A DNA stretch of 64,000 bases from assembly GCF_000219725.1 (NCBI RefSeq), contig NC_015732.1, forward strand, positions 2,858,972 through 2,922,971. Reading direction: 5' to 3'. Positions within the stretch are counted from its first letter, which is position 1. Every line of letters begins with the position of its first letter. The stretch is from Gracilinema caldarium DSM 7334. GTDB lineage: Bacteria > Spirochaetota > Spirochaetia > Treponematales > Breznakiellaceae. A program made the translations under genes and the position numbers. The notes under the pieces are model-generated. The model had not been told where the DNA came from, did not search any database, and worked only from the letters and a program-made list of their open reading frames with translations. Shown here piece after piece: positions 1 through 64,000 of the stretch.

Positions 1-3000
1 GCGGCTCGTACCGCCGCCATGGGCCGGGTCGTTTGGCCAGGGAACGATACCCGAGAAGGCGGCGCCTGAGGGGCTCCCCTGGTTAAAGACGGGGAGCCAG
101 AGCCCTATGGGGCCGTTGACGCTCGTTGCCCGGAAGGTATCGGCCACGTTGCTGTCGAAATGGAGCGACAGATTGACTGGATTCAGAGCGGGGTTCACCC
201 GGACCTGCAGGGTGATGTCCTGGTCCCGGAGCCACTGGGTTCCCGTAAAGTCCCGCACAAGACCGATGGTCTGGCCCGCAGCCTCGCTTCCCGTGGGGAA
301 GGCTGACTCATACTGGCTTTCGCTCACCTCTGTGGTCACGCTGTCCCGGGCCCAGATAGGCCAGACAAAGTAACGGTCATCGGTGGCACTGGCCGGCGGC
401 ACCGAGATAAGAACGTCGCTGATGCGGTGGGAGTTGGATGAAAGTGAAATAGGGTTGGGTAAAGTCCCATTTGGATATTCCGGTGCTTCAGTAACAAAAG
501 CTGAATAAACAGGGTCTGTTGTCCAATCGGTAATTGGCTGTGCCCGATCACTGATATTATTAGCAATTGTTACAGTCGTACTTCCATTTGCGATATCATT
601 AATGTTATAGGCAGTAGGGTAAGTTGCCATAACACCAAAAAGAGATCCTGTACCAATTTGTCCGACCACATTAAGTGCTGTTGCTGAAGCAAAATCATTT
701 ATATCCGTATTTGCTATAGAATTCCCCAATGAATTATTTATTGGTTCATTAAAAGCAAAAAAAGTCTCAGAAGAACCTGGCAATGAGAAGGTATAGACAA
801 TCCGCGGCGGAACCGTATCGGCCGGTATAATTGGATTTGCCAGATCTGTTCCCAGGCTGAAATAGGGTGCTATGGTACCTTTCAGAGACCTATTTGCTTG
901 TAGTGTTATAATCCTCCAAGAGGGGGTTATATTTCCATCCACATAGGGTTTTTCTTTCAGCCAGATATAAAATACTGAATCACCATAGGTACCAGAGAAA
1001 CCATTTGTGCCTTTAGTCCTATCCACCTCATAACCATCAACGGATACTTCAAAATTAGAAAAGTCCATATTTAAAAACGATTGGGTCTTTACCTTAATAC
1101 GGTCTATTTTACCATTTCCATTTTCATCTTCAGTATAACTGTACAGTACATTGAGACCGCTTATCCATCCATAACAGGTTAATTGCTGTTCACCTGGTGG
1201 GCTGTTATCAGCAGTAACTGTACCCAATAGGGCAAGACCTGAATCATAGGAAATAGGGGTACTTCTGGCATCGCTGTAATAAATCGTTACATGCTGTAAA
1301 TCGACGATTGCTGTTCCTGCGAGGTTGATCTGCCACATTAACGCGGGATCTGGTGCTGCAGGTAAAACCCAATTGAGATCTTGACCGTCATCCCCTTGGT
1401 TATCTCGGGTAATAGTTATGTTATTGCCAGATGTTCCATGAATATTGAGTTTACCGTTGCTAAGAAAATACTGTGTTTTATTTCGCTCAAATCGTATTGT
1501 TCCTCCGGCTACGTAATATTTTAATTCATACCATTCGTTTGAACCAGAAATAACAGGATTATTACTTGTAAATTCAACAACACAGGTGCCGGGAATAAAA
1601 TGATTTGCAATACCGGTGTTATTGGTCCAATTTCCGCCAACAGTAATATTGTGATCATTGGATGTAAAAGATCCATTCTGAATAGTAAGATTCCCGGAAA
1701 TGCTTAACACCGAAACTAACGAGATATTTCCGCCAGAATTTAAACTAAGGTTCCCGATCTGCACACCGGCGTTCAACGTCGTCCCCGCCCCGGTCATCAC
1801 CAGCGTCGAGTTCCCCGGCGTGTTAAAGGTCCCTGAGATCGCCACATTCCCAGAGGCTGTTATCGTATTCGTCCCCGTATTGTTTATCGTCCCCGTGCTC
1901 GTGAAAGCTCCACAATTTATCGCTGAGCCCCCGCCGTTAAACGTTATCGCTCCTCCGTTCGTTATCCCGTTCGCACCAGCCGCCACCGTCCCTCCGGCTC
2001 CCACCGTCATCGTCCCATTCAAGGTCGATGCGGCTCCCAGGCTCAACGTGGTCGTCCCCACCGCGATGCTCGACCCCGCCACTGCTACGATTCCGTTCGT
2101 GAACGTCACTGCCGCGTTCAGGCTCACATCCGTCAGGTTCGGCAGGTTCGCCGCAGGCCCGTACACCAGGTTCCCCATCGTCAGGTCCTGTCCCGACCAG
2201 CTGATATCATTCCCCGCGTAGTTCGCACTGGCCGCTGTCCCCTGCAGGGTCAGCACCCCGCCCCCTGAGTTCAGCTCAAAGCTCCCGTTGTTCGTTACCG
2301 TGCTCCCCGCACTCACATTCAGCGTCACCGCACCGGGAACCACCGTCGAGTCCAGCCGGAACGTCGTCCCGGTATTTATCGTTATATTTTGTGTCGTTGC
2401 TGTCCCGCTCCACTGTACCACCGTCCCGCCGCCGCTCACGCTCACAGATCCCAGGGTCTGCCCGTTCGGCCTCACAACCTGGGTCCCGCCGCCGTTCAAC
2501 GCCAGCGTCGAGCCAGCCCCGTTCGACAGCGTTCCCAGCGTTACATTCCCGCCGACCGTCACCGTCCCACCGCCGTTCATATTCAACGTCCCACCGGTTA
2601 CATTCAGGGCTCCACTGACGCTGATGTCGTTCCCCGCCCCCTTGTTCAGCGTACTCGTCACCGTAAGCTGGTTACACTCTATCGAGGTCGTCATCGTCTT
2701 CGCCGCCGTACTCACCGTTACCGTTCCCAGGTTCTGCTTCATCACGTTCGAGTCCGTCACGTTCCCCGCAGCTCCTCCCACCCCTCCCAGGGTCAGGCTC
2801 TGCCCGTTGTGCACGTACGTCCCCGTGTTGTTGATCACAAAGTTCCGGTTCACCACCAGTGCATCCTGCGGTGTCACCGTCGCCCCTGCTCCGATCGTCA
2901 GGTCATAGAATCGCTGCCCGTTCGATGTCAGTAAACAGCTTCCCGTGAACACCACCACCCCGCTGTTATGGGTAAAGCTCCCCAGCGTCAGGTCCCCGCC

Positions 3001-6000
3001 TACGTTCGTCGTCCCGCTCGAGGCTGTCAGCGTCCCTCCGTTTATCCCTCCGTTCAGGTTCAGCGTCCCGCTCCCTCCCGTCAGCGTCCCTCCCGCATTC
3101 GTCACCAGCCCACCGAACGTCGCACTCTGGTTCCCCAGCGTGATCGTCCCGCCGTTCGTCGTCACACCCGTCACCGACAGCACGTTGTTCCCTACCGCGA
3201 GGGTGTGGCCTACAGCCACCGAAAGATTGTTAGCTACCGTGAGGGTCCCACTTACGTTTACCGTCTCAGGTCCGGCACCCGTCGTAATCGACAGGTTATT
3301 GAACGTCTGGTTTCCGGTCGTTAAGGTTACAGGCGTCACGGTCCCGTTCAGCTCGATCATACCTCCGCTGTGCGCCAGCGTCGTAAAGGTTACCGTGGTT
3401 CCCCCAATCCGGGTTGTCCCGCTCGTCGCGATATAGTCCGGCACCGTGAAGTTACCTCCCACCGTCACCAGACCGCTCCCGCCGTTAAGCTGTGCCGTCC
3501 CCGCTCCTGTCGCAGACCCCGTGATCGCCGCCCCGAATCCTCCCAGAGCCAGGCTCGTACCGGTCCCCAGATTCAGCGAACCCGCCAGCTGCAGGTTCGC
3601 AAGGCTCGTCACCGTCGCAGTTCCACCCGTCGTCAGGTTCCCGATCTGCACACCGGCGTTCAACGTCGTCCCCGCCCCGGTCATCACCAGCGTCGAGTTC
3701 CCCGGCGTGTTAAAGGTCCCTGAGATCGCCACATTCCCAGAGGCTGTTATCGTATTCGTCCCCGTATTGTTTATCGTCCCCGTGCTCGTGAAAGCTCCAC
3801 AATTTATCGCTGAGCCCCCGCCGTTAAACGTTATCGCTCCTCCGTTCGTTATCCCGTTCGCACCAGCCGCCACCGTCCCTCCGGCTCCCACCGTCATCGT
3901 CCCATTCAAGGTCGATGCGGCTCCCAGGCTCAACGTGGTCGTCCCCACCGCGATGCTCGACCCCGCCACTGCTACGATTCCGTTCGTGAACGTCACTGCC
4001 GCGTTCAGGCTCACATCCGTCAGGTTCGGCAGGTTCGCCGCAGGCCCGTACACCAGGTTCCCCATCGTCAGGTCCTGTCCCGACCAGCTGATATCATTCC
4101 CCGCGTAGTTCGCACTGGCCGCTGTCCCCTGCAGGGTCAGCACCCCGCCCCCTGAGTTCAGCTCAAAGCTCCCGTTGTTCGTTACCGTGCTCCCCGCACT
4201 CACATTCAGCGTCACCGCTCCGGGAACCACCGTCGAGTCCAGCCGGAACGTCGTCCCGGTATTTATCGTTATATTTTGTGTCGTTGCTGTCCCGCTCCAC
4301 TGTACCACCGTCCCGCCGCCGCTCACGCTCACAGATCCCAGGGTCTGCCCGTTCGGCCTCACAACCTGGGTCCCGCCGCCGTTCAACGCCAGCGTCGAGC
4401 CAGCCCCGTTCGACAGCGTTCCCAGCGTTACATTCCCGCCGACCGTCACCGTCCCACCGCCGTTCATATTCAACGTCCCACCGGTTACATTCAGGGCTCC
4501 ACTGACGCTGATGTCGTTCCCCGCCCCCTTGTTCAGCGTACTCGTCACCGTAAGCTGGTTACACTCTATCGAGGTCGTCATCGTCTTCGCCGCCGTACTC
4601 ACCGTTACCGTTCCCAGGTTCTGCTTCATCACGTTCGAGTCCGTCACGTTCCCCGCAGCTCCTCCCACCCCTCCCAGGGTCAGGCTCTGCCCGTTGTGCA
4701 CGTACGTCCCCGTGTTGTTGATCACAAAGTTCCGGTTCACCACCAGTGCATCCTGCGGTGTCACCGTCGCCCCTGCTCCGATCGTCAGGTCATAGAATCG
4801 CTGCCCGTTCGATGTCAGTAAACAGCTTCCCGTGAACACCACCACCCCGCTGTTATGGGTAAAGCTCCCCAGCGTCAGGTCCCCGCCTACGTTCGTCGTC
4901 CCGCTCGAGGCTGTCAGCGTCCCTCCGTTTATCCCTCCGTTCAGGTTCAGCGTCCCGCTCCCTCCCGTCAGCGTCCCTCCCGCATTCGTCACCAGCCCAC
5001 CGAACGTCGCACTTTGGTTCCCCAGCGTGATCGTCCCGCTGTTCGTCGTCGTACCCGTCACCGACAGCACGTTGTTCCCTACCGCGAGGGTGTGGCCTAC
5101 AGCCACCGAAAGATTGTTAGCTACCGTGAGGGTCCCACTTACATTAACCGTCTCAGGTCCGGCACCCGTCGTAATCGACAGGTTATTGAACGTCTGGTTT
5201 CCGGTCGTTAAGGTTACAGGCGTCACGGTCCCGTTCAGCTCGATCATACCTCCGCTGTGCGCCAGCGTCGTAAAGGTTACCGTGGTTCCCCCAATCCGGG
5301 TTGTCCCGCTCGTCGCGATATAGTCCGGCACCGTGAAGTTACCTCCCACCGTCACCAGACCGCTCCCGCCGTTAAGCTGTGCCGTCCCCGCTCCTGTCGC
5401 AGACCCCGTGATCGCCGCCCCGAATCCTCCCAGAGCCAGGCTCGTACCGGTCCCCAGATTCAGCGAACCCGCCAGCTGCAGGTTCGCAAGGCTCGTCACC
5501 GTCGCAGTTCCACCCGTCGTCAGGTTCCCGATCTGCACACCGGCGTTCAACGTCGTCCCCGCCCCGGTCATCACCAGCGTCGAGTTCCCCGGCGTGTTAA
5601 AGGTCCCTGAGATCGCCACATTCCCAGAGGCTGTTATCGTATTCGTCCCCGTATTGTTTATCGTCCCCGTGCTCGTGAAAGCTCCACAATTTATCGCTGA
5701 GCCCCCGCCGTTAAACGTTATCGCTCCTCCGTTCGTTATCCCGTTCGCACCAGCCGCCACCGTCCCTCCGGCTCCCACCGTCATCGTCCCATTCAAGGTC
5801 GATGCGGCTCCCAGGCTCAACGTGGTCGTCCCCACCGCGATGCTCGACCCCGCCACTGCTACGATTCCGTTCGTGAACGTCACTGCCGCGTTCAGGCTCA
5901 CATCCGTCAGGTTCGGCAGGTTCGCCGCAGGCCCGTACACCAGGTTCCCCATCGTCAGGTCCTGTCCCGACCAGCTGATATCATTCCCCGCGTAGTTCGC

Positions 6001-8727
6001 ACTGGCCGCTGTCCCCTGCAGGGTCAGCACCCCGCCCCCTGAGTTCAGCTCAAAGCTCCCGTTGTTCGTTACCGTGCTCCCCGCACTCACATTCAGCGTC
6101 ACCGCTCCGGGAACCACCGTCGAGTCCAGCCGGAACGTCGTCCCGGTATTTATCGTTATATTTTGTGTCGTTGCTGTCCCGCTCCACTGTACCACCGTCC
6201 CGCCGCCGCTCACGCTCACAGATCCCAGGGTCTGCCCGTTCGGCCTCACAACCTGGGTCCCGCCGCCGTTCAACGCCAGCGTCGAGCCAGCCCCGTTCGA
6301 CAGCGTTCCCAGCGTTACATTCCCGCCGACCGTCACCGTCCCACCGCCGTTCATATTCAACGTCCCACCGGTTACATTCAGGGCTCCACTGACGCTGATG
6401 TCGTTCCCCGCCCCCTTGTTCAGCGTACTCGTCACCGTAAGCTGGTTACACTCTATCGAGGTCGTCATCGTCTTCGCCGCCGTACTCACCGTTACCGTTC
6501 CCAGGTTCTGCTTCATCACGTTCGAGTCCGTCACGTTCCCCGCAGCTCCTCCCACCCCTCCCAGGGTCAGGCTCTGCCCGTTGTGCACGTACGTCCCCGT
6601 GTTGTTGATCACAAAGTTCCGGTTCACCACCAGTGCATCCTGCGGTGTCACCGTCGCCCCTGCTCCGATCGTCAGGTCATAGAATCGCTGCCCGTTCGAT
6701 GTCAGTAAACAGCTTCCCGTGAACACCACCACCCCGCTGTTATGGGTAAAGCTCCCCAGCGTCAGGTCCCCGCCTACGTTCGTCGTCCCGCTCGAGGCTG
6801 TCAGCGTCCCTCCGTTTATCCCTCCGTTCAGGTTCAGCGTCCCGCTCCCTCCCGTCAGCGTCCCTCCCGCATTCGTCACCAGCCCACCGAACGTCGCACT
6901 CTGGTTCCCCAGCGTGATCGTCCCGCCGTTCGTCGTCGTACCCGTCACCGACAGCACGTTGTTCCCTACCGCGAGGGTGTGGCCTACAGCCACCGAAAGA
7001 TTGTTAGCTACCGTGAGGGTCCCACTTACGTTTACCGTCTCAGGTCCGGCACCCGTCGTAATCGACAGGTTATTAAAGGTATTAGCACTATAGATCGTCC
7101 CAGTCCCCGTAAAGATTACCGTACCACCATTGTGGGTAAAGTTCGTCACATTCCAGTTCGTACCCACACTCACACTCGTACTCGTCGGGGCAAGCAAGGT
7201 TCCCACCGGACTCCCGTTCGTCCCCATGTACCCGCCTACCGTCAGCGTGTTCCCTCCCGTTATCGACGATGCATCCAGCGTCCCGGCTCCACTCACATTA
7301 CCGCCTATCGTCTGACTAAAGTTTGCCAGAACCAAGGTCCCTGCGGTTAGGGTCAGGTTCCCTGCTACCGTTACCGCTGCATTGGCAGTCACCGTTCCAC
7401 TGCTGTTTATTGTCAAATTTTCATAGGTTGATCCCCAAACCAAGGTGCCTGAGAGGCCATAGTATTCGATTGCACTACCGGCCCCATTTATCTTTGTTCC
7501 TCCCACCGTTTCAGTTCCCTGTAAGCGAATTATTCCATTATTAGTAATGGTGGATAATCCGGTCAGGTTGTATCCGTTAAGGTCCAGGGTGGCCCCGGGA
7601 TCGACGGTAACCGAGGCCGCTGTTGCATGGGTTGTAAGGACTGGACTATTTGGTGTTCCTGATGGAATAACGACAAGTGAGGTAACTGTTGGGACCGAAC
7701 CCACATCCCAGTTTGCAGCGGTGCTCCAATCGGTACTAGTATCTCCATCCCAGTTCCAGATGGTGGCTGAGGGCTGAATAAAAGAAATACTTCCCAGGAT
7801 AAACCCATTGGGGGCCAGAATAGAAACATTAAGACCATCCCCTGCATCTACGGCTCCGGGATAGGTTATATTGAATGAAAAGGTACCCGCTCCGGAAAGG
7901 GTAGTAAAATTGGTAGCCCCCACCGAACCGGTGATGATCGCACCATCAACGGTATAGCTTTCATTGGTCGTAATATTGTCATTGGTTCTTGTGGTAGTAT
8001 ATTGAAATTGGGTTCCAGAAGAAAAAGTTCCCGTCAAGGTAACCGTAATGGTCGTTCCCGCCGCCGGAGTCTGAGAAGTAGTGGGGGAATGGTAAGTAAC
8101 TCCACCGGTGGTAATGGTCATATTATTAAAGATGATATTATAACCCGTGCCAGAAAGGCTTGCCGCAGAAAGACTACAGGTGCCATCTCCATTGAAGGTG
8201 GTGGAAGTACCCGCATTCTGGTTGCCCCAAAAAGTACCAGAGATAGAAATAGATACATTATTACTTAGGTTGATGGTATTGGTGGCGTTTTCATTCGCAT
8301 CCATGTAGCCCGTTACATTGATAGATCCCGGCCCTACGATATTTACATTGCTCGGAATTGCCCCACCACCACTCTGACCAAAGTTCAGACTTCCCCCCGA
8401 AACTAATAGAGTAAATCCGTTTAAATAGAATGTTACCGTATTCGCATTATTATGATTAAACACCACACTGTTCATGGTGTAGTTATTATCAAGGGTAATC
8501 GACGAGGTTCCATCTAGGGCTACTACATCGCTGGCAGAAGGAAGGGTCCCGCCACTCCAGTTTGCGGCGGTTCCCCAGGTACCACTGGTACCGGCATTCC
8601 AGGTCTTTGTTGGGGTAGGAGATTGGGCAAATATCGGTGCAATATAGATATAGGTACTAAACAAGAGTATACAGAGTAACCATTTATTAAAATTAAATGA
8701 ATGAAAACATGATAATGCTCTTTTCAC
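1..8727 (-). CDS. Giant secreted beta-repeat surface protein (3' end beyond window)
   Basis: The minus strand has no stop codon in this frame from 8727 to the left edge, at least 2909 codons. I chose the GTG at 8727 because AGGGAG lies 7 nt upstream, and the product begins with a basic segment (KRALSCF) and a hydrophobic core ending near IFAQ, a plausible signal peptide of about 34 residues. The mature start has the Trp/Gly pattern (NWSGG..P..D) common at the head of autotransporter-type passengers. The rest is Gly/Thr/Asn/Ser-rich with short beta-strand-like repeats (TLTVGG, GGTLNLNGG), typical of beta-helix adhesins. A 629-residue unit is repeated in the middle; the last ~580 visible residues are unrelated to it and less repetitive. 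The C-terminus, and so any outer-membrane barrel or anchor, is outside the window. Surface role is inferred; no catalytic domain was recognised. Confidence 0.85.
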   Translation of the reverse strand, partial: MKRALSCFHSFNFNKWLLCILLFSTYIYIAPIFAQSPTPTKTWNAGTSGTWGTAANWSGGTLPSASDVVALDGTSSITLDNNYTMNSVVFNHNNANTVTFYLNGFTLLVSGGSLNFGQSGGGAIPSNVNIVGPGSINVTGYMDANENATNTINLSNNVSISISGTFWGNQNAGTSTTFNGDGTCSLSAASLSGTGYNIIFNNMTITTGGVTYHSPTTSQTPAAGTTITVTLTGTFSSGTQFQYTTTRTNDNITTNESYTVDGAIITGSVGATNFTTLSGAGTFSFNITYPGAVDAGDGLNVSILAPNGFILGSISFIQPSATIWNWDGDTSTDWSTAANWDVGSVPTVTSLVVIPSGTPNSPVLTTHATAASVTVDPGATLDLNGYNLTGLSTITNNGIIRLQGTETVGGTKINGAGSAIEYYGLSGTLVWGSTYENLTINSSGTVTANAAVTVAGNLTLTAGTLVLANFSQTIGGNVSGAGTLDASSITGGNTLTVGGYMGTNGSPVGTLLAPTSTSVSVGTNWNVTNFTHNGGTVIFTGTGTIYSANTFNNLSITTGAGPETVNVSGTLTVANNLSVAVGHTLAVGNNVLSVTGTTTNGGTITLGNQSATFGGLVTNAGGTLTGGSGTLNLNGGINGGTLTASSGTTNVGGDLTLGSFTHNSGVVVFTGSCLLTSNGQRFYDLTIGAGATVTPQDALVVNRNFVINNTGTYVHNGQSLTLGGVGGAAGNVTDSNVMKQNLGTVTVSTAAKTMTTSIECNQLTVTSTLNKGAGNDISVSGALNVTGGTLNMNGGGTVTVGGNVTLGTLSNGAGSTLALNGGGTQVVRPNGQTLGSVSVSGGGTVVQWSGTATTQNITINTGTTFRLDSTVVPGAVTLNVSAGSTVTNNGSFELNSGGGVLTLQGTAASANYAGNDISWSGQDLTMGNLVYGPAANLPNLTDVSLNAAVTFTNGIVAVAGSSIAVGTTTLSLGAASTLNGTMTVGAGGTVAAGANGITNGGAITFNGGGSAINCGAFTSTGTINNTGTNTITASGNVAISGTFNTPGNSTLVMTGAGTTLNAGVQIGNLTTGGTATVTSLANLQLAGSLNLGTGTSLALGGFGAAITGSATGAGTAQLNGGSGLVTVGGNFTVPDYIATSGTTRIGGTTVTFTTLAHSGGMIELNGTVTPVTLTTGNQTFNNLSITTGAGPETVNVSGTLTVANNLSVAVGHTLAVGNNVLSVTGTTTNSGTITLGNQSATFGGLVTNAGGTLTGGSGTLNLNGGINGGTLTASSGTTNVGGDLTLGSFTHNSGVVVFTGSCLLTSNGQRFYDLTIGAGATVTPQDALVVNRNFVINNTGTYVHNGQSLTLGGVGGAAGNVTDSNVMKQNLGTVTVSTAAKTMTTSIECNQLTVTSTLNKGAGNDISVSGALNVTGGTLNMNGGGTVTVGGNVTLGTLSNGAGSTLALNGGGTQVVRPNGQTLGSVSVSGGGTVVQWSGTATTQNITINTGTTFRLDSTVVPGAVTLNVSAGSTVTNNGSFELNSGGGVLTLQGTAASANYAGNDISWSGQDLTMGNLVYGPAANLPNLTDVSLNAAVTFTNGIVAVAGSSIAVGTTTLSLGAASTLNGTMTVGAGGTVAAGANGITNGGAITFNGGGSAINCGAFTSTGTINNTGTNTITASGNVAISGTFNTPGNSTLVMTGAGTTLNAGVQIGNLTTGGTATVTSLANLQLAGSLNLGTGTSLALGGFGAAITGSATGAGTAQLNGGSGLVTVGGNFTVPDYIATSGTTRIGGTTVTFTTLAHSGGMIELNGTVTPVTLTTGNQTFNNLSITTGAGPETVNVSGTLTVANNLSVAVGHTLAVGNNVLSVTGVTTNGGTITLGNQSATFGGLVTNAGGTLTGGSGTLNLNGGINGGTLTASSGTTNVGGDLTLGSFTHNSGVVVFTGSCLLTSNGQRFYDLTIGAGATVTPQDALVVNRNFVINNTGTYVHNGQSLTLGGVGGAAGNVTDSNVMKQNLGTVTVSTAAKTMTTSIECNQLTVTSTLNKGAGNDISVSGALNVTGGTLNMNGGGTVTVGGNVTLGTLSNGAGSTLALNGGGTQVVRPNGQTLGSVSVSGGGTVVQWSGTATTQNITINTGTTFRLDSTVVPGAVTLNVSAGSTVTNNGSFELNSGGGVLTLQGTAASANYAGNDISWSGQDLTMGNLVYGPAANLPNLTDVSLNAAVTFTNGIVAVAGSSIAVGTTTLSLGAASTLNGTMTVGAGGTVAAGANGITNGGAITFNGGGSAINCGAFTSTGTINNTGTNTITASGNVAISGTFNTPGNSTLVMTGAGTTLNAGVQIGNLSLNSGGNISLVSVLSISGNLTIQNGSFTSNDHNITVGGNWTNNTGIANHFIPGTCVVEFTSNNPVISGSNEWYELKYYVAGGTIRFERNKTQYFLSNGKLNIHGTSGNNITITRDNQGDDGQDLNWVLPAAPDPALMWQINLAGTAIVDLQHVTIYYSDARSTPISYDSGLALLGTVTADNSPPGEQQLTCYGWISGLNVLYSYTEDENGNGKIDRIKVKTQSFLNMDFSNFEVSVDGYEVDRTKGTNGFSGTYGDSVFYIWLKEKPYVDGNITPSWRIITLQANRSLKGTIAPYFSLGTDLANPIIPADTVPPRIVYTFSLPGSSETFFAFNEPINNSLGNSIANTDINDFASATALNVVGQIGTGSLFGVMATYPTAYNINDIANGSTTVTIANNISDRAQPITDWTTDPVYSAFVTEAPEYPNGTLPNPISLSSNSHRISDVLISVPPASATDDRYFVWPIWARDSVTTEVSESQYESAFPTGSEAAGQTIGLVRDFTGTQWLRDQDITLQVRVNPALNPVNLSLHFDSNVADTFRATSVNGPIGLWLPVFNQGSPSGAAFSGIVPWPNDPAHGGGTSR
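1748..7074 (-). repeat. 2.8 tandem copies of a 1887-bp in-frame unit
   Basis: The sequence at 1748-3634 recurs at 3635-5521 and again, truncated, at 5522-7074. The period is 1887 bp, exactly 629 codons, so the reading frame of the giant minus-strand gene is kept. The copies differ at only a handful of positions that I found by eye, for example around 2331/4218, 3112/4999, 3145-3160/5032-5047 and 3254/5141. Identity stops abruptly at both edges: before 1748 on one side and after 7074 on the other. Each unit itself contains degenerate shorter beta-strand repeats. Confidence 0.95.
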
Positions 8728-8783
8728 GAAAGTACTCCCTGTATAAGGTATCATGGGACTTTTTGCTATTTTTTCTATTAGTA

Positions 8784-8812
8784 AGTATATCCGCTAATAC
8801 GTTTCCTTTCAA
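8784..8812 (-). promoter_or_regulatory. Promoter of the giant surface-protein gene
   Basis: On the minus strand TTGAAA (8812-8807), a 17-bp spacer and TATACT (8789-8784) form a good sigma-70 type promoter. It would give a leader of about 50 nt before the GTG start at 8727. Confidence 0.6.
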
Positions 8813-8870
8813 ATCAGCTTATCTGTTTTTCCATCCACCCCTTTATTTCTATTCCTTTTGTGTTATTATA

Positions 8871-8899
8871 TTGAGAAACAACAGTTACAATTTTACATT
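8871..8899 (+). promoter_or_regulatory. Promoter of the receiver/CheX/kinase operon
   Basis: TTGAGA (8871-8876), a 17-bp spacer and TACATT (8894-8899) precede the receiver gene by about 30 nt of leader. This supports the ATG at 8937 as the start, since longer in-frame extensions would begin upstream of this promoter. Confidence 0.55.
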
Positions 8900-8936
8900 A
8901 TTTGCATTTTTATTCTTAAAAGTTGGAGTTACTACT

Positions 8937-9311
8937 ATGAACACAAAGACGATCCTTGTCGTCGATGATTCTCGAATTATGAGAAACATTGTAAAAAACA
9001 CCTGTATAAGCATGGGGATTCCCTGTGAGTTCCTAGAAGCAGCAAATGGGAAGGATGCCTTGCACCTTGTACAGCATCATACGGTGGACCTTATTCTGCT
9101 CGATTGGAACATGCCCGAACTATCTGGAATCGATTTTTTAAAACAAATTCGTACCATACCCGACTATAAAAACCTTCCAGTCATCATGATTACCAGTGAA
9201 GCTGCAAAATATAATGTGATAGAAGCTCTCAAAGCCGGAGCTACCGATTACATCATAAAACCAGTCAATGAACGAATATTTACTGAAAAACTTTCAAAAA
9301 TCATCTGGTAA
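8937..9311 (+). CDS. CheY-like single-domain response regulator
   Basis: A 124-residue stand-alone receiver. The acidic pair D10/D11 sits in VVDDS, the phospho-acceptor is D56 in LLDWNMP, T-S follows in MITSE, and the lysine is in IIKPVN. The ATG at 8937 has GGAG 8 nt upstream. Upstream in-frame codons are AT-rich, encode a hydrophobic stretch unlike a receiver and lie before the apparent promoter, so I excluded them. It is followed after 11 bp by a CheX-like phosphatase gene and then by a CheA-like membrane kinase, which are the likely enzymes that dephosphorylate and phosphorylate it. No output domain is present, so it presumably acts by protein contact. Confidence 0.85.
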   Translation: MNTKTILVVDDSRIMRNIVKNTCISMGIPCEFLEAANGKDALHLVQHHTVDLILLDWNMPELSGIDFLKQIRTIPDYKNLPVIMITSEAAKYNVIEALKAGATDYIIKPVNERIFTEKLSKIIW

Positions 9312-9322
9312 GGAGATTCCCC

Positions 9323-9802
9323 ATGGAAAAATATATAGAACCCTTTGTACAGGTCTGTGAATCGGTTTTTCAGTCCTTTTTAAATTATACCATATCGGTA
9401 GGACGCCCCTATTTATGTGAATCTACAACAACCCATAATTGGGATATATCGGGCATTATCGGCCTTACCGGGGAAGCCCGTGGTGCGGTAGTGCTGTCCA
9501 TGAAAGAAGACCTCGCACTACGCATAACAGAGAACCTTTCAGGGGTAAAGAAAACTCAGGTTGATGATGAGGTAGTGGATGCAATTGGCGAACTGGTCAA
9601 TATCATAGCCGGTAATGCTAAAAAGGGTCTGGAAGAATCCTTTAGGCTTATCATATCACTGCCTACTATCGTTCATGGCGACCAACATACCATTTCCTGG
9701 CCTGTCGAAAAGACTCGCATCATCTGTATTCCCTGTGCTATACCTTCTGAAAAAGCTGAATTTTGTCTTTCTGTAGCGCTAGAAATAACCAAGGGGCAAT
9801 AA
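9323..9802 (+). CDS. CheX-like chemotaxis phosphatase
   Basis: A 159-residue protein with the CheC/CheX/FliY-type helix motif: E90 and N93 in GELVNIIAGNAKK match the conserved ExxN pair that attacks the phospho-aspartate of CheY. A central Gly-rich beta region (GIIGLTGEARGAVVLSM) is also typical of CheX. AAGGAG lies about 7 nt before the ATG. The gene sits between a single receiver and a kinase, so the natural substrate is the receiver encoded immediately upstream. CheX is the usual CheY phosphatase of spirochaetes; this copy seems dedicated to a side module, and whether it also serves the main chemotaxis system cannot be seen here. Confidence 0.8.
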   Translation: MEKYIEPFVQVCESVFQSFLNYTISVGRPYLCESTTTHNWDISGIIGLTGEARGAVVLSMKEDLALRITENLSGVKKTQVDDEVVDAIGELVNIIAGNAKKGLEESFRLIISLPTIVHGDQHTISWPVEKTRIICIPCAIPSEKAEFCLSVALEITKGQ

Positions 9803-9804
9803 CT

Positions 9805-11778
9805 ATGGGTTTTATCCTCAATATTTTTACCAGTGGTAAGCATTTTAAGACAGACAATGAAGAATTAGATCTTTTTGTTCGCTATGTATTATTAAATGCG
9901 ATGATATTTCTTGGCGGATCCTTACTCATTCTTTTTGGTGTTCAAAGTTTGCATGCCGGAGCTTTACTCCAAGGGATCTTTGATCTTTCAATGGCCGCCA
10001 TTACCATCTTTGGTTTTATATTACTAAGAACTAATGTCAATTTTTCCGCTTCTTCATTCCTTACGGTAGTTTCCTTTTTCTTTCTTTGTACGTTTCTGAT
10101 TCAATCGGGAGGAATTCAGGGGTCTGGAGTTCTTTGGGCCTATTCTTTTCCACTACTGGCTATATTTTTACTTGGGATTCGAATAGGAACTGTCCTCGCT
10201 ATTTTATTAGGTATGTTTCTATGTGCTATATTTTTCATACCAGGAATCTCTCAATTTACCTATGAACGAGCCTTTGCGTTCAGAGGCATTGGAGTGTATA
10301 TCTTAGTTACAACTTGTACCATCGTGTACGAGATAACCAAGATAAATAAAGATAAACGGCTTCTTAGGCTTACTCAGACTATACAGGCTGAGCGGGATCA
10401 GATTTCGGCAATGAAGGACAATCTGCCGACAGGTATTTTTTTGCTGGATGAACAACTCTGTATTCAATCCCAGTATTCACCAAAACTTGAACAAATCTTT
10501 ACACAAAGCAACCTGAGCGGAGCTTCATTCATCAACCTATTACAAAACTCGTTACAAAACAAAGAACTCGATCTTTTACATGATTACTTTGAAATGCTTT
10601 TAAACAAAAGCCACGATCAAAGTCTTTTGGAGGAAATTAACCCTCTTAAGGAATTTTCCTTTACCCCTCTTCCAGGTGGAGAAATCAAATATCTTTCTAT
10701 CATGTTTACGACGTTCTCAAATGAAAACAACAAAACATTCATACTGGGTTCTGTCCAGGATTTAACAAAAGAACGGGCTCTTCAGCTGCAGCTTGAAGCA
10801 GAAGAACGCAAACGACAAAAAGAGATGCGATCCCTCTTTGAAATCATTCATATTGAACCCCGACTTTTCCAGGATTTTATTAATGAAACTGAAGAGAATT
10901 TTCAAGCTATTAACGAGTTACTAAAAGACCAAACTAAACCAACTCACGAGGTAATTACAGAAATATATCAGTTGATACATGCGGTTAAATCGAATGCGGT
11001 GATTCTGGGGCTCCAGGAATTTGGTGAAAAACTGCATGGTCTAGAACGGGAACTTAATCAACTTAAAGTGAAACATGAAGTAACATTCAATGATCTCCTT
11101 CATTTTACCTTAGAAATGGAATCGGTGCTCCAGGAAAAAGATTCATTTAAAGGCCTCTTGGAACGGCTTAAGAGTTTTACCCGAGGATCAAATACAGTTC
11201 AGGAAGAAGTCATATTGATTAAGACTCTGGAAAAACTTATAGAAAAAACTGCACAAAGCCTGGGAAAGGAAGCAAAGCTTGTAATTAAACAGATCGATTC
11301 ACATGCCTTGAATTATGTGCCCTTTAAAGATTTAAAGGATATCCTTACACAAATTGTACGGAATGCTCTAGTTCATGGCATAGAAACTCCAGCAGAGCGA
11401 AAAAGACTGAAAAAAGCTGCCCATGGGCTTATTGAACTTTCAATAAAACAGGAACACCAACAGATTATTTGTACTATTACCGATGATGGCAGAGGTATTT
11501 CCTTTGATGTGGTACGACAGAGAGCTCAAGAACAGCAACTGATAGACTCACAGGACAATCTTTCAAGGGAGCAACTTCTCGCATTGCTATTCAACCCTGG
11601 TTTTAGTACAGAAAAAACCTCAACATTACACGCCGGAAGAGGTATTGGCCTGAGCCTGGTAAAGGATCGTATTAAAAAACTTAATGGTTCTATTGGCATA
11701 CAAACCAAAGAAGGACGAGGCTGTCGTTTTATTATTAATTTTCCAGTTTTACAGGAGTCTGCTGCCAGTGCAGTATAG
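9805..11778 (+). CDS. Membrane sensor kinase with Hpt and CheA-like ATPase domains
   Basis: The 657-residue product starts at ATG 9805, 2 nt after the previous stop, with AAGGGG upstream. Residues about 25-190 contain five or six hydrophobic segments. A cytoplasmic PAS-like stretch (about 205-330) follows, then a helical Hpt-like segment with H392 in QLIHAVKSNA as the likely phosphorylated histidine. The C-terminus is a GHKL ATPase with an N box (VRNALVHGIE, N520), DDGRGIS (G1) and GRGIGLSLV (G2), closest in style to CheA. Unlike CheA there is no C-terminal CheW-like domain, so it should not dock in receptor arrays. It is probably a self-contained sensor that feeds the receiver encoded at 8937. 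The signal it senses is unknown. Confidence 0.8.
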   Translation: MGFILNIFTSGKHFKTDNEELDLFVRYVLLNAMIFLGGSLLILFGVQSLHAGALLQGIFDLSMAAITIFGFILLRTNVNFSASSFLTVVSFFFLCTFLIQSGGIQGSGVLWAYSFPLLAIFLLGIRIGTVLAILLGMFLCAIFFIPGISQFTYERAFAFRGIGVYILVTTCTIVYEITKINKDKRLLRLTQTIQAERDQISAMKDNLPTGIFLLDEQLCIQSQYSPKLEQIFTQSNLSGASFINLLQNSLQNKELDLLHDYFEMLLNKSHDQSLLEEINPLKEFSFTPLPGGEIKYLSIMFTTFSNENNKTFILGSVQDLTKERALQLQLEAEERKRQKEMRSLFEIIHIEPRLFQDFINETEENFQAINELLKDQTKPTHEVITEIYQLIHAVKSNAVILGLQEFGEKLHGLERELNQLKVKHEVTFNDLLHFTLEMESVLQEKDSFKGLLERLKSFTRGSNTVQEEVILIKTLEKLIEKTAQSLGKEAKLVIKQIDSHALNYVPFKDLKDILTQIVRNALVHGIETPAERKRLKKAAHGLIELSIKQEHQQIICTITDDGRGISFDVVRQRAQEQQLIDSQDNLSREQLLALLFNPGFSTEKTSTLHAGRGIGLSLVKDRIKKLNGSIGIQTKEGRGCRFIINFPVLQESAASAV

Positions 11779-11807
11779 CACTGACATCAGGCTCTTAGTG
11801 GTGGGGT

Positions 11808-11828
11808 CCAGCGAGGAAACCTCGCTGG
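11808..11828. terminator. Hairpin between convergent kinase and oppF genes
   Basis: A perfect 9-bp stem CCAGCGAGG / CCTCGCTGG with an AAA loop lies in the 57-bp gap between two convergent genes. There is no clear T-run on either side, so it may be a Rho-assisted or weak bidirectional terminator. Confidence 0.5.
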
Positions 11829-11835
11829 TAGTGTA

Positions 11836-12837
11836 TTATTCCGGATCGTGATAGAGGAAGCAAGCAACCTGATGGTCACTGTCAGCATCTTTCAGTTTCG
11901 GTATAGTATGCTGGCACTTGTCCATCCGCTTCGGACAGCGGTCATAGAAATAACAGCCATGCCGCTCCTTGTCGGGGGAAGGAACGTCGCCGGTCAGAAT
12001 AATCCGCTGGCGTTTCCGCTCTACCACCGGGTCCGGAATGGGAGCCGCAGAAAGAAGCGCCTGGGTATAGGGGTGCAGGGGCTTTTCAAAAAGCGTATTG
12101 CGGTCAGCAATTTCTACAATCACACCGAGATACATGACCGCAATCCGGTTTGAAATATAACGAACCACCGCCAGGTCATGGGCTATAAAAAGATAGGTGA
12201 GCCCCAATTCCTGCTGAAGATCCTTAAAAAGGTTGAGGATCTGGGCCTGAATAGAAACGTCCAGGGCAGATACGGGCTCATCGGCGAGGATCAGCTCCGG
12301 ATTTAACGCCAGGGCCCGGGCGATACCGATTCTCTGCCGCTGGCCGCCTGAAAATTCATGGGGATAGCGGTTCCTGAAGAAGCGGGAAAGACCGACCTTT
12401 TCCATGAGGTCCTCGACCCGGTCGATAATCTCTCCCTTTTGCATATTGATGAGCCCCCGGGACTTATAGATTTTCAGGGGTTCTGCAATGATGTCACCGC
12501 TGGTCATCCGTGGATTCAGCGATGCATAGGGGTCCTGAAAGACCATCTGCATATTTTTACGGGCTTTAAGTAACGCCGATGCATGGAGCTTAGTCAGATC
12601 CTCACCCTTAAAAATGACTGAACCGGCAGTAGGCCGGTGAAGCTGCGCCACCGCACGGGCAGTGGTCGATTTACCACAGCCCGATTCGCCGACGAGCCCC
12701 AGGGTTTCTCCTTTCTTGATTTTAAAGGAAATACCATCTACCGCCCGGATATAACCCTTATGAGAAGAAAAAGGACCACCGCCGGTATGAAAGTGTAATT
12801 TTAAATTCTCCACATCCAATAAATAGTCAGTATTCAT
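11836..12837 (-). CDS. oppF: Oligopeptide ABC transporter ATPase OppF
   Basis: A 333-residue ABC ATPase: Walker [10 protein letters not shown], signature [14 protein letters not shown], Walker [13 protein letters not shown], and the C-terminal oligopeptide extension with a Cys cluster ([14 protein letters not shown]) typical of OppD/OppF. It is the last gene of an oppA-B-C-D-F operon. The ATG at 12837 lies 2 nt after the oppD stop; a start further upstream would only extend into oppD. With OppD it forms the nucleotide-binding dimer that powers peptide import across the inner membrane. The order of the two ATPase genes (D then F) is the usual one. Confidence 0.93.
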
Positions 12838-12839
12838 AA

Positions 12840-13826
12840 TTAACGAGCCTCCCGGGAATAGAGCCAGCACGACGCAGCACAACCATTATCGAAGGACGTC
12901 GATGCAGGATACTTCTGTTTGCAGATGTCCATGGCCTTGTCACATCTCGGATAGAAGGGACAGCAGTCAGGCAGATCGATAACGTTTGGCGGCTGACCTT
13001 GAATGGACTGGAGCCGTTCATTGGTAAACTTATCGAGCCGGGGAACCGACTTGATAAGCCCCTGGGTATAGGGATGCCGGGGGTGAGCAAATATTTCATC
13101 CACCGGGCCCCGTTCCACAATACGGCCGGCGTACATAACGCAGATGGTATCGCAGAGGCCCGCCACCACACCGAGGGAGTGGGTAATCATGATTACCGCC
13201 GTACCAAGCCGTGCAGTGAGGTCCCGGATCAGGTCCAGAATCTGGGCCTGAATGGTTACATCGAGAGCGCTGGTGGGTTCATCGGCAATGAGAATATCCG
13301 GGTTACAGGAAAGAGCCATGGCGATCATAACCCGCTGGCGCATACCTCCGGAGAACTGGTGGGGATAGTTATCGATACGTTTTTCAGCCGCTGGAATGCC
13401 AGCCAGCTTCAGCATCTCTATCGCCTTATCCCGGGCTGCGGCCTTGGAAAGCCCCTGATGCAGTACCAGGGTTTCCACCATCTGGGTGGAAATCTTAAGA
13501 AAGGGGTTCAGGCTCGTCATGGGATCCTGGAAAATCATGGAAATTTTATTTCCCCGGATATCCCGGATCTGGTTTGGTGTCATTTTCAGGAGATCCTGTC
13601 CCCGATAGAGCACTTCGCCGCCGGCGATACGCCCCGGGGGGAAGGGTACCAGGTTCATAATGGAAAGATTGGTCACACTCTTTCCTGAGCCCGATTCACC
13701 AACCAGCCCCAGGGTCTCTCCCTGGCGGAGGTCGAAGGTTACCCCATCGACCGCCTTTACAATCCCTTCATCAACATGAAAATATGTTTTCAGGTCCTTA
13801 ACCTGTAAAATTACTTCATCGGTCAT
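12840..13826 (-). CDS. oppD: Oligopeptide ABC transporter ATPase OppD
   Basis: A 328-residue ATPase with Walker [10 protein letters not shown], the Q-loop [12 protein letters not shown], signature [14 protein letters not shown] and Walker [13 protein letters not shown]. The C-terminal [15 protein letters not shown] cluster matches the Fe-S-like Cys motif reported in this family. GGAG lies 8 nt before the ATG. It is separated from oppC by 21 bp and is nearly fused to oppF, implying co-translation and pairing of the two ATPases. Confidence 0.93.
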
Positions 13827-13847
13827 TACCGTTACTCCTTACGACAC

Positions 13848-14924
13848 CTAGGTCCGGTTTTTGCTCTGGGGATCCAGAGCATCCCGCAGGCCGTCACCCA
13901 GAAAGTTCATGGCAAACAGGAAAATAGTCATGGAAATGGCAGGGAACAGGAGCCGCCAGGGATAAAGTTCCATACCCTTTACACCATCGGCCACCAGGGT
14001 ACCCCAGGATGCACCGGGGGCTGAAACACCAAGACCAAGGAAGGAAAGGAAGGATTCGTTCATAATAAAGCTAGGCATCTGCAGGGTCGCAAAGATGATG
14101 ATGACCCCTAATGAGTTTGGCAGGAGATGCCGGAAAATGATGCGGGCCTGGCTGGCCCCCATGGATCGGGCGGCTTCGACAAATTCGGAGTTTTTTAGGC
14201 TGATAATCTGGCCCCGTACAACCCGGGCTATGGTAAGCCAGGAAACCATGGCTATGGCGATAAAGAGGATAAAGATGGAATTGCTGCCCGAGGGGACCAT
14301 GGACATAAGAATAATGACGATGAGCATATAGGGAAGCCCATAGAGGACATCAACAAAACGCATTAAGAGGTTATCCACCCAACCACCCAGGAAGCCCGCA
14401 ACGGCACCAATGATGATACCAATAAGAACAGCGGTCAGAGTACCTACTACACCAATACCGATCGAAATCTGTCCGCCATATATGATACGGGCCAGCATAT
14501 CCCGGCCAAGATAGTCAGTCCCCAGAATGTACACCTTTTTATAGGATGGATTGTGCTGAACCTCATCCATAATTTTAGCCAGCTCAGCCTTCTGAGATTC
14601 CAGTTCGGTCTTCAGGTCTTCTCTATCCTGGGTTTTAAGAACCTCCGTAAGCCGCTCGATACGCTTTTCGACTTTTTCTACCGCCAGTTCCCCTGCGGTC
14701 TTAAAGGAGGGCCTCAGATTGATATGCATAAGATTCTGCTCATTGGGGTTGTAAATCGGCAGAATCGGCGCTACCAGGGAAACCACCATATAAAAAATGA
14801 CCACATACAGGCCAATCAGCGCCATCCGGTTTTTCCGTAACCGCTTCCAGGCATCGGCCCAGAGGGATACGGGCTTTACCTGCTGATTGAATTCATTCAC
14901 CATATTTTTAGCAGTATCAGCCAT
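13848..14924 (-). CDS. oppC: Oligopeptide ABC transporter permease OppC, with a long periplasmic insert
   Basis: A 358-residue binding-protein-dependent permease. The cytoplasmic EAA loop is present as EAARSMGASQARIIFRHLLPN, and six hydrophobic segments are visible. Ordinary OppC proteins are about 300 residues; here roughly 50 extra charged, heptad-like residues (about 77-122, rich in E, K, L and R) lie between the first membrane segment and the conserved LGTDYLGRD motif, so they should be periplasmic. AGGAGT precedes the ATG. It follows oppB by 9 bp. It forms the channel with OppB. Confidence 0.92.
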   Translation of the reverse strand: MADTAKNMVNEFNQQVKPVSLWADAWKRLRKNRMALIGLYVVIFYMVVSLVAPILPIYNPNEQNLMHINLRPSFKTAGELAVEKVEKRIERLTEVLKTQDREDLKTELESQKAELAKIMDEVQHNPSYKKVYILGTDYLGRDMLARIIYGGQISIGIGVVGTLTAVLIGIIIGAVAGFLGGWVDNLLMRFVDVLYGLPYMLIVIILMSMVPSGSNSIFILFIAIAMVSWLTIARVVRGQIISLKNSEFVEAARSMGASQARIIFRHLLPNSLGVIIIFATLQMPSFIMNESFLSFLGLGVSAPGASWGTLVADGVKGMELYPWRLLFPAISMTIFLFAMNFLGDGLRDALDPQSKNRT

Positions 14925-14933
14925 GAAGTACTC

Positions 14934-15863
14934 CTATTTATACGCAATCCGCGGATCAAGCAATCCGTACAGGATATCTACCACAAAGTTCATGACCACC
15001 AGGATCGCAGAATAGACGATAATATCCCCCATGATGAGGGTATAGTCCCGGTTCAGGGCAGACTGAACGAATATCTGCCCAACCCCGGGGACAAGGAATA
15101 CCGTTTCGACCACCACTGAACCAGTTATAATACCAGAGAAGGCTGGTCCTAGGTATGAAACGATCGGCAACAGGGCACCCTTAAGCACATGTTTTATAAT
15201 AACAACCGACTCTTTTAAGCCCTTAGCCCTGGCAGTACGGATATAGTCTGACCGTAAAACCTCGAGGATAGATCCCCGGGAAAGCCGGGCAATATAGGCA
15301 AAATAGGGGAATGCTAATGTAATCATAGGAAGGACAATTGTTTTCCACCCCGCCCGACTGTTTATCCAGCCCGATGTAGGCAACCAGCTCAGCTTCATAG
15401 CAAATACGAGCTGTAAGACAGGACCAATAACAAAAAGGGGCACCGATATACCAATAACTGCGATAGACATGGATAGATAATCAGGCCATTTATTCTGTCT
15501 CAGGGCACTCACAATTCCTGCCAGGGTTCCCAGGAAGAAAGCGAGGGCAAGGGCAAAACTACCAAGGATGATCGATGTAGGCATGGTAGCCCCAATCAGT
15601 TCATTCACAGTCTGATCCTGATACCGGAATGAAGGCCCCAGATCGCCCCGTAAAATATCCTGAAGATACCGCCCGTATTGTTGTAAGAGGGGCTCATCCA
15701 TGTGATATTTTTTAAGAATATTCTGTAACACCGCTTCGGGGATTTTCTTCTCCGAAGAGAAGGGGCCGCCCGGTGCAAAGCGAATGAGAAAAAAACTGAG
15801 CGTCACGATGATAAACATCGTGGGAATAATACTCAGCAAACGACGAATGATGAACCTGGCCAT
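14934..15863 (-). CDS. oppB: Oligopeptide ABC transporter permease OppB
   Basis: A 309-residue permease, the normal length for OppB, starting MARFIIRRLLSIIP. Of two adjacent ATGs (15866, 15863) I chose 15863 because GGAGG is 5 nt upstream of it but only 2 nt from the other. The N-terminal membrane anchor, the FAPGGPF motif and the EAA-type loop (RTARAKGLKESVVIIKHVLKGALLP) are visible. It is the second gene of the operon, separated from oppA by about 215 bp that contains a GC-rich hairpin. Confidence 0.93.
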   Translation of the reverse strand: MARFIIRRLLSIIPTMFIIVTLSFFLIRFAPGGPFSSEKKIPEAVLQNILKKYHMDEPLLQQYGRYLQDILRGDLGPSFRYQDQTVNELIGATMPTSIILGSFALALAFFLGTLAGIVSALRQNKWPDYLSMSIAVIGISVPLFVIGPVLQLVFAMKLSWLPTSGWINSRAGWKTIVLPMITLAFPYFAYIARLSRGSILEVLRSDYIRTARAKGLKESVVIIKHVLKGALLPIVSYLGPAFSGIITGSVVVETVFLVPGVGQIFVQSALNRDYTLIMGDIIVYSAILVVMNFVVDILYGLLDPRIAYK

Positions 15864-16031
15864 CATTTCCTCCAGATTAAGATAATTTGACGAACTCGCC
15901 AAATAGCTATAGTCACCGGAAGGTAACTGTACCTATTCGGGGAGTTTATCCCTCATAGGTAATAACCTTAACAGGATAGTACCACAGGTGTAGTTCCTCT
16001 TTTAAGATGTTTCACCACAGGGATTAAATAG

Positions 16032-16055
16032 AAAGGCGCCCCCAAGGGCGCCCTT
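16032..16055 (-). terminator. Partial terminator between oppA and oppB
   Basis: On the minus strand, about 24 nt after the oppA stop, AAGGGCGCCC and GGGCGCCTT pair through a 4-nt loop with one bulged base, and the stem is followed by TTTCTATTT. A leaky terminator here would give more binding protein than permease, a common arrangement in opp operons. Confidence 0.6.
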
Positions 16056-16078
16056 CCAAATTTAGAGACTAGAGCGCC

Positions 16079-17665
16079 TTATTTTTTCTTGGAAATGAAC
16101 TTCCAGTGATGAACACCCAGCGGGTTGCCATACCAGCCATCCCACTTAGTAAGGTCAATCATATCAAGATCGACATACCAGTAAAGGGGCAGCATTCCCT
16201 GATCTTCGGCGAATATCTTCTCTGCATCCATAAGCGTCTGATTTCTTTCTGGGCTGTCGGGCATTGAGGCAGCTTTCTTTACCAGTTCATCAAACTTGGG
16301 ATTTGAATAGAGACCATCGTTGTTACCACCACCGGTAATAAAGAGTTCCAGGAAGTTGGAGGGATCCATATAGTCTGCAACCCAACCATGACGGGCTACA
16401 TCAAAGTCGTGAGCATTGGACCTGGTATCGAGGAAGGTCTTCCACTCTTCGTTCTTAAGCTCAACCTTAATACCCAGGTTGTTCTGCCACTGTTCCTGTA
16501 CGAATTCTGCAATCTTTTTATGGCCTTCGTTAGTGTTGTACTTAATGGTGAGCACTGGGAAACCCTTACCATTGGGATAGCCAGCTTGAGCAAGGAGTTC
16601 CTTAGCCTTGGCTACATCGTAACCAATTCCGGGCTGGGGAGTGAAGCCAGCCATAGGAGGCGTAAAGGCATCGGTGGGGATCTGACCGGCCTTGGTAACC
16701 TTTTCTACCAGAGCTTTCTTGTCGATCGCAGCAGCCAGAGCCTTGCGGACAAGAGGATTATCATAGGGTTTGCGCTGGTTATTAAAGCAGTAGTAGTAAG
16801 TTGCAAGTTGGGGATTAACCTGATAATCGGGCCGCAGTTTAACTTCGTCGATAATATCGGTGGGAACAGAAGTATCCCAATCAATTTCGCCCTTAAGGAA
16901 CATATTATAGGATGTTTTTTCATCGGTAACCGCAAGAATCTTAATAGAATTCAGTTTTACATTCTTGGCATCCCAGTATTTGGGGTTTTTAACCGCAAAA
17001 ATGTATTCCTGAGGTTTCCATTCCTTGAGGGTATAGGGGCCATTGCCAACAAAGTTGCCCGGTTTTACCCACTGATCACCAAACTTTTCAATAACATGCT
17101 GGGGAAGGGGAGCAAAGGCATAGTGGGCGGTCATGTCGACAAAGTATGCCGCAGGACCAACCAGTTCAACCTGGAGGGTGTAGTCATCAAGAGCCTTTAC
17201 ACCAACAGTGGAAGGATCGGTGGTCTTGCCCTGATTGTAGTCATCGGCACCCTTTACTACCATGCCAATCATGTAAGCATACTCGGCGGCAGTTTCGGGT
17301 TTCAGTGTCCGGAGCCAACCGTAGACAAAGTCCTTGGCGGTAACTGGGGTTCCATCAGACCAGGTGCTCTTGCGGAGCTTAAAGGTTACGGTCTTGCCGT
17401 CGGGACTGATGGTCCAGGATTCAGCAATACCGGGGATCGCCTTGGAAGTTTTGGGATCATTAATGGTAAGACCTTCGAACAGGGCCATATAAAGCCGGTG
17501 TTCAGGTACACCCTGAATCAGAGACGGATCCAGAGTCTGAGGTTCAGCGGCGTTGTTCACGATGAATTCGGCCTTGTCTGCGGTCAACTCCTTTTGAGCA
17601 CAGGAGAGAACAAACAGAGAAGCGAATCCAACCACAAGAGCGGCTACTAGTACACTCTTTTTCAT
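16079..17665 (-). CDS. oppA: Oligopeptide-binding lipoprotein OppA
   Basis: A 528-residue extracytoplasmic solute-binding protein (SBP family 5). The N-terminus MKKSVLVAALVVGF leads to a lipobox LFVLSC, so the mature protein should be lipid-anchored at the Cys near residue 22. The family signature region EPQTLDPSL...LYMALFEGL is clear. The ATG at 17665 has a textbook AAGGAGG upstream; earlier in-frame codons lie within the leader. As first gene of oppABCDF it captures peptides for the OppBC channel. A promoter with 17-bp spacing is visible upstream. Confidence 0.93.
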   Translation of the reverse strand: MKKSVLVAALVVGFASLFVLSCAQKELTADKAEFIVNNAAEPQTLDPSLIQGVPEHRLYMALFEGLTINDPKTSKAIPGIAESWTISPDGKTVTFKLRKSTWSDGTPVTAKDFVYGWLRTLKPETAAEYAYMIGMVVKGADDYNQGKTTDPSTVGVKALDDYTLQVELVGPAAYFVDMTAHYAFAPLPQHVIEKFGDQWVKPGNFVGNGPYTLKEWKPQEYIFAVKNPKYWDAKNVKLNSIKILAVTDEKTSYNMFLKGEIDWDTSVPTDIIDEVKLRPDYQVNPQLATYYYCFNNQRKPYDNPLVRKALAAAIDKKALVEKVTKAGQIPTDAFTPPMAGFTPQPGIGYDVAKAKELLAQAGYPNGKGFPVLTIKYNTNEGHKKIAEFVQEQWQNNLGIKVELKNEEWKTFLDTRSNAHDFDVARHGWVADYMDPSNFLELFITGGGNNDGLYSNPKFDELVKKAASMPDSPERNQTLMDAEKIFAEDQGMLPLYWYVDLDMIDLTKWDGWYGNPLGVHHWKFISKKK

Positions 17666-17710
17666 GTTGATTCCTCCTTGATCTATCATATCAACGAATA
17701 GAACTTATTT

Positions 17711-17739
17711 TTTATACATCGCTATTTTGATTTACGCAA
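17711..17739 (-). promoter_or_regulatory. Promoter of the opp operon
   Basis: On the minus strand TTGCGT (17739-17734), a 17-bp spacer and TATAAA (17716-17711) precede the oppA ribosome-binding site, giving a leader of about 40 nt. Confidence 0.6.
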
Positions 17740-17767
17740 CAGTTTTGAGCATATTTTCTGTAAAAAC

Positions 17768-17783
17768 ATGCAATTTATTGCAT
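17768..17783. promoter_or_regulatory. Inverted repeat in the oppA/acyltransferase divergent gap
   Basis: ATGCAAT-TT-ATTGCAT is a perfect 7-bp inverted repeat between the two divergent promoters, upstream of the -35 box of each. It is a candidate operator; no regulator gene is adjacent. Confidence 0.35.
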
Positions 17784-17814
17784 ATAGCTGACAACAATGC
17801 AAAATTCGTCGCAA

Positions 17815-17844
17815 TTGACAGTATATTTCTACAAATTGTATACT
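17815..17844 (+). promoter_or_regulatory. Promoter giving a probably leaderless acyltransferase mRNA
   Basis: TTGACA (17815-17820), an 18-bp spacer and TATACT (17839-17844) are close to consensus. The -10 box ends 8 nt before the ATG at 17853, and no Shine-Dalgarno fits in between, so transcription would begin at or within about 2 nt of the start codon. Confidence 0.7.
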
Positions 17845-17852
17845 AATAACTT

Positions 17853-18731
17853 ATGAAACCAATTAGCGCAGTTTATCGCGATCGCATTATGCAAATGATG
17901 GGCAAAGCCCGACTTGATACGGTAGTCACAGAAAACAACGTGTATCAAGAAGCAAACAAGGCAGTACTTCCTTATATTGATGGAATTCTCGAAGAGCTCA
18001 TGCTTCCCGGCTCAGGGGTTGATGGGGCCGAACATCTGCGGGAATTATTACAGAAGGCCAAAGAAGGCCATTCCTGCCTTTTACTGGTTGAACATTACAG
18101 TAACTTTGACCTGCCTTCTATCAGCTACCTCTTACGAAAAGAGCTTCCCGATGGCCAGGAACTGGCCGATGCCATTGTGGCCATTGCAGGCTTAAAGCTC
18201 AATGAATCGAACCCGGTGGTAGCAGCCTTTACCGAAGCCTATACCCGGATTGTGATTTACCCAAGCCGCTCCCTCCAGGGCTTGGACCCCGAAAAGGACC
18301 GGGCAGAGATTATCCGCAGTAATGCAATTAACCGGGCAGCTATGAAGACTCTGAATGAGGTAAAAGTGTCGGGCAAGCTTATCCTGGTATTCCCTGCTGG
18401 AACCCGGTTCCGCCCCTGGGACCCGGAAAGCAAACGGGGTGTCCGGGAGATTGATTCTTATATTAAGTCCTTTGAGTATTTCTGCCCCATTGCCATAAAT
18501 GGGGAGGTTCTGCGGATACAGCCGGGGGACATGGCAGAAGACCAGGTGACCCAGGATGTGGTTCGTATTACCATCGGGCCTGTTACTAGCTGCGCCGAAT
18601 TCCGTGAAAAGGCCCGGGCCGAGGCAGAGGCCGCCGGTGTGGAAGACAAGAAACAGGCTACGGTAGACAAAATTATGGAATTGCTGGAACAAATGCACCG
18701 GGAAGCCGAAAGCCGGCGGCCGAAGGTTTAA
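17853..18731 (+). CDS. Glycerolipid acyltransferase (PlsC/PlsB superfamily)
   Basis: A 292-residue protein with the two acyltransferase blocks: HYSNFD (H81, D86; the HX4D catalytic motif) and FPAGTR (180-185; the FPEGTR glycerol-phosphate-binding motif, Glu replaced by Ala). No membrane segment is obvious. Spacing between the motifs (about 100 residues) is longer than in PlsC and recalls the glycerol-3-phosphate acyltransferase branch. It probably makes lyso-phosphatidate or phosphatidate for membrane lipids. It is monocistronic, converges with the NYN gene 8 bp beyond, and lies directly under a strong promoter with no ribosome-binding site. Confidence 0.8.
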   Translation: MKPISAVYRDRIMQMMGKARLDTVVTENNVYQEANKAVLPYIDGILEELMLPGSGVDGAEHLRELLQKAKEGHSCLLLVEHYSNFDLPSISYLLRKELPDGQELADAIVAIAGLKLNESNPVVAAFTEAYTRIVIYPSRSLQGLDPEKDRAEIIRSNAINRAAMKTLNEVKVSGKLILVFPAGTRFRPWDPESKRGVREIDSYIKSFEYFCPIAINGEVLRIQPGDMAEDQVTQDVVRITIGPVTSCAEFREKARAEAEAAGVEDKKQATVDKIMELLEQMHREAESRRPKV

Positions 18732-18738
18732 GGGGAGC

Positions 18739-19521
18739 TCAACGGCTGCGGCGCTTCCAGCGAATATATACCTGCCGGCCCGGGCCGTTTTCCTGGGCCC
18801 GCTCTTCAATCTCAAACTGGGGGATGGCCCGGAAGAGGTCTCCCAGCTTCTTAAAGCCATAGTTCCGCGGATCAAACTCACTGGATCGGTTGGTAATGTT
18901 TTGTCCCACCGAACCCAGGTACGCCCAGCCTGATTCATCGGCCAGATCATCCACCACATTGCGCAGTAAGGAGAGGAGCCGCCGATCAACCTTAAAATCC
19001 TTCTGGCTTTTAGCGGTAGTCTTTACTTCATCTTCTTCGCTTTCTTCCTGCTGTTCCTTCAGTATTTCCGTATAGATAAACTTGTCACAGGCTGCCACAA
19101 AGGCCTTGGGGGTTTTCTTTTCACCAAACCCATAGACGATACGGCCGCTTTCGCGGATCCGGGCGGCAAGCCGGGTAAAGTCTGAATCGCTGGAGACAAT
19201 ACAGAAGCCGTCCAGTTTTTCCGTATAAAGGAGGTCCATGGCATCGATAATCATGGCACTGTCGGTAGCATTTTTGCCGCTTGTATAGGAAAACTGCTGG
19301 ATGGGCTGGATAGCATATTCCAGAAGCCGGTCTTTCCAGGACCGCAGGTTGGTACTGGTCCAATCCCCATAGATCCGCTTTACGCTGGCTACACCATATT
19401 TGGCAACTTCATTTAAAAGACCATCGATAATGGCAGGCTGGGTGTTATCCGCATCGATGAGTACTGCGAGTTTCGCCTGGTTGGGAACCGGTTGGGCAGC
19501 AGAAAAGGGTAATAAGGGCAT
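18739..19521 (-). CDS. NYN-domain ribonuclease-like protein with OST-HTH/LOTUS domain
   Basis: A 260-residue protein. Residues about 17-150 match an NYN (PIN-like) nuclease fold: VLIDADN (D23, D25), TDSAMIIDAMDLLY and VSSDSDFTRLA supply the acidic metal-binding cluster. After an acidic linker (about 154-168), the C-terminal 85 residues fit an OST-HTH/LOTUS RNA-binding domain (LLRNVVDDLADESGWAYLGSVG...FDPRNYGFKKLGDLF). The ATG is 3 nt after the stop of the preceding gene, so it is the third gene of an XPB-helicase operon. Bacterial NYN/LOTUS proteins are thought to act on RNA; activity here is inferred. Confidence 0.8.
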   Translation of the reverse strand: MPLLPFSAAQPVPNQAKLAVLIDADNTQPAIIDGLLNEVAKYGVASVKRIYGDWTSTNLRSWKDRLLEYAIQPIQQFSYTSGKNATDSAMIIDAMDLLYTEKLDGFCIVSSDSDFTRLAARIRESGRIVYGFGEKKTPKAFVAACDKFIYTEILKEQQEESEEDEVKTTAKSQKDFKVDRRLLSLLRNVVDDLADESGWAYLGSVGQNITNRSSEFDPRNYGFKKLGDLFRAIPQFEIEERAQENGPGRQVYIRWKRRSR

Positions 19522-19524
19522 AGC

Positions 19525-21843
19525 TCATTCTCCAAAAATTGAACGTTTAAGGCGTCGCACTAGACTTATTTTCCCAATGGACAGGTTAAAGACCTCACCT
19601 TCGGGATAGTATTCACTTCGTAGCATAAGCTCTGTGCCAGATTTTTCAAGAGCCAGGGGACGAATTATAGCACGGTTAGCCTCGCCCTTGGGACCCCGCC
19701 AGAAAAGTTCTATGAGAGCTCTCTGGGAGAGGGCCTGTTCCACCAGGCGTACCTTACCCACATAGTCGAGTCCCCGGGCTTCTAGTTTTTCGTAACGCAC
19801 CGCCGCCGCCACCAGCTGACTTTCATCGAGGATGAGCCGCCGATCGATACGAGCTGACAGTTCGTTTTTTTGTTCTTTGGTTAAAGGTTTTGCTTCAAGT
19901 TTGGAGTGGAGATCTTCCAGCAGTTTTTTTGCAAAGGCTGTCATATCCGCTTCGCTGGCGGGGTCGGCCAGAGATGCAGTGTCGGTCCGGGATGCAGGCG
20001 CTGGGGCAATGGTTCGGGCAAACAGGCTGGAACGAGGATCTTCTTCCTCAAAACGGGATCGTCCGCTCGAGCGAGCGAAGGGGTTCATCCGGGCAAAAGC
20101 CGGACTGGCCTGGGGGTTGGAAAAAGCATGGTTGGCCTGGGGGGTGCCAGAACCGACATGCAAGGCAGAGGTTTCATCTGAAGGAGACGTTGCCTGTCGG
20201 GAAGGTCCTGTACGGGAAGGTGCCGGCCGGGCTAGGGTATCCAGCCCAGCTTTTTCCAATACCTCCGAAAGCAAGCTTTCATCCGCATCCCGCAGCAAAT
20301 ACACCCCTGGGGCAAGCTCCCTATCTATCAGATCCTTTACACTATCGATTTCTACAATATAACGTCGTTCCGATTCGAGAACAAGGATCATGCCTTTATA
20401 GAGAGCAGCTGCATGATAACGATGTTCCCATTCATCCAAAGACCATACAAGGCTCTGGGGGATCGGTTTTGTGGAAAGGGTTTCTAAAAGATTTTTAAGA
20501 TCATCTAATCGAAATCCTCGGTCAAGGGCACGGATAAAGCCGTCCCGGGAAAGCTCGAGCTTCAGTGTTTGTCCTGCTTCCAGAAGCCTGCAAAAACGGG
20601 CCAATCGACTGAGTTCTTTAAAGGGGATTTCGGGATACACAACAATGGAAAAACTCGCATCACAGACAATGAAGGGCCTGGTCCGGTTGTGATCGAGGCC
20701 GCCCTGGGATGTACGGATATAGCCATCCGCTACCGGAACCAGGAGCCCAGCCCTTTTCATGGCTTTTATAAGGGCATGAAAAAAGTCGATAGGGTCCACG
20801 CCGGGGCAGTGGGCTAGTGCTGAAAAAGAGATATTTTCATGTTCTCCAAAACGGTGCAGCTCTGCGGCGCGTTGCGCCTCTATAAGCCAGAACCTGCGGA
20901 GGCTCTGTTCATTATAGATCCACCCGTCCTGCATAGAATGTAAAATTCGATGAATGAGCCGGGTCCAGTTTTGCAGGCGATCCCGGGAAAGGCGACGGCT
21001 TGTACGTTCAAGATCCAATTCTACCGCAAGCAAAGCCGCTGCAAGATACTCACACCGATCACTGGGCTCAAGAGAAGCAAAAGCCTCAAGACGATATTCA
21101 TCAATATGATAGATTCCCTCTTCGACACGGAGAATACCCAGGTATTCTAGGGCATGAGTCAGATCGCCAGCGAAGGAAGCACCACCAGCCTGTGCAAAGA
21201 GGTGCTCCAATTCATCCTGGGCCTTTTTCTTAAAACTGCCATCGGACTTAAAAACTTGCCCTGCATTGAATAGCCATGCTAACAGGGCTCCCAGAATAAG
21301 TTCTGATGTTACCGAGGATGCCGCTAAACCTGACATAATGTTGACTGGTTCGGAAGATTCGGAGGGTAGATCTTCGATGGGCAAAGCTGGGAACAGTATG
21401 GATGGTTCTTGAAGGATAGGAACCAAAATTGGTTCAAGGACTGGATTGAGACTGATCCGAGATCTACCTTCATCCATGGTCTTAAAGACTAGCAATCGTT
21501 CTTCTAAATTCAGGATGAACCCATAGAGCTCCGCGTAGCTGTAATCTCCTTCGAAAAATATAGCCAGGTCCTGTAGTGTTGCCGAAAAGAGCATGGCAAT
21601 AGCGAGAATACAGCGGCGGTCCGTATCATCTAAAAGAGCGGCAATGCGTTTCTGAATTTCCTGCCGGGAGAGGAAGGCGGTCAGGTCATCGACCAGCCGT
21701 TGTTTGTTAAAGGGTGTTTTTATATCCCCCAGATAACTGCGGAGGATATCGAAAAAGGGACCTTCGGGAAGCTGCATAAGGGCGGCTTTCCAGTTTTCGA
21801 TGGATGGGAAGATGGATATTGCAGGGGTTCTAACTGAGTTCAT
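19525..21843 (-). CDS. XPB-associated helicase C-terminal-like protein (Helicase_C_3 type)
   Basis: A 772-residue protein without Walker motifs. Its C-terminal third resembles the helicase-associated domain (Helicase_C_3 / XPB-Ssl2-like) found in genes beside bacterial XPB, including the HNRTRPFIVCDASFSIVVYPEIPFKELSRLARF block near 385-420. Residues about 555-640 are a low-complexity Ser/Pro/Ala linker, followed by a charged C-terminal domain ending in DYVGKVRLVEQALSQRALIELFW, a WYL-like layout. Its ATG overlaps the XPB stop by 14 bp, indicating translational coupling. Known pairing of such proteins with XPB helicases suggests a complex; function is otherwise unknown. Confidence 0.7.
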   Translation of the reverse strand: MNSVRTPAISIFPSIENWKAALMQLPEGPFFDILRSYLGDIKTPFNKQRLVDDLTAFLSRQEIQKRIAALLDDTDRRCILAIAMLFSATLQDLAIFFEGDYSYAELYGFILNLEERLLVFKTMDEGRSRISLNPVLEPILVPILQEPSILFPALPIEDLPSESSEPVNIMSGLAASSVTSELILGALLAWLFNAGQVFKSDGSFKKKAQDELEHLFAQAGGASFAGDLTHALEYLGILRVEEGIYHIDEYRLEAFASLEPSDRCEYLAAALLAVELDLERTSRRLSRDRLQNWTRLIHRILHSMQDGWIYNEQSLRRFWLIEAQRAAELHRFGEHENISFSALAHCPGVDPIDFFHALIKAMKRAGLLVPVADGYIRTSQGGLDHNRTRPFIVCDASFSIVVYPEIPFKELSRLARFCRLLEAGQTLKLELSRDGFIRALDRGFRLDDLKNLLETLSTKPIPQSLVWSLDEWEHRYHAAALYKGMILVLESERRYIVEIDSVKDLIDRELAPGVYLLRDADESLLSEVLEKAGLDTLARPAPSRTGPSRQATSPSDETSALHVGSGTPQANHAFSNPQASPAFARMNPFARSSGRSRFEEEDPRSSLFARTIAPAPASRTDTASLADPASEADMTAFAKKLLEDLHSKLEAKPLTKEQKNELSARIDRRLILDESQLVAAAVRYEKLEARGLDYVGKVRLVEQALSQRALIELFWRGPKGEANRAIIRPLALEKSGTELMLRSEYYPEGEVFNLSIGKISLVRRLKRSIFGE

Positions 21844-23632
21844 CTTCGGTCCAATGCTGAATGGTGTATTTATAGCCCTGTTCAGCGAGGAATTTCTGCC
21901 GGTTGGCGGCGAATTCCTCTTCTACAGTAAAACGGGAGACAATGGTATAAAAATAGGAGTTCCGGTTTTTGGGACGCAGGATTCGACCGAGCCGCTGGGC
22001 TTCTTCCTGCCGGGAGCCGAAGGAACCGGACACCTGGATGGCCATGGATGCATCGGGGAGGTCGATGGCAAAATTGGCTACCTTGGATACGACGATAAGC
22101 CGGAGTTCGCCTTGCTTAAAGCGATGATAGATTACTTCCCGTTCTGCATGGGGAGTCTGACCGGTAATGAGGGGAACCTTGAGGATGCGGGCGAGCTCCG
22201 ACAGCTGAGACAGGTACTGGCCAATGACGAGTATCCGATCTTCGGGGTGATTTTCGATCAACTGCTGAACCACGGCGATTTTAAGGGGGTTTTCGCTGGC
22301 GATGCGATATTTTGCCCGCTGATTGGCCACTGCATAGGGAATTTTTAGCTGTTCCGGCAGATCCAGCCGGATTTCCGTGCAGAGGGCTTCTGCAATCCAG
22401 CCTTTGGCTTCCAGATCCTTCCAGGGGACATCGTAGCGTTTCGGCCCCACGAGACTAAAGACGGCGTCCTCTGCCCCATCTTCCCGGACCAGGGTGGCGG
22501 TGAGGCCCAGCCGACGCACCGCCTGCAGTTCTGCTGTCACCCGGAACACCGGTGCCGGGAGCATATGCACCTCGTCATATATGATAAGTCCCCAGGCCCG
22601 TTCACGGAAAAGCTTAAAATGAGGGAAATCGGCGTCCTTGTTGGGGCGCCATGTTAAGATTTGATAGGTAGCCACTGTAACGGGGGCTACAGATTTTTCA
22701 TCCCCCGTATATTCGGCAATCTGTTCGGCTGTCAGATCGGTTTTATCCAGAAGTTCATCAATCCACTGATGGACCGCTGCTACGTTGGTGGTGAGAATGA
22801 GGGTGTTGGTTTTCAGCATAGTCATGACGGTCATACCGACCACCGTCTTGCCGGATCCGCAGGGCAAGACCACGACCCCAAAACCTGAGCCTGGGCCGCC
22901 GTCTCCGACTACCGAGCGGGCGGCTTCTACCTGGTAATCCCGGGGAGCAAAGGGTTTACCGCCGCTGGTGGTGGTCCGGAAGTTGATTTCCAGGGGTTCC
23001 CCTGCGGCAAGGGGCGCCAGGTCCTGCACGGGCCAGCCCAGTTTGATCAGTTCTCGTTTTACGGTACCCCGGTCTACAAGTTTGAGCCTGAAGGCGGGAC
23101 CATCGGGGATGAGGTATTTGGCGAGACTTTTAGCGGCGGCAACTTCTGCCCGGATGGGTTCACTCTCGCAAAGCAGCAGCAGGGTATCGGTCTGAGCCCC
23201 GGCGGAGCATTCTGCAGGTGTTGTTGCGGAATTGCTGCCGGGGCCTGTGCCAGCCTGCGAGGCAGTCTGCTGGGGGACGGCCTGTGGTGGGGCCTGCTCG
23301 GGGGCTTGCTGGGGGGGGTGCTCGGGGGCCACCAGCTTAATTTTCCCGTAGCGGGCCATGGTATCCGCAAAACCTTCGAGGATATTCCGCGGTACCGGAT
23401 AGCGGGAGTATGCTTCGAGGACCCGCTGAATATCCTGGGGGCTCAAGCCCGCGCTGGCCGCATTCCACAGGGAAAGGGGAGTAATCTGATAGGTATGTAT
23501 ATGTTCAGGGGACTTTACCAGCTCTGCAAAGGGCATAATGGCCGAACGGGCTTCTTCAGCCCCTTCGGCATGTACATCCATAAGCAGGGTTCGGTCACTC
23601 TGGATAATTAACGGGTTCGCAGGATTTGCCAT
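21830..23632 (-). CDS. XPB/Ssl2-family DNA helicase
   Basis: A 600-residue SF2 helicase. An N-terminal region of about 100 residues and a Pro/Gln-rich linker (about 104-145) precede a damage-recognition-like segment. The motor contains Walker A LPCGSGKT (257-263), DEVH (353-356), LGLTATL (motif III), VVSKVANFAIDLPDASMAI and motif VI EAQRLGRILRPK. This matches bacterial XPB, a relative of the TFIIH/archaeal repair helicase. The ATG at 23632 lacks a ribosome-binding site and lies 9 nt from a -10 box. It is first of a three-gene operon with its helicase partner and an NYN/LOTUS protein. A role in DNA repair is known for relatives; the nuclease partner here is not the archaeal Bax1. Confidence 0.88.
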   Translation of the reverse strand: MANPANPLIIQSDRTLLMDVHAEGAEEARSAIMPFAELVKSPEHIHTYQITPLSLWNAASAGLSPQDIQRVLEAYSRYPVPRNILEGFADTMARYGKIKLVAPEHPPQQAPEQAPPQAVPQQTASQAGTGPGSNSATTPAECSAGAQTDTLLLLCESEPIRAEVAAAKSLAKYLIPDGPAFRLKLVDRGTVKRELIKLGWPVQDLAPLAAGEPLEINFRTTTSGGKPFAPRDYQVEAARSVVGDGGPGSGFGVVVLPCGSGKTVVGMTVMTMLKTNTLILTTNVAAVHQWIDELLDKTDLTAEQIAEYTGDEKSVAPVTVATYQILTWRPNKDADFPHFKLFRERAWGLIIYDEVHMLPAPVFRVTAELQAVRRLGLTATLVREDGAEDAVFSLVGPKRYDVPWKDLEAKGWIAEALCTEIRLDLPEQLKIPYAVANQRAKYRIASENPLKIAVVQQLIENHPEDRILVIGQYLSQLSELARILKVPLITGQTPHAEREVIYHRFKQGELRLIVVSKVANFAIDLPDASMAIQVSGSFGSRQEEAQRLGRILRPKNRNSYFYTIVSRFTVEEEFAANRQKFLAEQGYKYTIQHWTEDELS

Positions 23633-23641
23633 ATCCGGACT

Positions 23642-23670
23642 ATTGTACCGGAAGGGCCCGCGTACTGCAA
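23642..23670 (-). promoter_or_regulatory. Promoter giving a probably leaderless XPB mRNA
   Basis: On the minus strand TTGCAG (23670-23665), a 17-bp spacer and TACAAT (23647-23642) end 9 nt before the ATG at 23632. Predicted initiation is within 1-3 nt of the start codon. Confidence 0.6.
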
Positions 23671-23691
23671 TGCCAGAATTTATTTAGTTCA

Positions 23692-24234
23692 TCACCAACC
23701 GTTCCAATGTACAACCTCTTCCGGATTTTTCCGCTCCCGTGGTGCGGTTTCCGATTTAATCTGCCAGTTTTCCAAGTCTTCTGCAGAACCCGGTTTCCCA
23801 ATTACCAACAGGGTAACCACGTCATAATCCTTGGGTATATGTAATATGGCACGAATCTTTTTAGGACTAAAGCCCGCAATCGGGTGCGCAATCAGGCCCA
23901 GATGGGTTGCCTGGAGCATCATGTTCATAGCACAGAGGCCTAAATCAAAATGGGCATAATCCCGGCCTTCATCGAGCCGGCAGTCATCGCAAGCCCGTGT
24001 AACAAGGGCAATAATAAGAGGAGCTTTTTTAGCCCAACGATTTCCCTCTGCCAGGGCTTCATGAAGCTCCTGTAGTTTTTCACCCTGAACAGGGACAAGA
24101 TGCCAGGGCTGGTTATTATAACAAGATGGAGCCAGGGTGCCTGCGGTAAGGATTTCCTGTATCATATCTGTACTTAAAAGCTCTGGACTCAAACCGCGCT
24201 TAGATCGACGTTCATCAATTTCTTGCAATATCAT
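23692..24234 (-). CDS. Nitroreductase-family flavoprotein
   Basis: A 180-residue FMN-dependent nitroreductase-like protein, at the short end for the family. Visible family blocks are RRSKRGLS near the N-terminus (FMN phosphate contact), the APSCYNNQPWHLVPV segment (residues about 36-50), and a C-terminal LGLIAHPIAGFSPKKIR...VVTLLVIGKP, the usual dimer-interface/flavin region. A Cys pair (ACDDC) is unusual. The start ATG has no convincing ribosome-binding site; a TATATT ends 6 nt before it, but no good -35 was found. It stands alone between XPB and a chemoreceptor. Substrate unknown. Confidence 0.8.
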   Translation of the reverse strand: MILQEIDERRSKRGLSPELLSTDMIQEILTAGTLAPSCYNNQPWHLVPVQGEKLQELHEALAEGNRWAKKAPLIIALVTRACDDCRLDEGRDYAHFDLGLCAMNMMLQATHLGLIAHPIAGFSPKKIRAILHIPKDYDVVTLLVIGKPGSAEDLENWQIKSETAPRERKNPEEVVHWNGW

Positions 24235-24267
24235 AACAAAAATATACCCCCATTTGGTTTTTTCTTA

Positions 24268-24296
24268 TTGTAATCAATTTTAAATATAACTATTAT
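24268..24296 (+). promoter_or_regulatory. Promoter of the chemoreceptor gene
   Basis: TTGTAA (24268-24273), a 17-bp spacer and TATTAT (24291-24296) lie about 75 bp before the ATG. The leader carries a 7-bp hairpin, CAAAAGC/GCTTTTG, at 24326-24344. Confidence 0.5.
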
Positions 24297-24372
24297 CATC
24301 AGCAAATACCAAATAGGTATCTTTACAAAAGCTTTTAGCTTTTGCAGAGAACATATGGGAGCACGGAGCACT

Positions 24373-26454
24373 ATGAAGCTTTCTATCCAACAGAAGATGT
24401 ATCTTTTTTTATTATTTCCGCTTGTTGTAATATTAGTTCTTATTGGCGCTATTACATTTATAACCACTAAAACCACCACCAGTACGATTATCCAACATGC
24501 TACAATGGAAAGTGCACAGAGTACAGCCCATACCATTGATATCGTCTTTGAATCGTACCGAACCAGAGCTCAACAATTATGCCGGGAAAGCCGGGTTTCA
24601 TCGGCTATATGGGACTGGGCAAAGGAGGCTTTTCAGGAAGAAAAGGCTTATGACTCAAATCTGGATTCCATTCTGCTTATTACACCAATAGGCAAAGCTT
24701 ACAGTGTAGAGGGCCAGCAAATCCAGGTTAATGACCGAGATTATTATCAAGAAATCTTTTACCTAAACAAGTCTAGCAGTATTAGTAATGCGGTTATTTC
24801 AAATATTTCTGGTAATCCAGTTGTAATTATAGCCGTTCCAATTAAGGAGAACACGCAAAAGACTCCCAAAGCCGCGGTGGGGCTAATGTTAAGCTTGAAC
24901 AGAATTTCCCAATATTTTAAACAGGGCCAAGAAACCAAAGCGGTACATATATTAATTGACAACAAGGGTCTCGTGGTCTATCACCCAGATTCAACTATTC
25001 GTATGAAATTAAACCTTTTCGAGTCCGAAGCTGCAGGATACAGAGGCCTTAAGGCATTGGCAGAACGGATGACCAATGGAACCAATGGTACTGGCGCTTT
25101 TTACATGCCTGATGGTACCAAGATGGATGCTTTCTTCTATCCTCTTGAAAGTATTCCTGGCTGGAGCTATCTCATTGCCGTACCAGAAACGGAGCTTCTA
25201 CGCCCAGCTCGGCAAACAGTCGTAATCGCAATCTTCGCTTTTTTTGGACTTGCTCTTATTTTGGGAATTCTTATTTTTCTCGTAAGCCGTATTATCAGCA
25301 AACCAGTCCAGGAAACAAAAAACGCCATCGCAGACCTGGCCCGGGGTGAAGGGGATCTTACGAAACGTCTCACCATTCTCACCCATGACGAACTGGGAGA
25401 GATGGGAACAAGCCTGAACCAGTTTCTCGATCTGATACACAGCATCGTAGGTTCGGTACGAAACATCGTGGAACAGATGCGGCTTTTGGGAGATGAGCTC
25501 CAAGCTAATACAACCGAATCGGCTAGCGGCGCCCGACAAATTTCTGGTAACACCCAGGACATTCGGGATAAGTTAGTAAACCAGTCTGCAGGGGTCAGCG
25601 AGACCCTCGCTACGGTGGAACAGATTAACAGAAATATTTCATCCTTCCTGCAGATGATTGAAACCCAAGCGACGAACCTGACCGAAGCGTCCAGTGCCAT
25701 CGAAGAAATGGTAGCCAATATCAATACGGTAGCCCAGACAGCAATTAGAAATTATGAATCCATCACTACCCTGGGACACGATTCTGATTCGGGTAAAGAG
25801 TTGCTGAACGGAGTAGAAAGTCTTATTCATCAGATAGACCAGGCCAGCGAAGGCATGCTTGAAGCAAATACGATTATTTCCAACATAGCCAGCCAGACAA
25901 ATCTCCTTTCGATGAATGCGGCTATCGAGGCGGCCCATGCAGGGGACGCAGGTAAAGGTTTTGCGGTCGTTGCTGAAGAGATTCGGAAACTGGCAGAAAA
26001 CGCCAATGAACAGAGCAAGACTATTTCCCAGGTGCTTCAGAATGTAAAGGAACTCATCGAACAGGCCGTTAATTCCACCGCAGAAGCCCAGAATAAGTTC
26101 GATAAAGTCTTTGACAACATTCGCAAAGTGGGAAACCAGGAAATAGAAATTAAAAACGCTATGGAAGAGCAACAGCAGGGTTCTCAGCAGGTTCTCCTGG
26201 CCATGAAAGAACTGAACCAGATAACTGCCGAAATCCGTTCCGGTTCAGAAGAAATCCGCACAGGAAGCCAGTCAATTTTGGATGAAATGAGCCGGATCAT
26301 GAAGGGTACCCAGGAAATTGAACAGGCCTCCCAGGAAAATGCAGGGGGAGCACAGGAAATTGTGCAGGCCATGGAACACATCAGCAACTTAAGCACCAAC
26401 AATGCTCAAGCTATTAAGGACCTGGAAGCCTTGGTAGCCCGTTTCAAAATATAA
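24373..26454 (+). CDS. Methyl-accepting chemotaxis protein with Cache sensor
   Basis: A 693-residue receptor. TM1 is at about 11-33, a periplasmic Cache-type domain (about 35-270) includes the [18 protein letters not shown] and [12 protein letters not shown] blocks, TM2 is at about 281-305, then HAMP and a long coiled-coil signalling domain with the conserved tip region [34 protein letters not shown] chose ATG 24373 (CGGAG 4-6 nt upstream) rather than the ATG six codons earlier. No C-terminal CheR-binding pentapeptide was seen. The Cache fold suggests direct binding of a small extracellular ligand; identity cannot be read. No chemotaxis operon is adjacent. Confidence 0.92.
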
Positions 26455-26458
26455 GGGG

Positions 26459-26488
26459 GCCTCTAAAAGCTTGGTGGATTTTAGAGGC
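26459..26488 (+). terminator. Hairpin after the chemoreceptor gene
   Basis: GCCTCTAAAA and TTTTAGAGGC form a perfect 10-bp stem with a 10-nt loop, 4 nt after the stop codon. No T-run follows. The same CCTCTAAAA/TTTTAGAGG core recurs at 56701-56732. Confidence 0.6.
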
Positions 26489-26522
26489 GTCTCAACTGAT
26501 GAGCTGTATATACAAATCTATA

Positions 26523-26660
26523 CTATTTATGAATATAGTTAAAATGTATTGTCTTCCTAATCCAAATTAAATTTTCAGGCCTATTATCATATCCATTATT
26601 TGAAATATGATGCACTTGCCATACGCCTAAGGATTCATTTTGAGTTTCATCTTTTTCTGG
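26523..26660 (-). pseudogene. C-terminal fragment of an HNH-type endonuclease
   Basis: Outside the left end of the insertion sequence, the minus strand encodes PEKDETQNESLGVW, then QVHHISNNGYDNRPENLIWI and a short tail ending at a TAG at 26523-26525. The HH..N...NRPENL pattern matches HNH nucleases of the phage/homing type. The upstream portion is replaced by the insertion sequence, and I could not recognise its N-terminal half beyond the right end of the element. It looks like a gene remnant cut by the insertion; a free-standing small protein is unlikely. Confidence 0.5.
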
Positions 26661-26697
26661 TATGTAAACAGAGAAGGTACCCCCCTGGCCTACGCAA
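26659..26697 (+). repeat. Left terminal inverted repeat
   Basis: Thirty-nine bases whose exact reverse complement is at 27667-27705. The core reads ACAGAGAAGGTACCCCCC. Confidence 0.9.
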
Positions 26698-26756
26698 ATC
26701 CAACGGATCTGGGTAGAATACTGTATGAATAACAACAATACACAGGAGGGTACCAA

Positions 26757-27674
26757 ATGATAGAACTAGAATATAAGTATTATGAATTTATCAAGAAATG
26801 GGAAGACCGGTATGAACTGCGGTTAAAATTGGTTCAGGATGCCCTAGCGCATGGGACAAAACCTACCGCCCGGAAGTATGGCACCACCGTCAAGACTGTG
26901 CGGAAGTGGGTGAAACGGTATGAAGCGGATAAGAAGGCTGGATTGGAAGAACGAAGCCGGAAACCCCAGAGGAGCCCTCAAGCCACAAAACCGTGGGTAC
27001 GCTTCAAACTGATACAGGAGGCGCAGCACCTACGGGAGAAGGGGAAAAGTGCAGTTCGACTGAGACGTCAAGTATCTGGATGATATTCCAGAACTCTATA
27101 CCGAATATAAACATCACCATCTGCCCAAATATCAATTTACGGCCCGCTGTGTGCGAACTGGGGCAGTTTTTATGGCCTATGGCCGAGAGAAATCGGTCAC
27201 GAATGCAGCGCTCTTTCTCTTACATCTGCACAAACACCTGCAGCGCTTTGGGCTGTCCCTTGCCGGATCGGTCATACAGACAGACAATGGGACCGAGTTT
27301 ACCGCTCCCTGGAACAGCGACAAAGTCACGATGTTTACCCATGTGGTAGAGCGATGTTGTCTGGCACGACACCATCTGATTCCACCAGGAGCAAAGACGT
27401 ACCAAAGTGATGTCGAGAGTTTTCATCGATGGGTAGAGGAGGAACTCTATGCGGCTGAATCTTTTGGGAGTAAAATTGAGTTTTAATGAAAGCGGCGTAT
27501 TACCAAGCTTATTTCAATTGTCAGCGTTACAATCACTACAAGGGGGAAACCCCACTAGAGCTGGTACGGGAAACCTATCCCGAGTTGCACTCTGAAGCCT
27601 TGAAAATGAAACCCGTGATACTTGACAATGTGCTCATTCAGTACAAAGCTGAATTAGCTCAACTCGTTGCGTAG
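26757..27674 (+). pseudogene. Degenerate DDE transposase
   Basis: The first piece (ATG 26757, AGGAGG upstream) gives a helix-turn-helix, ALAHGTKPTARKYGTTVKTV, then LREKGKS; the second HTH half that should follow is missing. At about 27055 the frame resumes as VQFD-stop-DVKYLDDIPELY, the start of an integrase core, with an in-frame TGA at 27063-27065. The core continues to IQTDNGTEF (second catalytic Asp) and a third acidic region, SDVESFHRWVEEE. Near 27483 a T-run (GAGTTTTAATG) has lost one base, shifting the frame before the terminal segment YFNCQRYNHYKGETPLELV. Three independent lesions make this a pseudogene. Confidence 0.85.
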
Positions 27675-27705
27675 GCCAGGGGGGTACCTTCTCTGTTTAC
27701 ATACC
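27667..27705 (-). repeat. Right terminal inverted repeat
   Basis: Exact reverse complement of 26659-26697. Its inner end overlaps the last codons of the transposase remnant. Confidence 0.9.
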
Positions 27706-27767
27706 CAATTTAAACCAAAAGGGGCTTGCGCGAAGGCCCATACCTGTGGTAGCATCCCGCCAATTAT

Positions 27768-27875
27768 AAGCGCATCTGAAATCTCTGTCAGTTTTCAGAT
27801 GCGCTTTTACAAATCCTTTCAGGATTTGTACTTATTTAAGGAACACTTTTAAAAACTGAAGTTTTTTAAAGTGTT
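27768..27875. other. Cluster of three hairpins upstream of the pyr leader
   Basis: Part of a 413-bp stretch (27706-28118) without a normal-sized gene. Three inverted repeats follow one another: a 14-bp perfect stem at 27768-27806 (AAGCGCATCTGAAA arm, followed by TT), a 9-bp perfect stem at 27809-27829 (ACAAATCCT arm, 3-nt loop) and a 16-bp stem with one mismatch at 27842-27875 (AACACTTTTAAAAACT arm, 2-nt loop). The last ends 6 nt before the ribosome-binding site of the leader peptide. I saw no convincing promoter in the block. Confidence 0.7.
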
Positions 27876-27890
27876 AATTTGGGGGATAGG

Positions 27891-28037
27891 ATGCACCTAC
27901 AAAAAGGTACCCATAACGGCACCGTACAGTTCATGCCAGAACCAGCCCCCGGTACTATTTTTTCTTTTGCTTTTTATAGCCGCCCTGTCAGGGCGGCTTT
28001 TTTTTGCCTTCACAGGCTTTTGAAAGACGATTGTTGA
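27891..28037 (+). CDS. Putative pyrBI-type leader peptide (pyrL-like)
   Basis: A 48-codon frame begins at ATG 27891 with GGGGGA 4 nt upstream; an in-frame ATG at 27933 is an alternative. Codons for APGTIFSFAFYS are written in a U-rich stretch (27953-27978) that abuts a strong terminator hairpin, and the frame reads through the hairpin and its T-run to a TGA at 28035-28037. In E. coli pyrL, the same layout lets low UTP stall RNA polymerase on the U-rich tract, so the trailing ribosome blocks the terminator. The peptide sequence itself is not expected to be conserved. The homology is architectural, not by sequence. Confidence 0.6.
   Translation: MHLQKGTHNGTVQFMPEPAPGTIFSFAFYSRPVRAAFFCLHRLLKDDC
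27979..28005 (+). terminator. Rho-independent attenuator of the pyr operon
   Basis: GCCGCCC-TGTCA-GGGCGGC forms a GC-rich stem followed directly by eight T residues, about 115 bp before pyrB and inside the leader-peptide frame. No upstream gene ends here, so it is better explained as an attenuator than a gene-end terminator. A second palindrome, GCCCTTATAAGGGC (28087-28100), lies between it and the pyrB ribosome-binding site. Confidence 0.8.
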
Positions 28038-28118
28038 AATATGATTGCAGCTTATAACAGCCTGTTCACTATTAAAATAAAAGCTGGCCCTTATAAGGGC
28101 TGGTACTAGGGAGGCCCC

Positions 28119-29048
28119 ATGCTGAAAGGCAGACACCTTGTAGACCCTCGGGATCTGCAACTCACAGAACTGGATGCCCTGTTCTCACTGGCAGAGCAGA
28201 TCCAGAAAAACCAGAGCCACTATCGGGATCTATGCCGGGGACAGATTCTGGCTACCCTCTTTTTTGAACCCAGCACCCGAACTCGCCTCAGTTTTGAAGC
28301 GGCCATGCTGAGGCTTGGCGGTTCCTGTCTCGGCTTCGCCGAACCTTCCTCCAGTTCGGTAGCCAAGGGGGAAAGCCTGGCCGACACGATCCGGACCGTA
28401 GCGGCCTACGCGGACCTCATTGTCATGCGGAATCCCAAGGAAGGGGCTGCCCTCTTAGCTTCCCGCTATTCATCGGTCCCAGTAGTTAATGCGGGCGATG
28501 GGGGCCACCACCACCCTACCCAGACCTTGACGGATCTCCTGACCATCCGCCAGCTCCGGGGTACCACCGAAGGACTTACCATAGGCTTCTGCGGCGACCT
28601 CCGCTTCGGCCGAACGGTGCATTCGCTGGCAGAAACCCTGGCCCGGTATAAAAACAACAAAATGGTCTTTATCTCTCCGCCGGAACTTAGGATTCCCGAT
28701 TACATCAAAACCGGAGCCCTGGCTAAAAACCAGATTGAATACCGGGAAACGGACCGGCTCGAAGCGGTCATGGGCGACCTGGATGTGCTGTACATGACCC
28801 GGGTCCAGCGGGAACGGTTCTTTAATGAAGAAGATTATGTCCGGCTCAAGGACTTCTATATCCTGGACAATGAAAAATTAAAAACCGCAAAAAAGGACCT
28901 TATCATCCTGCACCCCCTGCCCCGGGTGAATGAAATCGCCATTGAGGTCGATGCAGACCCCCGGGCAGTCTACTTTGCCCAGGCAAAATACGGCATGTAT
29001 GTCCGTATGGCCCTGATAGCCTCACTGTTAGGAGTTGCATCATGTTAA
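28119..29048 (+). CDS. pyrB: Aspartate carbamoyltransferase catalytic subunit
   Basis: A 309-residue protein, the standard length. The carbamoyl-phosphate motif STRTR (52-56) and the [14 protein letters not shown] aspartate/carbamate block are intact. It condenses carbamoyl phosphate with aspartate in the first committed step of UMP synthesis. AGGGAGG lies 5 nt before the ATG. It overlaps pyrI by 7 bp, so a PyrB3/PyrI2-type holoenzyme with allosteric control is expected. Confidence 0.95.
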
Positions 29049-29476
29049 ACATAGCAAAAATAAAGAACGGCATCGTCATTGACCACATTAAAGCAGGCCA
29101 GGGCCTGCGGATCTTTAACTGGCTCGGCCTCGGCAAGGCGCCCTACACCGTCGCCTTTGTGGTAAACGCCGAATCAAAGCGCATGGGACGGAAGGATATC
29201 ATCAAGATTGATAACGAAATCACCATCGACTTCGCAGTCCTGGGCCTCATCGACCCGAACATCACCGTAAACATCATCGAAAACGAACAAATCACCGAAA
29301 AAATCCGGCTGAAACTCCCCGAACGAGTAGAAAACATCCTCATCTGTAAAAACCCCCGGTGCATCACCGCCACAGAACGCTACGCCCCCCACATATTTCA
29401 CCTGGTGGACCCAGAGCAGGGGCTCTACCGCTGTGAATACTGCGATGAGCAGCGAAGCACCGAGGACTTCCGGTAG
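29042..29476 (+). CDS. pyrI: Aspartate carbamoyltransferase regulatory subunit
   Basis: A 144-residue protein with the N-terminal allosteric (nucleotide-binding) domain and a C-terminal zinc domain; the four zinc ligands are visible in CKNPRC and CEYC near the C-terminus. It should bind CTP/ATP and tune PyrB. Its start codon lies inside the last codons of pyrB (overlap 29042-29048), so translation is coupled. The PyrI-containing class matches the pyrBI-style attenuator upstream. Confidence 0.95.
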
Positions 29477-29485
29477 GACAGGCCC

Positions 29486-30838
29486 ATGAGAATTATTTTT
29501 GAACAGGTCCGGCTGGTAGACCACAGCATGGACCGCCGGGGCACCCTGGTTATTGAAAACGGACACATTAAAACCATTTCATTTAACTCGAAGGAAGACT
29601 TCCAGGTTGATGAACGGCTCCCGGGCCCGGCGCTGCGCATTGACTGTTCCGGCACCGATTGGGTACTCATGCCTGCCTTCGTGGACCTGCACGCCCATTT
29701 CCGCGACCCGGGCTTTCCGGAAAAGGAAACCCTGGAATCGGCGAGCCTGGCCGCTGTCGCCGGAGGCTATGGTACGGTGGTCTGTATGGCCAACACCAAA
29801 CCGCCCATCGACAACCTGGATCTGGCCAAGCTCCTGCGGGAACGCGCTCATCAGCTCGGACTCATCGACCTGTACCCGGTGCTCTCTTTGACCCGGGGCA
29901 TGGAAGGCCGCGACACAAGCCATCTGGAAGCCCTGGCGAAAGCCCCGGATCCGGGGGTCCTTCGGGACACGGTACGGCTCCTTTCCGAGGACGGCAGGGA
30001 CGTATCCGATGATGAGACCCTACGCAGGGCATTTCGCTCAGCTCGACAGCTGGGGCTCAGGGTAAGCTACCACTGTGACTGGGGCGGAGCCGAAGCAGAA
30101 GCGGCAAAGGCTGCAGGCGCAGCCCGGGCATACTGGAGCCGGATAGAAGAAAACCAAGCCACCGAGCGGGTCCTCAGGCTTGCCGCCGAATGCGGCATCT
30201 CTATCCACATAGCCCATGTATCCACCAAAGAAGCCCTGGAGATGGTACGAAAGGCCCAGGCCGCCGACGCTTCCCGAAGTTCGAGCCGTGAAAGCGGCCA
30301 GGATGGTTTCAGGGTTACCTGCGAGGTTACCCCCCATCACCTAGCCTGTACGGAGGAAGATGCGGAAGAGCTCGGCCCTGAAAGCATTGGCCGGGTCAAT
30401 CCCCCCCTCAGGAACACCGAAGACATTACAGCCCTGATCAGGGGCATACAGGATGGCACCATCACCGCCATTGCGACAGACCATGCGCCCCATACTGAGT
30501 CTGATAAAATCCAGGGGGCACCGGGCTTTATTGGCCTCGAAACAGCCTTTGCAGTCTCCTATACTACGCTGGTTGAGGGAAACCATTGCTCTCTGCAAAA
30601 GCTTTCAGCCCTGATGAGCTACAAGCCCAGCCGCATCCTGGGCCTCACCGACCGGGGCATCCTCGCCCCCTGGGCAAGGGCAGACCTGGTCCTGGTAGAC
30701 CCCCAGGCAAAAGTAGTGGTTCAAAAAACAGATTTCAAGTCCCGGAGCAGTAACAGTCCTTTCATCGGCCGAAAACTGCAGGGCCGGATCCTCATGACCC
30801 TGCACCAAGGACAGATTGTATATGAGGGAAGGCGGTAA
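29486..30838 (+). CDS. pyrC: Dihydroorotase (type I)
   Basis: A 450-residue amidohydrolase. The metal-binding HAHFRDPG sits near residue 70; further ligands are in SYHCDWG, IHIAHVSTKEA and the C-terminal ATDHAPH. It cyclises carbamoyl aspartate to dihydroorotate. A Ser/Arg-rich insertion (about residues 258-272) separates IAHVSTKEALE from VTCEVTPHHL and is not typical. The gene starts 9 bp after pyrI. The class I length and motifs distinguish it from the shorter E. coli-type PyrC. Confidence 0.93.
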   Translation: MRIIFEQVRLVDHSMDRRGTLVIENGHIKTISFNSKEDFQVDERLPGPALRIDCSGTDWVLMPAFVDLHAHFRDPGFPEKETLESASLAAVAGGYGTVVCMANTKPPIDNLDLAKLLRERAHQLGLIDLYPVLSLTRGMEGRDTSHLEALAKAPDPGVLRDTVRLLSEDGRDVSDDETLRRAFRSARQLGLRVSYHCDWGGAEAEAAKAAGAARAYWSRIEENQATERVLRLAAECGISIHIAHVSTKEALEMVRKAQAADASRSSSRESGQDGFRVTCEVTPHHLACTEEDAEELGPESIGRVNPPLRNTEDITALIRGIQDGTITAIATDHAPHTESDKIQGAPGFIGLETAFAVSYTTLVEGNHCSLQKLSALMSYKPSRILGLTDRGILAPWARADLVLVDPQAKVVVQKTDFKSRSSNSPFIGRKLQGRILMTLHQGQIVYEGRR

Positions 30839-30879
30839 CGGCCTCGCCCCTCTTAAAACCATGAAGTAAGGAGAACGTG

Positions 30880-31884
30880 ATGAGATTACAAATGGATGCC
30901 CTCTATGATTCTGTACGGGATCGGGGGCCGGTCTGTGTGGGCCTTGATACGGCCCCGGAATATATCCCTCCCCGGGAACGGCTCCATGCCGCCTCAGAAG
31001 CCAGGGCCCTCTATAATTTTAACCGGGCTATTATCGATGCAACCAGGGATGTTGCAGCCTGCTATAAGGTTCAGATTGCCTATTACGAAGCCCTGGGGCT
31101 TCCGGGACTTGAGGCTTACCGGGACACCCTACGCTATATAAGAGAACAGAAAGGTATTGTCATAGCAGACATTAAACGGGGGGACATTGCCGATACAGCA
31201 AAATGTTACGCTAAAGCCCATTTCGAAGGGGATTTTGAAGCAGACCTAGTTACCCTTTCACCCTATATGGGGATGGATTCCATCGAGCCATGGTTTAGCT
31301 ATGCACAAGAACGGGGAAAGGGAGCCTTTGTCCTCATGCGGACCAGCAACAAGGGTATGCGGGACTTTGAATACCAGGAACTGGCTTCGGGGGGACGGCT
31401 CTACCATGAGGTGGGCCGCAAAATGACAGCCCTGACGAAGGAATGCCGGGGCGAACGGGGGTATGGAGCCTTTGGTGTGGTGGTCGGCTGTACAGAGGCA
31501 GAAGAATCCGAAACCATACGGCAGACCTACCGGGACCTGTTCTTCCTCATACCCGGTTATGGAGCTCAGGGAGGAGCCGCCCAGGATGCGGCCCGATTAT
31601 TGATTGATGGAAACGGCGGGGTGGTCAATGCTTCCCGGTCCATCCTGAAGGCCTGGTTTACCGACTTTGAATCCCAGAACCTGTCCCAGGCGACCTATAA
31701 CGACGTAGCCGCCGCCGCCCGCCGGGAGGTCATAAGAATGAAAACCGACATTCTCGCCGCCTGCGGCGTCCCGGAAGGGACCGCCAGTACGGCCGCTACC
31801 GGGTACTCCAGTACAACCTCAGACTCAGCCCCAGGGTCAGGCAATAATCCTCACCCCACTGCTCCGGGGGTATCCCATGGCTGA
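30880..31884 (+). CDS. pyrF: Orotidine-5'-phosphate decarboxylase (type 2)
   Basis: A 334-residue enzyme of the longer PyrF2 branch. The catalytic Lys/Asp cluster is in ADIKRGDIADTAK (residues about 97-109), followed by VTLSPYMGMDSIEPW and FVLMRTSNKG. It decarboxylates OMP to UMP. I chose ATG 30880 over the GTG directly before it because AAGGAG is then 6 nt away. The final ~40 residues (Ser/Thr/Gly/Pro-rich, after AACGVPEG) are low-complexity and extend beyond the catalytic domain. Its stop overlaps pyrK by 8 bp. Confidence 0.93.
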   Translation: MRLQMDALYDSVRDRGPVCVGLDTAPEYIPPRERLHAASEARALYNFNRAIIDATRDVAACYKVQIAYYEALGLPGLEAYRDTLRYIREQKGIVIADIKRGDIADTAKCYAKAHFEGDFEADLVTLSPYMGMDSIEPWFSYAQERGKGAFVLMRTSNKGMRDFEYQELASGGRLYHEVGRKMTALTKECRGERGYGAFGVVVGCTEAEESETIRQTYRDLFFLIPGYGAQGGAAQDAARLLIDGNGGVVNASRSILKAWFTDFESQNLSQATYNDVAAAARREVIRMKTDILAACGVPEGTASTAATGYSSTTSDSAPGSGNNPHPTAPGVSHG

Positions 31885-32650
31885 TTCCAGCACCTGTCAT
31901 CATGATCGGGCCTTTTTATCCTGCACCATCGTTGCTAATGCACCGATTCATACTGTTCCCGGCGAAGGGCTTGTTACCGAAATGCAGGTAAGCTGGGAAG
32001 GCCCCGTACCCCAGCCAGGCCAGTTTTTCATGCTTAGGCTTGAGCGGAGCGGGGTTCTTTTAGGCCGGCCCATCAGTGTCCTGGGATACCGGAACGGGCT
32101 TGTAAGCTTTATGATTGCCGAACGGGGCAAGGGCAGCCGGGAACTAGTAACAGCCCGAGCCGGGGAAGCCATAGAACTTTCAGGCCCCCTTGGAAACACC
32201 TGGCCTGTGCCGCCTCTCGGTGATGGTCCCATAGCCCTCGTTGGGGGCGGCATCGGCATTGCCCCCCTCATCTACCTGAGCGAAAGGCTTCCGCCTGGAA
32301 GTTTCCATTTCTACGGCGGCTTCCGTTCCAAGCCCTACGGACTGGAAGGCTTTCCACCGGAAAGCCTCACCCTTGCAAGCGAAGATGGTTCTGTAGGCTA
32401 CCGGGGCCGGATTCCTGACGTTTTTAATCCCGCCGGCTTCCGGGCTGTGTACGCCTGCGGACCAACACCGATGCTGAAACGCATTGCAGAAGTATGCGGT
32501 CAGGCGCCCTGTTATATCAGTCTGGAAGAACGGATGGCCTGCGGCGTTGGGGCCTGCCTGGGCTGTACGGTCCGTACCACCCGGGGCAACCGTCGCTGTT
32601 GTGTCGATGGCCCCATTTTCCCCGCAGCGGAGGTGCTCTTTGATGCATAA
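31877..32650 (+). CDS. pyrK: Dihydroorotate dehydrogenase electron-transfer subunit
   Basis: A 257-residue flavin/iron-sulfur protein. RPISVLG (FAD contact), GGGIGIAPL (NAD site) and the C-terminal CGVGACLGCTV...C cluster for a [2Fe-2S] centre are all visible. With PyrD type 1B it makes an NAD-linked dihydroorotate dehydrogenase. Its start lies within the end of pyrF and its end overlaps pyrD by 8 bp, so the three are tightly coupled. Confidence 0.93.
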   Translation: MADSSTCHHDRAFLSCTIVANAPIHTVPGEGLVTEMQVSWEGPVPQPGQFFMLRLERSGVLLGRPISVLGYRNGLVSFMIAERGKGSRELVTARAGEAIELSGPLGNTWPVPPLGDGPIALVGGGIGIAPLIYLSERLPPGSFHFYGGFRSKPYGLEGFPPESLTLASEDGSVGYRGRIPDVFNPAGFRAVYACGPTPMLKRIAEVCGQAPCYISLEERMACGVGACLGCTVRTTRGNRRCCVDGPIFPAAEVLFDA

Positions 32651-33569
32651 CAATAACATACAACCGGACCTGTCGGTACAGATTGCAGGGATCACCTTTA
32701 AGAATCCCGTCATTGCCGCTTCCGGGACCTTCGGTTATGGCCAGGAATATGCGGGGCTCATCGATGTATCCCGGCTGGGAGGTATCTGTACCAAGGGGCT
32801 TACCCTGCATCCCCGGGAAGGGAACCGGGGTCGGCGGCTCCACGAAACAGCCTCGGGACTCATGAACTCCATCGGCCTCGAAAATCCGGGAATTCCCGCC
32901 TTTATCGAACAGGAACTCCCGGCCATGCTGGAGCTGGGTCCCCGGGTAATCGCCAACCTTTCCGGCTCTACTGTGGAAGAATACCAGGAAGGGGCCCGGC
33001 TCCTTTCGGCCACCGGGATTGATATGATAGAACTTAATATTTCCTGCCCCAACGTTAAAGCCGGGGGCATGGCCTTCGGCCTCTGTCCTGCCGATGCGGC
33101 CACTGTGGTTCAGGCGGTTCGCCGGGTCTGTGATAAACCCCTCATGGTAAAGTTATCCCCTAATGCCCCGGACCTGGTTGGCGTAGCCCTGGCCTGTATC
33201 AACGCCGGCGCAGACGCCCTGAGCCTCGTGAATACCTTTAAAGCCCTGGCCTTCGACATCCGGCGGCGCACACCCATTTTTGACCATGTGACTGCGGGCC
33301 TCTCCGGCCCTGCCATTAAACCCCTGGCCCTCCGCATGGTCTGGGATGTGTGCGCCGCCGTGCAAGTACCCGTGGTGGGAATGGGCGGCATCGCCAGTAC
33401 GGAGGATGCCCTGGAGTTTTTCATGGCCGGGGCCACCGCCATCCAGATAGGCACCGCTACGTTCAGCCGTCCATCAACCATGATTGATATTATCGAGGGC
33501 CTGGAACAGTATATGGAGACCGAACGGATTAGCCATCTTTCAGAGCTTTCCCTCCAGGATCGGGAGTGA
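32643..33569 (+). CDS. pyrD: Dihydroorotate dehydrogenase catalytic subunit (type 1B)
   Basis: A 308-residue FMN enzyme starting MHNNNIQPDLSVQIAG. GGAGG lies 9 nt before ATG 32643, inside the last codons of pyrK. The active-site region NISCPNVKAGG with its catalytic Cys, the KLSPNAPD segment and the FMN-binding GMGGI / MAGATAIQIGTA blocks are clear. Pairing with PyrK makes it class 1B (NAD-dependent). Longer in-frame extensions run antisense-free through pyrK but would lack a ribosome-binding site. Confidence 0.95.
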   Translation: MHNNNIQPDLSVQIAGITFKNPVIAASGTFGYGQEYAGLIDVSRLGGICTKGLTLHPREGNRGRRLHETASGLMNSIGLENPGIPAFIEQELPAMLELGPRVIANLSGSTVEEYQEGARLLSATGIDMIELNISCPNVKAGGMAFGLCPADAATVVQAVRRVCDKPLMVKLSPNAPDLVGVALACINAGADALSLVNTFKALAFDIRRRTPIFDHVTAGLSGPAIKPLALRMVWDVCAAVQVPVVGMGGIASTEDALEFFMAGATAIQIGTATFSRPSTMIDIIEGLEQYMETERISHLSELSLQDRE

Positions 33570-33588
33570 ACATAAGGAGAAACACAAT

Positions 33589-34212
33589 ATGCAGGACAAC
33601 AATCAGCAAAAAAATAAGGAAAACAGGACCTTAGAACTACTCCGCCAATCGGAGGCCATGCTGGAAGGGCACTTTCTGCTTTCTTCGGGCCGCCACTCAG
33701 ACCGATATTTTCAGTGCGCCCGGCTGCTCCAGTACCCTGACCGGGCAGCAGAAGCCTTGGCACCAGTCGTGGCAGCCCTTAAGGAGGAAATCGCCGCCGG
33801 CAGGCTTGCCATAGACCTCGTGGTAGGGCCTGCCATAGGGGGCATTATTGTAGCCTATGAACTAGCCCGGCAACTGGGACTTCCGGCCCTTTTTACCGAA
33901 CGGGATGATACGGGTGCCATGACCCTGCGGCGGGGTTTTGAGATACAGCAGGGCCAGCGGATCCTCATTGCGGAGGACGTGGTAACCACCGGAAAATCCT
34001 CCGAAGAGAGTGCCGCAGTCCTGGAACAGCTGGGAGGCCAGGTCGTTGCCCTGGCCTGTGTGGTAGACCGCCGTGCACCGGATGCACAGGTACGCTGGCC
34101 CATCTTCCCGGCCTGCAAGGTCAGTGTGGCCAACTGGGATGCGGCTGACTGTGCGCTCTGCAAACAGCAGATACCCTATGTAAAACCGGGGTCCCGGAAA
34201 TTTATCACCTGA
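33589..34212 (+). CDS. pyrE: Orotate phosphoribosyltransferase
   Basis: A 207-residue phosphoribosyltransferase. The PRPP motif is ILIAEDVVTTGKS (about residues 124-136), and VVGPAIGGIIVAYELARQLG and FTERDD match the family. It converts orotate to OMP. AAGGAG lies 9 nt before ATG 33589. It is the last gene of the pyr block; carAB is not in this window. Confidence 0.95.
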   Translation: MQDNNQQKNKENRTLELLRQSEAMLEGHFLLSSGRHSDRYFQCARLLQYPDRAAEALAPVVAALKEEIAAGRLAIDLVVGPAIGGIIVAYELARQLGLPALFTERDDTGAMTLRRGFEIQQGQRILIAEDVVTTGKSSEESAAVLEQLGGQVVALACVVDRRAPDAQVRWPIFPACKVSVANWDAADCALCKQQIPYVKPGSRKFIT

Positions 34213-34233
34213 GCATCGGGATCAGCATAGTCC

Positions 34234-34268
34234 TAGACAGAGACGGGTAAGTCCTATTAGACTTACCC
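34234..34268 (+). promoter_or_regulatory. Possible promoter overlapped by a hairpin, abutting the MFS start
   Basis: TAGACA (34234-34239), an 18-bp spacer and TAGACT (34258-34263) end 6 nt before the ATG at 34270. A perfect 9-bp inverted repeat, GGGTAAGTC/GACTTACCC (34245-34268), covers the -10 and ends one base before the start codon. No Shine-Dalgarno is present. The site could be a leaderless promoter with an operator, or a weak terminator of the pyr operon. Confidence 0.35.
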
Positions 34269-34269
34269 T

Positions 34270-36636
34270 ATGATTTTCACACCAGTAAAAAAACTATCTC
34301 CAAAACAGCTTAATCTTGCCATGAAACTTAATATCCTCACCGGATGCCTGGCCACCGTGTGGGGTATTGTCTGTTCACCCCAGCCGCTCTTTAATGTCTT
34401 TGTCGTCACCCACCTGGGGGCTTCCTCATCGACCCTTGGGCTCCTGGTGGCACTCCTCCAGCTGTCGGGTATTTTTCAGCTTGCCTCCATTTTTATTTAC
34501 GGCTATGCCCGACGGCGGAAACCCTTTTTCATAGCAGCCCATCTCATTCATCGGCTCCTCACCCTGGCTATTGCGGCGGCCGCCTTCATCGCGGCCGCTT
34601 CCGGCAATACCGGCTGGGGTATCCGGGCAATTATGATTGCAGTCCCCCTTTCCTGGATTTTCATGAATGCCAGCGCTGCCGGCTGGTGGAGCTGGGTTGC
34701 AGATCTTTTCCCTGAAAACATCCGAGGAGCTTTTTTTCTGAGACGTTCGGCGATTATCAATATTATTAATGTGATCTGGTTTTTCCTGGCCAGCATGGTT
34801 CTAGATTTATTTAAAGGTCCCTATACGTTCTGGATTTATGTTGGCATTTTCAGTATTGGAGCCTTTTCGGGCATCGTCGATATTATCATAAACCTCTTTA
34901 TTCCTGAACCAGAACCTGCTGAAAATGAGATCTTTAATCCCCTCGATGCCCTGGAGCCACTGAAAAACAAAAACTTTATACAGTTCTCCATCGCAGTAGG
35001 ATTGGCTATCTTTTCCATCAACCTTATTAGCCCTTTCCAATCCCCTTTTATTGTCGATCCAAATGGCGTCGCCGCACCGAATACCTGGCTTGGAATCATG
35101 TTTGTCATTTCTCAGCTTACCTGGGTTGTCACCGCTCCTTTTTGGGGGACTATTATGGATAAATGGGGCCGGAAGCCGGTGGTTGTGCTTGGCTGTTTCT
35201 TTGTTATCAGCTGGACCGGGTATTTTTTCCTCAACCATAGGACCTATGTGTATCTCCTCCCCCTCATCTCCATTGCAGGGGGACTTCTTGCACCAGCCTT
35301 CTGGGAAGGGGTTAACCAGATGATGCTTTCCCTAGCTCCCAGCAAGAATCGTATCGCCTATGTAGCATGGTATATGACCTTGGTTGGCCTGGTATCCTCA
35401 GGAGGCTCTCTCCTGGGGGGCACGCTCCTGGATGCGTTCGCTGCTTTCGAACTTTCATTCATCAATCTAAGCTTCTCCGGTTTTCATATAGTCCTGCTAG
35501 GTAGTATGCTCATGGTTATCTTTTCTGCATGGATCATTTCACGGGTTCGGGAAGGCCGTGAACGGGACATGGGCTTTGTCATCGGGCGTGTCGCCAACCC
35601 GGGGATACTAAAAACCTATGCCTGTATGGATGACCTGGACACCGCCTGCGACCCAGACCGTACGGAACAGGCCCTTCGCTCCATAGAGGCCGAAACGGGC
35701 GATCTGGCCTTAGATGAGATCATCGCCCGGCTCGATGACCCTTATCTAGAAATTCGGGAAGAGGCCGCCCGGGCCTTGGGACGAATCAGGTCTGCCTATG
35801 CAGTGGAACCCCTGTTACACCGGCTAGGGGACAGCCAGACCCATTTTCAAATTGCCGTAGCCCGAGCTCTGGGCAAAATTCGCGACCGACGGGCTGTAGG
35901 CCCCCTCATTGAATGTCTTACCAATACCACGTCGGAGGCACTCCAGGAAGCCTGCATCCAGGCTCTTGGTGATATCGGCGGCGATGAAGCTGCAGTGGCA
36001 GTGGCAGAATTTTACCGGAAGGCCCCCAGCGATCGACTCCGGGCGACAGCGGCTGATGCAGCAAGCCGCTTGGGACTTTTTGAAGCTTCCAGTGAACTGC
36101 TCCCCCGGCTCATCTCAGGAACATCCTCCAGCATACGCCGTCAGTATGCTATAGCGTTAGGAAATCTCTTCGGTCCACCGGGAGACTTTTATCCCTTTGT
36201 TTCAGGCTCTGAAAGCGCTCATGCAGATCGTATTTCCCGGCTCTTTCATCAACTTGAATGGAAAATCCGATCAACCAACTTTAAATTCCACAAAACACCC
36301 ATCACAAAACTTTCCAAAACAAAGATCCAGAACCGGATCGATACCATACGGGAAGTCAGGGAACATCTTGATGCAGGACAGGACTATGAAGCTCTCAGAA
36401 AAATAACTAGCTTTGCCCAGGACATTCTTGCAGAAATACTTGGAGAAGCTGTAGAATCTCGTCAATTTCAGGAGCTCGCCTTCCGTATCGATATTCACTT
36501 CGGGTCCTTTGTCTGGTTTTTAGAAGAGGTTCAGACATATCTCGCCGAAACAGTAAAACATTCCGGCAATCAGATTGAGACCCTGCGACTCCTTACCCTA
36601 CTAATTGTATTTTTTCTTGAATCAAACTGGAACTAA
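34270..36636 (+). CDS. MFS transporter fused to HEAT-like repeats
   Basis: A 788-residue protein. Residues about 18-430 hold roughly 12 hydrophobic segments with an MFS-like cytoplasmic loop (GTIMDKWGRKPVVVL, between TM8 and TM9 by position). Residues about 450-620 are cytoplasmic HEAT/PBS-lyase-like repeats (IIARLDDPYLEIREEAARAL; LLHRLGDSQTHFQIAVARAL; LIECLTNTTSEALQEACIQAL). The remaining ~160 residues are helical. The transported substrate cannot be read. The fusion suggests a permease with a built-in docking platform. It lies 57 bp after pyrE, but translation start signals differ from the operon's. Confidence 0.8.
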   Translation: MIFTPVKKLSPKQLNLAMKLNILTGCLATVWGIVCSPQPLFNVFVVTHLGASSSTLGLLVALLQLSGIFQLASIFIYGYARRRKPFFIAAHLIHRLLTLAIAAAAFIAAASGNTGWGIRAIMIAVPLSWIFMNASAAGWWSWVADLFPENIRGAFFLRRSAIINIINVIWFFLASMVLDLFKGPYTFWIYVGIFSIGAFSGIVDIIINLFIPEPEPAENEIFNPLDALEPLKNKNFIQFSIAVGLAIFSINLISPFQSPFIVDPNGVAAPNTWLGIMFVISQLTWVVTAPFWGTIMDKWGRKPVVVLGCFFVISWTGYFFLNHRTYVYLLPLISIAGGLLAPAFWEGVNQMMLSLAPSKNRIAYVAWYMTLVGLVSSGGSLLGGTLLDAFAAFELSFINLSFSGFHIVLLGSMLMVIFSAWIISRVREGRERDMGFVIGRVANPGILKTYACMDDLDTACDPDRTEQALRSIEAETGDLALDEIIARLDDPYLEIREEAARALGRIRSAYAVEPLLHRLGDSQTHFQIAVARALGKIRDRRAVGPLIECLTNTTSEALQEACIQALGDIGGDEAAVAVAEFYRKAPSDRLRATAADAASRLGLFEASSELLPRLISGTSSSIRRQYAIALGNLFGPPGDFYPFVSGSESAHADRISRLFHQLEWKIRSTNFKFHKTPITKLSKTKIQNRIDTIREVREHLDAGQDYEALRKITSFAQDILAEILGEAVESRQFQELAFRIDIHFGSFVWFLEEVQTYLAETVKHSGNQIETLRLLTLLIVFFLESNWN

Positions 36637-36648
36637 TGAGGAGTACCC

Positions 36649-37475
36649 ATGAAACAGCAAGAACCCTTTACCATTCTTTTCGAAAATGACCAATTCGTCG
36701 TTGTAAACAAGGCCAGCGGCATCGCTGTTATCGCGGACCGATGGGATGACTCCAAGGAACGACTCAATGAACTTTTAAACAGTTATTATGCAAAGGAAGC
36801 CACCGATGCGGCCTCTGCAGTTCCACCCCGGCCCCCCGTATTCCCTTTCCGCACCGGGTCTATGTGGTCCATCGGATCGACCGGGATACTTCTGGGCTCG
36901 TCCTCTTTGCAAAAACAAAAGAAGCTCACCGGCACCTTTCTTCCCTTTTTGAATCCCGGACCATCGAAAAAACATACCTCGCGGTCATTCACGGCAGGCC
37001 CAGTTGGACCGAAACAGTCTGCGACCTGCCCCTCCGGGCCGACGGGGACCGGGAACACCGCACCGTAATCGACAAGGCTAAGGGTAAACATGCCCGGACG
37101 AATTTTAAACTGCTTACGGAGGTCGGTGCCTACTCACTCATCCAGGCTCAGATCGAAACCGGCAGAACCCACCAGATTCGGGTACACCTAGCAAGTCTGG
37201 GGCATCCGGTAGTGTGCGATCCTCTCTACGGAACACTTAAGCCGGTTTATCTTTCCGCCTTTAAGCGGGGCTGGCGGGGAGATAACCTGGAAGAAAAACC
37301 CCTCCTTGCCCGGCTTGGACTTCACGCCTATTCCCTCGTCCTTCCCGCAACAAACACAGAGCCCCATGAAGAGCCGCAGGAAAAGGCCTATCGTTTCATT
37401 GCGCCTCTGCCCCGGGATTTCCGGGCCCTGGTTAACCAGATGGAAAAGGTTACGGGCACCACTATTTTAGATTGA
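36649..37475 (+). pseudogene. RluA-family pseudouridine synthase, frameshifted
   Basis: The gene begins at ATG 36649 (GAGGAG upstream) with MKQQEPFTILFENDQFVVVNKASGI, the normal N-terminus of an RluA-type enzyme. The catalytic motif VVHRIDRDTSGLVLF and the rest (ARTNFKLL, AQIETGRTHQIRVHLA, GHPVVCDPLYG) continue in another frame to 37475. The switch is needed somewhere before about 36850; a run of six C at 36832-36837 is the obvious place, one base short of the frame. The linker there is poorly conserved, so the exact site is uncertain. It may be a true mutation, a phase-variable tract or a sequencing error. It is convergent with and overlaps the Rsm22-like gene by 14 bp. Confidence 0.75.
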
Positions 37476-38700
37476 TGACCGGAGCCTTCGATTTGGGATC
37501 AATTTCGCGATCCTGTGAAGCCTGCGCGGTTAACAGGTCTCTTTGCAGTTCTAGGAGCGAACCTGCAGCCAGGCTCTGTATCTTGTGGGCGGATCCCTTA
37601 AGAAGTAGGAGCCCCATCTCAGAGCAGGCATAACGACCCAATTCATGCCCGATGCTCCCCGTACGGCTTGGAGTAGTCTTTGGGCCGTGGCCCCTCCCCT
37701 GGCCGGCAAAGAAGCCGGCTACCGGGTCAGCCCCTACCGGGAAGGGGTCTGAAAGAACCCTGAGGCTCAGGCCCGTCACTCTATCGCCTATTGTTCTATC
37801 AACAACTCCTTCCCCCCCGCCAGCCAATAGAAAACTTACTGTAGCCCGTTCCTTGGGGATCCCCGCAGCACGGGAAAGCCGGTGGAGGGCCTCAGGGGCT
37901 TCATCGGTTTCAAAAGCAAAGTGACACCATTTGGCACCCCTCTTCCCGCCGGGCAAGGGACAAGCTCCGGCATGGGTGCAGGGGGCAAGGGGCAACCAGC
38001 TCAGGGTCATAAGCTGAGCCCGCAGGTGGCTGATAAATTCCCCCGACCGAGGAATACCCGGTTCGACTACCAGGAGGGACCCTCTTTTCGAATCAGCCAG
38101 GGCCGACAAAACCGGTGCATAGCGCTCCGCTACAAGCCGCGGCCCGTTATGGTCATCCCAAAAGAGTTCATTAAACAGGTTAACCGCCGTCACGAGCCGA
38201 GCGGGTTTTCCTTCGATCCGTTCGCCAAGACTGCCCCGGATGATCCTTACCTTCCACTGGGAAGGGAGGGCCTGCAGAATGGTTTTCCCCGCATCGAGAA
38301 TGGCGCCGGTCCTGTCCAAACACCGGAATTCCAGTTCCATGTCGCGAAGGTCCGGCCGGCACACCCAAAGGGCGATGGGGAGGGTGAGCGGCCCCGACCC
38401 GAGATCGGTAATGGCATCGCCCTCGGTGAACTGGAGCGGCAGGGCTGGCATGAGCCGGGCGAGGCGAAAGATGTTCCAGGGGAGAAAATAGCGAAGGTAT
38501 GCGGAAAGGAGGGGCTTCTGCCCAAGGTACCCCGCGTCTCGTCGGGGCCGCTCACTGGTAAGCTGACGGGAAAGTTCAGCCACATCCTGGGGGAGCCTGG
38601 TGCGAAAACGGCCGGGGATGGGAAAGAGCTTGTCAATCAGTGGCAGCAGTTGTTCCAGGTCCTGCCTGGCCTGTTCATTCAGGGGACTGAAGAGGTTCAT
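37462..38700 (-). CDS. Rsm22-like SAM-dependent methyltransferase/ribosomal small-subunit factor
   Basis: A 412-residue protein starting MNLFSPLNEQARQDLEQ at ATG 38700, overlapping merR by 26 bp. AITDLGSGPLTLPIAL is a SAM-binding motif I (about residue 95); VTAVNLFNELFW is the motif IV region. The Cys pattern CTHAGACPL followed by WCHF matches the metal (Fe-S) motif of the Rsm22 family, linked to mitochondrial ribosome assembly; bacterial members are uncharacterised. The last ~60 residues are not conserved. It is in a der-merR operon after ptsI. Confidence 0.7.
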   Translation of the reverse strand: MNLFSPLNEQARQDLEQLLPLIDKLFPIPGRFRTRLPQDVAELSRQLTSERPRRDAGYLGQKPLLSAYLRYFLPWNIFRLARLMPALPLQFTEGDAITDLGSGPLTLPIALWVCRPDLRDMELEFRCLDRTGAILDAGKTILQALPSQWKVRIIRGSLGERIEGKPARLVTAVNLFNELFWDDHNGPRLVAERYAPVLSALADSKRGSLLVVEPGIPRSGEFISHLRAQLMTLSWLPLAPCTHAGACPLPGGKRGAKWCHFAFETDEAPEALHRLSRAAGIPKERATVSFLLAGGGEGVVDRTIGDRVTGLSLRVLSDPFPVGADPVAGFFAGQGRGHGPKTTPSRTGSIGHELGRYACSEMGLLLLKGSAHKIQSLAAGSLLELQRDLLTAQASQDREIDPKSKAPVINLK

Positions 38701-39022
38701 CAATTTGGGTCGTCCTTTGTGTAACGATACTGTACAGGTCCAATAACTGGGACCGCAGGGCATCCAGTTCGGCCCGCAGATCCTGACCGGGACCAGTGAG
38801 CTCCCGCAGGAGTTCGTCCCGGGCACCTTCCAGAGTAAAATGGCGTTCGTAAATAAGATATTTCAGCCTGAGCAATATCCTGATATCCCGGGAATTATAC
38901 ACCCGCCGGCCTCCCAGATCCTTACGGACCTGGAGCAGGGGAACTTCCTTTTCCCAGTATCGCAGAACATGGGCTTTCACCTGCAGGAGGCGTTCCACAT
39001 CCCCAATCTGGTAGGTTCCCAT
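38675..39022 (-). CDS. MerR-family transcriptional regulator
   Basis: A 115-residue protein with an N-terminal winged helix (YQIGDVERLLQVKAHVLRYWEKE...LLQVRKDLGGRRVYNSRDIRILLRLKYLI) and a C-terminal coiled coil. No cysteine metal-binding loop exists, so the effector is unknown; the RYWE signature resembles the short MerR proteins found in many bacteria. GGAAG lies about 10 nt before the ATG. It starts 4 bp after der and overlaps the Rsm22-like gene. Confidence 0.88.
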   Translation of the reverse strand: MGTYQIGDVERLLQVKAHVLRYWEKEVPLLQVRKDLGGRRVYNSRDIRILLRLKYLIYERHFTLEGARDELLRELTGPGQDLRAELDALRSQLLDLYSIVTQRTTQIDEPLQSPE

Positions 39023-39026
39023 AGAA

Positions 39027-40454
39027 TCAGGACTTCCTTTGATCCTTGTTTTGGACCTTATTCTGTTCGGTTCGTTTTGCTTCCCGTTCTTTTCGGGCCG
39101 TGACGGGGTCCTTCCGGGAAGCTCTCAGTTCAATCTGCAGGGGAATCATAGAAAATCCCAGGTCCTTCCGGATTTTGTTGCGCAGATAGGCCACATAGGC
39201 CTCGCTCACCGCCTGAAGCCGGGACACAAAGAAGATAAACTTGACAGGGTTAACGGAAGCCTGAACCGCATATTTTACCTTAAAACGGGTCCGGGGACCG
39301 ATAGGCGGTGGATATTCCTCAAGCCAGCGTTCCAAGGCCTGGTTCAAAGGCCCGGTTTCCATCTGCTTGTTCAGCTGGCCATACATCCGGAGGGCCGTTT
39401 CCAGAAGCTTATCAACTCCAGTTCCGTCTTTTGCGCTGATGGGGATAATAGGGGCATACTCCATTTGACCAAAGAGGAAGTGAATTCGATCCACCGTCGC
39501 CTCAAAGGCATTTTTAATCTGGGGCATGGTGTCCCACTTGTTCAGTACAAAGATGATTCCCCGTCCCCGTTCATGGGCCAGGGCGGCGATCTTTTTATCC
39601 TGTTCGGTAAGCCCTTCTTGGGCATCAATCATGAGAAACACAATATCCGCCTCATCCAGGGACTTAATGGCCCGGTTCACCGAATAGTACTCGATGTTTT
39701 CGGTTACCCTGTTTTTCCTCCGGATTCCTGCAGTATCGAGGACCACAAAATGATGATTGTTATATTCAAACTGGCCCGTTACCACATCCCGGGTTGTACC
39801 GGGAATATCGCTCACAATGGAAGCGTCCGAAGCGGTCAGCCGGTTCGAAAGGGTCGATTTCCCCGTATTAGGCTTCCCAATCAGGGCAAGCCGAATGAGC
39901 CGCTCAGGGCCCGCCTCATCAAGCTCTACTCTGGAAAAATCGAGCCGCTTGACAATAGCTTCTTCGAACTCAAGGATATGGTCCCCATGTTCGGCGGAGA
40001 TCATGTGGATGTCCTCAAATCCGTAGGACAGGAGATTCCAGGCATAGCTTTCCCTTCGCCCCCCTTCGGTTTTATTGACCGCCACTATAACCTTGTTCCA
40101 GTAGGGCCTGAGCCGCTCAATAAACTCCTCATCCTCGCTGGTGGGATCCCCCGCTTCCATAACCAGAACAATCAGGTCCGCCCGGTTCAGGGTATCCAGG
40201 GTCTTTTCCACCACCAGATCCTCCAGGACTTCCCGTTCCAGCTTAAAGCCCCCCGTATCAATCAGGGTGATGGGATGATTATCGATAAAAGCTGTCGCCT
40301 CAATGGGGTCCCGGGTAACCCCAGGGGTTGGGTCCGTAATGGCCCGCCGCTGACGTAAGAGCCGGTTAAAGAGGGTCGATTTGCCCACATTGGGCCGTCC
40401 TACCAGGACAACCACCGGTAAATTTCGATATCGCAGATCAGGACTAAATTCCAT
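39027..40454 (-). CDS. der: Ribosome-assembly GTPase Der (EngA)
   Basis: A 475-residue protein with the diagnostic tandem GTPase domains: G1 motifs GRPNVGKS (about 18-25) and GKPNTGKS (about 193-200), DTGG and DTAG G3 motifs, and NKTEG/NKWD G4 motifs. The C-terminal KH-like domain (FKVKYAVQASVNPVKFIFFVSR) is present, with a charged tail. It acts in 50S subunit maturation. It starts about 50 bp after ptsI, probably on the same transcript. Confidence 0.96.
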   Translation of the reverse strand: MEFSPDLRYRNLPVVVLVGRPNVGKSTLFNRLLRQRRAITDPTPGVTRDPIEATAFIDNHPITLIDTGGFKLEREVLEDLVVEKTLDTLNRADLIVLVMEAGDPTSEDEEFIERLRPYWNKVIVAVNKTEGGRRESYAWNLLSYGFEDIHMISAEHGDHILEFEEAIVKRLDFSRVELDEAGPERLIRLALIGKPNTGKSTLSNRLTASDASIVSDIPGTTRDVVTGQFEYNNHHFVVLDTAGIRRKNRVTENIEYYSVNRAIKSLDEADIVFLMIDAQEGLTEQDKKIAALAHERGRGIIFVLNKWDTMPQIKNAFEATVDRIHFLFGQMEYAPIIPISAKDGTGVDKLLETALRMYGQLNKQMETGPLNQALERWLEEYPPPIGPRTRFKVKYAVQASVNPVKFIFFVSRLQAVSEAYVAYLRNKIRKDLGFSMIPLQIELRASRKDPVTARKEREAKRTEQNKVQNKDQRKS

Positions 40455-40504
40455 ATCAGGGTAACTCCATAGTATTGTTCATTGTGTCAAAGTGATCCTG
40501 GATT

Positions 40505-42238
40505 CTAGGAAATGCGATAGTGCATCCATTGGGTTACCAGGTTTTCTACTTCCAGGTACGAGGTGCACCCCAGGGCCGCATCAGCCAGCTGCTGGCAGTC
40601 AGCACGGGATACGGACCGGATTATCTTCTTAACCAGGGGTATTGATGCGGAGGACATGCTGAATTCATCCAAACCAAGTCCCAAGAGCAGGGCCGTCGCA
40701 TGGGGATTTCCCGCCAATTCTCCACACATGGCCGCCGGAATACCCGCCTTATGGGCTTCATCAATGGTACGTTTAATAAAGCGAAGCACCGCCGGATGGA
40801 AGGGCTGAGCCAGATAGGCAATCCGCTCATTGCCCCGGTCCACAGCAAGACTGTACTGAACCAGATCATTGGTGCCAACAGAAAAGAAGGCCGCCTTTTT
40901 TGCCAGGATATCCGCAGTCATCGCCGCAGAGGGAATCTCGATCATCGCTCCTACTTCAATGTTTTCTGCAAACGCCTGGCCTTTTATGGTTAACTCAGCC
41001 TTCGCTTCATCCAGTACCACAAGAGCACGTTCCAATTCTTCAATTCCCGAAATCATGGGGAACATAATTTTCAGGTTCCCGTGAACACTACTACGAAGCA
41101 GGGCTCTAAGTTGGGTCTTAAAAAATTCCTGATGGGCAAGACAGAAACGGATTGCCCGCCAGCCCAAGAGGGGATTTTTTTCATCAGTCACCTGCAAGTC
41201 GGGAATAATTTTATCTCCCCCCACATCCAAGGTCCGAATGGTAACAGGCTTGTTGCGCATAGTTTCCAGGACCTGCTTATAAGCCCGGTACTGACGTTCT
41301 TCATCGGCGGACTGTCCGGGAGTTAGAAAGAGAAATTCCGAGCGATACAGTCCAATTCCTTCCGCACCATTTTGTAAAGCCAGCGGTGCCTCTTCGGGAA
41401 TTTCAATATTGGCTTTTAAAACAACCCGGTACCCATCGGGGGTCTCCGCAGGGAGGTCCTTCAGGGTCTTCAGGCTGTCGGCCATTTTCTTGATCTGCAC
41501 TGCCATCCGCTGGTACCGCTCAAGCACCTCGGGACTGGGGTTGCAGATGATATGGCCCGCATTGCCATCAACAATCACCAAATCCCCGTCCTTAATTTCC
41601 ACCGTTGCGGTAGAAAGACCGAGCACTGCAGGGATTTCAAAGGCACGGGCTAAAATAGCCGTATGGCTTGTGGGTCCTCCCATATCCATGGCAATACCTT
41701 TGACAAACCGTTTGTTCATCACCAGGGTATCCGAAGGAAGCAGGTTATGGGCAACAAGAATCACCTCTTCATGAAGATCTGCCAGGGATACCTTTTTTAT
41801 GAAAAGCAGTTTATGCAATACCCGCCGGGATACATCAAAAATATCCGAAACCCGTTCCTGCAAATTGGGATCAGATGACTTGGAAAGTTTCTGGGTCAGT
41901 TCACGGGAAATATCATAGAGCACCCACTCTATGTTCTGGTTGCTATTGTTCAGCTTTGTCTGGATCTGGTCCTTCAGATCCTCATCCCGGAGCATCATCA
42001 GGTGGGATTCAAAAATCTTTGCCTGTTCCTCACCCATTTCGCGGTTAGCCCGTTCCAGAAGTTCCAGAACTTCAGCTTCAGCAGAAAGAACAGCCTCGAG
42101 AAAACGGGCCCATTCAAGCTCTATCTCATCCTTGGGAACCGAATAACGGGGAATTTGAGAAAACACATCGTCTACATAGAGGAAGGCCTTGCCGATTGCT
42201 ACGCCCGATGAGGCGGAGATGCCCTTGAACTCTTTCAT
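40505..42238 (-). CDS. ptsI: PTS enzyme I (phosphoenolpyruvate-protein phosphotransferase)
   Basis: A 577-residue enzyme I of normal length starting MKEFKGISASSG. The phospho-histidine is H192 in GGPTSHTAILAR; the PEP-binding C-terminal half has GIGLYRSEFLF, the MFPMISG block and the terminal CGELAGNP. It should pass phosphate from PEP to HPr (encoded at 60739). I chose ATG 42238: no earlier start has support, and a strong promoter ends only 8 nt upstream, so the mRNA is probably leaderless. No PTS permease gene is in the window, so a regulatory role is likely. Confidence 0.95.
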   Translation of the reverse strand: MKEFKGISASSGVAIGKAFLYVDDVFSQIPRYSVPKDEIELEWARFLEAVLSAEAEVLELLERANREMGEEQAKIFESHLMMLRDEDLKDQIQTKLNNSNQNIEWVLYDISRELTQKLSKSSDPNLQERVSDIFDVSRRVLHKLLFIKKVSLADLHEEVILVAHNLLPSDTLVMNKRFVKGIAMDMGGPTSHTAILARAFEIPAVLGLSTATVEIKDGDLVIVDGNAGHIICNPSPEVLERYQRMAVQIKKMADSLKTLKDLPAETPDGYRVVLKANIEIPEEAPLALQNGAEGIGLYRSEFLFLTPGQSADEERQYRAYKQVLETMRNKPVTIRTLDVGGDKIIPDLQVTDEKNPLLGWRAIRFCLAHQEFFKTQLRALLRSSVHGNLKIMFPMISGIEELERALVVLDEAKAELTIKGQAFAENIEVGAMIEIPSAAMTADILAKKAAFFSVGTNDLVQYSLAVDRGNERIAYLAQPFHPAVLRFIKRTIDEAHKAGIPAAMCGELAGNPHATALLLGLGLDEFSMSSASIPLVKKIIRSVSRADCQQLADAALGCTSYLEVENLVTQWMHYRIS

Positions 42239-42242
42239 TATA

Positions 42243-42271
42243 TTGAAGCATACCGCAAAGGCGAGTAAACT
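42243..42271 (+). promoter_or_regulatory. Promoter of the Cys-rich/radical-SAM operon
   Basis: TTGAAG (42243-42248), a 17-bp spacer and TAAACT (42266-42271) face the overlapping minus-strand ptsI promoter. The leader of about 20 nt carries a GAGAGGA ribosome-binding site. Confidence 0.5.
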
Positions 42272-42276
42272 GTCAA
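42247..42276 (-). promoter_or_regulatory. Promoter giving a probably leaderless ptsI mRNA
   Basis: On the minus strand TTGACA (42276-42271), an 18-bp spacer and TATGCT (42252-42247) end 8 nt before the ptsI ATG. No Shine-Dalgarno is present. Confidence 0.7.
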
Positions 42277-42296
42277 ACAGGTAGAGAGGAAGCACC

Positions 42297-42506
42297 ATGA
42301 TTGGAATGACAAAGAGCGATGGTACACCGGGAAACCGGGCTCCGGATTGCCTCAAATGCGTTTATTTTCGGGTTTCCTGGGACCCGGCCTTTCCCCGGCT
42401 CTGCACGGTCTTCGGTATCAAGACGAAACACCTGCCCTCTATCGAAGTCTTCCAGGCCACAGGCCATCACTGTCCATCTTTTATGCTTAAAAAGGGCCTT
42501 ACATGA
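42297..42506 (+). CDS. Small Cys-rich conserved protein
   Basis: A 69-residue protein with a compact pattern C-x2-C-x-Y-F-x-V/I-T/S-W-D-P...C...G-x-K...G-x-x-C-x-x-F. I recall this as a widespread small family in bacteria (sometimes mislabelled uracil-DNA glycosylase) of unknown function. Four cysteines could bind a metal. GAGAGGA lies 6 nt before the ATG. Its TGA overlaps the ATG of the radical-SAM gene (ATGA), indicating strict translational coupling. Confidence 0.75.
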   Translation: MIGMTKSDGTPGNRAPDCLKCVYFRVSWDPAFPRLCTVFGIKTKHLPSIEVFQATGHHCPSFMLKKGLT

Positions 42507-45115
42507 TACTCCTTATCCAGCCTCCCTTTGTTCAGCTCAACGCACCCTACCCTTCCCTCTATTATCTCCGCAGTTTTCTTCAGCAGCAGGGATACACTGT
42601 TCAGGTTGATGACCATTCAATCGCCCTGTTCCACCGGATTTTCTCCCGTCCGGGGCTGGAACAGATCTTTGCCGATGGCGAAGCTCGGCTCAACAAAGGA
42701 CCGATACTTCCTCCACAGGCAGAAGTGATTGCCCGGCGTTACCTGAGCCAGCGGGAACTATGGCTCAGCCATATTGATCGGCTCATTGCCTTTCTTCAGG
42801 GCAAGGACCGGGAATATGCTCACCTCCTCGCCCTCTGCAACAACACACTGCCCATGGGTCCTCGGGCGGAGGCACTGCTTTCCGCCCAGGACTATGCCAT
42901 CCTGCCCGACCAGGCTAGCATTCTTGCCAGTGCCATGCTGGCGGACCTGGCAGATTTCATCATCGCCCTCCTGGACCCAACCTTTTCGCTCGTTAAATAC
43001 GCCGACTCCCTGGCCGCCAGCATCCGCGATTTCTCCCGGGTTGCCTCCGCCCTGGACGGCTATATCCTCACCACCTTTTACCAGCCCTTCCTGGAAGCAA
43101 CCTGGGCACGCTTCAGCCACGCCCCGGACCTGATCGGGCTTACCATACCCTTCCCCGGCTGTCTTGCGGGGGCTCTCACCGCAGCCCGATCCGCCAAGGC
43201 CCATTTCGGCCCCCAGATTCCCATTGTGGCCGGCGGCGGCTATGTTACCACCGAACTGCGTCATATAAGGGCCCGCACCTTTTTTGAGTACATCGACTTC
43301 CTCAGTTTTGACCGGGGCTATGGGGCGCTCCAATCCATCCTGGATTTTTTGAAGCACCACAAATACTGTCGCCAGGATTCCTCCCTGTCTCAGGCTTCCA
43401 TTAGCGAAAACACTACACCCCCAGCGGGAGGTGCAGACACCGAACCTATCCTCCACCATTGCATCTACCGTACCCGGTCTGGGGACCTCAGCGGCTCGGC
43501 AGACTTGCATCTCTCCCCCTATGATGAACTTGACCGGCAAGCTACCACCCAGGTCTTTCCCGATTACCGGGGGGTAGATTTTAGCCGGTACATCCTCCCC
43601 GTGGATGATACCAACCCCATGCACCGCCTCTGGACCGAAGGCCGCTGGCTTAAGGCCTACCTGGCCCATGGCTGCTACTGGCATGCCTGTGCCTTCTGCG
43701 ATGTCCAGCTCGACTATATCCGAGGTTTCGAGTCCATACCGGTAGACCCCCTCTTTCAACATCTGGTTAAACAATCCCGATACACCGGTATACGGGGAAT
43801 CCATCTGGTAGACGAAGCCGCCCCGGTTCAATCCCTTATCGAACTGGCTCTTTTGAACCGGGAAGCAGGGCTCCCCCTCACCTTCTGGGGCAACATCCGC
43901 TTCGAAAAAGCCTTTACCCCCGATGTGGCGGCCCTCCTTGCATCGGGGGGTCTCCTCGGCGTATCTGGCGGCATCGAAGTCGCCTCCGAAGCAGGCTTTA
44001 AGCGGCTTGGGAAAGGCATTGGCCTTGAAGATGTGGTAGCCTCCTGCACTGCCTTTAAAGAAGCGGGTATCCTCACCCATGCCTACCTCATTTTTGGCTA
44101 TTGGGACCAGGATGAACAGGAAATCATCGATGCCGCCGAAACCCTCCGCCAGCTTTTTGCAGCGGGCCTCATCGACTCAGCCTTCTGGCATAAATTTGTC
44201 TTGACCCGCCATTCCCGAATTTACCGAGAGTTTACACAGGGACGCCATAAGGAGCTTACCATTATTGATGAACCAAGTCAGAATCCGGAGGACTTTTTTG
44301 CCGATAACGACCTCCGTTTTACAGGCGAAGACCGGTATGACCGCTACACCCAACCGTTGGATATGCTCCTTGCTGAGTGGATGCAGGGAACTACCGACCG
44401 TCCTGTGCGGGAGGCCTTTCCCTTTCCCATGCCGCCCCCCAGGCTCCCCAAAAACCGGGTCCAGAACCTCCTGCACAGCTACCTGTCCCGTAAAGAGTCA
44501 GCATGGCAAGCGGTGCCATCAGAGACTGGTGAGCCGCCAGCAGCTCAGCTAACAGCTTGTCAGCCAACCACCACCCAAACAGAGGCTCTCCAGGGAACCC
44601 AGCCATCGGCTCAGTCACATACCCCTCTCAAGCATGATGCTTCACTCCAGGCCGCTGTGGGCCTCTATAAAAAAGCTTCCTCCGATGACAGCAGGGTCCT
44701 GTTTCTAGGTTCCCGTCCCTGGCTTGGTAACAAGAACGGAACCTGGTTTATCAGCTGGTACTGGAATCATTCTGAATGGACGATCAAAATAACAAGCTAC
44801 CAACCAGTCCCGTCTCAGGGTTACCCTGCTAACAAAGCCCGTAACACCCCACATGCAAACAAAGGTTCAAGTCAGCAAAACCCAGATCATGCATCAGAGG
44901 GAGAGCTGGTCATGCAGCTCTGTAGAGGAGAAAACCCCGAAATAACCGCACAAAAGCTCGAAGCTTTGATCAATGATCTGCGACAGGGAAGAGGGTGGGA
45001 AGGACACAAAGCCTACAAAACAGTCGGGGAACTGGTCTCAGGAAAAACAGCTCTCCAATTTTGGCCGTTCCTTCGAAAAGGCGGATTGGTAGTAATGAGA
45101 ACTCAAAAAGTATGA
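42503..45115 (+). CDS. B12-binding radical SAM protein
   Basis: An 870-residue protein. The N-terminus (LIQPPFVQLNAPYPSLYYLRSFLQQQGY) is a cobalamin-binding-type Rossmann start. The Fe-S cluster motif is C391-x4-C396-x2-C399 in HGCYWHACAFCD; the spacing is one residue longer than the classic CxxxCxxC and is seen in a subset of B12-type radical SAM proteins. TIM-barrel blocks follow (VDEAAPV, FWGNIRFEK, GVSGGIEVASEAGFKRLGKG). The final ~270 residues are poorly conserved and Gln/Thr/Ser-rich before a last helical segment. The substrate is unknown; tight linkage to the small Cys-rich protein suggests joint action. Confidence 0.8.
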   Translation: MILLIQPPFVQLNAPYPSLYYLRSFLQQQGYTVQVDDHSIALFHRIFSRPGLEQIFADGEARLNKGPILPPQAEVIARRYLSQRELWLSHIDRLIAFLQGKDREYAHLLALCNNTLPMGPRAEALLSAQDYAILPDQASILASAMLADLADFIIALLDPTFSLVKYADSLAASIRDFSRVASALDGYILTTFYQPFLEATWARFSHAPDLIGLTIPFPGCLAGALTAARSAKAHFGPQIPIVAGGGYVTTELRHIRARTFFEYIDFLSFDRGYGALQSILDFLKHHKYCRQDSSLSQASISENTTPPAGGADTEPILHHCIYRTRSGDLSGSADLHLSPYDELDRQATTQVFPDYRGVDFSRYILPVDDTNPMHRLWTEGRWLKAYLAHGCYWHACAFCDVQLDYIRGFESIPVDPLFQHLVKQSRYTGIRGIHLVDEAAPVQSLIELALLNREAGLPLTFWGNIRFEKAFTPDVAALLASGGLLGVSGGIEVASEAGFKRLGKGIGLEDVVASCTAFKEAGILTHAYLIFGYWDQDEQEIIDAAETLRQLFAAGLIDSAFWHKFVLTRHSRIYREFTQGRHKELTIIDEPSQNPEDFFADNDLRFTGEDRYDRYTQPLDMLLAEWMQGTTDRPVREAFPFPMPPPRLPKNRVQNLLHSYLSRKESAWQAVPSETGEPPAAQLTACQPTTTQTEALQGTQPSAQSHTPLKHDASLQAAVGLYKKASSDDSRVLFLGSRPWLGNKNGTWFISWYWNHSEWTIKITSYQPVPSQGYPANKARNTPHANKGSSQQNPDHASEGELVMQLCRGENPEITAQKLEALINDLRQGRGWEGHKAYKTVGELVSGKTALQFWPFLRKGGLVVMRTQKV

Positions 45116-45317
45116 ATAGGAACAATAATGCTAGTATTAAGCAGTGCGGTCCCGCAGCGGGCCATCCGTTACAAACGGTTGTAGCGAGCTGCAATATCCT
45201 GCTTCATTGTCTCCTATTTTTAACTTTACTTCTAGTCAACTTTCTAAGTTTAAGTTTTCCATATTCGTTATCAACATTTTCTACTAACGATTAAAGTGTC
45301 GTACTAACATAATTTCC
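45116..45317. other. Convergent gap with a GC-rich hairpin island
   Basis: A GC-rich block at about 45143-45193 (small stems CCCGC/GCGGG and CCGTT/AACGG) sits in an otherwise AT-rich 202-bp gap between convergent genes. No gene or T-run terminator is evident. Confidence 0.4.
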
Positions 45318-45734
45318 CTAATTTTCACAGGTAGGAGCCAGTGGATTTTGCAAAGCCCGTTCTATCACCGAAATAAGTTCCCGGGATCGCCAGGGCTTTT
45401 TCAGGCAGGCTTTAATTTTTGCATTCTGCATCGCCCGATCTATGGCTTCTGCATCTGCCTGGCCGGTAACCAGAATCGACACCACATGGGGGTACTTTTC
45501 GTGTATGATACTGAGGAATTCGTCCCCCTTCATACCAGGCATAAGCCAGTCTGAAATAATCACCACAAGCTCTATCCCGTTTTCCACCATTTCATCTATT
45601 TTATTAAACGCTTCTTGTGCAGACAATGCCGTATCGAGATAATAGGTATTACCAAAGTGGTTTTTAAGTTCCTGCTTCATGGCAATTACAATAATTGCCT
45701 CATCATCCACACAAAGCATTGCCTGTTTCGGCAT
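45318..45734 (-). CDS. Single-domain response regulator
   Basis: A 138-residue receiver: acidic pocket CVDDE, phospho-acceptor D62 in ISDWLMPGMKGDEF, Thr in ILVTGQ, Lys in CLKKPW. This is the pattern of receivers often fused or linked to cyclase/HD-GYP partners. GGGAG lies 5-6 nt before the ATG. It follows the adenylate cyclase gene on the same strand, 85 bp downstream, and may be in the same operon. No kinase gene is adjacent. Confidence 0.88.
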   Translation of the reverse strand: MPKQAMLCVDDEAIIVIAMKQELKNHFGNTYYLDTALSAQEAFNKIDEMVENGIELVVIISDWLMPGMKGDEFLSIIHEKYPHVVSILVTGQADAEAIDRAMQNAKIKACLKKPWRSRELISVIERALQNPLAPTCEN

Positions 45735-45819
45735 ATATACTCCCTTATTATCAATATACTACAAAGCTATCTTACATTACCAGATTTTAACAAAATAGGA
45801 TGAAACCTACCTACATATC

Positions 45820-48120
45820 TTACTTGCTTCCCTCGATCGCCCGGTTTTCAATACGATCCACTTCTTCGTAACCACTCCGTAAGTCTTCCAGATAGCGGCT
45901 CAGTTCCTCGGTCTTGTAATACAGGGATCGTTCAGCACCGCTTTCGCCTGCTCCGGTGAGGCTGATAATCCTCCCAATATCAATCTGCATCTGCTTTAAA
46001 TTATTCACAGAGGAGCGCAGTTTTAATTCTAAAAGGTCCCGCTGTTCACCTAAATCCTTAAAGGAAGCCTCCTGCTGTTCCAGTTCGCTCAGGGCTTTTT
46101 CATATTCCTTTCGCAGTTCCGGTTTGCTGTGCTCCTGTAATTTCTGTTCAAGCAATTCCTTGTCCCGCTGTAGGGCTGCCCGGGGAATGAGCTCGATAAT
46201 CCGGTCGACCTCGGCAGTCCGGTCTGCAAGGAGCTGCACCTGTTCCACATAGGCATTGAGCACCGGAACCAGGTCGTCCTCTCCAGGGACAGCACTGTTG
46301 AGCTCCGGTTTTTGGGAACGATGCTGTCCCCCCTTCTGTTGAGTCCCAGTCTCGGGCTTTTGTATCATCTCCAGGATTGCATCCCTGACAGCCATAGCTT
46401 CGGCAACCAGGGGGGCGTAGGGCCCCACAACCGAAACATTTTCTTTCCCCTTTCTCCGGTTTCTAGCTCCGCCTTTCCGTAGACTATCCTGTAAATCCTG
46501 TTTCAGGACAGCAATTTCACCAGGTTTTTTCACTAGATTTCCCAGAAAACCCATTGTCATAAAGAAAATAGGAATGAGGCTCCAGAGGAAACCCCGGGAT
46601 GTTATCAGGTTTATCATTAATAAAAAAAGACTTGTTGGGATAAGGCCTGTTCCGCTTTCCCACAGTTCATCCTTCTTTTTTTGCAGTTTTTTAAAGAGGT
46701 CAAGTTGTTCCTCATTTAAAGGCGGCAGTTTGCTCAGTTCCCGGTATTTATCCTTAGCCCGCAATCCCTTGGCAAAATGTTCAAGGAGTCCAATACCCCA
46801 GCCGCCAAAGGGAAACAGAGCCCAGGGGAATCCGGGACTCACCGTGGCATTCAGCACCATCAGAAAACCGTTTACCATCACAAAGGGAATCAGATGCCCA
46901 AAAAAACCTCCCGTAGCATGCCGGGCTTCCCGCTCTACCTTCTCAACATAGGTATCAAAGGATTCATAGATGTCAGATTGATGTACTGAATCCCGCCCTG
47001 GATCCTGTCCCTGACCAGATGCTTTGGCCTCTACAGACTCTTCAGACCATTCAGCACTACGGGGGTCCTTCCTGAGATGCTCACTTCGTATGCTCTTACT
47101 GTGGCTATAACTATGCATGCTTTGACCACGGCTATTATTCCGAGCCTCCCACCATTCTGCTCTATGCCGCCGTTCATGGGTCCGGTATTCTTCCCGGGCA
47201 ATCTCCACCGCTTCTTTAAAGGCAGAACTCACCTCCCGGGCAACCTCCGACAGAGTAGTTCCCAATTCAGAGGGAACCCAGGAACTATCAGCAAAGAGAG
47301 GCTCGGACCGGGTGTCAGACCTAGCTTCAGACCTAGCGTCGGACCGAGCGTCTGACCGGGATTCCGGTCGGGCTTCCGGTTTTAAGATTCCCTTATCCAG
47401 CAGTTCCTGAATCACCTCTTCCGCAACAGGCATTTCCGCAGCAAAGCGCTTCCGCACTTCATCGGCGGTTAACCGCCTGCCTGCACTTTGAATTTCCTTG
47501 AGTATAGCCTTTTTCAAAACCTCAGATTCATTCAATACACCCTTTTCAACCTTATCAGGATTCAATACCGGCCGGGCATCCCGGTTCGGGTCGAATTCTA
47601 CATTGGGAGTGACAATCTCATAGGCATGAATCTCTTTGGAAATATTTTTAAGGCTCACCTTTCCCAGTTTTTCAGCGGTAAAGTCAACCTTATTGAGTAC
47701 CAGGTTATAAAGGTGCTGGGACATACAGATACAGCCCGGATGGGCGATAGACTGAAGCCGGGCTGCAATATTAATCCCTTCTCCCAGGGCATCATGCTCA
47801 TAAAAATAGATGTCACCGATATGTAGCCCAATACGGACGAGCAGCGGCAGATCCTGGTTCACCTTGTTGTATTCATAGAGGTCATATTGCACCTTGAGGG
47901 CACAATTCAGGGCATCCACCGAGTTTTTAAAGTCTACCATGAAGGCATCACCGATAGTCTTAATCACCGTGCCCCGAAACTGGTGAACCGCCGCTTCAAT
48001 TATTTCATTATGGCGGTTCAACAACTCCAGAGTACGCTTTTCATTCGTTTCCATCATCCTGGAAAAACCGGCAATATCGGTGTACATTATTGCCGCAAGG
48101 CGATACTCTTTCTCATCCAT
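45820..48120 (-). CDS. Class III adenylate/guanylate cyclase with 2TM domains and coiled coil
   Basis: A 766-residue protein. The N-terminal cyclase domain (YTDIAGFSRMMETNEKRTLELL...TIGDAFMVDF...IGLHIGD...LGEGINIAARLQ) has both metal aspartates and the transition-state Asn/Arg. A low-complexity Arg/Ser/Asp stretch (about 255-275) leads to two 2TM-type membrane hairpins (about 415-460 and 500-540), then a C-terminal coiled coil of about 150 residues. It is unusual for the cyclase to be N-terminal to the membrane part. I chose ATG 48120 over the ATG at 48132 because the latter lies within the -10 box of a good promoter. Substrate (ATP or GTP) is uncertain. Confidence 0.82.
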   Translation of the reverse strand: MDEKEYRLAAIMYTDIAGFSRMMETNEKRTLELLNRHNEIIEAAVHQFRGTVIKTIGDAFMVDFKNSVDALNCALKVQYDLYEYNKVNQDLPLLVRIGLHIGDIYFYEHDALGEGINIAARLQSIAHPGCICMSQHLYNLVLNKVDFTAEKLGKVSLKNISKEIHAYEIVTPNVEFDPNRDARPVLNPDKVEKGVLNESEVLKKAILKEIQSAGRRLTADEVRKRFAAEMPVAEEVIQELLDKGILKPEARPESRSDARSDARSEARSDTRSEPLFADSSWVPSELGTTLSEVAREVSSAFKEAVEIAREEYRTHERRHRAEWWEARNNSRGQSMHSYSHSKSIRSEHLRKDPRSAEWSEESVEAKASGQGQDPGRDSVHQSDIYESFDTYVEKVEREARHATGGFFGHLIPFVMVNGFLMVLNATVSPGFPWALFPFGGWGIGLLEHFAKGLRAKDKYRELSKLPPLNEEQLDLFKKLQKKKDELWESGTGLIPTSLFLLMINLITSRGFLWSLIPIFFMTMGFLGNLVKKPGEIAVLKQDLQDSLRKGGARNRRKGKENVSVVGPYAPLVAEAMAVRDAILEMIQKPETGTQQKGGQHRSQKPELNSAVPGEDDLVPVLNAYVEQVQLLADRTAEVDRIIELIPRAALQRDKELLEQKLQEHSKPELRKEYEKALSELEQQEASFKDLGEQRDLLELKLRSSVNNLKQMQIDIGRIISLTGAGESGAERSLYYKTEELSRYLEDLRSGYEEVDRIENRAIEGSK

Positions 48121-48127
48121 ATTGATG

Positions 48128-48156
48128 AGCATACAAGGCCCTTTTCATTGGGTCAA
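48128..48156 (-). promoter_or_regulatory. Promoter giving a probably leaderless cyclase mRNA
   Basis: On the minus strand TTGACC (48156-48151), a 17-bp spacer and TATGCT (48133-48128) end 7 nt before ATG 48120. The -10 hexamer and downstream bases resemble those of ptsI. Confidence 0.65.
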
Positions 48157-48172
48157 TAGAAGGATGTAATTC

Positions 48173-49546
48173 ATGAAAAAGAGCAAGCAGACCCTATTCC
48201 GCTGTTCCGCCTGCGGCCATGAAGAACCCAAATGGCTCGGACGCTGTCCTGAATGCGGTGAATGGAATACTCTCATCGAGACAAGCACCAATAGCCACAT
48301 CCAGGCCGGAACAAGCTCGCCAAACTTGAACCTTGCATCCATACCCCTTTCGGCGGTGGATCCCCAGGAAGGGAGCCGCATCTCCAGCGGCAACAGTGAA
48401 CTGGACCGGGTTCTTGGCGGCGGCATGATGAAACGGTCTGCGATTCTCGTAGGTGGAGAGCCGGGTATCGGTAAGTCTACCCTGCTCCTTCAAACCGCAG
48501 CTTCAGCAGAAACGAAGGGACGGATTCTCTATATCTCAGGGGAAGAATCGGCAGGACAGATCCGGATGCGGGCTGACCGGCTCGGCATTGCCGGAGACCG
48601 GATTGAAATTTACTGTTCAGGCCTTCTCCAGGACATTGAACGTATCCTCGAAGCAGTAAAACCCATCATCGTCATAGTCGATTCGGTTCAAACCCTCTAT
48701 TCCCCCGATTTAGGCATGGTACCGGGAACCGTTAACCAGATGAAATACTGTTCCTACGAGCTCATCCACTGGGTTAAAGAGCATGATGCGGTTCTTTTCC
48801 TTGTGGCCCATGTTACCAAGGACGGCCAAATTTCAGGCCCCAAAACTCTTGAACATATGGTTGATGCGGTCCTCTACTTTGAACAGAATGAAGGGGATAC
48901 CCGCTTCTTGCGGTCCAGCAAAAACCGTTTTGGGTCGATTGATGAAATCGGCCTCTTTTCCATGCAGGAGCGGGGTCTTGTCCCGGTAGAAGACCCATCG
49001 AGCCTGTTTCTGGTCCGCCGGGAGGGTGAAATTCCTCCCGGAATCGCCACCGCGGCGGTAGTGGAAGGAAGCCGAACCCTCCTCGTCGAAATCCAGGCCC
49101 TGGTCATCCCTGCTAAGGGAGCCATGAGCCGGATCTTTTCAGACACCATCGACACAAGCCGCATATCCCGCATCGCAGCCACCCTGGAAAAGCATACCAA
49201 ACTGAGGCTCTCTGATCATGACATGTATGTTAATGTGGCCGGCGGCATCCGGATTACCGAAGTGGGCCTGGACCTAGCCCTTGCGGGGGCGCTGCATTCA
49301 GCCAGGACCGGGCTCGCCCTCCCCCCAAGGACCTTTCTTGCAGGAGAACTCTCCCTGGCCGGCGAGGTACGTCCCATCCGCCGGCTTGCATCCCGGATAA
49401 AAGCCGGCCGAGCCCTGTCCTTTACCCGATTTATCGGGCCAGCCCAGGAGCAGCGCCCCCGCCTGGATGAACTGGGACCGGGTGACTCAGACATGTATAT
49501 CAGGGTTGCAGATATAAAAGCCGCTATTCAGGAATTAATGCATTAA
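48173..49546 (+). CDS. radA: DNA repair protein RadA
   Basis: A 457-residue protein with the RadA zinc finger (C11, C14, C25, C28), Walker A GGEPGIGKS (94-102), the RadA-specific KNRFG (250-254) and a C-terminal Lon-like domain ending with the helical tail. It is a RecA-related branch-migration helicase in recombination. GAAGGATG lies upstream of the ATG. It diverges from the cyclase with a 52-bp gap. Confidence 0.95.
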   Translation: MKKSKQTLFRCSACGHEEPKWLGRCPECGEWNTLIETSTNSHIQAGTSSPNLNLASIPLSAVDPQEGSRISSGNSELDRVLGGGMMKRSAILVGGEPGIGKSTLLLQTAASAETKGRILYISGEESAGQIRMRADRLGIAGDRIEIYCSGLLQDIERILEAVKPIIVIVDSVQTLYSPDLGMVPGTVNQMKYCSYELIHWVKEHDAVLFLVAHVTKDGQISGPKTLEHMVDAVLYFEQNEGDTRFLRSSKNRFGSIDEIGLFSMQERGLVPVEDPSSLFLVRREGEIPPGIATAAVVEGSRTLLVEIQALVIPAKGAMSRIFSDTIDTSRISRIAATLEKHTKLRLSDHDMYVNVAGGIRITEVGLDLALAGALHSARTGLALPPRTFLAGELSLAGEVRPIRRLASRIKAGRALSFTRFIGPAQEQRPRLDELGPGDSDMYIRVADIKAAIQELMH

Positions 49547-49653
49547 CCCCTCTAAAACTTGGCAATTCAATATAAAAAGTATATAAATACGAGAAATTAG
49601 ATTACCAGGAAGTGATCCATGGGCCTTACTTTACCGCACATTTAAAAAACTGC

Positions 49654-49926
49654 TTGACGGCGATACAAAGATAGGCTAGTGTTTTAAAAGTAAAAGGGAA
49701 TCTTTTGAAAATAGTACGAATGTGCAGGTCCCTAACCGGACTGCGGGATTACAATAATGTTGTTCGCCAGTTTCGCCTACCCCTTCTGTCTTGCACTGTG
49801 CTGTTAATTCCCGTACAAACTTTTGTATCCTCGTCCCTTTCGTAGAGAGGGCTGGAGAGGTCCATGGTTTCATGGAACCGTATAACAGCGCACCCGGACG
49901 CATTTCCGGGAGAAGGAATTTTCTCG
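49654..49926 (+). promoter_or_regulatory. Promoter and long structured leader of the RRM gene
   Basis: The 380-bp gap 49547-49926 holds no gene. TTGACG (49654-49659), a 17-bp spacer and TAGTGT (49677-49682) would give a ~235-nt leader. Just before the start, two hairpins follow each other: CCCGGA/TCCGGG (49893-49910) and GAGAA/TTCTC (49910-49925), the second enclosing the AAGGA ribosome-binding site. Long structured leaders of this kind are known for cold-shock genes; that reading is inferred. Confidence 0.5.
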
Positions 49927-50214
49927 ATGGCCAAGAAACTTTACGTCGGCAATCTCTCGTACAACACTTCCGAAGACAGCCTCCGCAATCTGTTCTCCAA
50001 TTTTGGAAGCGTTGCCTCTGCCAAGATCATTTTTGATCGTGAGACAGGTAACTCCAAGGGCTTCGGCTTTGTCGAAATGAGCACAGACGAAGAAGCCAGT
50101 GCTGCAATTGCAGGAACCAACGGTCGTGAGTTCGAGGGGCGGCAGCTCCGCGTAAACGAAGCTATGGACAAACCCCGCCGCGAACGGGATAACGGTGGTT
50201 ATAACCGCTGGTAA
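49927..50214 (+). CDS. RRM-type RNA-binding protein
   Basis: A 95-residue single-RRM protein. RNP2 is LYVGNLS (residues 5-11) and RNP1 is KGFGFVEM (about 42-49); the C-terminal tail is Arg/Asp/Gly-rich (RRERDNGGYNRW). This is the bacterial/cyanobacterial-style small glycine-rich RBP, often cold-induced. ATG 49927 follows an AAGGA located in a small hairpin; upstream in-frame codons belong to the leader. A strong terminator follows at 50234. Confidence 0.92.
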   Translation: MAKKLYVGNLSYNTSEDSLRNLFSNFGSVASAKIIFDRETGNSKGFGFVEMSTDEEASAAIAGTNGREFEGRQLRVNEAMDKPRRERDNGGYNRW

Positions 50215-50233
50215 TACAGTACCTATAAACCTG

Positions 50234-50268
50234 AAAAGGACCGTACCTTTGGACGGTCCTTTTTTATT
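50234..50268 (+). terminator. Rho-independent terminator of the RRM gene
   Basis: AAAAGGACCGT and ACGGTCCTTTT form an 11-bp stem with an 8-nt loop, continuing into T-rich sequence. Confidence 0.85.
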
Positions 50269-50345
50269 TATGTCTTTTTTGCCAATACAAATTGTTCAGC
50301 TCCCACCAATGCTCTTCCGGTCGGGATTACCAGCTTTACTTGTGG

Positions 50346-50655
50346 GTAAAAAAAAGCCGGTCTCAAACCGGCTTGTCGGTGTCCTGCCCCGTTGCCTCCC
50401 CTATTATGGGAAGGATCTGGGATGGACGTCACGCATCTCAGCGTTACTTATTGTCGCAAGTACAGTATCTCAAGATACTTACACGGCACATCTCTAAATA
50501 AACTGTCTCTGCTCGACCGGAAGATACCTAAAAGCATCCCCCGGTCATTTCCTTTTGGGTGGAGTTTCCATACAGGGCCCTCCCAAAAACCAGTGGCGGA
50601 CAAACCACGTATTTTATCTTCTGTTACTACCATCCGGCAGAACAGAACCCTCTAA
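50346..50655 (-). ncRNA. Candidate structured non-coding RNA
   Basis: The gap 50269-50730 has no convincing gene, but its minus strand ends in an intrinsic terminator and is rich in consistent helices. Near the ends, TGTTCTGCC pairs with GGCAGGACA and GGATGG pairs with CCATCC, closing a large domain. Inside are TTTTGGG/CCCAAAA, a hairpin GACCGGGGGATGC/GTATCTTCCGGTC, AGTATCT/AGATACT and CCTTCCC/GGGGAGG. A 61-codon frame (50448-50633) crosses it but lacks a ribosome-binding site. I could not match it to tmRNA, RNase P RNA, SRP RNA or 6S RNA consensus. Its 5' end is approximate. Confidence 0.45.
50348..50374 (-). terminator. Intrinsic terminator on the minus strand
   Basis: Read on the minus strand, AAGCCGG-7 nt-CCGGCTT is followed by a run of eight T. 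No minus-strand protein gene precedes it closely, which points to a transcribed RNA upstream (50375-50655). Confidence 0.8.
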
Positions 50656-50730
50656 TGAGCTAGCAGGTTATTTTTGCCAGCTATATTAAATTTACTACCA
50701 ATTTTATAAAATGCAAGTATTTTTTTAAAT

Positions 50731-51108
50731 TTAATCAAGATAACCACGACTCACCAGTTCAGACATAAGCTGCGTCAATGTATCAATATGAACATCTTCA
50801 GCTACACTAGCGAGGGTTTCCCGTAACTCTTCATAATCTTCCCGTGCAAGATCCATAGTAGTTTCATCAAACTCATGGACTATAAAGGCAGCTAAAAAAC
50901 CGAGTTTAAGGTAATCAGGTACCATCTGATGAGCATAGGTATCTTTCCAATATTTAAATAATTCCTCAGAGCCCTGGAGTCCCAGAACTGGAGTTACTAA
51001 ACTAGAGAAGGATATAAATAAGCGGTCTGTTTCAAGTCCTTCTTCCAAAAGTTCATGATTCTGAAAACGCTTGTTCAACTCAGATAAAAAATGTTCAACT
51101 GGTCGCAT
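50731..51108 (-). CDS. Conserved hypothetical helical protein
   Basis: I do not recognise this 125-residue protein. It begins MRPVEHFLSELNKRF, has a central LETDRLFISFSSLVTPVLGLQGSEELFKYW block and an acidic C-terminal half (FIVHEFDETTMDLAREDYEEL). No membrane segment or Cys motif. The frame is open back to 51240, but that would overlap the divergent EIIA gene; a promoter whose -10 box ends 6 nt before ATG 51108 favours the shorter form. It is divergent from the EIIA gene, sharing a 90-bp promoter region. Confidence 0.65.
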   Translation of the reverse strand: MRPVEHFLSELNKRFQNHELLEEGLETDRLFISFSSLVTPVLGLQGSEELFKYWKDTYAHQMVPDYLKLGFLAAFIVHEFDETTMDLAREDYEELRETLASVAEDVHIDTLTQLMSELVSRGYLD

Positions 51109-51114
51109 TGCATT

Positions 51115-51142
51115 ACTATACAACATATGGCAAAGTTTGCAA
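51115..51142 (-). promoter_or_regulatory. Promoter giving a probably leaderless mRNA for the hypothetical gene
   Basis: On the minus strand TTGCAA (51142-51137), a 16-bp spacer and TATAGT (51120-51115) end 6 nt before ATG 51108. Confidence 0.55.
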
Positions 51143-51159
51143 ATGGATGTAAGTAGTTC

Positions 51160-51188
51160 TTGACTTTTACGTGATTGGGCTCTAAACT
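51160..51188 (+). promoter_or_regulatory. Promoter giving a probably leaderless EIIA mRNA
   Basis: TTGACT (51160-51165), a 17-bp spacer and TAAACT (51183-51188) end 7 nt before ATG 51196. The ATG at 51190 lies too close to the -10 box to be on the transcript. Confidence 0.6.
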
Positions 51189-51195
51189 TATGACT

Positions 51196-51642
51196 ATGAA
51201 CCTCAAGAGTGTACTTAACCGTGACACCGTTCGTCTCCACCTTAAGGGGACTACGAAAGAAGAGATAATTAACGAACTGCTGGATGTTCTCGTTCAGAGC
51301 GGAAAGATTAAAGATAGAGAGGCCGCTTTGTCAGCTATTATGGATCGGGAACGAAAAATGTCTACCGGGATGAAACATGGCATAGCTATTCCTCACGGGA
51401 AATCACCCACAGTCCATGAGCTCGTTGCCTGTATTGGTATATCCGATACACCGGTCGATTTTGATTCCCTTGACCACGAACCCTGTCGTATTTTCATTAT
51501 GACCCTTTCGCCCATTGATAAAACTGGTCCTCATCTGCAATTTCTGGCAGAGGTTAGCCTCTTGTTTAAGAGCTCAGAAAAACGAGCTGAAATTCTTGCT
51601 GCAAAAACACCCGAAGAGGTACTCAAGGTCCTTATCGAATAG
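51196..51642 (+). CDS. PTS EIIA-type phosphocarrier (nitrogen/fructose class)
   Basis: A 148-residue single-domain EIIA, the size of PtsN. The phosphorylated histidine is H67 in GIAIPHGKS; STGMKHG before it and the DFDSLDHEPCRIFIM block fit the EIIA-Ntr/Fru family. No EIIB or EIIC is linked, so it likely receives phosphate from HPr as a regulatory output, as described for PtsN. The start at 51196 was chosen from promoter position; no ribosome-binding site exists for either candidate ATG. A strong bidirectional terminator follows. Confidence 0.88.
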   Translation: MNLKSVLNRDTVRLHLKGTTKEEIINELLDVLVQSGKIKDREAALSAIMDRERKMSTGMKHGIAIPHGKSPTVHELVACIGISDTPVDFDSLDHEPCRIFIMTLSPIDKTGPHLQFLAEVSLLFKSSEKRAEILAAKTPEEVLKVLIE

Positions 51643-51680
51643 TTTTTCACGGTCAACAAAGAGGACTTGGGGACCCAATA

Positions 51681-51720
51681 AAAAAGGCACCGTCTATTTT
51701 TCCACAGACGGTGCCTTTTT
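51681..51720. terminator. Bidirectional Rho-independent terminator
   Basis: AAAAAGGCACCGTCT and AGACGGTGCCTTTTT form a 15-bp perfect arm pair with a 10-nt loop, T-rich on both strands. It separates the convergent EIIA and HEAT-repeat genes. Confidence 0.92.
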
Positions 51721-51746
51721 TATAGTAAATATGGATTGTCTACCGA

Positions 51747-52913
51747 TTATTTTATTTGCTTTAATGCATCCTGGGCAAGGGTTTTTACATAGTTTGTCCA
51801 ATCCTGATATTCAACTGCTTGAAGCGCTGGGCGAGCAACCGCTTTTCCCATAGAACCCAGGGCAGGAATAATAGCCCGTACCAGTTGTTCATCTTCCTGA
51901 GTAATATTATTGGCCTTACGTTTTGCATTGAGAGCTAAAAGGAAGTTGGAAAGCAACCGAGCTGCATCATCAGTACCCATTGCAGCAAGGGCTGCAATAG
52001 AACCTAGCTTTTCCTCTGTATCAATACCTTCTTTATAAGACCGCTCCAGCAAGGGCAGAACTATAGCATCAGTGATCTGATAACGGCGAAGCATATCAAT
52101 AGATAGTTTTCGGATATTCCCTAGAATAACCCGCTGTTTGACATCCATGGTAGCAGACCTCCAACCCTCTGTGAGCGCCACAACAGCAACCCGTGCTTTG
52201 GCATTGCTGGCGGCCTTTGAAGCTTCCATACGCTGAAGGGCGAGCAATTTTAGATCATAGGTATAAGCGCTCGATTTAATTAACTCAGAAAGAGGATTTT
52301 CAGGATTTTCAAGAATATAAGGTAGGGATTGCTCGGCTTGTTCACGAATCCGTTTATTGTACCAGCCTGTAGCGGCAAAAAAGACCGGTAAATATCCCGA
52401 AGGTTGTTGATATTTTTCCAAAGCAAGGATTGCACCATAGGCTATTTTTTCACCTGCTTCAGGATCAGTTACGGGCTTTAAATTTAAACTATACAATAAT
52501 TTTTCAATATGCTCTGCATAGTCAGGGTGTCGCAATTTTCCCATCGCAATAAGTGCATCAGCTTTTACTAAGGGATTGGCAAAATTCTCAACAACCCGCC
52601 AGAGATCAACTGCTGCAGCGGTATATTTAGAGCTGCCTAATAATTGGGCCAATAGCCTGGCACACTGGTCCGCCGCTTCCCGATCTGCAGTAGTTTTAAG
52701 AGATGGATATTCTTGTAACAATTGGGAAAGGGCCTGTGTATATAGCGGCCCAGCACCATCAATACCTTGATCTGAAAGGCTTTTTAGAATCGCTAAACGC
52801 TCCTGCATACTGGTAGCCTGTTCATACAAAAAGGTATATACATCTATGCTTTCAGTAGCGAATACGAAAACACCACATAAAGCAATCAATACAAGAGTAA
52901 GAAAACGTTTCAT
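51747..52913 (-). CDS. Exported HEAT-like repeat protein
   Basis: A 388-residue protein beginning MKRFLTLVLIALCGVFVFATESID, a clear signal peptide (cleavage probably after FA-T near residue 20). The rest is all-helical with HEAT-like units (VKADALIAMGKLRHPDYAEHIEKLL; LGSIAALAAMGTDDAARLLSNFL; LVRAIIPALGSMGKAVARPAL). No lipobox Cys at the cleavage point. It is 17 bp downstream of a lipoprotein gene, so both probably act in the periplasm. Function unknown. Confidence 0.78.
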   Translation of the reverse strand: MKRFLTLVLIALCGVFVFATESIDVYTFLYEQATSMQERLAILKSLSDQGIDGAGPLYTQALSQLLQEYPSLKTTADREAADQCARLLAQLLGSSKYTAAAVDLWRVVENFANPLVKADALIAMGKLRHPDYAEHIEKLLYSLNLKPVTDPEAGEKIAYGAILALEKYQQPSGYLPVFFAATGWYNKRIREQAEQSLPYILENPENPLSELIKSSAYTYDLKLLALQRMEASKAASNAKARVAVVALTEGWRSATMDVKQRVILGNIRKLSIDMLRRYQITDAIVLPLLERSYKEGIDTEEKLGSIAALAAMGTDDAARLLSNFLLALNAKRKANNITQEDEQLVRAIIPALGSMGKAVARPALQAVEYQDWTNYVKTLAQDALKQIK

Positions 52914-52930
52914 GTCCTTTATCAACTCCG

Positions 52931-53800
52931 TTATTCGGCTATTCTGGTTTCAGTTCGAATAGTATATTCATATACAACTGTTTGCTTAGACTTTCCCTGA
53001 AGGTCTTCCACAGTTTTTTTAACAAGTTCTTTATATGGTCCATACTCATAGCTTATACGCTGTAATACTTGTCCACCAACATTGGTTCGCTCTTCCTTAA
53101 CCAAAACCCCCTTTTCCCAATAGGATAGCTCTTTCCGAAGTAATGTTCCAAGACCATTAAAATAACTTACTTGATACAAATGCCCCTCGCTGTCATATTC
53201 ATAGCTACTGGATCCATTCTTTTTACCCGTTGTATCATAAAGTTCCGCACTCTGAACTTTACCATTTTTATAGATATACTTTGTCTCAGCGACCTTGGAA
53301 TTGTTTGCATCCTTTACAATCCAAAGGATTTTATTATTTTGGGCGTCATAAACATATTCAAAAGCTGAAACCAGTTTACCATTGGCATCATAGATAACTT
53401 CGGAGCTTAATAAGCCCGCAGGAGTATACATATAGGATCGCCGAGAAACAACCTTATCTTCCCGGTCTTTAATTGTTTTACCTACAAGTAAGTTCTTTTC
53501 ATACACAAATTCTGTTGTTTCAAGTACTGCTCCAGAGGCAGAATATCTCCTTTGATTTTGTATATACTTCCAAGTATTATCCCAGGTAGTGATGGTATAT
53601 TCATCCACAGAACCATCAGAAAATTTCGTAATTGATTTAATTTCTTTAGGTACTTGAATTTCAACAGTTCTTAATTTGCCGGAGACATTAACCTGAGATT
53701 TTTCTTGAACAGACCCCTTATCATCTTTTTGTATAACTTGATTTGTGGTACATGATAGAAAAAGAACACAAACACATGCGAGAACAACCCTATATTTCAT
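52931..53800 (-). CDS. Lipoprotein with YD/RHS-like beta repeats
   Basis: A 289-residue protein with a spirochaete lipobox (VLFLSC, Cys near residue 17). After a polar linker it contains regularly spaced Tyr-rich strands (YMYTPAGLLSSEVIYDANGKLV, YVYDAQNNKILWIVKDANNSKV, YIYKNGKVQSAELYDTTGKK, YEYDSEGHLYQVSYFNGLG), like YD/RHS-type beta repeats. AGGAGG lies upstream of the ATG. A lipid-anchored periplasmic or surface role is inferred. Confidence 0.8.
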   Translation of the reverse strand: MKYRVVLACVCVLFLSCTTNQVIQKDDKGSVQEKSQVNVSGKLRTVEIQVPKEIKSITKFSDGSVDEYTITTWDNTWKYIQNQRRYSASGAVLETTEFVYEKNLLVGKTIKDREDKVVSRRSYMYTPAGLLSSEVIYDANGKLVSAFEYVYDAQNNKILWIVKDANNSKVAETKYIYKNGKVQSAELYDTTGKKNGSSSYEYDSEGHLYQVSYFNGLGTLLRKELSYWEKGVLVKEERTNVGGQVLQRISYEYGPYKELVKKTVEDLQGKSKQTVVYEYTIRTETRIAE

Positions 53801-53880
53801 GGAATATACCTCCTAAAAAACAGATACAATATGATATATTATAAGGGCTTTTTCAAGCATTCAAAGTAGAGGTAATAGTA

Positions 53881-55770
53881 ATGTTTATTAAAGACAACAG
53901 GTTTATTGATAACCAAGGGCGCACCCTTTGGCTTCGGGGTTGCAATGTCAGTGGTAGTTCCAAAGTCCCCCTTGTTCCCAGGGGAGAAACCTGGCGTAGG
54001 GATTCACTGCAAAAACCTGACACCGTTTCCTTTGTGGGGCGACCTTTTCATCTGGAGACCGCCGATGAACACCTGGACCGGCTTGCTTCCTGGGGTTTCA
54101 ATCTTATCAGGCTTATAGTTACCTGGGAAGCAATAGAACATGCAGGACCAGGTATTTATGATGAAGAATATTTGGCATACCTTAGAAAAATTGTAAAAAA
54201 ATGTGAAGAACGGGGAATCTGGGTCTACATGGATCCCCACCAGGATGTCTGGAGCCGCTGGACCGGAGGCGATGGAGCCCCTGCATGGACTCTGGAAAAG
54301 GTTGGAATTCGCCTTGATCGCATTGGACCAACCGGAGCGGCGCTTACCCACCAAGAACTCGGGGATCCGATTCCGAAAATGATGTGGCCTACAAACTATA
54401 ACCGCTATGCTGCAGCTACCATGTTTACCCTCTTTTTTGCAGGAAATACCTATGCTCCAGCATGTACCATAGACGGTCAGAGTGCTCAGGACTGGCTTCA
54501 GGAGCGATATATAGCAGCTTTCAGACACTGTTACCGAAGGCTTAAGGATTGCAAAGCCATAATTGGCTGGGGAGCCATGAACGAACCCCATCAGGGTTTC
54601 ATTGGCTATCAGGACCTTACAGGTCTGAAAAACAATTCCATCGCCCTTGGACCAATACCTTCTGCATTTCAGGCTATGGCTGCTGCTTCAGGGTATCCCA
54701 TGAGAATACCGGTTTACAAAACAGGGATTTTCGGCACCCGTATAACAGGTTTCGAAACCATAAATAATAGCGGCACTTCGCTTTTTCAGGAAGGTTTTAC
54801 CTGTCCATGGAAACTCGCAGGGGTATGGGGAGAAGATCAGGGAAAGCCCGTGCTGCTTAAAAAAGATTACTTCGCTACCTATCAGAAACGCCCCGTGTGC
54901 TTTACCGAAGATTTCTTAAAACCCTTTATTAAAAAATTCCGGGAGCGAATGAACGAAGTAAACGTAGGTAGCTTTGTTTTTATAGAAGGAATACCCAATG
55001 GTGCCCACCCAAGCTGGCAAAAGGAAGACGGCACCGGTGCTGTACACGCGTTTCACTGGTACGATGGGGCGACTCTCTTTTCTAAAACCTTTAACCCCCA
55101 TTTATCTGTAAGAGCAGATAATCGAAAATTGGTATTTGGGAAAAAGGCTGTTCTCAAGAGTTTTATAGATCAGCTTGCAGATGATATTCAGTGGGCCAAG
55201 GAGCACATGAATAATGCCCCCTGTCTGCTTGGTGAATTTGGCTTACCCTTCGATTTATTCAATAAAAAAGCCTATAAAACAGGCAACTATCACCGTCATA
55301 TTGAGGCCCTTGATATGTATTATAAAGCTATAGAGAGCCTCTTTTTACATGCTACGATCTGGAATTATACCCCTGATAACACCCATGCACGAGGAGACGG
55401 ATGGAATGACGAGGACCTCTCAATTTTTAGCGAGGGAAGTCCCAGAGCAATGGAAGGCTGGCATCGACCGTTTCCAAGGGCAATAGCAGGAACACCAGAG
55501 TTCTTTTCATGGAATTACAGGCGTAAAGAAGTCCAATTCATCTACAGGACCAGCACAAACGCAGAAGGACCTACGGAAATATATCTTCATACATCCCATG
55601 TGGGACAAGCCCCGAAGATTGAGGTGGCAGCTTTTCCCACAGACAGGCAAGAACTAGAGGCTCAAACCACAACAGAGGCCACACAGTATGCCTGGGATCG
55701 GGATAATAGTATACTGTATGTGATTCATCCAGAAAGACCAAGCCGTATCCTGGTTCACATTCAGGGCTGA
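53881..55770 (+). CDS. Glycoside hydrolase family 5-like (endoglycosylceramidase-type)
   Basis: A 629-residue TIM-barrel glycosidase. Acid/base E235 is in WGAMNEPHQGF and nucleophile E452 in CLLGEFGLPFD; RLIVTWEAIEHAGPGIYDEEYL and MDPHQDVWSRWTGGDGAPAWTLE match the endoglycosylceramidase/GH5_12-like branch. A C-terminal beta domain of about 120 residues follows. There is no signal peptide, so it probably acts in the cytoplasm on an imported glycoside or glycolipid. AGAGG lies about 9 nt before the ATG. It converges with the lytic transglycosylase, overlapping by 10 bp. Confidence 0.82.
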   Translation: MFIKDNRFIDNQGRTLWLRGCNVSGSSKVPLVPRGETWRRDSLQKPDTVSFVGRPFHLETADEHLDRLASWGFNLIRLIVTWEAIEHAGPGIYDEEYLAYLRKIVKKCEERGIWVYMDPHQDVWSRWTGGDGAPAWTLEKVGIRLDRIGPTGAALTHQELGDPIPKMMWPTNYNRYAAATMFTLFFAGNTYAPACTIDGQSAQDWLQERYIAAFRHCYRRLKDCKAIIGWGAMNEPHQGFIGYQDLTGLKNNSIALGPIPSAFQAMAAASGYPMRIPVYKTGIFGTRITGFETINNSGTSLFQEGFTCPWKLAGVWGEDQGKPVLLKKDYFATYQKRPVCFTEDFLKPFIKKFRERMNEVNVGSFVFIEGIPNGAHPSWQKEDGTGAVHAFHWYDGATLFSKTFNPHLSVRADNRKLVFGKKAVLKSFIDQLADDIQWAKEHMNNAPCLLGEFGLPFDLFNKKAYKTGNYHRHIEALDMYYKAIESLFLHATIWNYTPDNTHARGDGWNDEDLSIFSEGSPRAMEGWHRPFPRAIAGTPEFFSWNYRRKEVQFIYRTSTNAEGPTEIYLHTSHVGQAPKIEVAAFPTDRQELEAQTTTEATQYAWDRDNSILYVIHPERPSRILVHIQG

Positions 55771-56540
55771 CGGAAGGCATTAAGTAGGGGGAACCGGACC
55801 GCAGCAAGACGGGACGGCCCTGCTTTTTGTTCAGCTGGCTTTACCCCACCCTCTACTATCACCCAGCGACTGGCTAGTTCCTGCTGAAAAAGTTCTTCTA
55901 TACCGTTGCGGAATGTTTGGATACGGGAAACATAATCCAACGTAGATTTTGGAGTGCTGTCAGAACGGACCCGATTCGTTCCAGCATTATACATTGCAAG
56001 CCCAGCAACTTCCGAACCGGCCAAATCCAAACACCACCGTAAATGGGCAATCCCATAGCGGGCATTGAGATCAGGATTATAAAAATCTTCGACTTTTAAG
56101 TTTGGGAAGGATTTTGAATTAAGCTGAAATAAGCCCCGATCCTCACTGACCTTATTTTTATTATATGCCCGAATGTTATACTGGCTCTCTTCCCAGGCGA
56201 GCGCAAAGGCCAGGCTGGGTTCAATCTCAAATTCATCGGCATATTTTAGAATTATCTCCGCAACCTGCCGGTTATGGGTAATCGCTTCAAAAAAAGCTAT
56301 AACCGATTCCTTGGAGTTCGGATCTCGATAAAGGGTAAGAATAACATCAATTTTATTTTGATGTACCTTAAGAATAGCATCCCGATATTCTTTAGGATGC
56401 AATGCGACCCACTCTGTTTTATCTTCAATTGAACCGAACACGTCAACTTTAGATGTATTAAAACAGTACCACGAAACACCAACCCCAAGCCCTAAAACAA
56501 CAATGAGAATGGAAATAAGATATACCTTGCTTCGAATCAT
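55761..56540 (-). CDS. Membrane-anchored lytic transglycosylase (SLT family)
   Basis: A 259-residue protein. Residues 5-25 are a signal anchor (VYLISILIVVLGLGVGVSWY). The SLT domain has catalytic E118 in AWEESQYN, GLFQLNSKSF and YNAGTNRVR. It should cleave peptidoglycan glycan strands in the periplasm. The start is preceded by GGAG 13 nt away and TAGGA close by. Upstream, 56571-56600 has two ACGATATAC direct repeats, one inside a palindrome. Confidence 0.87.
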   Translation of the reverse strand: MIRSKVYLISILIVVLGLGVGVSWYCFNTSKVDVFGSIEDKTEWVALHPKEYRDAILKVHQNKIDVILTLYRDPNSKESVIAFFEAITHNRQVAEIILKYADEFEIEPSLAFALAWEESQYNIRAYNKNKVSEDRGLFQLNSKSFPNLKVEDFYNPDLNARYGIAHLRWCLDLAGSEVAGLAMYNAGTNRVRSDSTPKSTLDYVSRIQTFRNGIEELFQQELASRWVIVEGGVKPAEQKAGPSRLAAVRFPLLNAFRQP

Positions 56541-56570
56541 TCCTACAGAAATTCTCCATTTGGGATACCT

Positions 56571-56600
56571 ACGATATACAACCGTACGATATACTATCGT
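56571..56600. promoter_or_regulatory. Direct/inverted repeats upstream of the transglycosylase gene
   Basis: ACGATATAC occurs at 56571-56579 and 56586-56594; the second is part of ACGATA-TAC-TATCGT, a perfect 6-bp inverted repeat. A candidate operator. Confidence 0.3.
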
Positions 56601-56700
56601 TTGATGTAAAAGCTTGAAGTAACTTGCATTTTATTGATATTTCATGGCCGTGACAAGGACCCTGCAAGGCAGACCCTGCAGGGTTTATCAGGCTACAGGG

Positions 56701-56742
56701 ACCTCTAAAAATCTAACCGAATTTTTAGAGGTGACTTTTTTT
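56701..56742. terminator. Terminator hairpin at the 3' end of serA
   Basis: ACCTCTAAAAAT and ATTTTTAGAGGT form a 12-bp perfect stem, 8-nt loop, just beyond the serA stop. A T-run follows on the plus strand; on the minus strand (serA direction) the arm itself is T-rich. A second palindrome, ACCCTGCAGGGT, lies at about 56673-56684. Confidence 0.7.
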
Positions 56743-57910
56743 ACTTTTTGATAGCTCGAACTCGGATGATTCCGTCTACCTGAGCAATACGCTCCAGCAC
56801 ATCCTGAGCGATTTCCTGTTCCGTATCGATGATATTATAGGCATATTTATCTTTATGATGGTTGATAAGGTCAGTAATATTGATGTTAGCTCCTGCAAGA
56901 ATACTGGTAATCTGACCTACCATATTGGGAACATTTCGGTTAGCCACAAGGAGCCTGAAAGGCGAACGCTGTTCAAGACGGCAATGGGGAAAATTGACCG
57001 AGTTCTTGATATTTCCCGATTCGAGATAGTCCATCAGCTGCTGTACCGCCATAATAGCACAATTATCTTCTGCCTCAGGGGTGGAAGCTCCCAGATGAGG
57101 AATACATATAACCCGTTCATTGGCTAATAATTCTGCATTCGGGAAATCGGTGACATAGCAAGAAAGCTTGCCATCCTTGAGAGCCACTGACACATCCGCC
57201 TCATTTACAAGTCCACCTCGAGCCAGATTGATGATCCGGGCGCCCTTTTTCATCATTTTAATCCGATCCGCATTAATGAGTCCCTTGGTATCCTCCGTCA
57301 ACGGCACATGAATAGTGACATAGTCGGCCTGTCTCAAGAGACTTTCTAATGTATCAGCCTTTTGTACCGTCCGAGAAAGACTCCATGCTGCATCTACCGA
57401 AATAAAGGGATCATATCCGATGACATGCATTCCTAGAGCAGTGGCATCGTTGGCGACCATAACACCGATTGCTCCAAGACCAATAACACCGAGAGTTTTC
57501 CCCTTCAATTCAGGCCCTTCGAACTGTGCCTTTCCCTTTTCTACTAGCTCCGGGACTTCATCTTTTTTATCGATGAGGGTTTTCGCCCAGGCTATACCTT
57601 CAATAATTTTTCGTGATGAAAGGAGGAAGGCTGCAATAGCCAGTTCCTTTACCGCATTAGCATTCCCACCAGGGGTGTTAAATACCACAATTCCCCGCTC
57701 ACTGCATAACTCTAGAGGAATGTTATTTACCCCCGCACCCGCCCGGGCAATAGCCTTTACTGTTTCTGGAATTTCCACCTGATGCAGGTCTGCACTGCGA
57801 ACCAGGATTGCATCGGGGTTTGGCAGATCCGAGGCTACTTCGTAGCGGTCCCGAGGAAAAAGCTCAAGCCCCAGGGGAGAAATTTTATTGGCTGTACGAA
57901 TTCTAAACAT
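56741..57910 (-). CDS. serA: D-3-phosphoglycerate dehydrogenase with ACT domain
   Basis: A 389-residue NAD-dependent 2-hydroxyacid dehydrogenase. The Rossmann motif is GVIGLGAIGVMVAND; catalytic residues are in NLARGGLVNE (Arg), the downstream acidic segment and HLGASTPEAEDN (His). The last ~75 residues (RLLVANRNVPNMVGQITSILAGANINITDLI) form an ACT domain for serine feedback. It makes 3-phosphohydroxypyruvate, the substrate of SerC encoded just upstream, 3 bp away. It lies in an operon headed by rex. Confidence 0.93.
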   Translation of the reverse strand: MFRIRTANKISPLGLELFPRDRYEVASDLPNPDAILVRSADLHQVEIPETVKAIARAGAGVNNIPLELCSERGIVVFNTPGGNANAVKELAIAAFLLSSRKIIEGIAWAKTLIDKKDEVPELVEKGKAQFEGPELKGKTLGVIGLGAIGVMVANDATALGMHVIGYDPFISVDAAWSLSRTVQKADTLESLLRQADYVTIHVPLTEDTKGLINADRIKMMKKGARIINLARGGLVNEADVSVALKDGKLSCYVTDFPNAELLANERVICIPHLGASTPEAEDNCAIMAVQQLMDYLESGNIKNSVNFPHCRLEQRSPFRLLVANRNVPNMVGQITSILAGANINITDLINHHKDKYAYNIIDTEQEIAQDVLERIAQVDGIIRVRAIKK

Positions 57911-57913
57911 CTA

Positions 57914-59008
57914 TTAGCTCCTGTGGGCAGCTTCGAACTGCTTCATAAAATCGATGAGGGCGAGGACCCCCTCTTTTGGCATTGCATTGTAGATGCTGGC
58001 CCGCATACCACCGACCAGCCGGTGCCCCGCCAGGTTCACCAGACCAGAAGCGGCTGCTTCTTTAACAAATTGAGCTTCCAGATCCGCGTTGCCAATGACA
58101 AAGGGAATATTCATAAGACTTCGATCTTCCTTACGAATGGGCGAACGGAACAGCTTGGACTGGTCAAGGTAATCGTATAAAAGCGTAGCCTTTTCCCGGT
58201 TGCGCCGTTCAATCTCTGCGAGTCCCCCCTGCTCTTTCATCCAATCCAACACAAGACCGATGATATAAATCCCATAACAGGGAGGAGTATTGTACATAGA
58301 CCCCTCTTTAGCATGAATTTCATAGCGCAGCATGGTCGGGATCCAATCAGGAACCTTTTTAATAAGATCTTCCCGAATAATCACCACCGTAACCCCTGCA
58401 GGCCCAAGATTTTTCTGGGCTCCGGCATACAGAAGGGCAAATTTTGACACATCGAGGGGTTCAGAAAGGATACAACTTGAGATATCCGCCACCAGGGGAA
58501 CCGACCCGGTATTGGGAATCTTATTCCACTTGGTTCCGACGATGGTGTTATTCCAGGTGATATGATAATAAACATCCTCCGTATCAGGGGCTGGAGCTTC
58601 GGGAATATAGGAATAGGCCTTATCCTTAGAACTTGCAGCGACCCGAACTTCAGCATATTTAGAGGCTTCTTCAGCAGCTTTGCTAGCCCATACACCGGTG
58701 TCTACATAGGTTACCTTCTGCTTCTTTCCATCTTCTCTCACCGCAAGATTAAGAGGAATCATGGGAAATTGCAGGGAGGCTCCCCCCTGGAGAAACAGGA
58801 CCTTATAATTGCCAGGAATTTCCATCAGTTCCCGGAGCATTGCCTCTGCATGGTCGATAATCGGTTTAAAATCCTTTGACCGGTGGCTCATCTCCATGAC
58901 GGACTGACCAGTACCATTGGCATTGGTCATCTCTGCCGCTGCCCGTTCCAACACTGCTACAGGCAGCATGGAAGGCCCTGCCGAAAAATTGTACACCCGT
59001 TTGTTCAT
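57914..59008 (-). CDS. serC: Phosphoserine aminotransferase
   Basis: A 364-residue PLP enzyme starting MNKRVYNFSAGPSMLP, the classic SerC N-terminus. The PLP lysine is in YAGAQKNLGPAG, with DISSCILSEPLDVSKF before it and NIPFVIGNADLE near the end. GGAGG lies 6 nt before ATG 59008; in-frame codons upstream belong to the rex/serC junction. It converts phosphohydroxypyruvate to phosphoserine. SerB is not in the window. Confidence 0.95.
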   Translation of the reverse strand: MNKRVYNFSAGPSMLPVAVLERAAAEMTNANGTGQSVMEMSHRSKDFKPIIDHAEAMLRELMEIPGNYKVLFLQGGASLQFPMIPLNLAVREDGKKQKVTYVDTGVWASKAAEEASKYAEVRVAASSKDKAYSYIPEAPAPDTEDVYYHITWNNTIVGTKWNKIPNTGSVPLVADISSCILSEPLDVSKFALLYAGAQKNLGPAGVTVVIIREDLIKKVPDWIPTMLRYEIHAKEGSMYNTPPCYGIYIIGLVLDWMKEQGGLAEIERRNREKATLLYDYLDQSKLFRSPIRKEDRSLMNIPFVIGNADLEAQFVKEAAASGLVNLAGHRLVGGMRASIYNAMPKEGVLALIDFMKQFEAAHRS

Positions 59009-59021
59009 CGAAACCTCCTCA

Positions 59022-59633
59022 TTATGAACATTGTATAGTGGCGCTGATCGCCCGTAATTCATCAACCACATTCACATTGCGGACATGAACCCCCTCGGGC
59101 ACCTGTAAAACTACAGGCGCAAAATTAATGATGCCCTTAATACCCGCAGTTACCAACCGTTCTGCGGTTTTTTGGGCCTCTTCAGGGGGAACACAAAGCA
59201 AGGCCAGGGTAATCTGGAACCGAGATATAACTTCTCCCATTTTATAGGCAGGATACAGTGGCACAGGGGAATGAAGAATTTCTATCCGGTTTACACTGGA
59301 ATCAAAGCCTGCGACCAGTTCATATCCTTCTTCACGAAAGACTGAATAATGAAGATAAGCAGAGCCGAGCCGCCCAAGACCTACCACACAGAATCGCTGG
59401 ACCTTATCTAGCCCCAAAGTCGATTTAATTGCCGTTGCTAGTTTCTGTCGGTCATATCCGACAGGACTTGCGAAGGAACCTTCTATGTAGGAAATGTCTT
59501 TACGGATGGTGTTACTCGACCATCCGGTCCGGCTTTCAATTTCACTAGATGTTATAAACTGAACATCTAGATGATCTAATAAACGGGTTAAAGAAAGTAA
59601 ACGTTCCACACTTGGTTCTGGTATTAGATTCAA
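59022..59633 (-). CDS. rex: Redox-sensing repressor Rex
   Basis: A 203-residue Rex. The winged helix is near the N-terminus (IPEPSVERL...ITSSEIESRTGWSSNTIRKDISYI) and the NADH-binding Rossmann core begins FCVVGLGRLGSAYL. I chose TTG 59633 because GAGAGG is 7 nt upstream; another TTG two codons earlier is too close to it. Rex represses when the NADH/NAD ratio is low. It is the first gene of rex-serC-serA and has a good operator over its own transcription start. Confidence 0.88.
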   Translation of the reverse strand: MNLIPEPSVERLLSLTRLLDHLDVQFITSSEIESRTGWSSNTIRKDISYIEGSFASPVGYDRQKLATAIKSTLGLDKVQRFCVVGLGRLGSAYLHYSVFREEGYELVAGFDSSVNRIEILHSPVPLYPAYKMGEVISRFQITLALLCVPPEEAQKTAERLVTAGIKGIINFAPVVLQVPEGVHVRNVNVVDELRAISATIQCS

Positions 59634-59645
59634 CAGCAAACCTCT

Positions 59646-59663
59646 CTGTTATTTTTTTCACAA
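59646..59663. promoter_or_regulatory. Rex operator
   Basis: CTGTTATTTTTTTCACAA agrees with the Rex consensus TTGTGAA-WWWW-TTCACAA at 15 of 18 positions, counting the A/T centre; the TTCACAA half is perfect. It begins 2 nt downstream of the rex -10 box, so bound Rex would cover the start site. Confidence 0.65.
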
Positions 59664-59665
59664 TC

Positions 59666-59694
59666 ACTATAGCATCGAGTAATTCTACTGTCAA
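59666..59694 (-). promoter_or_regulatory. Promoter of rex-serC-serA
   Basis: On the minus strand TTGACA (59694-59689), a 17-bp spacer and TATAGT (59671-59666). Initiation about 7 nt downstream falls inside the Rex operator. The leader is about 25 nt. Confidence 0.8.
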
Positions 59695-59698
59695 CATG

Positions 59699-59727
59699 TT
59701 GCAAGCTCACTCTATTTGGATTATGAT
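59699..59727 (+). promoter_or_regulatory. Promoter giving a probably leaderless hprK mRNA
   Basis: TTGCAA (59699-59704), a 17-bp spacer and TATGAT (59722-59727) end 6 nt before ATG 59734. The -35 box is only 4 bp from the divergent rex -35 box. Confidence 0.6.
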
Positions 59728-59733
59728 ACAGCC

Positions 59734-60723
59734 ATGCCAGCAAAACGGTTCACGGTTCTGGACCTTATCGATATTGATTTAAAGGAGCACAACTCCCTTA
59801 ATCTCCGCTGTATTGGCGGCAGAAAGGGCCTGAACCGGGTTATCGCAATCCCAGACATTAACCGGCCGGGCCTTGCCCTTTCCGGTTTTTATGATGCCTT
59901 TGCCCACGAACGGATTCAAATCTTTGGCCGCGGTGAGGTTGCCTATCTTAAGAAACTGGCAGATGAAGGAAAAACTGAAACCATCGTACAAATGTTCAGT
60001 TATCCTATTCCATGTTGTATTTTCACCTATAATCAAACCCCGGACAGAAACTTTTTTGAAATTGCAGAGGCAGCTCAATGTCCCATTTTGCAGACCGACC
60101 TACCGTCTTCTGAATTTTCTTCCCGGCTTCTTCGTATCCTGAGCAACATTTTTGCGCCTCAAAAGAGTGTACATGGTGTATTAGTAGAAGTCTTCGGTCT
60201 CGGGATTCTCATTCTTGGGGACTCAGGTGTCGGAAAAAGCGAAGCGGCCCTGGAGCTCATTGAACGGGGACATCGGCTTGTGGCGGATGATGTGGTAGAA
60301 ATCCGTTGTATGAACGGAAATATTCTCATGGGCTCTGGAGCCAACAAAATCATAGGCCACCATATGGAAATACGGGGTCTGGGGATCATCAATATTACCC
60401 ATCTTTTTGGAGTCGGTGCAATCCGTGATAAGAAACAAATCCAACTAGTGGTGGTACTGGAGGAATGGAATTCCGAAAAGATGTATGATCGACTAGGAAC
60501 CCAGGAACAAACTATGGAAATACTTGGGGTTCAGGTACCTAAACTGGAAATCCCCGTTAAGCCAGGAAGAAATATTCCCATTATTATAGAGACCGCGGCA
60601 ATGAATGAACGGCTTAAGAAAATGGGATACTTTTCTGCCAAAGAATTTAACCAGAACATTCTTAAATGGATAGAAAGCGATTCTGCCCGTTCGGTCTATT
60701 TCGGGCAGGAAGATTTTATATAG
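59734..60723 (+). CDS. hprK: HPr kinase/phosphorylase
   Basis: A 329-residue enzyme. The N-terminal domain is followed by the catalytic core: H147 in SVHGVLVEVFGLG, Walker A GDSGVGKS (162-169), LVADDVVEI and the HprK signature EIRGLGIINI; the C-terminus has VKPGRNIPIIIETAAMN. It phosphorylates and dephosphorylates Ser46 of HPr, encoded 15 bp downstream. ATG 59734 was chosen since the upstream in-frame TTG lies in the -10 region. Confidence 0.94.
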   Translation: MPAKRFTVLDLIDIDLKEHNSLNLRCIGGRKGLNRVIAIPDINRPGLALSGFYDAFAHERIQIFGRGEVAYLKKLADEGKTETIVQMFSYPIPCCIFTYNQTPDRNFFEIAEAAQCPILQTDLPSSEFSSRLLRILSNIFAPQKSVHGVLVEVFGLGILILGDSGVGKSEAALELIERGHRLVADDVVEIRCMNGNILMGSGANKIIGHHMEIRGLGIINITHLFGVGAIRDKKQIQLVVVLEEWNSEKMYDRLGTQEQTMEILGVQVPKLEIPVKPGRNIPIIIETAAMNERLKKMGYFSAKEFNQNILKWIESDSARSVYFGQEDFI

Positions 60724-60738
60724 ACAAAGGATTTTTCT

Positions 60739-61005
60739 ATGGTAGAACAGATGGTCACTATTAAAAATCGTGCCGGGATTCATGCCCGGCCTGCGGCATT
60801 ACTTGTTCAGACTGCCAGTAAATTTAAATCCAAAATATATATTGAAAAAGAAAGTGACCGTATCAATGGGAAGTCTATCATGGGAATCATTACCCTGGGT
60901 GCTGGGTATGATACGAATCTCAAACTGATCGCCGATGGCGAAGATGAACAAGATGCACTACAAGCTCTGGTTCATCTCTTTGATTCAAAGTTCGAAGAAG
61001 ATTAA
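60739..61005 (+). CDS. ptsH: HPr phosphocarrier protein
   Basis: An 88-residue HPr with both regulatory residues in canonical places: H15 in GIHARPAA (phosphorylated by enzyme I) and S46 in NGKSIMGI (phosphorylated by HPr kinase). It is coupled to hprK and followed 5 bp later by a histidine kinase gene. Its partner enzyme I is encoded at 40505 and a possible acceptor EIIA at 51196. Confidence 0.96.
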   Translation: MVEQMVTIKNRAGIHARPAALLVQTASKFKSKIYIEKESDRINGKSIMGIITLGAGYDTNLKLIADGEDEQDALQALVHLFDSKFEED

Positions 61006-61010
61006 AGGCT

Positions 61011-62759
61011 TTGTCCCGTTTTGATGCACAACAGAGAACAACAACCCTAACTATACCAGCCCTTTTTTTTATTTATACCATAGTCGGAATTCTGGTATTA
61101 GTTTTTTCTTCCAATCTTTTTACTCAATATGTACAACAGCAAAGCTTTTCTTTCTCACTGTTTATTATTGTTTTTACCCTTATTTCTCTTGTGCTTACCC
61201 TGTTTCTTGCGGTAGCTCTTTTTAGACTTATTAGGGATATTGTTCAAAAACGAAGTGGAAGCCGTCTGAAATTAAACCTTTTTTCTTACTTCTTCATTTT
61301 GACCTTACTCATTTCTGTACCGACTATCTTTGTTCACATACAGTTAATATCGAACCTGTTAAGTACCTGGAACCAAGCTAATATTGCAGCTATAGTAGAA
61401 GATGCCCATTTATTTGCCCTGGACTCATACAGTTACCGGCTTGCTCTCATTCAGCGGATAGCCGAGTCAGAGGAGATTTCTCTGGTATTGCAACAGAGGC
61501 TAAAAATATCAGAAGTGGATCCTGCCCTGCTTGCGCTACAGGAATTTCAACAAGATCAAAAAGGGCTGTACCACACCAGCAGATCGGTAGGCAATGAAGC
61601 ATTCTTTTTAAACTCCTTACCGGGCACGGAAAAAGGTTTTGTCCCAAGAAATGAGGGGAGAGACCAGAGCTGTATCCGATATATTGTACCTCAACAGTAT
61701 GGCAGGCTCATCCTGATTACGTTCAGCCTTGGCCATGAATTTGATGAAAAACTCGCCAGAATAGAAGCTGGCCAAGATATCATCAGAATCCTCTCCCAGT
61801 TAGAATCTCGGCTAGTATCCCTTTTGGGAGGCTTTTATATGGTGTTATACTTACCGATTTTACTTATGGTAATGATTATAGCTATTTCTCTCAGCGATAG
61901 TCTCAGTCAGCCTATCAGCAACCTGGTCCAGGCAACACGAAAAGTTGCAGAGGGCGACCTTTCAATTCGAGTAATCTGCACGACCCATGATGACATTGGA
62001 ACTTTAATAGATTCATTTAACACCATGGTTAGAAACCTTGAAAAAGCTCAATCTCGAGCACTTCAAACTGAAAAAGAAAACATCTGGAAAGATATGTCCC
62101 AACGGCTCGCCCATGAAATCAAAAACCCCCTAACACCTATTAAACTTTCTGCAGAACGAGTACTTCGACGTTGGAAAACTGATCCTAAACGGCTTGGCGA
62201 GATCTTGGAAGAATCAATGCTTGCAATCATTCAAGAAACCGATGGACTCACTAACCTTCTCACTGAATTTAGAACCTTTTCTAGACTTCCACCTCCAGTA
62301 CTCGAACGGACAGCGCTGCAGCCATTACTTGAAGAAGCTCTCAACTTATACCGAACATCCTACCCAGACATCCAATTTATCATCAATACTATTCCACCAA
62401 ATACCTATTTACGTGTTGATCGTCGACATATCAATCAGGTTCTCGCAAATTTAATAATTAATAGCATTGATGCTATGCATGGCCGTGGTATTATTGAAAT
62501 ACAGACTGACCTTGTCAAAAAAACCGATTGCCGATATTGTAGAATTAGTATTAGGGATAACGGTTGTGGCATTCCGGAAGAACATCGATCGCTCATTTTT
62601 ACCCCCTATTTTACTACAAAGGCAACTGGTACCGGATTGGGGCTTTCGATTGTAGAACGAATTGTTCTTGACCATGGGGGAACCATCTGGTTTGATTCTG
62701 CCATAGGTGTAGGCACCACATTTTTCATCGATCTACCGGTTGATAGTACCGGATCATGA
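61011..62759 (+). CDS. NtrY-like membrane histidine kinase
   Basis: A 582-residue kinase. Two N-terminal membrane segments (about 17-38 and 42-70) and further ones (about 85-108 and 255-285) frame an extracytoplasmic domain; HAMP follows (SQPISNLVQATRKVAEGDLSIRV), then H368 in LAHEIKNPLTPIKL and an ATPase with N, G1 (DNGCGIP) and G2 (GTGLGLSIV) boxes. TTG 61011, with AAAGG 2 nt upstream, is the only reasonable start. It should phosphorylate the NtrC-like regulator encoded next. Position after hprK-ptsH suggests input from PTS state. Confidence 0.87.
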   Translation: MSRFDAQQRTTTLTIPALFFIYTIVGILVLVFSSNLFTQYVQQQSFSFSLFIIVFTLISLVLTLFLAVALFRLIRDIVQKRSGSRLKLNLFSYFFILTLLISVPTIFVHIQLISNLLSTWNQANIAAIVEDAHLFALDSYSYRLALIQRIAESEEISLVLQQRLKISEVDPALLALQEFQQDQKGLYHTSRSVGNEAFFLNSLPGTEKGFVPRNEGRDQSCIRYIVPQQYGRLILITFSLGHEFDEKLARIEAGQDIIRILSQLESRLVSLLGGFYMVLYLPILLMVMIIAISLSDSLSQPISNLVQATRKVAEGDLSIRVICTTHDDIGTLIDSFNTMVRNLEKAQSRALQTEKENIWKDMSQRLAHEIKNPLTPIKLSAERVLRRWKTDPKRLGEILEESMLAIIQETDGLTNLLTEFRTFSRLPPPVLERTALQPLLEEALNLYRTSYPDIQFIINTIPPNTYLRVDRRHINQVLANLIINSIDAMHGRGIIEIQTDLVKKTDCRYCRISIRDNGCGIPEEHRSLIFTPYFTTKATGTGLGLSIVERIVLDHGGTIWFDSAIGVGTTFFIDLPVDSTGS

Positions 62760-62774
62760 GGGTTAATAAAGGTA

Positions 62775-64000
62775 ATGAATACCATTTTGGTTATAGATGA
62801 TGAATCAGGTATCCGCACGGCCCTATCTTCCATATTGATGGATGAAGGTTACCATGTGGAAACTGCAGAGGATGCTCTTATAGGGCTTACTCTTTTAGAA
62901 CAACATCCCTTTGAGCTCATCTTTCTCGATGTACTTTTGCCTCGTTTGGGCGGCCTCGAAGCACTGGAAAAAATAAAGACCGGCTGGCCAGACATAGAGG
63001 TAGTCATGATTTCAGGCCATGCTAATGTGGATATGGCCGTCCGCGCAGTAAAACTGGGAGCCTTCGATTTTCTTGAGAAGCCACTTTCCCTAGATAAGGT
63101 ATTAACGGTTACTAAAAACGCTCTGACACTACAAAAATTGCGCCAAGAAAATATCAGCCTTAAAAAGGGTAAAAAACTCCCCTATGAAGAAATTATTGGT
63201 CACAGCCCGGGGATACGAGCTGTTAAAGAACGGATTGAACAGGCAGCTCAGTCCGATGCCAGGGTACTTATAACAGGCGAGAATGGTACTGGAAAAGAAC
63301 TTGTCGTCAGAGCAATTCATTATAAATCCAGCCGGGCGGATAAACCCTTGATTGAGGTGAACTGCGCAGCTATCCCTGACACCCTTATCGAAAGTGAACT
63401 TTTCGGACACGAAAAAGGAGCCTTTACCGATGCAGTTTCAAGCCGTAGAGGCCGCTTTGAGATGGCCCATAGGGGGACCCTCTTTCTCGATGAAATTGGA
63501 GACATGACCTTAACAGCTCAGGCGAAGGTACTTCGGGCTTTACAGGAACAAAAAATAGAACGACTTGGCAGTGAACAGTCACTCAATGTTGATGTCCGCG
63601 TTATAGCCGCGACCAATAAAGATTTGGAAGCCGAATGTCAAGCAGGACGATTCAGAGAAGACCTTTTTTTCCGACTCAATGTTATTCCGATTCATATACC
63701 ACCCCTTAGAGAACGAAAAGAGGATATTCCCGAACTGCTGATGTATTTCTTACACAATTTTAGCGCTGAAGACATACATCTTTCAGAAAAAGCCATGGAA
63801 TATCTAACCCAACAGCCCTGGCCAGGAAATGTTCGGGAACTGAAAAACTTTGCTGAACGACTTTCAATTCTTTGTGAAACCGATACTATTGAACTCGATG
63901 TGGTTCAGAATATTCTTGGAATAGTATCCTCTACTAGTACAAGAAAATCCTCGGATATGGCTGCTGAAGATAGGCATGAAAATCAAAGGGGCTTACCGGC
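62775..64000 (+). CDS. NtrC-family sigma-54 response regulator (3' end beyond window)
   Basis: At least 408 residues. Receiver with D52 ([11 protein letters not shown]); AAA+ domain with Walker A GENGTGKE (168-175), [11 protein letters not shown] (Walker B) and the sigma-54-contact loop GAFTDA (215-220) where most family members have GAFTGA; sensor II region [10 protein letters not shown]. The C-terminal DNA-binding domain is off the right edge. AAAGG precedes ATG 62775. It is the evident partner of the preceding kinase. Confidence 0.92.

Follow-up and report, generated by a model that had tools for sequence, protein, structure and literature searches.

A predicted translation-coupled, UTP-sensing attenuator of the pyrBI type precedes pyrB in Gracilinema caldarium and related spirochaetes

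The region upstream of pyrB in Gracilinema caldarium (formerly Spirochaeta caldaria H1) probably functions as a UTP-sensing, translation-coupled transcription attenuator of the pyrBI type, a function deduced from sequence to which we assign a probability of roughly 0.8. pyrBI attenuation is a textbook example of control through transcription–translation coupling and is known mainly from enteric bacteria. The spirochaete system, as predicted here, follows the same logic, but with an unrelated leader that often appears to be leaderless and that also occurs in a compact form. A prior report of a pyrBI-type attenuator in spirochaetes was not found in the open-access literature, most subscription papers lying outside this scope. 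G. caldarium is a hot-spring spirochaete whose genome consists of a single contig of 3,239,340 bp, and the leader layout described below recurs in many of its relatives from termite guts.

Architecture of the pyrB leader

The window, the whole stretch of 64,000 nucleotides that was analysed, carries the leader and the pyr operon on its forward strand, and all coordinates refer to it. The leader promoter, recognised from the sequence and a same-genus alignment, comprises a -35 element TTGCGC (27726–27731) and a -10 element TAGCAT (27750–27755) separated by an 18-nt spacer. It is conserved in three same-genus genomes as TTGCGC/TTGCAA ... TAGCATCCCGCCAATTA, and transcription is predicted to start near A27762. 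A sequence-only reading of this DNA had assigned a ribosome-binding site to the leader frame; a Shine–Dalgarno-like GGGGG does precede the ATG (27881–27885), although it is weak in the window. At this position the relatives show GGGAGGGG or GGGGGTAGG, and GGGAGGGG stands before the ATG in two same-genus genomes.

The leader ORF (27891–28037) starts with ATG, comprises 48 codons (MHLQKGTHNGTVQFMPEPAPGTIFSFAFYSRPVRAAFFCLHRLLKDDC) and crosses both a U-rich tract and an intrinsic terminator. The U-rich tract (27956–27977), defined by the sequence and by T enrichment across the family, is the proposed UTP-sensitive pausing region; 17 T lie within the 25 nt ending 3 nt 5' of the GC stem. The terminator (27978–28005) consists of a 9-bp GC-rich stem with a 3-nt loop (27978–27998, AGCCGCCCTGTCAGGGCGGCT) followed by a run containing eight T, has a calculated folding energy of -16.9 kcal/mol, and is identical in its core in the alignment of three same-genus genomes. 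The start-to-stem distance is 88 nt, and the terminator ends 113 nt upstream of the pyrB start at 28119. The frame, the U-rich tract and the eight-T terminator are therefore present as the sequence-only reading had described them. Farther upstream, an IS481-like transposase remnant, broken into several frames and with similar flanking ends, occupies 26640–27710, between a chemotaxis-protein gene and the pyr promoter.

The first controlled gene, pyrB (28119–29048), encodes the aspartate carbamoyltransferase catalytic subunit (TIGR00670, 345 bits, above cut-off), and pyrI (29042–29476) encodes the regulatory subunit (NF002063, 212 bits, above cut-off; PF01948 and PF02748). The two reading frames overlap, as previously claimed, pyrI beginning at 29042 before pyrB ends at 29048. 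The remaining operon genes (29486–34212), each assigned by an NCBIfam match, are pyrC (29486–30838), pyrF (30877–31884), pyrK (31877–32650), pyrD (ending at 33569) and pyrE (ending at 34212). Within the G. caldarium genome the attenuator seems confined to pyrB, since the leader–terminator arrangement was not found at carA, pyrG or two genes of the nucleobase-permease family.

The leader ORF and terminator are retained across the family

The upstream regions of 140 pyrB genes from the same family were compared with that of the window (141 in total), each oriented by the encoded N-terminus. A CCGCC...GGCGG-type terminator lies within 165 nt of pyrB in 63 of the 141, window included, representing 27 of 49 genera; the other 78 genes have no recognisable CCGCC terminator of this type. 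The testable set comprised 50 leaders with a scorable promoter, that of the window being assigned manually by comparison within the genus, and a leader ORF was counted when an ATG shortly 3' of the promoter opened a frame that ended no more than 10 nt short of the stem or ran past it. Such a promoter and ORF are present in 43 of the 50 leaders, against 9.35 ± 2.63 expected from dinucleotide shuffles of the same leaders. Because many of the family genomes are MAGs and the sequences are related, these cases are non-independent; averaging by genus, a partial correction, gives a leader ORF reaching the terminator in 16.25 of 21 genera versus 3.76 expected. The significance thus comes from the family comparison. 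The window leader alone is only suggestive, as a chance ORF reaches the terminator in about 13% of its shuffles. The family data agree with the pyrL-type layout that the sequence-only reading had proposed.

In the relatives, the leader stop codon falls 3–7 nt before the stem (-7 to -3) or past its 5' arm. These positions are inside the range over which an E. coli ribosome represses a terminator when the stop codon is a few nucleotides away, an effect lost beyond approximately 27–30 nt (PMC4824070). The seven negatives include two near-misses, L128 with a GTG start and a stop at -6, and L155 with a stop 12 nt before the stem. The leader peptides differ among relatives, and their register with respect to the terminator varies even within the genus (L089). 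Peptide conservation was consequently left out as evidence, such variation being expected if only translation matters. Within genus g13 (L133, L140, L147, L160, L176 and L178), the leader peptides begin alike, with a MKNRxWK-like sequence. Several g13 leaders also share a conserved hairpin (CTTCCnGTGTAC...) 5' of the U-tract, about 80–115 nt before pyrB, which is a possible pause hairpin.

Proposed mechanism and relation to the enteric system

In the mechanism that we infer, RNA polymerase would start near 27762 and a ribosome would load on the leader ORF. With ample UTP, polymerase would cross the U-tract fast, ahead of the ribosome, so that the terminator folds and transcription halts before pyrB. 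Under UTP shortage, polymerase would pause in the U-tract, and the ribosome would catch up and cover the 5' arm of the terminator, through which the frame continues; with the terminator blocked, polymerase would read on into pyrBICFKDE. In E. coli, polymerase likewise outruns the ribosome and terminates when UTP is abundant, whereas scarce UTP causes a pause on the U-requiring template and the ribosome prevents the hairpin (PMC10135430).

The likeness to the enteric pyrBI–pyrL arrangement extends to the pyrB–pyrI start of the operon, the length of the ORF (48 codons here versus 44 in pyrL), the start-to-stem distance (88 nt here versus 89 nt in the MG1655 sequence), the U-rich tract before a terminator with a GC stem and T-run, and the continuation of the frame through that terminator. 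The spirochaete operon differs in having seven genes, pyrC, F, K, D and E sharing it with pyrB and pyrI. Moreover, many of the relatives have a predicted leaderless start, a compact 12-codon class has a weak U-tract, and the 5' region of G. caldarium holds a repeat insertion. The inferred start, AATTA, is without the three-T run of the E. coli start AATTTG, and start-site slippage is therefore not expected here.

Uridine enrichment ahead of the terminator

In the 31 longer leaders, the T share climbs from about 0.25 to 0.44–0.53 over the 24 nt immediately 5' of the stem. Between -32 and -4 from the stem, these leaders contain 423 T against 265.6 predicted by the base composition of the individual leaders (z = 13.8). 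At the corresponding place, 48 ordinary terminators drawn from the window and from related loci carry 6.2 T per 24 nt and the attenuators 11.3 (P = 2e-10, or 5e-8 when genus means are compared). The 12 leaders of the compact class, which come from three genera, show a weaker enrichment (127 T versus 108.9 expected), with 8 of the 12 exceeding expectation.

The weak U-tract of this compact class, which nevertheless retains the ORF and terminator, would suit a translation-coupled attenuator whose signal is not UTP but, for example, general translation capacity, growth rate or leader initiation, and in which a ribosome must just arrive in time. We regard this as unlikely, because the 31 long leaders, to which the window belongs in type, concentrate U directly before the stem, unlike ordinary terminators, and because the controlled genes make UTP. 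Counted against the UTP-attenuator reading are the weak U enrichment in the short leaders, the 78 of 141 genes without a recognisable CCGCC terminator of this type, the hairpin insertion and weak Shine–Dalgarno element in the window, the downstream promoter-like site described below, and the carA, pyrG and two permease-family genes without the arrangement.

Promoter position, codon usage and known pyr regulators

If the terminator merely ended an upstream transcript, pyrB would be expected to have its own promoter 3' of it. A weak promoter-like sequence does lie 3' of the terminator in the window, and in L112, L117, L127, L162 and the g10 group the terminator is placed right behind an upstream gene. 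We nonetheless consider this explanation very improbable, since a sigma-70-like promoter and an ORF precede the terminator in 43 cases, and the gap between terminator and pyrB is often just 25–45 nt in the relatives and is occupied by the ribosome-binding site. In L112, L117, L127 and L162, the terminator lies about 9–16 nt past the stop codon of a full-length gene, and such a gene could itself serve as the 'leader'.

The U-tract encodes a Phe-rich peptide, and more codons ahead of the stem specify Phe than any other residue (58 of 314). This composition could in principle reflect codon-stalling attenuation of the trpL or pheL kind, for instance in response to phenylalanine, and those leaders likewise have a short ORF before a terminator. 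Nevertheless, the T share before the stem is 0.43, 0.49 and 0.53 at codon positions 1, 2 and 3, respectively, so that T is as frequent at position 3 as at the first two, and TTT outnumbers TTC by 46 to 12. The base, not a particular amino acid, thus appears to be favoured. Two of the 43 leaders contain a 6-nt segment able to pair with the terminator's 5' arm and the other 41 contain none, which argues against a general antiterminator, and no single codon matches the pathway product, the output of the operon being pyrimidines. Amino-acid-dependent stalling is accordingly hard to credit.

An intrinsic terminator in a pyr operon leader is also the layout of the PyrR-dependent attenuators of Bacillus and Clostridium, but an RNA switch bound by PyrR, another protein or a ligand is a negligible prospect here, given that a search of 200 family genomes gave no PyrR (E ≤ 1e-20; controls match in six genomes including B. 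subtilis), that Rfam, which includes the PyrR site RF00515, gave no match at the gathering score for the window and 20 relatives, and that the leaders have no general antiterminator complement. In place of PyrR-site RNA they have a leader ORF. The absence of a PyrR-type motif noted from the sequence thus extends to the relatives, which keep the leader frame, U-tract and terminator and have no PyrR, the opposite of a family that had lost the leader and kept a PyrR site.

Predicted leaderless starts and the compact class

Of 46 relatives, 20 have the first ATG 6–7 nt past the -10 box, compared with 1.9 expected. The automatic promoter scan mispicked the window and two same-genus relatives, and the -10-to-ATG distances that the ORF and U-tract analyses gave for L090, L091 and the window are unreliable. 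Since transcription usually starts about 7 nt after the -10 box, the prediction for roughly half of the relatives is a leaderless leader ORF, with the A of its ATG as the first RNA base. In the spirochaete Leptospira interrogans, mRNAs of this leaderless kind are common (PMC5243855). Unlike the relatives with such predicted starts, the window and its genus have a 5' region and a Shine–Dalgarno-like element.

The compact leaders have approximately 12 codons and a start-to-stem distance of about 36–50 nt. Tentatively, and with somewhat less than even confidence, they may represent a stripped-down attenuator, in which a leaderless ORF, its ATG at the predicted first base of the RNA, often ends some 6 nt short of the stem. 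Control would then depend on whether a ribosome binds directly to the first RNA bases before polymerase clears the terminator, so that some 40 nt of transcription would serve to sense UTP, or initiation itself. Such leaders would provide a minimal system for how closely a ribosome must follow polymerase. If the attenuator reading is correct, transcription–translation coupling operates in spirochaetes and leaderless initiation can drive attenuation. The compact class, the predicted leaderless leaders, and the position of the promoter upstream of a species-specific 110-bp insertion had escaped the sequence-only reading.

Distribution and origin

The spirochaete leader peptide is unrelated to that of the enteric bacteria, the window peptide giving no match to the PF08052 profile, which scores the E. 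coli pyrL control at 117 bits. The only Pfam match of the leader peptide, PF17176, scored 17.4 bits against a cut-off of 27 and was taken as chance. In the sister family f3, a CCGCC-type leader terminator was found in 0 of 18 sampled genomes, and pyrB there mostly follows directly on a promoter or on an upstream gene. Considering the lack of a PF08052 match, together with the f3 sample, an independent origin is probably likelier than transfer from enterics, in line with the distant or independent occurrence suggested earlier. The pyrBI logic, if the attenuator is real, can evolve again where PyrR is absent, in sequence-unrelated form and across dozens of spirochaete genomes. In family f4, the terminator is present in both of the two genomes compared. 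In one of them (L232), visual inspection indicates that the leader ORF crosses the terminator and that its end overlaps the start of pyrB (ATGGTGA), which suggests translational coupling as well.

Species-specific additions in G. caldarium

The 110-bp three-hairpin repeat insertion (27768–27877) sits between the promoter and the leader ORF. It corresponds to a gap in the alignment with the same-genus L089–L091, and three further copies align elsewhere in the G. caldarium genome. The stems lie at about 27768–27807, 27808–27830 and 27842–27875, with folding energies of -21.5, -10.6 and -11.4 kcal/mol, respectively; behind the first lies TTTTACA, a short T-run with interruptions that makes a poor terminator tail. 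Reading by eye also showed, 3' of the terminator and in this species only, a weak promoter-like sequence, TTGTTG-16-TATAAC (28031–28058). The repeat, transcribed according to the predicted start, or the downstream promoter-like site could be modifiers of control in G. caldarium. The palindromes of the element are GCGCATCTGA.., AAATCCTTTCAGGATTT and AAAAACTGAAGTTTTT, the last of which also occurs in other family members, such as L144 and L211. A small hairpin, GCCCTTATAAGGGC (28087–28101), lies between the terminator and the pyrB ribosome-binding site, and the sequence surrounding both this hairpin and the promoter-like site is absent from or different in the same-genus genomes.
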